NCBI GenBank assembly: GCA_022868165.1
Contig: JALHYA010000010.1
Span: forward strand, 64,375 to 103,234
Direction: 5' to 3'
Length of the DNA stretch: 38,860 nt
Origin: Patescibacteria group bacterium
GTDB lineage: Bacteria > Patescibacteriota > Microgenomatia > UBA8517
The notes under the pieces are model-generated. The model saw only the letters and a program-made list of their open reading frames with translations. It was not told the origin of the DNA and ran no database searches. The first letter of the stretch is position 1, and each line of letters starts with the position of its first letter. A program made the position numbers and the translations under genes. Positions 1-38,860 of the stretch are shown here, one piece after another.

Positions 1-770
1 ACAAGAGCTCCTTGGGAAATTGCCAAGTGAATGAGAATTTTTCTGAAGGCAGCTTTCTTTTTAAAGTGGCTTGCAATCAGATATCCCCAGAATGCGATTT
101 CCATAAAAGCAAAGCCGAAGAGACCGGAACGGGATTTGGTAAAGATTAATATCAGGAAGAAAAGAGTTGAAACCGCAATCCAGAGCCAGTAGATTTTATT
201 TTTTAACGGTTTTTCGATATCGAAAGCGAATTTCCATCCGATTGGAATCAGGGCTGTGACCCAAGCAGCAAGCCAGTTTGGCTGCCCGAGTGTCGAGAAA
301 ACCCTATTTTGAACATCCTGCACCCAGAGATTTTTGTCAATTCCGAAGTGTTCCAAAACGCCGTAAAGGCAAACCAAAACACCGGAACCCAAGAGAAAAT
401 ACAAAGCTTTTTTTGTTTTCTTGGCATCCATATTTGAGACAAATGCCCAGTAGAGTAGGGCATAACTTATGCTCGATAAAAGTCCCCCGTTGAATCTTGA
501 GTAATAGCCCAAAAGCGAAGTCCTGAAGTCAATAGAGGTGATAGTCGAAAAAATTTGAGAGACAAGAAAGACAATAAGAGGAATATCCAATATTGTGCGA
601 CGGAAGATAAACTTTTTGCCAGCAACCATTTTTGCTCCCCAAGCGACCATAATTAGAACCATGAGGGCGTATGTTGCCAGCATTTTATTAAATTCGAAAA
701 GCTCCGCAGTATACGGATAAAGAACGATTGGCACAAAAGACAGCAGGATGTAAAAAAGCACTTCAATCAT
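1..770 (-). CDS. O-antigen ligase (Wzy/WaaL)-like polytopic membrane protein, 3' end truncated by window edge
   Basis: Not in the ORF track because it runs off the window. Reverse-strand reading from ATG at 770 gives MIEVLFYILLSFVPIVLYPYTAELFEFNKMLATYALMVLIMVAWGAK...YYSRFNGGLLSSISYALLYWAFVSNM...LEHFGIDKNLWVQDVQNRVFSTLGQPNWLAAWVTALIP; hydrophobic, GQPNWLAAW-type motif. Confidence 0.7.
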   Translation of the reverse strand, partial: MIEVLFYILLSFVPIVLYPYTAELFEFNKMLATYALMVLIMVAWGAKMVAGKKFIFRRTILDIPLIVFLVSQIFSTITSIDFRTSLLGYYSRFNGGLLSSISYALLYWAFVSNMDAKKTKKALYFLLGSGVLVCLYGVLEHFGIDKNLWVQDVQNRVFSTLGQPNWLAAWVTALIPIGWKFAFDIEKPLKNKIYWLWIAVSTLFFLILIFTKSRSGLFGFAFMEIAFWGYLIASHFKKKAAFRKILIHLAISQGAL

Positions 771-815
771 TACAAGAAGAATGTACACCAGAATGAAAAA
801 GAATTGAAGTGGCCT

Positions 816-843
816 TTGAAAAATTTAGATGCCGCGTTATACT
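816..843 (+). promoter_or_regulatory. sigma70-like promoter for mreB
   Basis: TTGAAA (816-821), 16 bp spacer, TATACT (838-843). Confidence 0.5.
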
Positions 844-856
844 CAATCCGCTATAA

Positions 857-945
857 CATCCTCCGCATGCTAAGGCATGCGGTTTCCCTTGAGGGAAGGA
901 TGATATATCAGGTTCAATTCCTCCACGAATTAAAAAAATTCGTGG
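857..945 (+). ncRNA. structured mreB leader / possible mobile-element-end RNA
   Basis: CATCCT(857-862)/AGGATG(897-902) encloses CCGCATGC(863-870)/GCATGCGG(875-882) and TCCC(885-888)/GGGA(893-896), followed by CCACGAATT(923-931)/AATTCGTGG(937-945). Confidence 0.5.
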
Positions 946-961
946 TATCCTTGAAACTGTT

Positions 962-2014
962 ATGAATTTCTCCTTAGTAAACCGCATTCTTGGGCTTTTT
1001 TCCCACGACATCGGAATCGATTTGGGAACGTCTAATACTCTCGTGTATGTTCGCGGAAAGGGAATTGTTATTAGAGAACCTTCGGCTGTGGCCCGTCGCA
1101 AAAAAACAAAAGAGATTTTGGCAATCGGAGCATCCGCAAAAAAAATGCTGGGTCGGGTGCCATCGTCAATTGAAGCGCTAAGACCCCTAAGAGACGGAGT
1201 TATCGCCGACTTTGATGCAACGGCCGCGATGCTTACCTATTACATTAAAAGAGTTCACGACACCGGAGGAAATATTCCCAAAATTCCCCGGCCCAGGGTA
1301 GTAATCGGCATTCCTTCCGGAGTTACGGAAGTCGAAAGACGTGCCGTTGCCGATGCGGCAATAGAGGCAGGGGCAAGGGAAGCAAATCTTATTGAGGAGC
1401 CAATGGCTGCGGCAATCGGAGCGGGACTGCCGGTCGAAGGTCCGGAAGGAATTTTTATTGTTGATATCGGCGGAGGGACGACGGAAATGGGTGTAATCTC
1501 CATGGGTGGGATTGTAGTCGGTCGCTCGATAAGAATTGCCGGGGATGAGATGGACGAGGCGATAATTAATTATGTCCGCCTTAAATATTCACTCCTTCTG
1601 GGCCAGCCCTCCGCGGAGGAAGTAAAAATTTTAATAGGCAGCGCAGGAGTGGAAAAAGAAAAGTATGCAGTAGTTAGGGGACGGGATTTGGAAAACGGGC
1701 TTCCAAAATCAATAAAGCTTGCGGGAAGCGAAATACGCGAGGCGCTGTCTCCGATCGTACAGGAAATAATAGGAACAATTACTGATACAATGCAGGAAAC
1801 CCCGCCGGAGTTACTCTCGGATGTTATGGAAAGAGGAATTTATATGGCCGGGGGAGGTTCGATGTTGCCGCAAATTGATAAAATGATTTCGGAAGCGACA
1901 AAAATGCCGGTTTATGTATCCGAGGATCCCTTAACCTGCGTTGTCCGCGGATGCGGAAAAGTTTTGGAGGATAACGGACTTTTGGCAAAAATTCGAGTTT
2001 CGCGAGGGCTATAA
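962..2014 (+). CDS. mreB: Rod shape-determining protein MreB
   Basis: HDIGIDLGTSNTLVYVRGKGIVIREPSAVA, FIVDIGGGTTE, MAGGGSMLPQID. Confidence 0.97.
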   Translation: MNFSLVNRILGLFSHDIGIDLGTSNTLVYVRGKGIVIREPSAVARRKKTKEILAIGASAKKMLGRVPSSIEALRPLRDGVIADFDATAAMLTYYIKRVHDTGGNIPKIPRPRVVIGIPSGVTEVERRAVADAAIEAGAREANLIEEPMAAAIGAGLPVEGPEGIFIVDIGGGTTEMGVISMGGIVVGRSIRIAGDEMDEAIINYVRLKYSLLLGQPSAEEVKILIGSAGVEKEKYAVVRGRDLENGLPKSIKLAGSEIREALSPIVQEIIGTITDTMQETPPELLSDVMERGIYMAGGGSMLPQIDKMISEATKMPVYVSEDPLTCVVRGCGKVLEDNGLLAKIRVSRGL

Positions 2015-2016
2015 AA

Positions 2017-3594
2017 ATGGAACGCCTGTCTTCCGTAACAACAGAAAGCTGGCTGCCTTGGTTTTGGCGGGGAGTTTTAATTTTACTTTTCCTAGTTCTT
2101 ATTGGCCGGCTTTTCGAACTTCAAATTATTAAAGGCAATTACTACAAGGCGCTTGCGGAGGGAAACAGAATTCGGCGTGTCCCGATTGTTGCACCCAGGG
2201 GAAAAATATTGGCGAGAGGAGGGGAAATTCTGGTAGGAAATAAAGAGGTTGTTGAGAAAATAGTTTTTGACCCTACTGAGGGATATACAAAAACAACCGA
2301 CACTCGCGGCGCAAAACCCGAACAGTTGATAACGGAACATCAGAGAGATTATAAACTCGGTCAGGCATTTGCGCATGCAGGTGGGTATTTGGGAGAAGTC
2401 TCCCCGGATGAGGTGGGAAAAATCGACCCGCGCTGTCCGGAAAGAGGACCATGGAAAATAGGCCAGCTTGTAGGCCGTTCGGGATTGGAAAGGGAGTATA
2501 ATTGCACTCTTTCCGGAAACGACGGGGAAGAGCTGGTAGAAGTCGACGCCTCCGGCAAAGAGGTCAGAATATTGGGGAAGAAAAACCCGATTCCGGGAAA
2601 CGATCTAAAAACTTCAATTTCTTTTTCTTTGCAAGAAAAAGTCGCAAAAGCCCTGGATAAAAAGGGTGCCGTGGTTGCTACCGACGGAAAAGGCGAGGTT
2701 TTGGCATACTTTTCTTTTCCTTCATACGATCCAACCAAAGTCGGGGCATATTTGAATGATCCAAACCTGCCGCTTTTTGATAGAGTGGTCGGCGGACTTT
2801 TCCATCCGGGTTCTGTTTTTAAGCCCATTGTCGCAATGGGGGCCTTGGAGGAAAGAAAAATAGACAAAAATTACATCTTTAGCGATCCTGGCGTAATTCG
2901 GGTGGGAACTTTTTCTTATTCCAATTGGTACTTTAACCAATACGGAAAGACGGAAGGAGAAATTGGTTTGGTCCGCGCGATCGCCCGCTCAACCGATACG
3001 TTCTTCTACGCTATTGGAGCAATGATTGGTCCGGACAAAATTGCCCAGTGGGCAAATAAATTTGGCATGGGGCAGCCCACAGGAATCGATATCCCCGGTG
3101 AAATTCCTGACTTAATTCCCACTCCCGAATGGAAGTTGAAAGTTACGAAACAGCAATGGTTTTTGGGGAATACATATCACTATGCAATCGGTCAAGGAGA
3201 TATTGCGGTTAAGCCGCTTAGCGTCAATGTCGAAACTTCAACAATTGCCGAAGAAGGCACACAGTGTTTGCCCAAAATTGCCCAGAACCCTTCATGCAAG
3301 GATTTGAAAATCGACAAAGAGGATTTGGCTTTAGTTAAAGAAGGAATGATAGAAGCCTGCAGTACCGGCGGCACGGGATATACGTTTTTCGATTTTAAGC
3401 CGCAGGTTGCCTGTAAAACAGGAACGGCGGAGACGGCGGTTGACGGAGAACCCCATGCGTGGTTTACGGTTTTTGCCCCCGCAGATTCTCCTCAAATAGT
3501 ATTAACTGTAATGGTGGAACGCGGAGGAGAAGGTTCCAAAGTAGCCGGCCCAATTGCGAGGGACATTATGAATTCTTGGTTTCTCAAAAAGTGA
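2017..3594 (+). CDS. mrdA: Penicillin-binding protein 2 (peptidoglycan transpeptidase)
   Basis: N-terminal TM, PBP dimerisation region, transpeptidase SxxK (PGSVFKPI) and KTGTAE motif; next to mreB. Confidence 0.92.
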   Translation: MERLSSVTTESWLPWFWRGVLILLFLVLIGRLFELQIIKGNYYKALAEGNRIRRVPIVAPRGKILARGGEILVGNKEVVEKIVFDPTEGYTKTTDTRGAKPEQLITEHQRDYKLGQAFAHAGGYLGEVSPDEVGKIDPRCPERGPWKIGQLVGRSGLEREYNCTLSGNDGEELVEVDASGKEVRILGKKNPIPGNDLKTSISFSLQEKVAKALDKKGAVVATDGKGEVLAYFSFPSYDPTKVGAYLNDPNLPLFDRVVGGLFHPGSVFKPIVAMGALEERKIDKNYIFSDPGVIRVGTFSYSNWYFNQYGKTEGEIGLVRAIARSTDTFFYAIGAMIGPDKIAQWANKFGMGQPTGIDIPGEIPDLIPTPEWKLKVTKQQWFLGNTYHYAIGQGDIAVKPLSVNVETSTIAEEGTQCLPKIAQNPSCKDLKIDKEDLALVKEGMIEACSTGGTGYTFFDFKPQVACKTGTAETAVDGEPHAWFTVFAPADSPQIVLTVMVERGGEGSKVAGPIARDIMNSWFLKK

Positions 3595-4670
3595 AAGAAA
3601 GAGAATATCTTCTGGCGCTTTCGGCCTTTATCCCTTTTGGCCCCAAACGGATAGAACTTTTAACGGGATACTTCGGCAGCGCCAAAAAGACTTGGAAAAT
3701 TTCACAAAAGAAACTTCTTGAAGTCGGCATTAATGAAAAAACTGTTTTGGCATTTGAAACATTTCGCAAATCTTTCGACATAACCGAATATTTAAAAAAA
3801 CTCGAAAAACTCCGCATCGATTATGTTTGTAAAAAAGACAAGGATTATCCGGAAAACCTGCGGAATCTTGAAAACGCTCCGACAATTTTATACACCCGGG
3901 GAAAATTAAAGCCTTCGGACGCAAACGCGATTGCTATAGTCGGATCAAGAAAAATGACGTCTTATGGGCGGGAAGTTACGGAACGTTTTGCATCGGAATT
4001 GGCTGGTTTCGGTATAACCATAATTTCGGGCTTGGCGAGGGGAATCGATACCGCGGCCCATAAAGCAGCACTCGCAGCGACAGGGAGAACAATTGCAGTT
4101 TTAGGGTGCGGTTTGGACAGCGTCTATCCGCCGGAGAATTTCGTCTTGGCAAAGGAAATTGTTAAAAGCGGGGCACTGGTATCGGAATATCCGCTCGGAC
4201 ATCCCGCTCTTCCGATTAATTTCGCCAGTCGCAACAGAATAGTTTCGGGACTTTCAAAAGCAGTTTTGGTTGTAGAAGGGGCCGAAAAAAGCGGTACGCT
4301 TCTTACTGCATCAAGCGCCGCAGAACAGGGAAGATGTGTGTTTGCTGTACCGGGACAGATTACCTCACCGCTCTCGGCCGCCCCGATATTTTTGTTGAAA
4401 AACGGAGCCAAAATGGCAACAAATACGGGGGACATTTTGGAGGAATTGGATATCCAAGTTAAGGTAGACAGGGAAAAGATTGAGAAAGTTTTACCCGCAA
4501 GCCCCGAAGAAGAAATTTTGCTTGAGGTTTTGGCCAATGAACCCTTACATCTTGACGAGGTTGTTAGAATATCTTCTTTGGACACGCCGAGTGTTTCTGC
4601 TAGACTGACTATTATGGAATTAAAAGGGCTTGTAAAAAATATGGGAGGCGGAGTATACAGAAAAATATGA
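3591..4670 (+). CDS. dprA: DNA processing protein DprA
   Basis: GSRKMTSYGREV, ISGLARGIDTAAHKAAL, AVLGCGLDSVYPPEN, AEKSGTLLTAS. Start revised to GTG 3591 (GTGA overlap with mrdA stop). Confidence 0.95.
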   Translation: MKEREYLLALSAFIPFGPKRIELLTGYFGSAKKTWKISQKKLLEVGINEKTVLAFETFRKSFDITEYLKKLEKLRIDYVCKKDKDYPENLRNLENAPTILYTRGKLKPSDANAIAIVGSRKMTSYGREVTERFASELAGFGITIISGLARGIDTAAHKAALAATGRTIAVLGCGLDSVYPPENFVLAKEIVKSGALVSEYPLGHPALPINFASRNRIVSGLSKAVLVVEGAEKSGTLLTASSAAEQGRCVFAVPGQITSPLSAAPIFLLKNGAKMATNTGDILEELDIQVKVDREKIEKVLPASPEEEILLEVLANEPLHLDEVVRISSLDTPSVSARLTIMELKGLVKNMGGGVYRKI

Positions 4671-6613
4671 ATTTAATAATTGTCGAATCTCCCACAAAAG
4701 CAAACACGCTTTCGAGATTTCTCGGGGAGGGATATGACGTGGAGGCAACAAGGGGACATGTTATGGATTTGCCAAAAAGCGAGTTGGGTATTGATGTCAA
4801 ACAAAATTTCAAGCCGACCTACGTTGCGGTAGAAAAAAGTCTTGATGCGGTTGAGAGGATTAAGTCCCAAGCAAAAAAGGCAAGCAAAGTTTATCTGGCA
4901 ACTGACCCGGATAGGGAAGGCGAGGCAATAGCCGAACATGTTAAGGACATAATCGGGGACCACAAGACGGTAAGAATTGTTTTCCACGAAATTACCAAGG
5001 ACGCGGTTGAGGAGGCAATCAAAAATCCAAGAGACATCGACCAGAGCTTGGTTGACGCCCAGATAGCCAGAAGAGTTTTGGATAGACTTGTAGGTTATAA
5101 ACTTTCGCCTCTTTTGTGGAGAAAAGTTCGACGCGGACTTTCGGCGGGAAGGGTACAAACGGTAACGGTCCGGCTTATTGTCGAAAAAGAACGGGAAATC
5201 GAAAAGTTTAAACAGGAAGAATATTGGGAAATTTGGGTTGACGTAAAGGGTAAGGATGCAAAGGCATTTTCGGTTAAATTAGTCAAAATCGGAGAGAAGA
5301 CCGAGGATGTAAAAAACGGTAAGGATGCCAAAAAAATTGTTGGGGATTTGCAAAAATCAAAATATGAAGTTTTGGATGTTTCCAAGAAAGAAGTCGTAAA
5401 AAATCCTTATTCTCCTTTTACAACTTCAACCATGACCCAAGCCGGTGCCAGGATTTTCGGTTGGTCCGCAAAAAGAACGATGTCGATTGCCCAGCATCTT
5501 TATGAGCAGGGACTAATTACCTATCACAGAACCGACTCGGCTCACATCGCGGAGGCGGCGGTCAAAAAACTGCGAGATTATATTAAAAGCGAATATGGAG
5601 AGAAGTATCTTTCTCCCGAACCCCGGATTTACAAAACAACTTCCAAGGTCGCCCAGGAGGCACACGAAGCAATTCGTCCGACAAATCTTAATGCGAAACT
5701 AAAATCCGAAGGCAAGTATGCGCGGGACGAAGAAACACTTTACTCTCTTATATGGAAAAGATTTGTTGCCTGTCAGATGGCATCTTCGATTTACGACGAA
5801 ACCACAATTGATGTTTCGGCCAACCCTGACTACCTGCTAAGGACCACCGGGCAGACAATGAAATTCGACGGGTGGAGAAAAGTATTGCCTGCGGGTAAAG
5901 TTGCCGAAGAGGTGGCAATAATTTTGCCGCAGGTTACAAAGGGCGAGCCACTTCATTTAATTAAAGTCAATTCTGCACAGAAGTTTACGGAACCCCCCGC
6001 GCGCTTTAACGAAGCGTCTCTGATTAAAACTCTCGAGAAGCTCGGTATTGGCAGACCTTCGACATATGCGCCCATAATTTCAACCATACAGGTGAGAAAT
6101 TATGTTGAAAAGAAAGAGGGAAAGTTTTATCCCACACCGGTCGGTGTTGCAGTAAATGATTTTTTAATGGAGCATTTTCCGGACATTTTCGATTATCAGT
6201 TCACGGCAGAAATGGAAGGGGACCTTGATAAAATTGCAAACGGCGACGGGAAGTGGTCGGATTCAATAAAAAAATTCTGGAATCCTTTTAGTAAAACTCT
6301 TGAGATTGTAGAAAAGGGAAGCAAAAGGGTAAAGATTGAAGTTGAAAAACTTGGCATTAAATGCCCTGAATGTAAAGAAGGAGAGCTTGTCGTAAGAATC
6401 GGAAGATTCGGGAAATTTGTTTCCTGCTCGAGGTTTCCCGATTGCAAATACACCGACAAATATGTCGAAAAAGTCGGGATAAAGTGTCCGGAATGTAAAA
6501 CCGGAGACGTAATTGTCAAAAAGACCAGAACCGGAAAAAGATTTTACGGCTGCAGCCGCTACCCCGAGTGCAAATGGGCTTCCTGGCGAAATCCCCTGCC
6601 GCCAAAAGCGTAA
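4667..6613 (+). CDS. topA: DNA topoisomerase I with C-terminal zinc ribbons
   Basis: MNLIIVESPTKANTLSRFLG, TDPDREGEAIA, ITYHRTDS, two CPEC...C zinc-ribbon repeats. ATGA overlap with dprA. Confidence 0.97.
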   Translation: MNLIIVESPTKANTLSRFLGEGYDVEATRGHVMDLPKSELGIDVKQNFKPTYVAVEKSLDAVERIKSQAKKASKVYLATDPDREGEAIAEHVKDIIGDHKTVRIVFHEITKDAVEEAIKNPRDIDQSLVDAQIARRVLDRLVGYKLSPLLWRKVRRGLSAGRVQTVTVRLIVEKEREIEKFKQEEYWEIWVDVKGKDAKAFSVKLVKIGEKTEDVKNGKDAKKIVGDLQKSKYEVLDVSKKEVVKNPYSPFTTSTMTQAGARIFGWSAKRTMSIAQHLYEQGLITYHRTDSAHIAEAAVKKLRDYIKSEYGEKYLSPEPRIYKTTSKVAQEAHEAIRPTNLNAKLKSEGKYARDEETLYSLIWKRFVACQMASSIYDETTIDVSANPDYLLRTTGQTMKFDGWRKVLPAGKVAEEVAIILPQVTKGEPLHLIKVNSAQKFTEPPARFNEASLIKTLEKLGIGRPSTYAPIISTIQVRNYVEKKEGKFYPTPVGVAVNDFLMEHFPDIFDYQFTAEMEGDLDKIANGDGKWSDSIKKFWNPFSKTLEIVEKGSKRVKIEVEKLGIKCPECKEGELVVRIGRFGKFVSCSRFPDCKYTDKYVEKVGIKCPECKTGDVIVKKTRTGKRFYGCSRYPECKWASWRNPLPPKA

Positions 6614-6622
6614 GTTTGCGTA

Positions 6623-6651
6623 TTGACACACCCGCCCTACCTTTGTTAAAA
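6623..6651 (+). promoter_or_regulatory. promoter upstream of dut
   Basis: TTGACA (6623-6628), 17 bp, TTAAAA (6646-6651); weak -10. Confidence 0.35.
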
Positions 6652-6670
6652 CCACCAGAGAGAACTTTTC

Positions 6671-7111
6671 ATGGCGAGATATAGGAAACCTACACTCAAA
6701 TTTAAACTTCTCGCAAAAGGTGCAAAACTTCCTTTTTATGCTCACGACGATGACGCTGCTTTTGATCTTTATTCCACGACTTCTGGAACAATTAAAAAAG
6801 GCGAGATAAAAATTTTTCCAACAGGCATTGCCTCTGAGATTCCAAAGGGGTGGTTCGTATCGTTCCGTGGTAGGGGGAGTATGTCTAAGAACGGAATTGA
6901 TGTATTTGCGGGCGTAATTGATGCCGGCTATCGTGGAGAGTGGCAAGTCCTGCTTGCTAATACGGCGGGTAAAAGATATAGGGTCAAGAAGGGCGATAAG
7001 ATTGCCCAGGGAATATTACAACCCGCCCCCCAAGCAAAAATTGTAGAGGTCAAAAAATTATCGGAAAGCAAAAGAGGCGAGGGAGGTTTTGGAAGCACTG
7101 GAAGAAAATGA
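6671..7111 (+). CDS. dut: dUTP diphosphatase (dUTPase)
   Basis: DDDAAFDLYS, GRGSMSKNGIDVFAGVIDAGYRGEW, RGEGGFGSTG (motif 5). Confidence 0.93.
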   Translation: MARYRKPTLKFKLLAKGAKLPFYAHDDDAAFDLYSTTSGTIKKGEIKIFPTGIASEIPKGWFVSFRGRGSMSKNGIDVFAGVIDAGYRGEWQVLLANTAGKRYRVKKGDKIAQGILQPAPQAKIVEVKKLSESKRGEGGFGSTGRK

Positions 7112-8682
7112 CAGAGATTCTTGTAAAGGGAAAAACTCCAGAAGTAAATATTGCACTTCAGGCCGAAAGCATAATGAAGGAGAGAACTCCGTCTCCGGAA
7201 CAAGTAATTTATGAACCGACTATTGAATTTCTGGACGCTGGGGGACTACTTACAAGAGAAGAGCGTGGGAGGGTGATAGCAATGGGTGATAGAACAGCAA
7301 TTTCCTATAGAAACTTGTCGGAACAAGTTCTTAAGGACAGGGAAAAACCGGAAAAGACTTCGGATTTTTATTTAATGTATGCTCTCGCCGCAAGGTCATC
7401 AAATGAAATTGCCCACACAAGCATACTCGAACAGATAAATGTAGGGCCTGAACAATTTGGGGGAGACCCGCCAATTGTTATGGAAGGAATTTCGATTTTG
7501 TCCGGACTAAGAGATGTGTGCTCTCTCCGCCATTTTGGTTTTGAAGCTTTTTCCAGTCGCGGCGGGATATTTCCCGAAGGGTATTGGAGAATTCCCGCCC
7601 AATTGGGTGCAACCCCGATAGGAAATGAGCTTGCATTGATGAATCGGGAAATCTATGCAATTTATTTAGACCTGACAAAAAGAGGAGTAGAGCATTTTTT
7701 GCAGACTCTCAAACCGAACGAAGGGGAAACACTACCAAGATTTAGGTGGAGAGTTCTTTCTCATTCACTTGATGAGGCAAGACAAGTTACAAACGGAACT
7801 TTTCTCAATCATCTTTCAATGCACCCAAACAGCGCGTTGGCGCTTAGGGAAGCAATCGTCCAATTGGCATCCTCGGAATTTCCGGAAGCCCGGGAAATTG
7901 CCGATAGATTAAGAATTCTTGCCCAGAAAGGTTTACCCACTTTGATGCGCCATACGGAACTTTCGGAATATCAAATGGGGCTTGCCGAAAAAAGAAGAAA
8001 AATTGCCGAACATTTGGGGCTTACCAAAAAAGATGCCAATAATGCCAAAGTTGCCGAAAAATCGATGATGCTCGGTGCAAAAGCCACAGACAATAGTGAA
8101 GAGGTTTTTCTCGCAGCATTTCTAGCAGACGGTGGAGATGTAAGTTTGGCAGAGGCGTACATAAAAGTTAAAGAACTTTCCCCTGAAGAAAAAGCAAGCC
8201 ACATAGCCGAAATATTTGCAGGAATTGGGTTACACGATAAGCCTCCTCGGCAATTGGAGATGATAAGAATTACTGGAATGTTTGAAATGTCTTTGGGGGC
8301 GATTTATGAAGCCATAAGGCACAGGCTTCTTACACACCTTGTTTCCCGTCTTACAATTCGACGTGGACATACCACACCCGAACTTTACCACAAGTTGGGA
8401 ATTACGGACGAATATGAAGAAGGAATTAATCTTAACGAAAAACAATATCGTCTGGTCGAGAGTCTGGGACCGTCCTACGATATTTTTAAAGATTATTTTG
8501 TCGCAAGAGGACATATAATTCCCTATACTTTCAAAATAAGCGGTCTTGATGTTTTCCATTTTCTCAAAGTCAGGGCATCGAATGGTGCACACCCCGACAT
8601 AAGTGGACCGGCTTTTGAACTGGAGAGTCTTTTGAGGATGAATCACCCGGCAGTTTTTAACCATTTGGTCAAAAAAAGTTGA
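7108..8682 (+). CDS. ThyX-like (FAD-dependent thymidylate synthase family) fused double-domain protein
   Basis: Two ThyX-like halves: DEARQVTNGTFLNHLSMHPNSALALREAIVQLASSEFPEAREIADRL and YEAIRHRLLTHLVSRLTIRR...FLKVRASNGAHPDI. RHR motif present but the rest of RHRxxSxNxxSxRY is degenerate. ATGA overlap with dut. Confidence 0.7.
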   Translation: MTEILVKGKTPEVNIALQAESIMKERTPSPEQVIYEPTIEFLDAGGLLTREERGRVIAMGDRTAISYRNLSEQVLKDREKPEKTSDFYLMYALAARSSNEIAHTSILEQINVGPEQFGGDPPIVMEGISILSGLRDVCSLRHFGFEAFSSRGGIFPEGYWRIPAQLGATPIGNELALMNREIYAIYLDLTKRGVEHFLQTLKPNEGETLPRFRWRVLSHSLDEARQVTNGTFLNHLSMHPNSALALREAIVQLASSEFPEAREIADRLRILAQKGLPTLMRHTELSEYQMGLAEKRRKIAEHLGLTKKDANNAKVAEKSMMLGAKATDNSEEVFLAAFLADGGDVSLAEAYIKVKELSPEEKASHIAEIFAGIGLHDKPPRQLEMIRITGMFEMSLGAIYEAIRHRLLTHLVSRLTIRRGHTTPELYHKLGITDEYEEGINLNEKQYRLVESLGPSYDIFKDYFVARGHIIPYTFKISGLDVFHFLKVRASNGAHPDISGPAFELESLLRMNHPAVFNHLVKKS

Positions 8683-8683
8683 A

Positions 8684-9523
8684 ATGGCAGAAAGAAAACA
8701 GTCAGTTCAAGAAGAACAAATAATCGGGACGGAGCAGGAGCAAAGAAAAAAGGCTCCGTTTTTTGCCATTGTAGGTGCTCCGGCTGTAGGCAAGACCGCG
8801 CTTTTAGATTTAATGACCACTTCCTTAGGGATTCAGCCGGTTCAGGAAAAGTTTGCCGGAAATAAAGAACTTGTTAAATTTTATACTTCCGGGCGTCCCC
8901 AAGAGCACAGTTTTAAAGCCCAAATGTTTTTTCTTGGCCTCACGATTGCCCAGACGCGTTCTTACAGAGAAGTATTGCTTCGTCAAGCGATTGTCCAAGA
9001 CCAGGGGATGGAGGGGAATATGGTAATTGCCGATACCCAGCATAAACTTGGAGATATGACAGATATCGAATTTTCGATGTACACAGAATCTTTTAATCTT
9101 ATAGTTGGTGCCCAAGGTTTTCCAAAACCGGATATCTATATAGCCCTTACTGCCGAGTACGAAATCATAAAACAGAGAATAATCGACAGAGGCAGAGAAA
9201 TGGAACTTCAAATGATGCAGAGCCATCCTAACTATTTTCCATCATTGGTAGAGAATTTTGATAACTGGCTTAGAGAAAAAACCAGGAGGGCACCAGTGAT
9301 TGTTATAGATACAGGAAAAGTGGACATATGTGAGGAAGACAAAAGAGATTTTTTGGTAAAAGAAATTTGCGATTGGTCTACTTATTACCTAACGAGTCCC
9401 AACCAGCTTGGTGGTAAAAGCCAAGATGGGACAAGTTTTATTTTGCCGGATTTCGCTCTTCACCCCCGTTTATTTTATCGGTCCAAAAGTTATTCTATCG
9501 ACAAACAAAGAAAGCAATTATGA
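8684..9523 (+). CDS. Deoxynucleoside kinase-like P-loop protein
   Basis: Walker A GAPAVGKTAL, DIYIALTAEYEIIKQRIIDRGREME; located between ThyX-like gene and tmk. Confidence 0.7.
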   Translation: MAERKQSVQEEQIIGTEQEQRKKAPFFAIVGAPAVGKTALLDLMTTSLGIQPVQEKFAGNKELVKFYTSGRPQEHSFKAQMFFLGLTIAQTRSYREVLLRQAIVQDQGMEGNMVIADTQHKLGDMTDIEFSMYTESFNLIVGAQGFPKPDIYIALTAEYEIIKQRIIDRGREMELQMMQSHPNYFPSLVENFDNWLREKTRRAPVIVIDTGKVDICEEDKRDFLVKEICDWSTYYLTSPNQLGGKSQDGTSFILPDFALHPRLFYRSKSYSIDKQRKQL

Positions 9524-10134
9524 AAGAGAGAGGGAAATTTGTAGTATTGGAGGGTGGAGTTGGCTGTGGCAAATCGACCCAAGAAAAACTTCTTAGGGAA
9601 GAACTCCCATACTGGGAATTTTATCGGGAGCCGGGCGGTACTCCGTTCGGCGAGAAGATTAGAGACGCAGTTCAAGGTCTTCATGGCTACGATGTTGACA
9701 GAATTGCCTCTTTATTTGCTTACAGCTCATCAAGGGCCAATCTAATTCGCGGCGTTGTCATTCCTAGATTGGAGGATGGCGCAAACGTTTTACTTGATCG
9801 ATTTTGGTATTCGACTTTTGCTTATCAGGGCACAGAGGGCGTATCGAAACTTCTTATATGGGGAATGAGTCTGGTTGCAACGCGGGGGTTAAAGCCGAAT
9901 ATGGTTTTGCATTACGAACTTTCTCCGGAAGTCGGAAAGACAAGAAAAGAAGGGAGACACGACGCCGATAGATATGATTTAAAGGGCGTTGATTTCCACC
10001 AAAAGGTTAGAAAAAACTATCTATTGTTAAGTAAGCTTTATCCCGGAATTTGGAAAACCATTGATGCTTCACAGCCCATAGAAAAAGTCTTCGAGGATTC
10101 CATGAATGCCTTAAAGGCACAAGGTATTGTATAA
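9520..10134 (+). CDS. tmk: Thymidylate kinase
   Basis: FVVLEGGVGCGKSTQ, REPGGTPFGEKIRDAV, DRFWYSTFAYQG. ATGA overlap with upstream gene. Confidence 0.9.
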   Translation: MKERGKFVVLEGGVGCGKSTQEKLLREELPYWEFYREPGGTPFGEKIRDAVQGLHGYDVDRIASLFAYSSSRANLIRGVVIPRLEDGANVLLDRFWYSTFAYQGTEGVSKLLIWGMSLVATRGLKPNMVLHYELSPEVGKTRKEGRHDADRYDLKGVDFHQKVRKNYLLLSKLYPGIWKTIDASQPIEKVFEDSMNALKAQGIV

Positions 10135-10145
10135 TAGCCTCTAAT

Positions 10146-11039
10146 ATGCAAAAACTGGTCGAGTGTGTGCCCAATTTTTCGGAAGGAAAACGTATATCCG
10201 TTATCCATAAAATTGCCAACTCAGCCCGAAAGGTTAAGGGTGTAAGGGTTCTGGATGTTGAGTGGGATAAGTCCCACAACCGTTCTCTTATGACAATTGT
10301 TGGAGCTCCCGAGCCGGTTTTCAAAGCGGTTTTTGCCTCCATTAAAACCGCAACCAAACTTATCGATATGAACAAACACAAAGGTGAACACCCGAGAATT
10401 GGGGTAACTGACGTTGTTCCCTTTGTTCCGATTTCCGGAGTTACCATCAAAGAGTGTGTAGTTTTATCGAATAAACTGGGCAAAAAGGTGGCAGAGGAGC
10501 TTAAGATTCCGGTTTATTTATATGAAGCGGCAGCAAAAAGAAAAGACAGAGTAAATTTGGCGGAGGTTCGCAAGGGTGAGTACGAAGGGCTGAAAAATGA
10601 AATTGAAACGAATCCCAATAGAAAACCGGATTATGGTCCGAGTAAACTTCATCCCACAGCCGGCGCGGTTGTAATCGGAGCAAGAAAATATTTGGTCGCT
10701 TTTAATGTAAATCTGGACACAAAAAATGTCGAGATCGCCAAAAAAATCGCTTCAAAAATCCGCGAGAGAAACGGAGGACTGCCGGCAGTCAAGGCGCTTG
10801 GGTTTAAAGTAGGGGGATATGCACAAGTTTCCATGAATTTGGTTGATTACGAAAAGACAAACTTTGACGAGGCCTTTAGAGCTATCGAGAAAGAAGCAAA
10901 GAAACTTAGGGTCGGCATTCGGTCGTCCGAAATTTACGGAATGATTCCACTCGAAGCCTTAGTTCGACAAATTAGAACGACATTTAAAGCAATCGGCTTT
11001 AAATCGGATCAGGTTCTCGAAAAAAGAATATTCAAATAA
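10146..11039 (+). CDS. ftcD: Glutamate formimidoyltransferase
   Basis: VECVPNFSEGK, DVEWDKSHNRSLMTIVG, GEHPRIGVTDVVPFVPI, LHPTAGAVVIGARKYLVAFNVNL. Confidence 0.9.
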   Translation: MQKLVECVPNFSEGKRISVIHKIANSARKVKGVRVLDVEWDKSHNRSLMTIVGAPEPVFKAVFASIKTATKLIDMNKHKGEHPRIGVTDVVPFVPISGVTIKECVVLSNKLGKKVAEELKIPVYLYEAAAKRKDRVNLAEVRKGEYEGLKNEIETNPNRKPDYGPSKLHPTAGAVVIGARKYLVAFNVNLDTKNVEIAKKIASKIRERNGGLPAVKALGFKVGGYAQVSMNLVDYEKTNFDEAFRAIEKEAKKLRVGIRSSEIYGMIPLEALVRQIRTTFKAIGFKSDQVLEKRIFK

Positions 11040-11062
11040 GCCCCGAATGTATAGATGATATA

Positions 11063-11074
11063 ATGATATATCAT
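11063..11074. repeat. perfect 12-bp palindrome ATGATATATCAT upstream of cyclodeaminase-like gene
   Basis: Direct reading; adjacent to TATAAT at 11059-11064. Confidence 0.6.
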
Positions 11075-11081
11075 ACATAAG

Positions 11082-11585
11082 ATGGAAATTAGAAAAAAAA
11101 GAATAGGAGAATTTTTAAATGAGGTAGCCAGTGATTCTCCAACGCCAGGTGGGGGAGCAGTGGCGGCCCTTTCAGCAGCTATGGCTGCGGGCTTAGTTAG
11201 AATGGTTGCCGATTTGACTGTTGACAAAAAGGGTTACGAAAAGGTTACGAAAAAGGCCACCGGAATCGGGTCGGCGGCCAAAAAATTGGAGAAGGAATTG
11301 CTTACTTTGGGGGATTTGGATATAGCGGCCTACAATTCCGTCGTAGCTGCATTTAAGACAAAAGATAAGCAAAAAATCACAAAAGCCCTTCATGGGGCAG
11401 CCGAAATACCCGGGAAGGTCGCTCAAAAAAGCTTAGAAGTGTCAAGGTTGGCACAAAAGATTACCAAGATAGGAAATAAAAATGCCCTTTCCGATGCCAA
11501 AACGGCAATTTACTTGGCCAAAGCCGCAAGACTTTCGGCTTTGGAAAACGTAAAGATAAATAAACGGGCGCTTGCGAGGTTGTAG
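11082..11585 (+). CDS. Formimidoyl-THF cyclodeaminase / cyclohydrolase family protein
   Basis: FLNEVASDSPTPGGGAVAALSAAMAAGLVRMVADLT is the family signature. Confidence 0.88.
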   Translation: MEIRKKRIGEFLNEVASDSPTPGGGAVAALSAAMAAGLVRMVADLTVDKKGYEKVTKKATGIGSAAKKLEKELLTLGDLDIAAYNSVVAAFKTKDKQKITKALHGAAEIPGKVAQKSLEVSRLAQKITKIGNKNALSDAKTAIYLAKAARLSALENVKINKRALARL

Positions 11586-11600
11586 AAGTTGCCGTATAAT
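11572..11600 (+). promoter_or_regulatory. rpsB promoter
   Basis: TTGCGA (11572-11577), 17 bp, TATAAT (11595-11600); -10 lies within palindrome GCCGTATAATACGGC (11591-11605). Confidence 0.55.
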
Positions 11601-11612
11601 ACGGCCACACAC

Positions 11613-11661
11613 ATCGGTCACGTCTCCTGGATTCTTCCGACCGGTGGCGGGTTAAGGAGAC
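11613..11661 (+). ncRNA. Pseudoknot-capable structured leader of rpsB (candidate r-protein S2 autoregulatory leader)
   Basis: ATCGGTC(11613-11619)/GACCGGT(11639-11645) interleaved with GTCTCCT(11622-11628)/AGGAGAC(11655-11661). Confidence 0.55.
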
Positions 11662-11689
11662 AAGTATAATTTCTAATTACTAATTTCTA

Positions 11690-12400
11690 ATGTCTAATAA
11701 CGTATCGCTAGATAAACTACTTGAGGCGGGTGCCCACTTTGGACACCAGGCAAGGCGTTGGAACCCCAAAATGGCTCCTTATTTGTATGGTGTTCAGGAG
11801 GGAGTACACGTTTTTGATTTGACAAAAACCAAACCCCTTTTGGAGGAGGCTTTGGAATTTCTCAAAAAGTCCCACGCCGAAGGAAAGGTCATTCTCTTTC
11901 TTGGCACAAAAAAGCAGATTAAAGAGAAAGTCGAAGAGGTCGCAATAAAATGCGGATGTCCCCATGTAACGGAACGATGGTTGGGAGGAACTTTTTCGAA
12001 CTTTGAACAAATAAAGCGCTCTTTGGATAAACTGGCCGATATGAAGGCAAAAAAGGCTTCGGGTCAGTACGATAAATTTACCAAAAAAGAAAGGCTTCTT
12101 ATTGATAGGGAAATAACCCGGCTTGAAAGATTTTTCGGCGGAATAACTTCTTTGGAAAAACTTCCGGATATTTTGGTTGTTATGGATTCCCACAAAGAAA
12201 TCGGTGCCGTTAATGAGGCGAGAAAAGCCGGTTTAACAATAGTGGGAATTGTAGATTCCAACTCCGACCCAACGCTTGTAGATTACCCCATTCCGATGAA
12301 TGACGATGCCCAAAGTGCGCTAGAATATGTGTTAGACCTGATAAGTAAAGCGATATCCGAGGGAAAGGTCAAAGTCAAAAAGCCGGCGCAAAAGGAATGA
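11690..12400 (+). CDS. rpsB: 30S ribosomal protein S2
   Basis: LLEAGAHFGHQARRWNPKMAPYLYG, ERWLGGTFSN, VGIVDSNSDPTLVDYPIPMNDDA. Confidence 0.97.
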   Translation: MSNNVSLDKLLEAGAHFGHQARRWNPKMAPYLYGVQEGVHVFDLTKTKPLLEEALEFLKKSHAEGKVILFLGTKKQIKEKVEEVAIKCGCPHVTERWLGGTFSNFEQIKRSLDKLADMKAKKASGQYDKFTKKERLLIDREITRLERFFGGITSLEKLPDILVVMDSHKEIGAVNEARKAGLTIVGIVDSNSDPTLVDYPIPMNDDAQSALEYVLDLISKAISEGKVKVKKPAQKE

Positions 12401-12855
12401 AGATAACAACCGACCAGATACGAAAACTTCGCGAGCAGACGGGAGCTCCTGTCATTAGGGCCAAAAAAGTATTGGAGGAAGTTGGGGGAGATGAGAAGAA
12501 GGCCTTCGAAATTTTACAGAAGGAAGGGTTTGAAAAGGCCGCAAAGAGGGAGGGAAGAGTGACGTCTCAGGGTATTATTGCTACATATATCCATCACTCC
12601 GGCAAAGTCGCAAGTTTGGTTGAGGTTTTTTGCGAAACGGATTTTGTTGCAAGAAACGAACTTTTCAGAAATTTAGCACACGAACTGGCTCTTCAAGTTG
12701 CTTCGATGGAAGCCAAAGATGCCAATGAGCTTATGGAGCAGGAATATATAAAAGGTCCAACAAAAAAAATCTCCGATTTGGTTAAGGAAGTAATAGTAAA
12801 AACCGGCGAAAACGTTCGCATAGGCCGGATAATTCGTGTAGAATTAGGAAAATAA
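12397..12855 (+). CDS. tsf: Elongation factor Ts, short form
   Basis: IRKLREQTGAPVIRAKKVLEEVGGDEKKA (UBA-like), HHSGKVASLVEVFCETDFVARNE; 152 aa. Confidence 0.93.
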   Translation: MKITTDQIRKLREQTGAPVIRAKKVLEEVGGDEKKAFEILQKEGFEKAAKREGRVTSQGIIATYIHHSGKVASLVEVFCETDFVARNELFRNLAHELALQVASMEAKDANELMEQEYIKGPTKKISDLVKEVIVKTGENVRIGRIIRVELGK

Positions 12856-12860
12856 ACCTA

Positions 12861-13415
12861 ATGGACGAAGCTTCGATTCGTTCGCGAATGCAACAAGTTC
12901 TAGACCTCGTAACCAACGATGTGGGTCTTATCCGGACAGGCCGCGCAACTGGGGCACTCGTGGAAGGATTAGTTGTTTCTGTTTACGGAGGAACACAAAA
13001 ACTAAAGGTTAATGAACTGGCAACAATCTCCGCCCCCGACCCTCAAACATTGGTTATTGACCCTTGGGATAAATCAATAATCGGGGAAATAAGACAAGGA
13101 ATTTTGGCGGCCAATGTGGGAATGAATCCTTCAATTGATGGGGAAATACTTAGAATTTCTTTTCCTCCTCTAACTACAGAAGACAGGGAAAAATATGTAA
13201 AGCTTCTTTCGACAAAACTTGAAAACGGCAGGGTTATGGTTAGACAGGCCAGGGGAGATGCAATGCGGGATGTTAAAAAAGAATTTGAGGAAAAGAAAAT
13301 TTCCGAGGATGAAAAATTCGAGAACGAAAAGAAAATTCAAACCCTTACGGACGAGTATATCGGTAAAATCGATGAACTGGGGGAAAGAAAAGAACAGGAG
13401 TTGCGGGGGATATGA
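12861..13415 (+). CDS. frr: Ribosome recycling factor
   Basis: RTGRATGALVEGLVVSVYGG, NELATISAPDPQTLVIDPWD. Confidence 0.95.
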   Translation: MDEASIRSRMQQVLDLVTNDVGLIRTGRATGALVEGLVVSVYGGTQKLKVNELATISAPDPQTLVIDPWDKSIIGEIRQGILAANVGMNPSIDGEILRISFPPLTTEDREKYVKLLSTKLENGRVMVRQARGDAMRDVKKEFEEKKISEDEKFENEKKIQTLTDEYIGKIDELGERKEQELRGI

Positions 13416-14524
13416 TCGGTTCTGTTTTGGTCTTTTTTATCGTTCTTTCGATTCTTATTATCGTTCATGAATTGGGGCACTTCATAGTTGCAAGAAAAAC
13501 CGGTGTAATGGTTGAAGAATTCGGTTTTGGTCTTCCTCCGAGATTGTTTGGGAAAAAAATAGGCGAAACGATTTATTCAATAAATGCGCTCCCCTTCGGC
13601 GGCTTTGTTCGCCTTCATGGAGAAACGGATGAGGAAAGCATAACTTATCCGGGTCGGGCATTCTTAAACAAAAATAAAAAAACACGCGCCGCAATTGTTG
13701 TCGCGGGGGTAATTATGAATGTTCTTTTGGCTATAGTTGCATTTGCTACGCTTTACTCTTTCACCGGGATTCCACGCAATACCAAGGATGTCAAAATAGT
13801 AGAAATTGCCACCGAATCTCCTGCGCAAGCGGCGGGGCTGGTTGTCGGAGACATTGTCAGAAAAGTTGACGGAAAGGTAATTTCCTCAAGCGATGAATTT
13901 ATTGCATCCGTCGACCAGAAAAAGGGTAAATATGTTGTTTTGGATGTCGAATCAAATACCGGCGGGGCTCAATTTACAAGAAAGGTTACACTTATCCCTC
14001 GAGAAAATCCTCCCGAAGGACAAGGTCCGTTGGGCGTTACCTTTACATCTACAGAAATATTTTATCCGCCGGTTTGGCAGAGGCCGTTTTACGGCATTTA
14101 TTACGGGTTGAAAGATGCACTTTTTTGGGGAGAAACCGTTATCGTCGGATTATGGAAAATTGTAACAGGCCTATTCGTCGGGCAAGTTCCTAAAGACGTA
14201 ACGGGTCCGGTAGGAATTTTTGCGGTTACCTCGCAGGCGGCCAAAGTCGGAATTTTGGCCGTCATTAATCTTGTCGGAATTCTTTCGGTTAATTTGGCAA
14301 TTCTTAATATTGTTCCTTTCCCAGCGCTTGATGGCGGAAGACTTTTGTTCATTGCTATCGAAAAGGCGATAGGGAGGAAGGTTGTCCCCAGAATCGAGGC
14401 GGTTATTCATACCGTCGGAATGGTAATACTTTTGCTTTTGCTTCTTGCAATAACAATCCACGATGTGATGGGAATAATCAGGGCCGGTTCGCTTAGCGGA
14501 TTTCTGAACTCGGTGTTAAAATAG
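13412..14524 (+). CDS. rseP: Site-2 protease / RseP family zinc metalloprotease
   Basis: VHELGHFIVARKTGV (HExxH), PDZ domain, NIVPFPALDGGRL. Confidence 0.93.
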   Translation: MIGSVLVFFIVLSILIIVHELGHFIVARKTGVMVEEFGFGLPPRLFGKKIGETIYSINALPFGGFVRLHGETDEESITYPGRAFLNKNKKTRAAIVVAGVIMNVLLAIVAFATLYSFTGIPRNTKDVKIVEIATESPAQAAGLVVGDIVRKVDGKVISSSDEFIASVDQKKGKYVVLDVESNTGGAQFTRKVTLIPRENPPEGQGPLGVTFTSTEIFYPPVWQRPFYGIYYGLKDALFWGETVIVGLWKIVTGLFVGQVPKDVTGPVGIFAVTSQAAKVGILAVINLVGILSVNLAILNIVPFPALDGGRLLFIAIEKAIGRKVVPRIEAVIHTVGMVILLLLLLAITIHDVMGIIRAGSLSGFLNSVLK

Positions 14525-14528
14525 GCAA

Positions 14529-15776
14529 ATGCTACAGTCAAAACTTTTTCCTAAAACAAAAAGAGAAGCCCCAAAAGAAGCGGAAAGTATAAACCATAAA
14601 CTTCTTGTCAGAGGGGGATTTATTGACCAACTAATGGCCGGTAGCTGGACTCTTCTTCCTTTGGGCTGGCGGGTGGTACAAAAAATCAATCAAATTATTC
14701 GAGAGGAGATGGATGCAATTGGTGGCCAGGAAATGCTAATGCCGCTTCTTCATCCACGTTCGATCTGGGGTGAAACTGGTCGGTGGGGAAGTGCCAAGGA
14801 TAACCCTCTTGGTGCACAAGAAGTTATGTATCAATTTAAGGATATAAGAGGTAAAGAGTATGCTCTTTCTTTTACCCACGAGGAAATTGTAATGGACCTT
14901 TTAAGGAAGAACATTAAGAGCTATCAGGATCTACCGGTTTACGTATATCATTTTTCGACAAAGTTTAGGAACGAGCCTAGGGCCAGAAGCGGAGTTTTAA
15001 GAGGTAGAGAATTTATGATGAAAGATTTATATTCGGCCCATGTGTCAGAGAAGGATATGATGGAATATTATGAAAAAGTCAAAGTTGCTTATGCAAAAAT
15101 TTTTAAGAGGCTAGGCTTCAATTTTAGAATAACTGAAGCTTCAGGAGGGGTTTTTACAACCAACCGTACTCACGAGTTTCAAGTTCTTTGCGACACTGGA
15201 GAGGATACAATTTTTTATTGTGATAAATGTGATTGGGGAGAAAATAAAGAGATTTTTCAGGGGAAAGAAAAAGGGGTTTGCCCAAAATGCAAAAAAGGGA
15301 AAATTGTTAAAGCGAAGTCGATTGAGGTTGGAAATATATTTCCTCTTGGAACATGGTATGCGGAAAGAATGAGGGTTTATTATGCCGACAAAAACGGGAT
15401 GAAGAAACCGGTTTGGTTCGGAAGTTACGGTATTGGCCCGACAAGGGTCTTGGGCACATTAGTTGAGGTTTCCCATGACGAAAAAGGAATTATTTGGTTT
15501 CCTCAAGTTGCTCCCTTTGCTGTTCATTTGATTGAATTACCCGGGGCAAAAAATGCAAAAAGTGTTTACGACATACTTAAAGGTGAGGGAATCGATGTTC
15601 TTTGGGACGATAGAGAAGTCGGTGCCGGAGAAAAATTTGCCGACGCCGATTTAATCGGAATCCCTGTTCGTTTGGTTGTTTCCAGAGAAACCGGCGATAA
15701 GGTTGAGTGGAAAAATCGTACCTCCGGCAAACCCGAATTGATTTCTTTGGAGGACTCAATTAATAAATTATCTTAG
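14529..15776 (+). CDS. proS: Prolyl-tRNA synthetase, short form
   Basis: LLPLGWRVVQKINQIIREEMDAIGGQEMLMP, FRNEPRARSGVLRGREFMMKDLYS, GSYGIGPTR; 415 aa, with a CxxC..CxxC segment where the INS domain sits in long bacterial ProRS. Confidence 0.93.
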   Translation: MLQSKLFPKTKREAPKEAESINHKLLVRGGFIDQLMAGSWTLLPLGWRVVQKINQIIREEMDAIGGQEMLMPLLHPRSIWGETGRWGSAKDNPLGAQEVMYQFKDIRGKEYALSFTHEEIVMDLLRKNIKSYQDLPVYVYHFSTKFRNEPRARSGVLRGREFMMKDLYSAHVSEKDMMEYYEKVKVAYAKIFKRLGFNFRITEASGGVFTTNRTHEFQVLCDTGEDTIFYCDKCDWGENKEIFQGKEKGVCPKCKKGKIVKAKSIEVGNIFPLGTWYAERMRVYYADKNGMKKPVWFGSYGIGPTRVLGTLVEVSHDEKGIIWFPQVAPFAVHLIELPGAKNAKSVYDILKGEGIDVLWDDREVGAGEKFADADLIGIPVRLVVSRETGDKVEWKNRTSGKPELISLEDSINKLS

Positions 15777-15791
15777 GTAACACTATCTTTT

Positions 15792-16178
15792 ATGACGGGG
15801 GAACAACAAAAAGTTCTGCCCGGCTTCGAGAAAATTATTCCCGAAGAGCTGCAACGTTTTCCTCAACCACACGAAGACACAGAAACTCTTAAGTGGTATG
15901 AAATTCTATATCACCCCCTGGATTTAAAATTCAGGGGAAGACTTCACGAATGGCTTAATGCTCTTCTGGAGAAACGAAAATTCAAACTGAAAGAATTGCT
16001 CGATAGCTATCACTTGAAAATTGTTAGTTTATACTTATTTCCTCAACCACCTAGAAACAGGTGGTTAAGTCAGGGGAGCGTTATGAAGAAGCTGGTGGGC
16101 AATTCCAAAAAAAGACTTAAAAAGCCGTTGACCGATTCGATGGTAACGATTTGGAGAAAAGTTCACGGACTAAAATGA
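15792..16178 (+). CDS. hypothetical protein
   Basis: ORF fills the gap between proS and yvcK with ATGA overlap to yvcK. Confidence 0.6.
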   Translation: MTGEQQKVLPGFEKIIPEELQRFPQPHEDTETLKWYEILYHPLDLKFRGRLHEWLNALLEKRKFKLKELLDSYHLKIVSLYLFPQPPRNRWLSQGSVMKKLVGNSKKRLKKPLTDSMVTIWRKVHGLK

Positions 16179-17152
16179 GCAGAAAGAAAAAAATCGTTGT
16201 AATCGGCGGAGGAACCGGAACATATCAAGTATTATCCGGCCTCAAAACTTATCCCCATATTGAGCTTTCCGCAGTTATTTCGATGTGCGATTCGGGAGGA
16301 TCCACCGGTAGACTTAGAAAAGAACTGGGAATTCTGCCCCCGGGAGATATAAGACGGGCAATTTTGGCTTTATCCGACCTACCCTTTGCCAGAAAGACTC
16401 TGGAAGAAGTTTTTGATTTTCGTTTTGAAAACGGCAAAACTTTGGCAGGACATTCTTTAGGTAATATTCTTTTGGCGGCCTTAGTCCAAATTACGGGGAG
16501 CATGGATAGAGCTATCAAGGAGGCGGCCAGAATCTTAAATGCCTCGGGCAAAATCTTTCCGATAACTCTTGATAATACAAACCTCGTGGCCATATTGAAA
16601 GAGGGGACTAGGGTTTTTGGAGAAACAAAAATCGACAGACGCAAAATAAAACCCAAGGTGCCGATTGAAAAAGTTTATATTTCACCAAAGGCAAATATCT
16701 TCTACGACGCAGCGAAAGCAATAGAGGCCGCGGATTTAATAGTCTTTGGGCCAGGCGATTTGTATACAAGTTTGATACCAACACTTTTGGTGAATGGAAC
16801 GCGAACAGCATTGTCCAAATCAAATGCGAAAGTCGTTTTTGTAGTAAATCTTATGACAAAAAAAGGTGAAACCGACGGATTTGTTGCATCGGATTTTGTC
16901 AAGATTTTCAGAGATTATATGGGAGAGGCGGCTTACAAATTGACTCACGTAATTGTCAATAAAAAGTTAAGCGGCGAAAAAAGCAGAATTTCAAGTTGGT
17001 ATAGAAAATACGGTTCCATCCCCGTCAAAGATGATTTGTCAAAGACCAAGAAAAAAGAATTTAAGGTTATTTCCGGGAATTATGTGGGTACGACAACCTT
17101 TTTTCGACACAGCCCCGAAAAGTTGGCCAAGGTAATAATTTCTCTGCTATGA
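16175..17152 (+). CDS. yvcK: YvcK/CofD-like (gluconeogenesis factor family) protein
   Basis: KKIVVIGGGTGTYQVLSGLKTY, VISMCDSGGSTGRLRKELGILPPGDIRR. Start revised to ATG 16175. Confidence 0.92.
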   Translation: MSRKKKIVVIGGGTGTYQVLSGLKTYPHIELSAVISMCDSGGSTGRLRKELGILPPGDIRRAILALSDLPFARKTLEEVFDFRFENGKTLAGHSLGNILLAALVQITGSMDRAIKEAARILNASGKIFPITLDNTNLVAILKEGTRVFGETKIDRRKIKPKVPIEKVYISPKANIFYDAAKAIEAADLIVFGPGDLYTSLIPTLLVNGTRTALSKSNAKVVFVVNLMTKKGETDGFVASDFVKIFRDYMGEAAYKLTHVIVNKKLSGEKSRISSWYRKYGSIPVKDDLSKTKKKEFKVISGNYVGTTTFFRHSPEKLAKVIISLL

Positions 17153-17176
17153 AAAGCTTCATGTTATACTAAAACC

Positions 17177-17497
17177 GTGAAAGATTGCGTTTTCTGTAAA
17201 ATTGTAAAGAAAGAAATTCCTTCACAAATCGAGAAGGAGACGGACAACCTGATTGTGTTTAAAGAGATGAGTCCCAAAGCTCCTATTCATCTTCTCATTG
17301 TTCCCAAAAGGCATTACAAAGATATAACCGAGGCGGACGGAGACATCTGGCGGGAAATAAGAGATATTGCAAATGAAATCGCAAAACAGAAGGCTCTAGT
17401 CGGATTTAGGCTGGTTCATAATGCCGGAGAAGCGGCGGTTGTTCACCATATGCATGTACACTTTTTGGGACCGATAGCGGTGGACAGAGAAATATGA
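17177..17497 (+). CDS. HIT family protein
   Basis: CVFCKIVKKEIPSQ, VHHMHVHFLG; GTG start at 17177. Confidence 0.93.
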   Translation: MKDCVFCKIVKKEIPSQIEKETDNLIVFKEMSPKAPIHLLIVPKRHYKDITEADGDIWREIRDIANEIAKQKALVGFRLVHNAGEAAVVHHMHVHFLGPIAVDREI

Positions 17498-17943
17498 CTT
17501 TAATTGCAGATTCCATGACTAAACTAATTGCAGAGGCAATGAAAGCCCGCGATGAGATTCGTTTGTCTACTTTGCGGCTATTGTCTTCGGCTCTGAATTA
17601 CGAATTTATCGCCAAACAACACAAGCTAAACGAAGAAGAAGAGTTGAATGTTGTGCGGCGAGAAGCAAAGAAAAGGGAAGATGCTATCGAGGCCTACGAA
17701 AAAGCCGGCGCTCAAGACAGGGCCGATAAAGAGAAAGAAGAACTTGCAATTTTAGAAAAGTTTTTACCTGCTCAGATGCCAGATGAGGAATTAGATAAGA
17801 TAGTTGATGAAGCCATCTCTCAAACCGGCGCGAAAACAATGGCCGATATGGGTAAGGCAATTGGGAGTGTTATGGCAAAAGTTGCGGGACGGGCTGACGG
17901 CGGCAGAGTTTCCGCCCTGATAAAAGCCAGGCTAACTTCATGA
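17494..17943 (+). CDS. YqeY / GatB-related domain protein
   Basis: MKARDEIRLSTLRLLSSALN, EKFLPAQMPDEEL, MGKAIGSVMAKVAGRADGGRVSALIK. Confidence 0.9.
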   Translation: MTLIADSMTKLIAEAMKARDEIRLSTLRLLSSALNYEFIAKQHKLNEEEELNVVRREAKKREDAIEAYEKAGAQDRADKEKEELAILEKFLPAQMPDEELDKIVDEAISQTGAKTMADMGKAIGSVMAKVAGRADGGRVSALIKARLTS

Positions 17944-18335
17944 TTAAAGTTAATGTTGCAAAACAATCCAACTTTCCGGTTGATCCCTCAAAGCTAAAAA
18001 AAGCGATAAGCGAATTCTTAACCAAAAACGGTATTGTTTCCGATGCCGAAGTTTCCGTAGCCATTGTTGGCGAGAAACGAATGCTTGAGTTGGGAAAGAA
18101 GTACTTGCATGATTCCGGCAGTGGAGTCCATAATGTTTTTTCGTTTACTACAGATGAGTTGCCGGGAAAATTTGTTTTCCCGCCGGATAATATAATTCAT
18201 CTGGGAGAAATTGTAATTTGTTTTCCGAAGGTTGTTGAGGAGGCGAAAAAGGAGGGAGTTTTGATTGACGATAAAGTCAAAGAGCTTGCCGAACACGCCT
18301 GCCTTCACCTTATGGGTGTTCATCACAAAGAATGA
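17940..18335 (+). CDS. ybeY: Endoribonuclease YbeY
   Basis: HLGEIVICFPKV, ELAEHACLHLMGVHHKE (H-x3-H-x5-H). Confidence 0.9.
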   Translation: MIKVNVAKQSNFPVDPSKLKKAISEFLTKNGIVSDAEVSVAIVGEKRMLELGKKYLHDSGSGVHNVFSFTTDELPGKFVFPPDNIIHLGEIVICFPKVVEEAKKEGVLIDDKVKELAEHACLHLMGVHHKE

Positions 18336-19846
18336 CCTTATACCTTAAATATAGGCCACAGAGCCTAGAAGAACTTGACTCGCAAATTGTACGTGAGTCC
18401 CTCCAAAAAATAGTCGCTTCGGGAAAAATTCCCCACGCTTTTCTTTTTTCGGGGCCTAAGGGAATTGGGAAAACCTCAGCAGCAAGAATTTTGGCAAAGA
18501 TTGTCAACTGCGAGAAAAACCAAAAGAAGCTCAAAGAGTCGTGCAACAAGTGCGAACAATGCATAACCATTTCCAAAGGGACAAATTTGGACGTGATTGA
18601 ACTGGATGCGGCAAGTAATCGCGGAATCGAGGACGTAAGAAATCTTAGAGATGCGGTAAAACTCTCTCCTGCAAAAGCCAGGAAAAAAGTTTACATTATC
18701 GACGAAGCGCACATGTTGACTACGGAAGCCGCAAACGCCCTATTAAAAACCTTGGAGGAGCCGCCCGAACACGTGATGTTTATTCTTGCCACAACCAATC
18801 CGGAAAAACTCGTCGAAACAATTCGCTCAAGAACTACAAACATGACTTTCTCAAAAGCAAAACCGGAGGAGCTCCTTCGTTCTCTTCAAAGAGTAGTAAA
18901 AGGAGAAAAATTAAAGATAGATAAAGACGCGCTTTCGTTAATTTCCAAGGCCGCCGCCGGTTCTTTTAGGGATGCGGTTAAGCTTGTTGAGCAGATAATG
19001 CTCGAGCAGGTAAAAACCGATGCGAAAAGCGTCAATGAATTTCTTTTCAGAAAGAAAATGTTTTCCGTTGAAGGGTTTTTGGAAATTCTTCACAGGAAAG
19101 ATGCCAAGACGGCGATAGAAGAAGTGGAAAAAGTTTCCGAATCCGGAGTTGGGACGGAAACGTTTTTGGAACAAATTCTGGAAGTTCTTAGGGCCGAACT
19201 CTTGGCGAAAGTTGGAGTAGGCGAAAGCGGAGAGAGTGCATTTAGTAAAGAAGAACTTATTGCGCTTGTCACACTTTTTTCTCAAGCGGCAAGGGAGCTT
19301 TCGGGGTCTTTATTGGAGCAAATTCCCGTGGAGCTGGCGATAATTTCGTGGTGCGGAGGCGAAAAGAAGTTAGAGGTTGGAGGTCAGATGCTGGAGGTAG
19401 AAGGTGGAAGTCTGAAGACTGAAATCGGCCTTTCAACGTCCAAACTCGAACCTCAACGTCTAACTTCAAACGTCAAACATCAAACTTCAATTAAAGAGAT
19501 TAGCGAAGAAGTGTGGAGAAATATTCTTGCGGCAGTCAAACCCAGAAATACCTCGATAGAGGCTCTTCTTAGGGCAGCAAAACCAATAGGATATGACGGG
19601 AAAGTTTTAACTCTGGGAGTTTTCTATCGCTTCCACAAAGAAAGACTTGAAGACGGAGGCAATAGAAGAATATTGGAAGAGGTAGTAGAAGTAATATTTG
19701 GCGCTCCGGTTAGAATCGTTTGCACCTTGACCGAGCCGCCGGCAAAAAAGACAGAAACGCCTCCTGTAACCGGGGGAGAAACGGTTTTGACCGAGGGAGA
19801 GGATAAAGATATAATAAAGGTCGCAGAAGAAATTTTTGGGAACTAG
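18332..19846 (+). CDS. dnaX: DNA polymerase III subunit gamma/tau
   Basis: YRPQSLEEL, HAFLFSGPKGIGKTSAARILAK, four-Cys zinc site, IIDEAHMLTTEAANALLKTLEEPP. Confidence 0.96.
   Translation: MTLYLKYRPQSLEELDSQIVRESLQKIVASGKIPHAFLFSGPKGIGKTSAARILAKIVNCEKNQKKLKESCNKCEQCITISKGTNLDVIELDAASNRGIEDVRNLRDAVKLSPAKARKKVYIIDEAHMLTTEAANALLKTLEEPPEHVMFILATTNPEKLVETIRSRTTNMTFSKAKPEELLRSLQRVVKGEKLKIDKDALSLISKAAAGSFRDAVKLVEQIMLEQVKTDAKSVNEFLFRKKMFSVEGFLEILHRKDAKTAIEEVEKVSESGVGTETFLEQILEVLRAELLAKVGVGESGESAFSKEELIALVTLFSQAARELSGSLLEQIPVELAIISWCGGEKKLEVGGQMLEVEGGSLKTEIGLSTSKLEPQRLTSNVKHQTSIKEISEEVWRNILAAVKPRNTSIEALLRAAKPIGYDGKVLTLGVFYRFHKERLEDGGNRRILEEVVEVIFGAPVRIVCTLTEPPAKKTETPPVTGGETVLTEGEDKDIIKVAEEIFGN
19366..19490. 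repeat. Hairpin-forming repeat embedded in frame in dnaX
   Basis: GAAGTTAGAGGTTGGAGGT (19366-19384) is an imperfect inverted match to AACCTCAACGTCTAACTTC (19449-19467); followed by further AACTTCAAACGTCAAACATCAAACTTCAA units. Confidence 0.65.
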
Positions 19847-19851
19847 GTAAG

Positions 19852-20295
19852 ATGACAGAAACAATAGGAAATTTAGATATTCCCGACAAGCGCATAAAGG
19901 GGGCAGAGTCCTTTGGTACGTGGGGTAGCCCCGATTGGAGGGATCTTTATGAGGGCGACCTCCTTGCGTGGGCGGACAATAAGATAAGAATGTTAAATCT
20001 TCATTTAAGGGAAAATCCACAGGTCACAGAAGAGGTTCAAACTAGAGATTTGTTATATAGGTGGAGGAATGCTTATCTGGCGGAGTATAACAGTGCTCCT
20101 CCTGGGAGACCGGTTGATGAGCGATTAGAAGACGGGTTTTGGCAAGTTTATTTAACAGCTCTTGAGGAGGCCTATAAAGGAAAGAGCGATGAGGATAAAC
20201 AGGCCGCGCTAAGTAAGGCTAAAGGGTTCAACACAAGAAGGAAGAATGAACTTGAATATAAAAGAACCTGGCAAGGTGATATAGAGGAATATTAG
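19852..20295 (+). CDS. hypothetical protein
   Basis: ORF between dnaX and ybaB, no recognised motif. Confidence 0.55.
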   Translation: MTETIGNLDIPDKRIKGAESFGTWGSPDWRDLYEGDLLAWADNKIRMLNLHLRENPQVTEEVQTRDLLYRWRNAYLAEYNSAPPGRPVDERLEDGFWQVYLTALEEAYKGKSDEDKQAALSKAKGFNTRRKNELEYKRTWQGDIEEY

Positions 20296-20305
20296 GAGTT
20301 AGGAA

Positions 20306-20593
20306 ATGTTTGATAAATTTAAACAATTAAATGAGCTCCGGAAAATGCGCTCCCAGGCGATGGAGCTGCAGAAAGAACTTGAAAAGATTTCGGAAACCGT
20401 CGAAAAGGGTGAATGGACCGTTTCCGTTTCCGGTGACCAAAAAATCAGATATATCAAAAAAGGCGAGGAGGATATGACCCAGTTGACCGACGTAATAAAT
20501 GATGCAATGAAAAAGGTCCAAAAGGAAGCCGCCAAGAAAATGATGGAAATGGGTGGCGGACTTAGCGGCCTTCTTGGTAAAATGGGTTCATGA
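20306..20593 (+). CDS. ybaB: YbaB/EbfC nucleoid-associated protein
   Basis: MQ(L)KELEKISETVEKGEWTVSVSGDQKIRYI; between dnaX and recR. Confidence 0.85.
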   Translation: MFDKFKQLNELRKMRSQAMELQKELEKISETVEKGEWTVSVSGDQKIRYIKKGEEDMTQLTDVINDAMKKVQKEAAKKMMEMGGGLSGLLGKMGS

Positions 20594-21195
20594 AGATAGC
20601 CCGGCCGCTTGCGCGCCTTATCGAATCTTTTCAAAAACTTCCCGGAATTGGCCCCAGAACAGCTCAGAGGCTTTCTTTTTATTTACTCCACGTTCCCCAG
20701 TCCGAATTGGATTCTTTCTCGGAGGCATTGGCAGAGTTGAAAAAACAAACGGTATTTTGCTCGATTTGTAAGAATGTTTCGGAGTCGGACCCTTGTCCTG
20801 TCTGCTCAGATTCTTCACGAGACAAATCCACCATTTTGGTGGTCGAACAACCTTTGGATATTTTGGCTTTTGAAAAAACAGGCAAATACAAAGGCGTATA
20901 TCACGTCCTTCACGGAAGCATTAGCCCCCTGGAAAATATCGGACCGGATGAGATATTTATCGCAGAACTGTTAAAAAGGGCAAAAGCTCCTGTTAAGGAG
21001 ATAATTATTGCAACAAATCCTACAATGGAAGGAGAGGCAACGGCAATGTTTATTAAGAAAAAACTAAATGAATCGGGAAGTGCTAAGAAAATTAAACTCA
21101 CTAGATTGGGCGTTGGTGTTCCAACCGGAGCGGATTTGGAATATGCTGATGAGACAACCTTGACTCAGGCAATAGAGGGGAGAAGAGAGATATGA
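20590..21195 (+). CDS. recR: Recombination protein RecR
   Basis: LPGIGPRTAQRLSFYLL, C-x2-C..CPVC, VEQPLDILAFEKTGKYKGVYHVLHG, ATNPTMEGEATA. Confidence 0.96.
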   Translation: MKIARPLARLIESFQKLPGIGPRTAQRLSFYLLHVPQSELDSFSEALAELKKQTVFCSICKNVSESDPCPVCSDSSRDKSTILVVEQPLDILAFEKTGKYKGVYHVLHGSISPLENIGPDEIFIAELLKRAKAPVKEIIIATNPTMEGEATAMFIKKKLNESGSAKKIKLTRLGVGVPTGADLEYADETTLTQAIEGRREI

Positions 21196-21599
21196 AACAA
21201 CAATTAAAAAATATTGGACAGCAGTTTGCAAGACAAGTAGTCCAAGAGCCCACTGAAATATTGAAGGAGGCAGGGGAGCAAGTGGCCGGTGTTCCATCGA
21301 CCGAAAATAAACCTCAGCAACCACAGGTGGAAAAACCTGTTACGCCTCAGGAGGTTCAAAGGAAACACGCAAAGGCAAGAAGTTTATATACCGCACTGGA
21401 AAACGAACTGAAGGAAATTCGGGTAAGAAAAGCCCAAGATACGCAAGCCGAGCAACAAGTTCAAAACCCGCCAGTGCAAGAGAAACCTTTAGTAGAACCG
21501 CAAACAAAACACTCAAGGCGATTATTTGGTTTTGGACAAAAGGCTCAGGCCGAAAAACAAAAAACCCACGTTGAGCGGCCTGTCCAATCTTCAACTTAG
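21192..21599 (+). CDS. hypothetical low-complexity Q/K/E-rich protein
   Basis: ATGA overlap with recR; biased composition. Confidence 0.5.
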   Translation: MKQQLKNIGQQFARQVVQEPTEILKEAGEQVAGVPSTENKPQQPQVEKPVTPQEVQRKHAKARSLYTALENELKEIRVRKAQDTQAEQQVQNPPVQEKPLVEPQTKHSRRLFGFGQKAQAEKQKTHVERPVQSST

Positions 21600-21617
21600 A
21601 ATTTGATACAATAAGGC

Positions 21618-23024
21618 GTGGCTGATATCTATTTATATAATACTTTGGGCCGCAAGAAAGAATTATTTGTGCCTCTTGACCCACCTCATGTCGGAATGTA
21701 TTCCTGCGGCCCAACCGTTTATGATTACGCGCACATTGGGCATATGCGCCGTTATGTCGGCGATGATGTTTTAAAAAGACTTTTGGGCTTCAATAGTTTT
21801 CAGGTAAAACATGTAATGAACATTACCGATGTCGGCCATCTAACTTCCGACGCCGATACTGGAGAAGACAAAATAGAGAAAAGTGCTGCAGAGAAGGGGA
21901 AATCCGCTTTCGAGATTGCCAAGTTTTTTGAAGAACAATTTTTCGCATCAACCGACGCATTAAATATAGGAAGACCAAATATTGTCTGCCGGGCAACCGA
22001 ACACATAAACGAGCAGATAGCCCTTATTAAAAAATTGGAAGAAAACGGTTATACCTACATAACCGATGACGGAATTTATTTTGATACGTCGAAACTCAAA
22101 GATTACGGAAGACTTGCCGGCGGCAAAGAGGGGATAAGGCCGGGGGCGAGAGTCGATATTGCCGGCAAAAAACATCCCACGGATTTTGCTCTTTGGAAAT
22201 TTAGCCCAAAGGATAAAAAACGCCAAATGGAATGGGACAGCCCTTGGGGAGTAGCTTTTCCCGGATGGCATATCGAGTGTTCCGCCATGAGCATGAAATA
22301 TCTCGGAGAAACTTTCGATATCCACTCGGGCGGAGTAGATCATATCGCAGTTCATCACACAAACGAAATTGCACAAAGCGAGGGAGCAACGGGGAAGGAC
22401 CCCGTAAAATATTGGGTCCACTATGAATTTTTGCAGGTCGACGGGCAAAAGATGAGCAAAAGCTTGAAGAATACCTACACCGTAGACGATGTAAAAAAGA
22501 AAGGCTTTGACCCAATGGCCCTTCGTTATCTTTTTCTTACGGCTTACTATCGGGACCCATTGAATTTCACCTGGAAATCGCTGGAAGCGGCCCAAAGCGC
22601 TTTGGAGAAATTAAGAACTCAAGTTGCCGCTCTAGGAAAGCAGCAACCGAGAACCACAATTTCTCAAGAAAAAAACGAGAAAGTAGACGAATATCGCGAT
22701 AAATTCATAAAGTCGGTAAACGACGACATGAATACGGCAACCGGCTTGGCGGTAATGTGGGAAATGCTAAAAAGCAATATTCCTTCGGAAGATAAATATG
22801 ATTTGGCAATAACCTTTGATGAGGTTTTAGGACTAAAACTTGGCGAATATACTGCGCCAATAGTCAATATTCCCCAAGAGGTTGAAAAACTTGTGGCCAA
22901 AAGAGAAAATTTGAGAAAAGCGGGAGATTATAGAGATGCGGATAAGTTAAGAATTAAAGTTGAGGAAAAAGGATTTATTGTTGAGGATACTCCCGGGGGC
23001 TCCAGACTTACACCCAAAAGATGA
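21618..23024 (+). CDS. cysS: Cysteinyl-tRNA synthetase
   Basis: MYSCGPTVYDYAHIGHMRRYV, GWHIECSAMSMKYLGETFDIHSGGVDHIAVHHTNEIAQSE, KMSKS; GTG start. Confidence 0.97.
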   Translation: MADIYLYNTLGRKKELFVPLDPPHVGMYSCGPTVYDYAHIGHMRRYVGDDVLKRLLGFNSFQVKHVMNITDVGHLTSDADTGEDKIEKSAAEKGKSAFEIAKFFEEQFFASTDALNIGRPNIVCRATEHINEQIALIKKLEENGYTYITDDGIYFDTSKLKDYGRLAGGKEGIRPGARVDIAGKKHPTDFALWKFSPKDKKRQMEWDSPWGVAFPGWHIECSAMSMKYLGETFDIHSGGVDHIAVHHTNEIAQSEGATGKDPVKYWVHYEFLQVDGQKMSKSLKNTYTVDDVKKKGFDPMALRYLFLTAYYRDPLNFTWKSLEAAQSALEKLRTQVAALGKQQPRTTISQEKNEKVDEYRDKFIKSVNDDMNTATGLAVMWEMLKSNIPSEDKYDLAITFDEVLGLKLGEYTAPIVNIPQEVEKLVAKRENLRKAGDYRDADKLRIKVEEKGFIVEDTPGGSRLTPKR

Positions 23025-23656
23025 ACAAAGTTTCCGCAGTAATTTTTGACTTGGACGGGACCGTTTTGGACAATGAAGACGAATACGGGGATTCCTTCAA
23101 AAAAGTTTTGGAATCACTTGGCGCAAAAAACGTTTCGGACTTCCCGCAAACCGGTGGAATTGGGGTAGAGGAAAATTGGCCGAAACTTTTGGAAAAATAT
23201 CATGTCGCGACAAATAAAACTGTTGAAGAATTGGCAGTCGAAACTCAACAGGAGTACTTGAAACTCTTGCTGAAAGTGACGGTAAAAAAAGACTTGGAAA
23301 TATTTATTAAGGAACTTAAAAAGAAAGGAATAAAAACGGCGCTCGCAACTTCAAACGTTTGGACTATTTTGGAAAAAGTTTTTGAAGTTTTGCCCATTGA
23401 AGGATATTTTGACAGCGTTACAGCGGGAGAAGAAGTTGTCAGCAAAAAACCGGCCCCCGATTTATTTTTGATTGCGGCGGACAAGTTGGATGTTAAACCC
23501 GAAGAGTGTTTGGTTATCGAAGACGCCCCCTCGGGGATAGAGGCCGCACGCGATGCGGGAATGAGGGTCGTGGCAATCGCCAGAAACGATAAGCTCGCCG
23601 AAGAACTCAAAGATGCCGATTTAGTTGTCAGAGGATATAATCAATTACATGTCTGA
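23021..23656 (+). CDS. HAD-superfamily phosphatase (phosphoglucomutase/GPH-like)
   Basis: VIFDLDGTVLDNE, LATSN, VIEDAPSGIEAARDAGMRVVAI. Confidence 0.92.
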   Translation: MNKVSAVIFDLDGTVLDNEDEYGDSFKKVLESLGAKNVSDFPQTGGIGVEENWPKLLEKYHVATNKTVEELAVETQQEYLKLLLKVTVKKDLEIFIKELKKKGIKTALATSNVWTILEKVFEVLPIEGYFDSVTAGEEVVSKKPAPDLFLIAADKLDVKPEECLVIEDAPSGIEAARDAGMRVVAIARNDKLAEELKDADLVVRGYNQLHV

Positions 23657-24158
23657 ACAAATTAATTACGATGAGGTTCAAAGGGGAATTGAATTAACTA
23701 AAGCTGCTACGGCCAGGGCGTGGCTGGAACTTCCTAGAATTCAAGAGACTGCAAGAAAATTAGGTTTTGATGTAGACAAGGTAACTTTAGGTTGTGTTGT
23801 TAACGAAATTACAGCAGATGATGGAAACGCGTTTGGTCCGACGATTTCGATGGGTGACAATTTTAAGCCCGAAAGGGCCATTGTGGGCAAACAACGCCTC
23901 TTCGCGAGGCTCGATTGGGAATCCGGAATGGATGTAGTCCCCGAAGATATTAGAAATAGACTAAAGAGCGTTAGAGATAAATTGGGTAAAATCGATTGGA
24001 CAACTTATGAGGGTTTTAGTGAGGCCTACGGAATATGGAATAAAGAGGTAATGGGATTTGTACTGGAACAAATAAAAAATAATCCGAAGATTAAAGAGGC
24101 CTGTGACGCCGTTAATGAACTGGACGAGGCTGTCGAAAATGGGCAAATGCTACAATAA
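23649..24158 (+). CDS. hypothetical protein
   Basis: Start revised to ATG 23649 overlapping the HAD gene; no recognised motif. Confidence 0.55.
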   Translation: MSEQINYDEVQRGIELTKAATARAWLELPRIQETARKLGFDVDKVTLGCVVNEITADDGNAFGPTISMGDNFKPERAIVGKQRLFARLDWESGMDVVPEDIRNRLKSVRDKLGKIDWTTYEGFSEAYGIWNKEVMGFVLEQIKNNPKIKEACDAVNELDEAVENGQMLQ

Positions 24159-24171
24159 TTTCGAGCCAATC

Positions 24172-24909
24172 ATGCCAAAGGATATCCTTCTTTCAGTCTC
24201 AAATTTGAAAGTTAAATTCGATGAACACATCATCCTCGACGATATCAGTTTTGAAATTCAGAGAGACAGTACGCTGGCAATCATCGGTCCCAATGGAGCA
24301 GGAAAATCAGTTTTATTTAGGGCAATCTTGGGACTTATTCCTTATGGGGGGAAAGTTGAGTGGGCTCCCAATGTAAGAATCGGATATGTTCCTCAAAAGC
24401 TTGCCGTTGCCAAAGACCTTCCTTTAACCGTTTCTGAGTTTTTAAAATTTAAAGAAAAGGACCAAAAAAAGATTGAAAATGCTCTGGAGGCGGTAGGATT
24501 TCAAAAAGGAATAAGCGAACATCTCCATAACGATAAGAGAGTTTTGGGTACCAAACTGGGCGACTTATCGGGAGGAGAGATGCAAAGAGTAATGATTGCC
24601 TATGCGCTTTTGGGGGAACCGCATGTTTTGCTTTTTGACGAACCGACCGCGGGGGTGGATGTTAGCGGCGAGGAAACAATATACGAACTTATAAGCAAAC
24701 TTCAGGAAAAAGCGGATTTAACGATTGTTTTTATTTCCCACGAATTGGAAGTTGTTTATAAGTACGCGACAAATGTCTTTTGTTTGAATAGGGAAAAAGT
24801 TTGTTTTGGCCCGCCAAAAGAAGTGATAGACAAAGAGAGTTTACAAAAATTATACGGCGAGGACATTCATTTTTACCAACATCACGAGGGAAATCACAAT
24901 GAACACTAA
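24172..24909 (+). CDS. Metal (Zn/Mn) ABC transporter ATP-binding protein
   Basis: IIGPNGAGKSVLFRAILGL, LSGGEMQRVMIAYALL, LLFDEPTAGVD. Start revised to ATG 24172. Confidence 0.9.
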   Translation: MPKDILLSVSNLKVKFDEHIILDDISFEIQRDSTLAIIGPNGAGKSVLFRAILGLIPYGGKVEWAPNVRIGYVPQKLAVAKDLPLTVSEFLKFKEKDQKKIENALEAVGFQKGISEHLHNDKRVLGTKLGDLSGGEMQRVMIAYALLGEPHVLLFDEPTAGVDVSGEETIYELISKLQEKADLTIVFISHELEVVYKYATNVFCLNREKVCFGPPKEVIDKESLQKLYGEDIHFYQHHEGNHNEH

Positions 24910-25666
24910 TTTACTTTTCTTATTGTTAACGGGGGCTTTGGTCGGAGCGGCTTCGGGATATCTGGGTTCTTTTATGGTACTTAAGAGAATGTCTCTTGTG
25001 GGGGATGCCCTAAGCCACGTTGCTCTTCCCGGAATGGCCATTGCATTAACTTTCGGATTAAACCCGATTTTGGGAGCATTTGTTGCTTTGACAATTGCGA
25101 CTGTAGGAATTTGGTATTTGGCGGAAAGGTCTGAAATTTATCCGGAAGCCCTTGTCGGAGTTTTCTTTACGGCAAGTCTTGCAATAGGAATTTTGGTTAC
25201 CCCCCAGCCGGAACTTTTGGAGGCACTTTTCGGAAACCTTGAAAAAATTGGTTTTGTTGATGGAATTATTACAATAGTTGCGGCCGCATTTATTTTCCTC
25301 TTGGCAAGAGAGATTTCCGAAAAACTTCTTTTGGGAGTAGTTTCAGAAGACCTTGCGCGCTCATCCGGCATTAAAATGCCCCTCATTAATTTAATTTATC
25401 TTTTTCTTGTTGGCTCGATAGTTGCGTTGGGAGTGAAATTTGTGGGCACCCTTCTTATGGGAGCATTGGTAATAGTTCCCGCCGCGGCCGCGAAAAACGT
25501 AGCAAAAAACATCATGAGTTATCAGCTTCTCGGAATCTTGTTTGGGATTTTTTCTGTAGTTTTTGGAGTCTTGATAGCAAAATTCGTAGGAATTTCTTCC
25601 GGCCCGGCAGTAGTTTTGGTAAGCATCGCTATTTTTGCCTTGAGCTACCTCTTCAAACGAAACTAA
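24899..25666 (+). CDS. Metal (Zn/Mn) ABC transporter permease (ZnuB/MntB family)
   Basis: GAASGYLGSFMVLKRMSLVGDALSHVALPGMAIA; overlaps ATPase gene. Confidence 0.92.
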   Translation: MNTNLLFLLLTGALVGAASGYLGSFMVLKRMSLVGDALSHVALPGMAIALTFGLNPILGAFVALTIATVGIWYLAERSEIYPEALVGVFFTASLAIGILVTPQPELLEALFGNLEKIGFVDGIITIVAAAFIFLLAREISEKLLLGVVSEDLARSSGIKMPLINLIYLFLVGSIVALGVKFVGTLLMGALVIVPAAAAKNVAKNIMSYQLLGILFGIFSVVFGVLIAKFVGISSGPAVVLVSIAIFALSYLFKRN

Positions 25667-25709
25667 TCCACTCGCTAATTATGTGCGGGGATAGTAAAAT
25701 TGCCTTGAA

Positions 25710-26645
25710 ATGGCTTTATCTGTCGGGATTGTCGGTCTTCCAAACGCCGGGAAATCCACGCTTTTTAATGCGCTGGCGGCAAGAAGGCTGGCGGAAACAG
25801 CCCCTAGGCCATTTACCACCATTGACCCCCACGAGGCGGTAGTTGGGATTGGGGATGAAAAATTGGAAAAACTTTCGGAATTGGTTAAGCCCGAAAAAAC
25901 AGTCCCGGCAAGCGTCACCTTTATCGACATAGCCGGTCTTGTTAAGGGTGCTCACAAAGGCGAGGGATTAGGGAACCAGTTTCTGGCGAAAATCCGCGAA
26001 GTTGATGCAATAGTCCATGCGGTTCGGACTTTTACCAATCCGGAGGTCTCCCATCAAAATCTCTCTTATCAACCGGGTTCACAGGAGCAGGCCTTGGAGG
26101 ATATTGAAATAGTCAATTTGGAACTTGAACTAGGAGAAATAAAGGGTAAGCCCACGATTTATGTTCTAAATGTGGACGAGGGAAAAATTAAAGACGATTC
26201 AATCAATCAAATCATTAAGGAGATTAAGAAAAAATTTGGTGGAGAGGCACTGGCTATATCAGCAAAGTTGGAAGAAGAATTTATTGATTTGGAGCCGGAG
26301 GAAAGGAAAGAATACTTGAAAGAACTTGGAGTGGAGGAGGGTGGACTTAACCGTTTAATCAAGAAAGCCTATGAACTTTTGGGTCTTATTACTTTTTATA
26401 CGATTAAAGGGGGGAAAGAGGTTCACGCATGGAGTTTGGAAGAGGGAAGAACTGCCTTGGATGCCGCAGGTGAGGTTCACACCGATTTTGCCAAAAACTT
26501 TATCAAAGCAGAAGTAATAAACGTGGGTGAACTTTTATTGACAGGTAGCTGGAAGGAAGCAAAGGAAAAAGGAAAAGTTAGGTTGGAGGGAAGAGATTAT
26601 ATTGTTCAAGACGGAGATGTCATCGAGTTTAAGATTGGCGCATAA
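25710..26645 (+). CDS. ychF: Ribosome-binding Obg-like ATPase YchF
   Basis: SVGIVGLPNAGKSTLFNAL, FIDIAGLVKGAHKGEGLGNQFLAKIREVDAIVHAVR, TGS domain. Confidence 0.96.
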   Translation: MALSVGIVGLPNAGKSTLFNALAARRLAETAPRPFTTIDPHEAVVGIGDEKLEKLSELVKPEKTVPASVTFIDIAGLVKGAHKGEGLGNQFLAKIREVDAIVHAVRTFTNPEVSHQNLSYQPGSQEQALEDIEIVNLELELGEIKGKPTIYVLNVDEGKIKDDSINQIIKEIKKKFGGEALAISAKLEEEFIDLEPEERKEYLKELGVEEGGLNRLIKKAYELLGLITFYTIKGGKEVHAWSLEEGRTALDAAGEVHTDFAKNFIKAEVINVGELLLTGSWKEAKEKGKVRLEGRDYIVQDGDVIEFKIGA

Positions 26646-26654
26646 AGGTAGAAC

Positions 26655-26703
26655 GGGGTTGCAGAAACACACAAAAACATGTGTTGCTGCAGCCTGCAAC
26701 CCC
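26655..26703. terminator. Strong hairpin between convergent genes (possible bidirectional terminator)
   Basis: GGGGTTGCAG (26655-26664)/CTGCAACCCC (26694-26703) perfect; inner AACACA (26666-26671)/TGTGTT (26680-26685). No clear U tract. Confidence 0.5.
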
Positions 26704-26715
26704 ATTGTCATGCCG

Positions 26716-27183
26716 TTAGCCCCCTGAGACGCCGCCGATAGCCCTGGGGCTATCCTGCTCCTTTGTCACCTTTGGCAGGTATTCATGGAAGTAGGCGGAG
26801 ACATCGAAGCCACAATGCTTTGCTATTGCCCTCGCCCTGTCGAATCTGCCAAGTCGGCGTTTCTGCTCACGCTCTGTGTGGGCCAGTTGCTTAATGGCTT
26901 CCTTGTACTTCAGGCCCCCATGCTTAATTGTGGAAAGCACTCTGGCCTGACGTTCGTTGGCTTTGTGCAAAGCCATGGCGTATGAGTAGAGCTTTTCTAG
27001 AATGAACTGGTCTTTTTGCAGCTCCTTGAGCCGGTTATCACTTGTCGGCCAACTTCTGAATGTGAGCCAGAACCGGATGTGGTCGTACAACATTTTCCAC
27101 TTTCGGAAGTTGAGTAATACGGCGACGAGCGTACAGATGCACAGAACCGTACCTATCCATAATAAGGTAACTCTCGCGTCCAT
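26716..27183 (-). CDS. orphan membrane-anchored coiled-coil-like protein
   Basis: N-terminal TM segment (LLWIGTVLCICTLVAVLL), charged C-terminal part; strong SD AGGAG upstream of ATG; base composition visibly more GC-rich than neighbours. Confidence 0.55.
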   Translation of the reverse strand: MDARVTLLWIGTVLCICTLVAVLLNFRKWKMLYDHIRFWLTFRSWPTSDNRLKELQKDQFILEKLYSYAMALHKANERQARVLSTIKHGGLKYKEAIKQLAHTEREQKRRLGRFDRARAIAKHCGFDVSAYFHEYLPKVTKEQDSPRAIGGVSGG

Positions 27184-27349
27184 GGTTTTCTCCTGGGGCT
27201 CATCCCCGGCCTCCGCATGGCGCTCATCGCCACACTTAGGCGCTTCTTAGTTCGGCTTTGAACGTGCTGAAATTGCGGCAGCTGCAATTTCATCTGGGAT
27301 TATACCACAGCCGACAGCCACTTTCGAATTATAGGTCAAAGTTTACTTA

Positions 27350-27378
27350 TTGAAGGGGGTATTTTCAAATGCTATACT
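27350..27378 (+). promoter_or_regulatory. rpsF promoter (leaderless)
   Basis: TTGAAG (27350-27355), 17 bp, TATACT (27373-27378), ATG at 27386. Confidence 0.6.
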
Positions 27379-27385
27379 TTCGCTC

Positions 27386-27643
27386 ATGCGAAAATACGAA
27401 TTAACGGTTGTTCTGGACGGGAAAGCAACCGCTTCCAAGAAAAAAGCGGCCAGCGAAATGGTCGAAAAAGTTGTGGCAATTTCGGAAGGGAAAGTCGGCA
27501 AGATTGAAGACTGGGGCGCAAAGGCTGCTGGAATTTATCTTCACTTTCCTTTAGAATTGACTGGCCAAGGAGCCAAAGCTCTTTTGGCAAAAGTCGCGGT
27601 TGAAAACGACATAAAAAAATATCTGCTGGTGAAGGTAAAATAA
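27386..27643 (+). CDS. rpsF: 30S ribosomal protein S6
   Basis: MRKYELTVVLDGKA...VAISEGKVGKIEDWGAKAAGIYLHFPLEL; followed by ssb and rpsR. Start revised to 27386. Confidence 0.88.
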   Translation: MRKYELTVVLDGKATASKKKAASEMVEKVVAISEGKVGKIEDWGAKAAGIYLHFPLELTGQGAKALLAKVAVENDIKKYLLVKVK

Positions 27644-27646
27644 TTT

Positions 27647-28156
27647 ATGGCACGAAGTTTAAACAAAGTACAGTTAATCGGAAATCTTACACGCGATCCT
27701 GAACTTCGCTATACCCCACAGGGAACAGCCGTTTGCACAATAGGATTGGCAACCAACCGTCAGTGGACAACGGAATCCGGAGAGAAAAAGGAAGATGCCG
27801 AGTTTCATAGGCTTGTTGCTTGGAATAAACTTGCTGAGATTTGCTCGCAACTTTTAAAGAAAGGCCGAAAAGTTTATGTAGAGGGCCGTCTTCAAACCAG
27901 AACCTGGACAGGTCAGGACGGGCAACCGCGCACCACAACCGAAATCGTAATTTCGGACATGATAATTCTTGATAAACGCGAAGTGGGCGAAACTGGTGGG
28001 GGAGAATTTCAAGTTCCCGAAGCCGCTTTGGAAGAACCAGCCCTAGCTCCCGCCAAAGAGCCGGCCAAAAAAGAAAAGGAAGAGAAGAAATCTAAAGGAA
28101 AAAAAGAGAAAGAAGAAAAGGTCGAAGAATCGAGAGATGAGGATATACCATTTTGA
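27647..28156 (+). CDS. ssb: Single-stranded DNA-binding protein
   Basis: LNKVQLIGNLTRDPELRYTPQGTAVCTIGLATNR, acidic tail ending DEDIPF. Confidence 0.97.
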   Translation: MARSLNKVQLIGNLTRDPELRYTPQGTAVCTIGLATNRQWTTESGEKKEDAEFHRLVAWNKLAEICSQLLKKGRKVYVEGRLQTRTWTGQDGQPRTTTEIVISDMIILDKREVGETGGGEFQVPEAALEEPALAPAKEPAKKEKEEKKSKGKKEKEEKVEESRDEDIPF

Positions 28157-28401
28157 TGGACAAAAAAAGAAAATCATCCAAACCGAGAGTAAAACCGGTT
28201 GCCACAAATTGCCCTTTTTGCAAAGCGGGCAGTAACCCGAATTATAAGGACGTAGATACTATTGAAAAATTTATTACCGACAGGGCAAAAATAATCGGGA
28301 AAAGCCGATCGGGATTATGTGCCAAACATCAAAGACAATTAAGCCGGGCTGTTAAACAAGCAAGGCATATTGGCCTTCTTCCCTTCACCGGCGGCCTCTA
28401 A
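28153..28401 (+). CDS. rpsR: 30S ribosomal protein S18
   Basis: CPFCKAG...YKDVDTIEKFITDRAKIIGKSRSGLCAKHQRQLSRAVKQARHIGLLPF. Confidence 0.93.
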   Translation: MMDKKRKSSKPRVKPVATNCPFCKAGSNPNYKDVDTIEKFITDRAKIIGKSRSGLCAKHQRQLSRAVKQARHIGLLPFTGGL

Positions 28402-28410
28402 GCATATAAT

Positions 28411-29649
28411 ATGCCAAAAGCAAATTTGCCAAAAGTAAGAAAGATTCTTCTCGCTGTTTTTTCGGCGGTACTTATCTTCGGCGCAGGATATTTCTTTGGG
28501 ATAAAAGGCTTTTCGGCAAACTTCAATAAATTTCCTAAAGTAACAATCAACAGGACCGTTCCGGTTAATCAGGGAAATTTGGATTTCTCGCTTTTCTGGA
28601 AAGTTTGGGATACTCTGGCGGCCAAGTATTTCGATAAAAGCAAAATCGTTCCTTCGCAGATGGTTTATGGGGCCATTAGCGGGATGGTTTCGGCTCTTGG
28701 AGACCCTTATACGGTATTTTTGCCTCCCAGTCAGAACAAGGTAGTTGAAGAAGACTTAAGCGGAAGCTTCGAAGGCGTTGGAATTCAAATAGGGTATAAA
28801 GGAAATCAACTGGCCGTTATTGCCCCTCTTCCCGGTTCCCCCGCAGAGAAAGCCGGCGTTAAAGCGGGGGATTTCATTGTCGGGATAAAGGACGAGCTGA
28901 AGAAGATTGATAGAGGAACTGTCGGCATCAGTTTACCCGATGCAGTGCAGGCGATAAGAGGTTCTGCGGGAACAAGTGTTACATTAATGCTAATCCGCGA
29001 GGGAAGCGACCAGCCGATTGTAATAGACATTGTCAGGGCAAATGTTCAAGTTCCGTCCGTGACTTTGGAATTCGTAGGGCAGAATAAAGACATCGCCCAC
29101 ATAAGGCTTATGAAATTCGGCGCGGACACGACGTCCGAGTGGGACTCTAAAATAAACGAGATATTGGCAAATAAATCGGCCAAGGCGGTAATTCTGGACC
29201 TTAGAAATAACCCGGGCGGATATCTTCAAGGAGCGGTAGATATTGCCTCCGATTTCATCAGCTCCGGTAGTGTTGCCGTAATTGAGGAGCGCTCGGATGG
29301 CTCAAAGAAAAACTACACGGCGGACAATAAGTTGGCCAGACTCGTCGATCTTCCGGTAGTTGTTTTGGTAAACGGAGGAAGCGCTTCGGCATCGGAAATT
29401 TTGGCAGGGGCTTTGCGCGACGACCGAAAAGCAAAACTTGTGGGTGAGACAACTTTTGGAAAGGGGACAATTCAGGAACCGGAGGATTTAGACGGCGGCG
29501 CCGGGCTTCATATCACAATTGCCAAATGGTTAACACCCAGCGGGTTTTGGGTGAACGAAAAAGGACTTGAACCGGACGTTAAAATTAAAAATGATACAAA
29601 TGCGGCCGTCGATGCACAGCTTGACGCCGCAATAAACTTGTTGAAGTAG
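28411..29649 (+). CDS. ctpA: S41-family C-terminal processing peptidase
   Basis: PDZ domain, LDLRNNPGGYLQGAVDIASDF, VNGGSASASEILAGAL, GETTFGKGTIQ. Confidence 0.95.
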   Translation: MPKANLPKVRKILLAVFSAVLIFGAGYFFGIKGFSANFNKFPKVTINRTVPVNQGNLDFSLFWKVWDTLAAKYFDKSKIVPSQMVYGAISGMVSALGDPYTVFLPPSQNKVVEEDLSGSFEGVGIQIGYKGNQLAVIAPLPGSPAEKAGVKAGDFIVGIKDELKKIDRGTVGISLPDAVQAIRGSAGTSVTLMLIREGSDQPIVIDIVRANVQVPSVTLEFVGQNKDIAHIRLMKFGADTTSEWDSKINEILANKSAKAVILDLRNNPGGYLQGAVDIASDFISSGSVAVIEERSDGSKKNYTADNKLARLVDLPVVVLVNGGSASASEILAGALRDDRKAKLVGETTFGKGTIQEPEDLDGGAGLHITIAKWLTPSGFWVNEKGLEPDVKIKNDTNAAVDAQLDAAINLLK

Positions 29650-29650
29650 T

Positions 29651-30790
29651 ATGGCAAGGTTTAACTTCAAAAAATCCTTACTGGTGGCCGCAATCGCGGT
29701 AGTTTTGTTTGTTGCTGTTACCGGCGGCGCCATTGCCGATAGAATTTTCGGTTTTAAGCCACTGGACCTTCTTTTTCCTAGAGGATTTAAAGTTCAACAG
29801 AAAGTTTTGACCGAGGAATCGGTTGTTATTAATGTTGTCAAAAATGTCGGTCCCTCGGTGGTGACGGTTTCGGCACAAGCACCCCAAAGGAGAGTTTTAC
29901 AACTTAATCCTTTCGGGGGATTTTCCACAAGCATCCAAGGCGGACAGCCACAGGATATAGGCAGCGGATTTATCTTGACCTCCGATGGACTTATTGCCAC
30001 CAATAAACACGTCGTTTCGGATACGACGGTTTCGTATAAAGTAGTAACTTCGGACGGAAAAACTTACGACGTAAAACAAATTAACCGTGACCCCTCCAAC
30101 GATATTGCGATGTTGAGGATTGATGCGAAGGGATTAAAACCGGTCGATTTGGGTGATTCGGATACTTTACAGGTAGGTCAATTCGTAATCGCAATAGGGA
30201 CGGCTTTGGGGCAGTTCAGAAACACCGTTACAACCGGCGTTGTTTCGGGGTTGGGCAGGGGAATACAGGCCGGTGATGAATTTCAGGGGTATGTGGAGCA
30301 GTTGGACAACGTTATTCAAACGGACGCGGCGATAAATCCGGGTAATTCCGGCGGACCGCTTCTTAACTCGGCGGGGGAGGTAATAGGAATTAATGTTGCG
30401 GTCGCCGAGTCCGCGCAAAATATCGGCTTTGCAATTCCAATCAACATTGTCAAATCCGCAATCGACCAATTTAAAACGACAGGAAAGTTTCCCTCAAAAG
30501 CCTACATTGGAGTCGAGTATCAGATGATTCCCAAACAAACGGCGCTTCTTAATAATGTTCCTCAGGGAGCATATGTTGTTAATGTTGTTGCCGGTTCTCC
30601 TGCCGAGAAAGCGGGTCTTGAGATAGGGGACATAATTTTTAAGGTCGACTCAAAAGAAATTACCCAAGATAACGGCGGATTGGCGAAAGTTATTTCAAGC
30701 AAAAAGCCCGGAGACGTTATAACTCTTGATATCAACAGAAACGGAGATAATATTAAGGCCAGCGTTACTCTTTCAGAGTTTGCGCAATAG
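29651..30790 (+). CDS. htrA: HtrA/DegP-like trypsin-like serine protease with PDZ domain
   Basis: GSGFILTSDGLIATNKHVV, NDIAMLRID, TDAAINPGNSGGPLLNSAGEVIGIN. Confidence 0.95.
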   Translation: MARFNFKKSLLVAAIAVVLFVAVTGGAIADRIFGFKPLDLLFPRGFKVQQKVLTEESVVINVVKNVGPSVVTVSAQAPQRRVLQLNPFGGFSTSIQGGQPQDIGSGFILTSDGLIATNKHVVSDTTVSYKVVTSDGKTYDVKQINRDPSNDIAMLRIDAKGLKPVDLGDSDTLQVGQFVIAIGTALGQFRNTVTTGVVSGLGRGIQAGDEFQGYVEQLDNVIQTDAAINPGNSGGPLLNSAGEVIGINVAVAESAQNIGFAIPINIVKSAIDQFKTTGKFPSKAYIGVEYQMIPKQTALLNNVPQGAYVVNVVAGSPAEKAGLEIGDIIFKVDSKEITQDNGGLAKVISSKKPGDVITLDINRNGDNIKASVTLSEFAQ

Positions 30791-30812
30791 TTGCCATTAT
30801 CCCGAATTTTCG
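30775..30812. repeat. 38-bp direct repeat copy 1 (covers htrA 3' end)
   Basis: AGAGTTTGCGCAATAGTTGCCATTATCCCGAATTTTCG, identical to 31349-31386. Confidence 0.95.
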
Positions 30813-30819
30813 CAATAAT

Positions 30820-30848
30820 TTGACTATTTAACTTCCATCCACTAGAAT
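30820..30848 (+). promoter_or_regulatory. promoter of inserted orphan gene
   Basis: TTGACT (30820-30825), 17 bp, TAGAAT (30843-30848); ATG at 30858. Confidence 0.55.
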
Positions 30849-30857
30849 TCCGATATC

Positions 30858-31349
30858 ATGAGTCCGGAAGCAAAAAGAGGTTTGGAAAGTTACCTAGAGG
30901 GCACGATGTATCTTCCCGAGTGGAGAGATGTTTTCCTTTTCGAGTTTTCTAAGATTTTGTCTCAAGCACAAATTGAGATGGGAAAGGGAGTTTATGAAGG
31001 TTTGGGAAAGCTAGGATTTAAAGTTGAAAAGGACGAGGCATCTTCTCAGCTTCTTAGAATTCTTCCCACAACAACAGATTACCCCCAACTTATCTTCAGG
31101 ATATACGAAGGCCGGGGAATAAAGTTTTTATCCGGAAATCAGAATAGGGCAGATAGGGATTGGTTAAAAGCCCTTGGGGTTGACTTGAAGGAAGCAGAAT
31201 TACGTTTGAGCTTGGGGGTAGAGCAAAATGACATGGATAGGCGAAATGCCATCAAGGTAAAAAGAGCTTATGAAATCCAGACGTTCAACGGACTATATCT
31301 CAATTTGTCATCGGGGTCGATGCTCATATTAGATGGTTCGATACGTTAA
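30858..31349 (+). CDS. hypothetical protein carried between 38-bp direct repeats
   Basis: ORF with its own promoter, no recognised motif. Confidence 0.6.
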   Translation: MSPEAKRGLESYLEGTMYLPEWRDVFLFEFSKILSQAQIEMGKGVYEGLGKLGFKVEKDEASSQLLRILPTTTDYPQLIFRIYEGRGIKFLSGNQNRADRDWLKALGVDLKEAELRLSLGVEQNDMDRRNAIKVKRAYEIQTFNGLYLNLSSGSMLILDGSIR

Positions 31350-31386
31350 GAGTTTGCGCAATAGTTGCCATTATCCCGAATTTTCG
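31349..31386. repeat. 38-bp direct repeat copy 2
   Basis: Exact copy of 30775-30812. Confidence 0.95.
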
Positions 31387-31399
31387 GAGTAGAGTTAAT

Positions 31400-32221
31400 T
31401 TATTCATCCATCCGGATGGAGAAAGAGAAATCCAGAATCTCGCCCAAAACAACGCGTTCCGCTTTAGAAAAATAACTTTCCCAGGGAGAAATTTTTACAC
31501 CCCTTATCTGCGCAATTTCCTGAAGAATACTTGTTACTGAAACCAACATCATGGGGGAAACCCTGACTGTTCTAGTGAGATTAAAAAAAGAAGGATAGAG
31601 AGTTACGTAGGGGAGTGGCGGTTTCGTTTCTGAAATAAGGAATCGGCGTTTCACCCCAACATTGGAACACAGCCTTTCCCAGCCGCCGACATCTCCCCGG
31701 TCCCGTCCGAGAATTATCGCCAAGTCAACCCCTTTCAGTCTATCCGTTTGGTACGGGTCGTTAAGTTTGCCAGGAAAATCTGCAATTGCCACTCCCGGCC
31801 GGTCCTCAAGAAAAGCTCGAATTGATTGAACAACTTCCTCTTCTGGGACCTCGTCGAAACCTCGCTTAATTCTATAACTCCAATCGATTTCTCCGGATAT
31901 AGCTTTGCCGGATTGGGTATAGAGGTCTAGATCATGATAGCTTGCCGGGATATCGTATGCTTTTAAAACTTTATAACAAGAATAAGCATAGGTGGTTTTG
32001 GATCTGTTGGGACTGCCTACTATCGCAAGGTGGAACGTATTTTCGGGTCTTGAAAGATGGTCTTGAAGCTGGGTGGCCGTGAGAGCCAATCTTCGCCCGG
32101 CAAGGTCATAAACAAGATCTCGACTTTCGAGTATTTTACGAGCTTCCTCTGCCAAGGACTGGGGATTAAAGCCAAGGACCTCTCCCATTTGTAGGGAATT
32201 GTATAAGAACCTAATTCCCAT
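31400..32221 (-). CDS. uncharacterised P-loop NTPase-like protein
   Basis: HLAIVGSPNRSKTTYAYSCYKVL (Walker A-like, final G replaced by S), VAIADFPG (Walker B/G3-like), DLAIILGRDRGD. Confidence 0.5.
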   Translation of the reverse strand: MGIRFLYNSLQMGEVLGFNPQSLAEEARKILESRDLVYDLAGRRLALTATQLQDHLSRPENTFHLAIVGSPNRSKTTYAYSCYKVLKAYDIPASYHDLDLYTQSGKAISGEIDWSYRIKRGFDEVPEEEVVQSIRAFLEDRPGVAIADFPGKLNDPYQTDRLKGVDLAIILGRDRGDVGGWERLCSNVGVKRRFLISETKPPLPYVTLYPSFFNLTRTVRVSPMMLVSVTSILQEIAQIRGVKISPWESYFSKAERVVLGEILDFSFSIRMDE

Positions 32222-32251
32222 GTAAACCCTTTGGGCTTTTTTCTTCAGTAA

Positions 32252-32953
32252 CTAAGAATTCGCTTGGGTTGCGGCAACAATTTTGGAGAGTTCGCCATCA
32301 ATTATTCCCTCGAGATTTCCCCAGGATTTTCCGATTCGATGGTCCGTAACGCGGTTTTGCGGGAAGTTGTAGGTTCGAATTTTCTCGGCTCGCATGCCCC
32401 GACCAATGACAGAGCGGTAGCCGGCGACCGTTCGCATTTTTTCTTCTTCCTGTTTTTCAAAAAGTTTGGCGCGAAGGATATCCATCGCAAGCCTTCTGTT
32501 TTGTTCTTGGAAACGCTCTCTCTGTGAAGTGACAACAATCCCCGTTGGCTTATGTGTAATTCTTACCGCGGTTGATACTTTCTGAACATTCTGACCGCCC
32601 TGTGAAGAAGAATGGAAAAATTGAATGTCCAGATCGTTTGGACTTACTTGCACGTCGCTTTCTTTTATCTCGGGAAGAACAACAACCGTAGCGGTTGAGG
32701 TATGGATTCTTCCGTGTCTCTCGGTAGCCGGAATTCTCTGGACCCTATGAACTCCCGACTCGTTTTTTAGCATATCAAATACCCCAACCCCATTAATTTT
32801 AATTACATCGTCATCAATCGGAGTAACCTTCCAGCCTTTTTTGGCCGCAAAGCGCAGATACATCCGCAGTAAATCCGAAGCCCAAATTTTGGCTTCGTCG
32901 CCTCCGGTTGCACCACGAACCTCTAAATAAATTGTTTGGATGTCGGTATTCAT
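32252..32953 (-). CDS. prfA: Peptide chain release factor 1, lacking N-terminal domain 1
   Basis: EVRGATGGDEA, VHRVQRIPATERHGRIHTSTATV (PxT motif), SSSQGGQNVQKVSTAVRITHKPTG (GGQ). In-frame TAG immediately upstream. Confidence 0.85.
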   Translation of the reverse strand: MNTDIQTIYLEVRGATGGDEAKIWASDLLRMYLRFAAKKGWKVTPIDDDVIKINGVGVFDMLKNESGVHRVQRIPATERHGRIHTSTATVVVLPEIKESDVQVSPNDLDIQFFHSSSQGGQNVQKVSTAVRITHKPTGIVVTSQRERFQEQNRRLAMDILRAKLFEKQEEEKMRTVAGYRSVIGRGMRAEKIRTYNFPQNRVTDHRIGKSWGNLEGIIDGELSKIVAATQANS

Positions 32954-32962
32954 TATGATCGA

Positions 32963-33054
32963 TGTTGGAAGCTAGAGGTAGGAAGATAGATGATGAAGTT
33001 GGAAGTGCGATATCTAACTTCTCACTTCGGAATCCAGCTTCCCATTTCCAACTT
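32963..33054. repeat. GTTGGAAG/CTTCCAAC hairpin-forming intergenic repeat between rpmE and prfA
   Basis: GTTGGAAGCTAGAGGTAGGAAG...GAAGTTGGAAG...CTAACTTCTCACTTC...CAGCTTCCCATTTCCAACTTC; same vocabulary as the dnaX insertion. Confidence 0.55.
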
Positions 33055-33055
33055 C

Positions 33056-33370
33056 TTACTTCGCAGCTTTTCTAAGCTGCTCTAGAGTATCCGGCCTTTC
33101 CATCTCTTCCTGGAGTTTCTTTAAGTGCTTTAAGTGTCTCTTTTCCGTTTTTGAAACCACATTGGTGCTCGCCTTTGCCTGCTTGGCCTTAAATGCATCG
33201 ACTCGTCCGGCCGTGTCCAGATACTTCATTTGTCCGGTGTAGTAAGGGTGGCAATTGTAGCAAACTCCCACTTTCAATTCCGGCACGGTTGCGCCGACGT
33301 AAAAAACGTTGCCGCAGGCGCAAGTTACCTTCGCCTCCTGGAACCAAGTTGGATGTATGTTTGCTCGCAT
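33056..33370 (-). CDS. rpmE: 50S ribosomal protein L31, zinc type with C-terminal extension
   Basis: MRANIHPTWFQEAKVTCACGNVFYVGATVPELKVGVCYNCHPYYTGQ; about 40 extra C-terminal residues. Confidence 0.9.
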   Translation of the reverse strand: MRANIHPTWFQEAKVTCACGNVFYVGATVPELKVGVCYNCHPYYTGQMKYLDTAGRVDAFKAKQAKASTNVVSKTEKRHLKHLKKLQEEMERPDTLEQLRKAAK

Positions 33371-33382
33371 ATTAGGAGGATA

Positions 33383-34306
33383 TTATACCTTTCTTCGCTT
33401 GTATTCCGCAATCCCAATTCCCAAAGTTGTCAAAACCGTGCCTAAAATAAAGGGCGTGGTTATTGTTTCTTTGAGCCACCAAACTGCCAACGGAATTGCG
33501 AATAAGGTTTGTAGGTAGGTAAATAGTATTGCTTCGGAAGCTTCGATGGTTTTTTGGCCAAGCTGGTATAGGAAGTAGGCGAGTGCACCGGAAAGAAGCG
33601 CCATGTAGACAACTCCTGCGTGAGTGGTAATTGATACCACTTTAATCAATTGAACTGCCCCCTGGAAAGAACCAACTTCCAAAATCGAAAACGGAAGAAT
33701 GGTAAAGAAGCCGATAATAAAGGAGCCAATTGTCAGAGAAAGAGGTTCGAACTTGTAATCTTTAAGTCCGATTTTGGAAAAGATGACGTAGCCTATCCAG
33801 GCGAAATTTGAAATTAGGGTAAGGATATTTCCGAAAAGATTTTTGTAGGCAAAAATTGGACCACTGGATTCAAAGATAGGTTGGACAATAATAAAAACGG
33901 TGCCAACGATAGCTATTAGTATTCCCAATTTTTCGATTTTGGTTACGCGTTCCCTTAAAATCAAGGTTCCGGCTAGGATAACTCCAAGAGGGGCTGCCAT
34001 CGAGATAATGGTTTGGTCAAGAACGGTGGTTAAATTAAGACCCCAAAAAAGAAGGCCGATGTTTATCGTAGTACCGAGAAGTGCGATGAGGACAAAAAGA
34101 CCAAGTTCTTTTGGCTTTTTGGGAAAGCTAACGCCTTTGGTAAAAATTAAGGGAGATAGAATAATGCTTGTCAGGAAAAATCTGTACGCGAGAAATGTAA
34201 AAGGAGGAAGTTCCTTGAGGGTAAATTTAATAACGGGTCCTGCGATTCCCCAAATCGCCGAAGCAATTATTAAATAGATGTAGGCTCTGAGGCGGGCAGG
34301 ATTCAT
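33383..34306 (-). CDS. EamA/DMT-family transporter
   Basis: About ten hydrophobic segments, AYIYLIIASAIWGIAGPVIKF, two EamA repeats. Confidence 0.88.
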   Translation of the reverse strand: MNPARLRAYIYLIIASAIWGIAGPVIKFTLKELPPFTFLAYRFFLTSIILSPLIFTKGVSFPKKPKELGLFVLIALLGTTINIGLLFWGLNLTTVLDQTIISMAAPLGVILAGTLILRERVTKIEKLGILIAIVGTVFIIVQPIFESSGPIFAYKNLFGNILTLISNFAWIGYVIFSKIGLKDYKFEPLSLTIGSFIIGFFTILPFSILEVGSFQGAVQLIKVVSITTHAGVVYMALLSGALAYFLYQLGQKTIEASEAILFTYLQTLFAIPLAVWWLKETITTPFILGTVLTTLGIGIAEYKRRKV

Positions 34307-34308
34307 TG

Positions 34309-35181
34309 TTACTTAAGAACTTCGACCAGGCGGTCAAGGCCAAAAGAAAAACCCACTGCAGGAATATCTCGTCCGGCAAACATTCCAATCAGGTTGTTGT
34401 ATCTTCCGCCGCCGCCGATTGATTGTTCTTGGAGATTTCCGGTCGGCTTAAGTTCAAAGATAGCTCCCGTATAATAATCAAGTCCCCGGGCAAGCGTCGA
34501 ATCGAATAAGAAATCGGAATCTACCATTAAGCCATATTTCGATTCCAAAATATTGAAGATTTTTTCAAGATTCTGGGTTGGTTTTGAATTTTGCACAAAA
34601 TTCAAAAGCCTTTTTTCGGTATTCTCTTTGCCTACTTTGTAAATTTTGTCTATCGCCCGAATATCTTCAATAGAGAGGTCTTTAAAATTTTGTCTGTCGT
34701 TTATTGCCATTTTTGCATCATTCAGGCCAACTTCCCGAACTGCCCTAATTGCGGCAGCGATTATTTTTGCATCCTCTTGTTCGTCTGTGCTTCCTACCGT
34801 GTCGAAATCAAACTGGGTCAGCTCACGGTAGCGCCCTTTTTGGGGGTTTTCTCCACGAAAAGCCTGCCCGATTTGGTATCTGGAAAACATTGGATTCAGA
34901 AGACCTAGATTGTTTGCAACAAATCTTGCCAAGGGTACGGTTAAGTCGTAACGCAACGCCAGCTTTCTTCCTCCCTTATCCGTAAATTGGTAGATAAGCT
35001 TTTCTTCCTCGCCGTATTTTCCCAGAAGGGTTTCGGCAAATTCGACGGTCGGAGTTTCAATAGGAACAAACCCGAATTCTTCCAAAACACCGCTGATTTT
35101 GTTTATTGTCTCTCGGCGTTTCTTTGCGAGTTCGGGTCCGATGTCTCTAAATCCCTTCGGTGTGACCGGGCCTTTTTGCAT
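34309..35181 (-). CDS. hisS: Histidyl-tRNA synthetase catalytic core lacking the anticodon-binding domain (or HisZ-like)
   Basis: PKGFRDIGPELAKKR, ALRYDLTVPLARFVA, RYQIGQAFRGENPQKGRYRELTQFDFD, LARGLDYYTGAIFE, GGGGRYNNLIGMF, AVGFSFGLDRL then stop. Confidence 0.85.
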   Translation of the reverse strand: MQKGPVTPKGFRDIGPELAKKRRETINKISGVLEEFGFVPIETPTVEFAETLLGKYGEEEKLIYQFTDKGGRKLALRYDLTVPLARFVANNLGLLNPMFSRYQIGQAFRGENPQKGRYRELTQFDFDTVGSTDEQEDAKIIAAAIRAVREVGLNDAKMAINDRQNFKDLSIEDIRAIDKIYKVGKENTEKRLLNFVQNSKPTQNLEKIFNILESKYGLMVDSDFLFDSTLARGLDYYTGAIFELKPTGNLQEQSIGGGGRYNNLIGMFAGRDIPAVGFSFGLDRLVEVLK

Positions 35182-35218
35182 AGTCCTAATTTTATCTTTT
35201 TTGAAGCCAAAAAACTAG

Positions 35219-36265
35219 TTACTCTGACGGTGTGGGAGTGGGGGAGGCTTGGACTACATCGAAAATTGTTCTGGCTGCAATCGAATCTTGACCTTGGGTT
35301 CCGATTACTATTACGGTATCGCCGTCCATAATATCCACAAACCTTACTTCCGTTTTCTTATTGTTTTTGACCAAATAAACAGTCAAGGAATCTCCGGGAA
35401 CGACCGTACTGATTTTTCCGCCGGAAAGTTCGGTTGCCTCAAATTGTTTGGGGTTGGACTTGTCTACCTTGACGATGTTTATATATAGGGAAAGGGGTTT
35501 GATGGCATCTGTTACCAATATTCTTTTTGCCGCGAGAACATTGTTTCCGTTTTTAAAACCCATTGCCACAACAAAATCGCCGATAGCCATATCCGCAAAT
35601 TTGATTTCTCTGGTTGTTTGCCCTGTAGTTTTTATTATGGTTATTTGGTCTTTGTCGACGGAAATTTGTTCGATTTCTCCCGTCGAAGTTTTTATTTGGA
35701 CGGTCAATTCCGCGATATCGGTAACGGTCCCAATATAGGCTTTGGGATTTTGAAGGGCTTTTTCTATTTTTTCCTGAACCTTCTCCCTTACGCTGTCCGA
35801 AGCTGTAGTTGAGGTTGAATCCGGGGTTGCGGACGGAGTGGCCTGGATTAAATTTTTAGCAAATTCGGTCGAAAAAACGACCAAAAGTTTTTGTTGGGCT
35901 ATGGCCCCTTGCGGGTCAACCGCGCTTACAATTATTTGATTCGCACCCCCGTTTAAATCCGCATTGATGGAAAAAGAGCCGTCGTTTTGAGATTGGGCAA
36001 GATAATCGGTATCTTCGCCGGAAACGATGGTCCATACGCCGGCCTTTGTTATTCCGGAAAATTCCACCGGAGCTTGGGTTAAAACATCTTCATTTGCGGG
36101 TTTGGCTACTGCAATATTGAGTCCGCTTGCCGGAGGAGGAGTTTGTTTAGTTGAAGTTGAATTATCGGAGCGCTTCATCATTAGGTTCGCCCTGTAAATT
36201 CCAAAGGCAATCACGAGTCCCAGGAACGAACCGGCCAAAATAGCGAATAAAACTTCTTTCCGCAT
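35219..36265 (-). CDS. membrane-anchored extracellular protein with Ig-like and DUF5666-like beta domains
   Basis: N-terminal TM (VLFAILAGSFLGLVIAFGIY), Ser/Thr/Pro-rich linkers, beta-rich repeats. Start proposed at MRKEVLF (36265) from promoter position. Confidence 0.6.
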   Translation of the reverse strand: MRKEVLFAILAGSFLGLVIAFGIYRANLMMKRSDNSTSTKQTPPPASGLNIAVAKPANEDVLTQAPVEFSGITKAGVWTIVSGEDTDYLAQSQNDGSFSINADLNGGANQIIVSAVDPQGAIAQQKLLVVFSTEFAKNLIQATPSATPDSTSTTASDSVREKVQEKIEKALQNPKAYIGTVTDIAELTVQIKTSTGEIEQISVDKDQITIIKTTGQTTREIKFADMAIGDFVVAMGFKNGNNVLAAKRILVTDAIKPLSLYINIVKVDKSNPKQFEATELSGGKISTVVPGDSLTVYLVKNNKKTEVRFVDIMDGDTVIVIGTQGQDSIAARTIFDVVQASPTPTPSE

Positions 36266-36274
36266 GCGCTCCAT

Positions 36275-36303
36275 AATATACGGAAGATTGATGGTCTTGT
36301 CAA
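36275..36303 (-). promoter_or_regulatory. promoter for the 35219-36265 gene
   Basis: Reverse strand TTGACA (36303-36298), 17 bp, TATATT (36280-36275). Confidence 0.65.
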
Positions 36304-36325
36304 CCAAAGGGGGGTTTGATACGAT
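36297..36325 (+). promoter_or_regulatory. promoter for MBL-fold gene
   Basis: TTGTCA (36297-36302), 17 bp, extended -10 TGA-TACGAT (36320-36325). Confidence 0.6.
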
Positions 36326-36335
36326 GGCACTTATT

Positions 36336-36986
36336 ATGGATGTTGTCTATTTAGGCCACTCTTCTTTTAAACTCCGAGGGAAAAGCGCAAGTGTTGTTAC
36401 CGACCCGTTTGACCCAAAAATGGTCGGTCTGAAATTTTCTCCGACGGATGCCGAAATCGTAACAATTTCCCATAACCACAATGACCACAATCAGGCTGCA
36501 AGTGTAGAAAATGTTAAGAAAATAGTGGATGGGCCCGGGGAGTACGAAATAATGGGCGTTTCGATTATCGGAATTCCTGCATACCACGATGATAAAAAAG
36601 GGCAAGTGCGGGGGAAAAACACTATTTACATTTATGAAATGGATGGGCTTCGTCTTGCCCACTTGGGCGATTTGGGGCACACAATAGGCGAAGAACTTAT
36701 TGAACAAATTGGAGATATAGATATACTGATGATTCCTGTCGGAGGAAAATATACAATCGGTCCGAAAGATGCGGTTACGGTTGTTCAGGCAATCGACCCT
36801 TATATTGTCTTGCCGATGCATTACAAAATGGACGGAATGAATCCCGAACTTTCGACGGGACTCGCACCGGTTGACGATTTCTTAAGTGAAGTGGGCTTGA
36901 CGGTTGAGAGGCTGCCCAAGCTTTCGGTTAAAAAGGAAGACTTAGCCGAAGCTTCTCCAAAGGTCGTTCTTTTGGAAAAAAAATAA
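36336..36986 (+). CDS. MBL-fold metal-dependent hydrolase (UlaG-like)
   Basis: MDVVYLGHSSFKLRGKSASVVTDPF, ISHNHNDHNQ, LAHLGDLGH, VLPMHYK. The -10 overlaps the upstream ATG at 36324, so 36336 is preferred. Confidence 0.85.
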   Translation: MDVVYLGHSSFKLRGKSASVVTDPFDPKMVGLKFSPTDAEIVTISHNHNDHNQAASVENVKKIVDGPGEYEIMGVSIIGIPAYHDDKKGQVRGKNTIYIYEMDGLRLAHLGDLGHTIGEELIEQIGDIDILMIPVGGKYTIGPKDAVTVVQAIDPYIVLPMHYKMDGMNPELSTGLAPVDDFLSEVGLTVERLPKLSVKKEDLAEASPKVVLLEKK

Positions 36987-36992
36987 ATTGTT

Positions 36993-38315
36993 ATGGCAGC
37001 CAAAATTGATGTGAGGGTTCCGCCCCATTCGAGCGAAGCCGAAGAAAGTGTCTTGGGCGCTCTTTTCTTGGACAAAGACGCGGTTATTGCGGTTGCCCAA
37101 TTTCTTCATCCGGAAGATTTCTACGACGAAAGACACGAAGAAATTTTCCGTTCCTGTGTAGAGCTTTACGAGGAAAGAATCCCCATAGATGTTCTTACCG
37201 TCGCAGAACGGCTTAAAAAGAAAAAGGTTTTAAAAAAGATAGGTGGGGCCAGTTTATTGGCCGAGTTGGCCAACAAGGTTCCGACAGCGGCGCATGTCGA
37301 ACATTACGGAAGAATCGTAAAAGAGTCTGCCACAAAACGTTCCTTAATGAATGCGGCGGGAAGGCTCGTTGAGCTGTCTTTTGACGAAAGCTTGGCTGCG
37401 GATGAGCTTTTGGACAAGGCGGAGTCCGAAGTTTTTTCGCTTACCCAGAGCCACTTGACCGACACGTTTACTCCCGTAAAAAATGCCCTCGCCGAATCTT
37501 TTGACAGATTGGACGAGCTTCATAAACAGGCAGAAGGCTTAAGAGGAGTTCCAACAGGTTTTAAAGATTTGGACGATTGTCTGGCCGGAATGCAGCGGAG
37601 CAACCTCCTTATTTTGGCTTCGCGCCCGGGAGTAGGGAAGACTTCTTTGGCACTTAATATTGCCCAAAATTTGGCCGTAAATTACAAACGCCCGGTCGGA
37701 TTTTTCTCACTCGAGATGAGCAGGGAAGAGCTTGTGGATAGACTACTGGTTGCACAAGCGGATATCGATGCCTGGCGCCTTAAAACGGGAAAATTGGACG
37801 AAGACGACTTTACCAAACTATCAAACGCAATGGGGGAGCTGGCCGAAGCCCCGCTTTATATCGACGACACACCGGCTCTTTCGATTCTCGAGATGAGAAC
37901 CAAGGCCAGAAGGCTCCAGGTAGAGGTTGGGGTTGAGTTAATTATCATCGACTACTTACAGCTGGCCCGAGCCAGACAGCTTGAAAACAGGGTTCAGGAG
38001 GTCTCCGAGATATCACAGGGAATGAAAAACTTGGCCCGTGAGTTAAAGGTGCCGGTTTTGGCCATATCCCAGCTTTCGCGTGCAGTTGAAACCAGAGGGT
38101 CAAGAAGGCCGCAACTTGCGGACCTTCGTGAGTCCGGCTCGATCGAACAGGATGCGGATGTGGTTATGTTTCTTTACAGGGAAGATGACGAAAAACCGGA
38201 GAATGTTAGTTTGGATATCGCCAAACACAGAAACGGCCCCTTGCGCTCCATAAACCTATTCTTCAAGGGCGACAGAATTAAATTCTATGGCCGCGAAACT
38301 AAAAGGGAGAAGTAA
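36993..38315 (+). CDS. dnaB: Replicative DNA helicase DnaB
   Basis: VPPHSSEAEESVLGALFLD, LILASRPGVGKTSLALNIA, FFSLEMSREELVDRLL, IIIDYLQL, LRESGSIEQDADVVMFLYR. Confidence 0.98.
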   Translation: MAAKIDVRVPPHSSEAEESVLGALFLDKDAVIAVAQFLHPEDFYDERHEEIFRSCVELYEERIPIDVLTVAERLKKKKVLKKIGGASLLAELANKVPTAAHVEHYGRIVKESATKRSLMNAAGRLVELSFDESLAADELLDKAESEVFSLTQSHLTDTFTPVKNALAESFDRLDELHKQAEGLRGVPTGFKDLDDCLAGMQRSNLLILASRPGVGKTSLALNIAQNLAVNYKRPVGFFSLEMSREELVDRLLVAQADIDAWRLKTGKLDEDDFTKLSNAMGELAEAPLYIDDTPALSILEMRTKARRLQVEVGVELIIIDYLQLARARQLENRVQEVSEISQGMKNLARELKVPVLAISQLSRAVETRGSRRPQLADLRESGSIEQDADVVMFLYREDDEKPENVSLDIAKHRNGPLRSINLFFKGDRIKFYGRETKREK

Positions 38316-38330
38316 GAAAGATTGTGAAGA

Positions 38331-38349
38331 GGAAAAACTAAATTTTTCC
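38331..38349. terminator. bidirectional hairpin between convergent dnaB and hypothetical gene
   Basis: GGAAAAA (38331-38337)/TTTTTCC (38343-38349). Confidence 0.5.
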
Positions 38350-38652
38350 CAAGCCAAATTGGGCGCAAATCTCTTCTACATCCTGAGGGGGGAGCGCCGG
38401 GGAAATAAAGGAGAAATAATCTTTTCTTAAACCGATAGGGGTTACCTCTAATATTGCCTCAATAGTTTCCTTATAGTCGACACCGAAATCCCGGCCCAAC
38501 ATTTGAGTCTCGTTGAAGTTTTCGAGAACATCAAACCAGGCTCTTATGCCTCTTTGGGGAGGATTGTCTTGGGGACGATAGAACTCCCTGACAGAATCCT
38601 TTAGGGTTTGCAGATAAACGTTTTTAAGGCTTGGCTTGATAATTTCAGCCAT
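38338..38652 (-). CDS. hypothetical protein
   Basis: ORF on reverse strand convergent with dnaB. Confidence 0.55.
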   Translation of the reverse strand: MAEIIKPSLKNVYLQTLKDSVREFYRPQDNPPQRGIRAWFDVLENFNETQMLGRDFGVDYKETIEAILEVTPIGLRKDYFSFISPALPPQDVEEICAQFGLGKI

Positions 38653-38703
38653 GATAAGCCTATTTTACTTTCCAAAGTTTGCCAAGTCAAATTATAGGTT
38701 ATT

Positions 38704-38732
38704 TTGATTGGGAGCCCATTCTAGAGTAAAAT
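38704..38732 (+). promoter_or_regulatory. tRNA-Leu promoter
   Basis: TTGATT (38704-38709), 17 bp, TAAAAT (38727-38732). Confidence 0.55.
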
Positions 38733-38741
38733 AGGCCCAGA

Positions 38742-38826
38742 GCCGAGGTGGCGGAACGGTAGACGCGCAGGTCTCAAAAACCTGTGAGGGTAAAACCTCA
38801 TGAAGGTTCGACTCCTTTCCTCGGCA
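38742..38826 (+). tRNA. tRNA-Leu (anticodon CAA)
   Basis: Acceptor GCCGAGG/CCTCGGC, anticodon stem CAGGT-CTCAAAA-ACCTG, long variable arm, T-arm GGTTCGACTCC; CCA not encoded. Confidence 0.95.
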
Positions 38827-38860
38827 CTGCGTCGAAGCTAAACTGTAGCTCGCGAATTCA

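Follow-up and report, generated by a model that had tools for sequence, protein, structure and literature searches.

In the type VI (T6SS) arrays of Vibrio cholerae, displaced 3' ends of effector genes and arrays of orphan immunity genes have been attributed to homology-facilitated illegitimate recombination (HFIR), in which a homologous anchor on one side is combined with an illegitimate joint on the other (Kirchberger et al., PMC5361080). There, a new module at a conserved gene displaces the old 3' end and its module downstream, and serial events build arrays. HFIR in natural transformation has been described for Acinetobacter, S. pneumoniae, and Pseudomonas stutzeri in studies cited by the same paper (PMC5361080; see also PMC3240628). 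Hotspots of horizontal transfer that contain no mobile elements exchange their content through recombination at the core genes on their flanks and are over-represented in transformable bacteria (Oliveira et al. 2017, PMC5635113). Integron gene cassettes are likewise small modules that join beside an anchor and displace older ones.

Patescibacteria have tiny genomes and yet exchange genes, and the entry of new genes is mostly inferred from trees. Extensive gene exchange among them has been reported (PMC12455944), and ComEC-dependent natural transformation was shown experimentally in a Patescibacterium other than the one studied here (PMC10633639).

Here we describe the interval between htrA and prfA, a convergent gene pair, in a stretch of 38,860 nucleotides from a Patescibacterium (the window) and in relatives. 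As in the V. cholerae arrays, new modules at a conserved gene would displace the old 3' end and module downstream, and serial events would build arrays; however, the variable part of an effector is replaced there, whereas here the gene is the housekeeping protease htrA, whose 3' end is merely duplicated, and host group, cargo, and locus all differ. With the hotspots of Oliveira et al. the interval shares fixed core flanks and rapid cargo turnover, and it may likewise need no integrase, but those were studied within species and modeled by double homologous recombination, whereas this one is class-wide in Patescibacteria and bears the scars of one-sided joints. One homologous anchor and one illegitimate joint also characterize HFIR in the laboratory, where donor and recipient are known, whereas here HFIR is deduced from scars. 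Unlike integron cassettes, the modules lack an integrase at the site, an attC-like structured site, and a fixed crossover. A literature search, which is not proof of absence, found no report of an htrA-prfA hotspot; the class of mechanism is known, and the locus itself appears to be unreported.

A fixed convergent pair with nothing inserted in almost half of the class as sampled, with mostly unrelated genes elsewhere, and with physical scars of one-sided joints provides a direct, countable record of gene gain. The locus points to transformation-type recombination over mobile elements, and the hotspot is a place to seek strain-specific genes, such as toxin-antitoxin pairs. Convergent intergenic insertion via homologous flanks has been achieved in Saccharibacteria (PMC10633639), so the mechanism is testable in a laboratory strain.

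A 38-bp repeat of the htrA 3' end

The genome harboring the window (G000) is a metagenome-type draft of 821 kb in 25 contigs, 94% complete, from Patescibacteria of the Microgenomates/Woesebacteria type. The genes of the locus are, in order, ctp, htrA, an orphan gene preceded by its promoter and bracketed by the two copies of a repeat, a 273-aa gene, a prfA-like gene, and rpmE (Table 1). The best named match of ctp is from Candidatus Woesebacteria RBG_13_46_13 (67%). Orthologs of htrA occur in 40 of the 57 genomes of the order; the TIGR02037 score of the window's htrA falls below the curated cut-off of the family. The prfA-like protein lacks the RF1 N-terminal domain and matches NF001859/TIGR00019 only from profile position 102/110, and a second, longer release factor is encoded on contig C19. 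The short form of prfA is the neighbor of htrA in the family; the form in G378 (L293) has 332 aa.

Table 1. Features of the htrA-prfA locus in the window
Feature	Position	Strand	Remarks
ctp, C-terminal processing peptidase (S41), upstream anchor	28411..29649	+	TIGR00225, E=4.8e-95; htrA neighbor in relatives
htrA, Do/DegP-type serine protease with C-terminal PDZ, left flank of hotspot	29651..30790	+	TIGR02037, E=4.3e-82
Left copy of 38-bp repeat, htrA end with stop plus 22 nt	30775..30812	+	Exact match
Orphan promoter, TTGACT-17-TAGAAT	30820..30848	+	Same hexamers and spacing in G019
Orphan gene, 163 aa, no family match	30858..31349	+	51%-identical syntenic ortholog in G019
Right copy of 38-bp repeat, vestigial htrA 3' end (scar), AGAG at joint	31349..31386	+	Exact match
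Second cargo gene, 273 aa, between right repeat copy and prfA	31400..32221	-	No family match
prfA-like short release factor 1, 233 aa, right flank of hotspot	32252..32953	-	NF001859/TIGR00019; adjoins htrA in relatives
rpmE, ribosomal protein L31, conserved neighbor past prfA	33056..33370	-	NF000612, above cut-off

A preliminary description of this DNA had reported an exact 38-bp duplication of the htrA 3' end, with the last codons and stop of htrA inside it, around a single small gene with its own promoter. Both copies are indeed exact at the positions reported, each consisting of the final htrA codons and stop (GAG TTT GCG CAA TAG) followed by 22 noncoding bases, and the ORF and its promoter are both present between them. 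The 273-aa gene on the far side of the right copy went unmentioned in that description. When one mismatch was allowed, the match grew to 41 bp, from -19 to +22 around the htrA stop, and a repeat finder extended it to 46 bp at 93%. The right copy starts on the final base of the orphan (...CGT TAA, then GAG TTT GCG CAA TAG), and the AGAG at this point is plausibly a microhomology joint. Even when 3 mismatches were tolerated, the window and the whole genome yielded no third copy, and shuffles also gave 0. In a self-comparison of the genome, the htrA repeat was among the few isolated exact direct repeats of such length, longer ones lying mostly in paralogues, tandem arrays, or contig ends. Elsewhere in the genome, a 38-bp exact intergenic repeat with internal palindromes, TGCTCAGCTCGGAGCAAGCAAAGCTTGCGGAGATCCTG, brackets a gene pair (G000:C19:176784 and 178287; L065).

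The htrA-prfA interval in relatives

Intervals were taken from relatives of other genera in the family, the order, and the class. The preliminary description had proposed comparing the region downstream of htrA, and this comparison revealed both empty sites and different cargo. Among 91 nonredundant genomes in which the two genes are linked, the gap is at most 60 bp in 39 (empty sites), 60 to 200 bp in 3, and more than 200 bp in 49, the filled intervals measuring 0.2 to 4.5 kb with cargo that mostly differs between genomes. Within the family, a gap of more than 300 bp separates htrA and prfA in 19/31 cases, ctp and htrA in 1/31, and prfA and the L31 gene in 0/39, the last junction reaching 236 bp at most (39 genomes).

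The 77 cargo ORFs of at least 90 aa have few families in common. Recognized cargo comprises HicAB toxin-antitoxin systems, NAD synthase, MurB, an MFS transporter, an Na/H exchanger, retropepsin-like proteases, and a PaaX/Cas2-like protein, and the only mobility-related protein among about 20 cargo proteins scanned was of the Y1-transposase type (one family, two genomes). With its conserved flanks and variable, unrelated content, the convergent htrA-prfA pair is best read as a hotspot of gene turnover.

Vestigial second htrA 3' ends

Six of the 49 filled intervals, including that of the window, have a second, vestigial htrA 3' end beyond the htrA-proximal cargo, with scores of 34 to 77 (the cut-off of 34 was picked after the scores were seen). 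The reversed and reverse-complement controls each yielded 0/49, and cross-genome pairs yielded 2/2064. In the five relatives, the remnants consist of htrA-type codons in frame through the stop. Read up to the stop, the remnants are EFAQ in the window, after the orphan; IKIKVWRDGEERILSATLSEFSE in G017, after a 425-aa gene; ETLQLTATLSEFSE in G018, after a 91-aa gene homologous to the 94-aa gene of G009; LQLTADLSEFPE in G009, after that 94-aa gene; VALQEFSQ in UBA10118 (L166), after a retropepsin-like gene; and the region of RVTLQQSE (23/24 bases) in G378 (L293), after a HicAB pair. At this last locus (about 477-1020), the HicAB pair occupies the htrA-prfA interval, and the 24-bp htrA 3'-end remnant comes after it as another young scar of this kind.

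A profile of the htrA C terminus independently recovered the remnants of G017 (E 8e-8) and G018 (E 9e-4), and two of the six, those of G009 and L166, are weak at the DNA level. The remnants of the sister genomes G009 and G018 probably go back to a single event; in G015, a relative of the two, the site is empty. The six scars start at different distances from the htrA stop, at about -16, -25, -40, -47, -59, and -67. Copies of the prfA 3' region were found in 3/49 intervals (controls, 0) and are strong only in G070 (L262).

A search of the window's genome for other gene-3'-end duplications, likewise proposed in the preliminary description, gave a downstream match scoring at least 34 for 21 of 699 gene ends (3%), compared with 2 in the reversed control, so echoes of 3' ends are not unique to htrA. 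Paralogues, tRNA, intergenic repeats, or a duplicated promoter account for several of the matches that we inspected. A 57-bp near-identical duplication precedes two short unrelated genes (G000:C5:28993 and 29639; L024) and carries, on the minus strand, a -35-like TTGACA and the Shine-Dalgarno-like AAGGAGGGCG; it has the appearance of a promoter/leader that was duplicated and drives different ORFs.

The orphan and the 273-aa gene

The ortholog of the orphan in G019, a genome of a related genus, also lies between htrA and prfA. Its promoter matches that of the window at 5/6 and 6/6 positions of the hexamers and at 7/17 of the spacer, and both the 17-nt spacing and the 9-nt distance between the end of the -10 box and the ATG are kept. 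Conservation of hexamers and spacing while the spacer diverged supports a real promoter and a near-leaderless start, and the orphan transcript is, judging from this layout, plausibly leaderless or nearly so, as had been proposed earlier; the arrangement is an ordinary one in this genome. Over all contigs, -10-like TANNNT motifs are enriched 6 to 11 nt before the ATG (up to 47 at distance 6 over a background of about 15, in 617 genes) and Shine-Dalgarno-like motifs occur at only about 15% of the starts, which suggests that this organism often makes leaderless transcripts.

The G019 locus contains neither the repeat nor the 273-aa gene. A tree built from ctp, prfA, and L31 places the window with G019, G029, and G013 (support, 0.997; the order inside the cluster is not settled). 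In G029 and G013 there is no htrA and no cargo at the locus, and ctp abuts prfA. The clade also displays decay of htrA, which has lost its C-terminal PDZ domain in G019 (L021:7835-8683) and is absent from G029 (L099) and G013 (L101). Most simply, this clade gained the orphan once. Since G019 holds a syntenic ortholog with the same promoter, the orphan was not freshly captured. Because the noncoding part of the 38-bp repeat is still identical, the repeat should postdate the split from G019 by a wide margin and hence did not arise when the orphan first entered the clade.

No relatives of the orphan were found in phages, plasmids, viral contigs, or genome contigs, and a two-row profile searched over 282 genomes matched only in G000 and G019. 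A weak match in G068 (31% over 72 aa in an 834-aa frame) was dropped, as the profile did not confirm it. The orphan has no match to a recombinase family or any other family in Pfam, NCBIfam, or PHROG, a PDB sequence search gave nothing useful, and its predicted structure is of low confidence (pLDDT 35). The 273-aa gene is absent from the other genomes searched. Its product has no match in Pfam, NCBIfam, or PHROG, belongs to no recombinase family, and retrieved nothing useful from the PDB by sequence; its predicted structure is also of low confidence (pLDDT 41), and a Walker-A-like GSPNRSKTT was seen by eye only. Judged by position alone, the orphan and the 273-aa protein are most likely dispensable accessory genes.

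Origin of the repeat

We propose, at a probability of roughly 0.6, that the repeat is a recombination scar in the htrA-prfA hotspot, left by HFIR. DNA of a close relative with different cargo at the locus would have entered the cell and recombined by homology within one of the flanking genes, the other side being joined illegitimately at a microhomology (AGAG). In the product, the working htrA would keep its own 3' end, and from the other htrA allele the last 16 nt and the next 22 nt would be left stranded between two cargo modules. If homology acted on the htrA side, htrA and the orphan would have arrived and displaced the recipient's old htrA 3' end and the 273-aa gene towards prfA; if it acted on the prfA side, the 273-aa module would have arrived with a piece of the donor htrA. 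Both readings give the same product, so the order of events stays a matter of inference. Parental alleles with only the orphan or only the 273-aa gene are assumed, the comparison genomes being all of other genera.

A duplicated gene end, as expected where one side was joined by homology, occurs for htrA in the window and in five other genomes and for the prfA 3' region in three, and the joints start at differing distances from the stop, with AGAG at that of the window. With a fixed attachment site, the crossover would be constant; the spread of scar starts from -16 to -67 therefore argues against such a site and for flanking-gene homology combined with an illegitimate joint. Natural transformation would be the route and HFIR the path. 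Among competence and recombination genes, DprA is encoded in the window, and the genome also encodes RecA and a ComEC domain with an adjacent ComEA-like ORF. ComEC appears as two overlapping ORFs (a channel domain of 289 aa and a metallo-beta-lactamase-like part of 289 aa; L014:2303-3990, G000:C3) located directly after the ComEA-like ORF, a form that may be either a natural split or a frameshift.

The strongest alternative, which we consider unlikely, is that AGAG slippage duplicated the 574-bp unit (htrA 3' end and orphan) in tandem and that the second orphan was then deleted, a 38-bp remnant being left. The repeat does start at the exact place of a head-to-tail junction, with AGAG at that junction, and the scar is so short that duplication and loss would leave the same sequence. 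However, nothing of a second orphan or its promoter could be detected past the right copy (alignment score, 23; controls, 23 to 24), and in the relatives the stretch from htrA to the remnant is single copy and mostly different each time, so duplication followed by loss of the cargo copy would need to recur.

An extension of the HFIR reading is that the htrA 3' end is a preferred landing zone, at which Microgenomatia would add small modules serially, the newest beside htrA, in a class-wide, integrase-free manner resembling cassette arrays. We regard this extension as doubtful; if it were true, displaced 3' ends would record the order of insertion.

Some integrating elements bring a replacement 3' end for the gene that they enter, as integrases do at tRNA genes, or in an integron-like manner. 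Small cassettes that integrated site-specifically in this way at the htrA 3' end would account for the repeated insertion directly after htrA and for the working 3' end that htrA retains, and five phage-integrase-family genes are present in the assembly. Nevertheless, the scars do not share a crossover core, their starts varying from genome to genome, copies of the prfA 3' region occur too, and 43 of the 49 occupied intervals have no htrA scar. Furthermore, no integrase was found in the window or recognized among the cargo examined, and neither cargo gene of the window belongs to a recombinase family. These findings speak against the site-specific capture considered in the preliminary description and make such integration quite improbable.

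Still less probable is that the orphan was captured as a separate mobile unit of 574 bp with the repeat at its ends. The repeat does bracket one promoter and one ORF, but the syntenic G019 ortholog has a conserved promoter and no repeat, the other members of the clade (G029 and G013) lack htrA altogether, and phages, plasmids, and viral contigs contain no relatives of the orphan. The repeat instead separates two modules, the orphan on the plus strand and the 273-aa gene on the minus strand, and does not mark the two ends of one. From the earlier proposal of a site-specific or homologous capture of a unit of about 574 bp, we thus retain a recombination that duplicated a gene 3' end and that recurs in relatives, and discard the self-contained cassette. 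A target-site duplication, already disfavored in that proposal, was rejected given the length of 38 bp, the lack of inverted ends bounding the unit, and the lack of a transposase. An integron cassette was rejected as well, with no integrase among the locus-relevant ORFs of the window and no attC-like inverted arms in the repeat scan.

Least probable of all is an assembly or strain-mixture artefact merging two alleles of the locus, for which the metagenome-type draft and the two alleles assumed by the HFIR reading itself might speak, but independent assemblies hold the same kind of remnant at the htrA-prfA locus, and 141-bp terminal overlaps on two contigs, seen in the genome self-comparison, imply a final assembly k of 141, which so far exceeds 38 bp that a k-mer misjoin is unlikely. 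The second copy, which the preliminary description had wanted checked on this point, is thus probably real.

Contigs C7 (10.3 kb; L030) and C16 (4.3 kb; L039) each have a 141-bp direct end overlap and are therefore probably circular. Both encode phage-integrase-family proteins, and they may be small plasmids, phages, or contaminants. C7 additionally carries a tandem array of 25-bp repeats.
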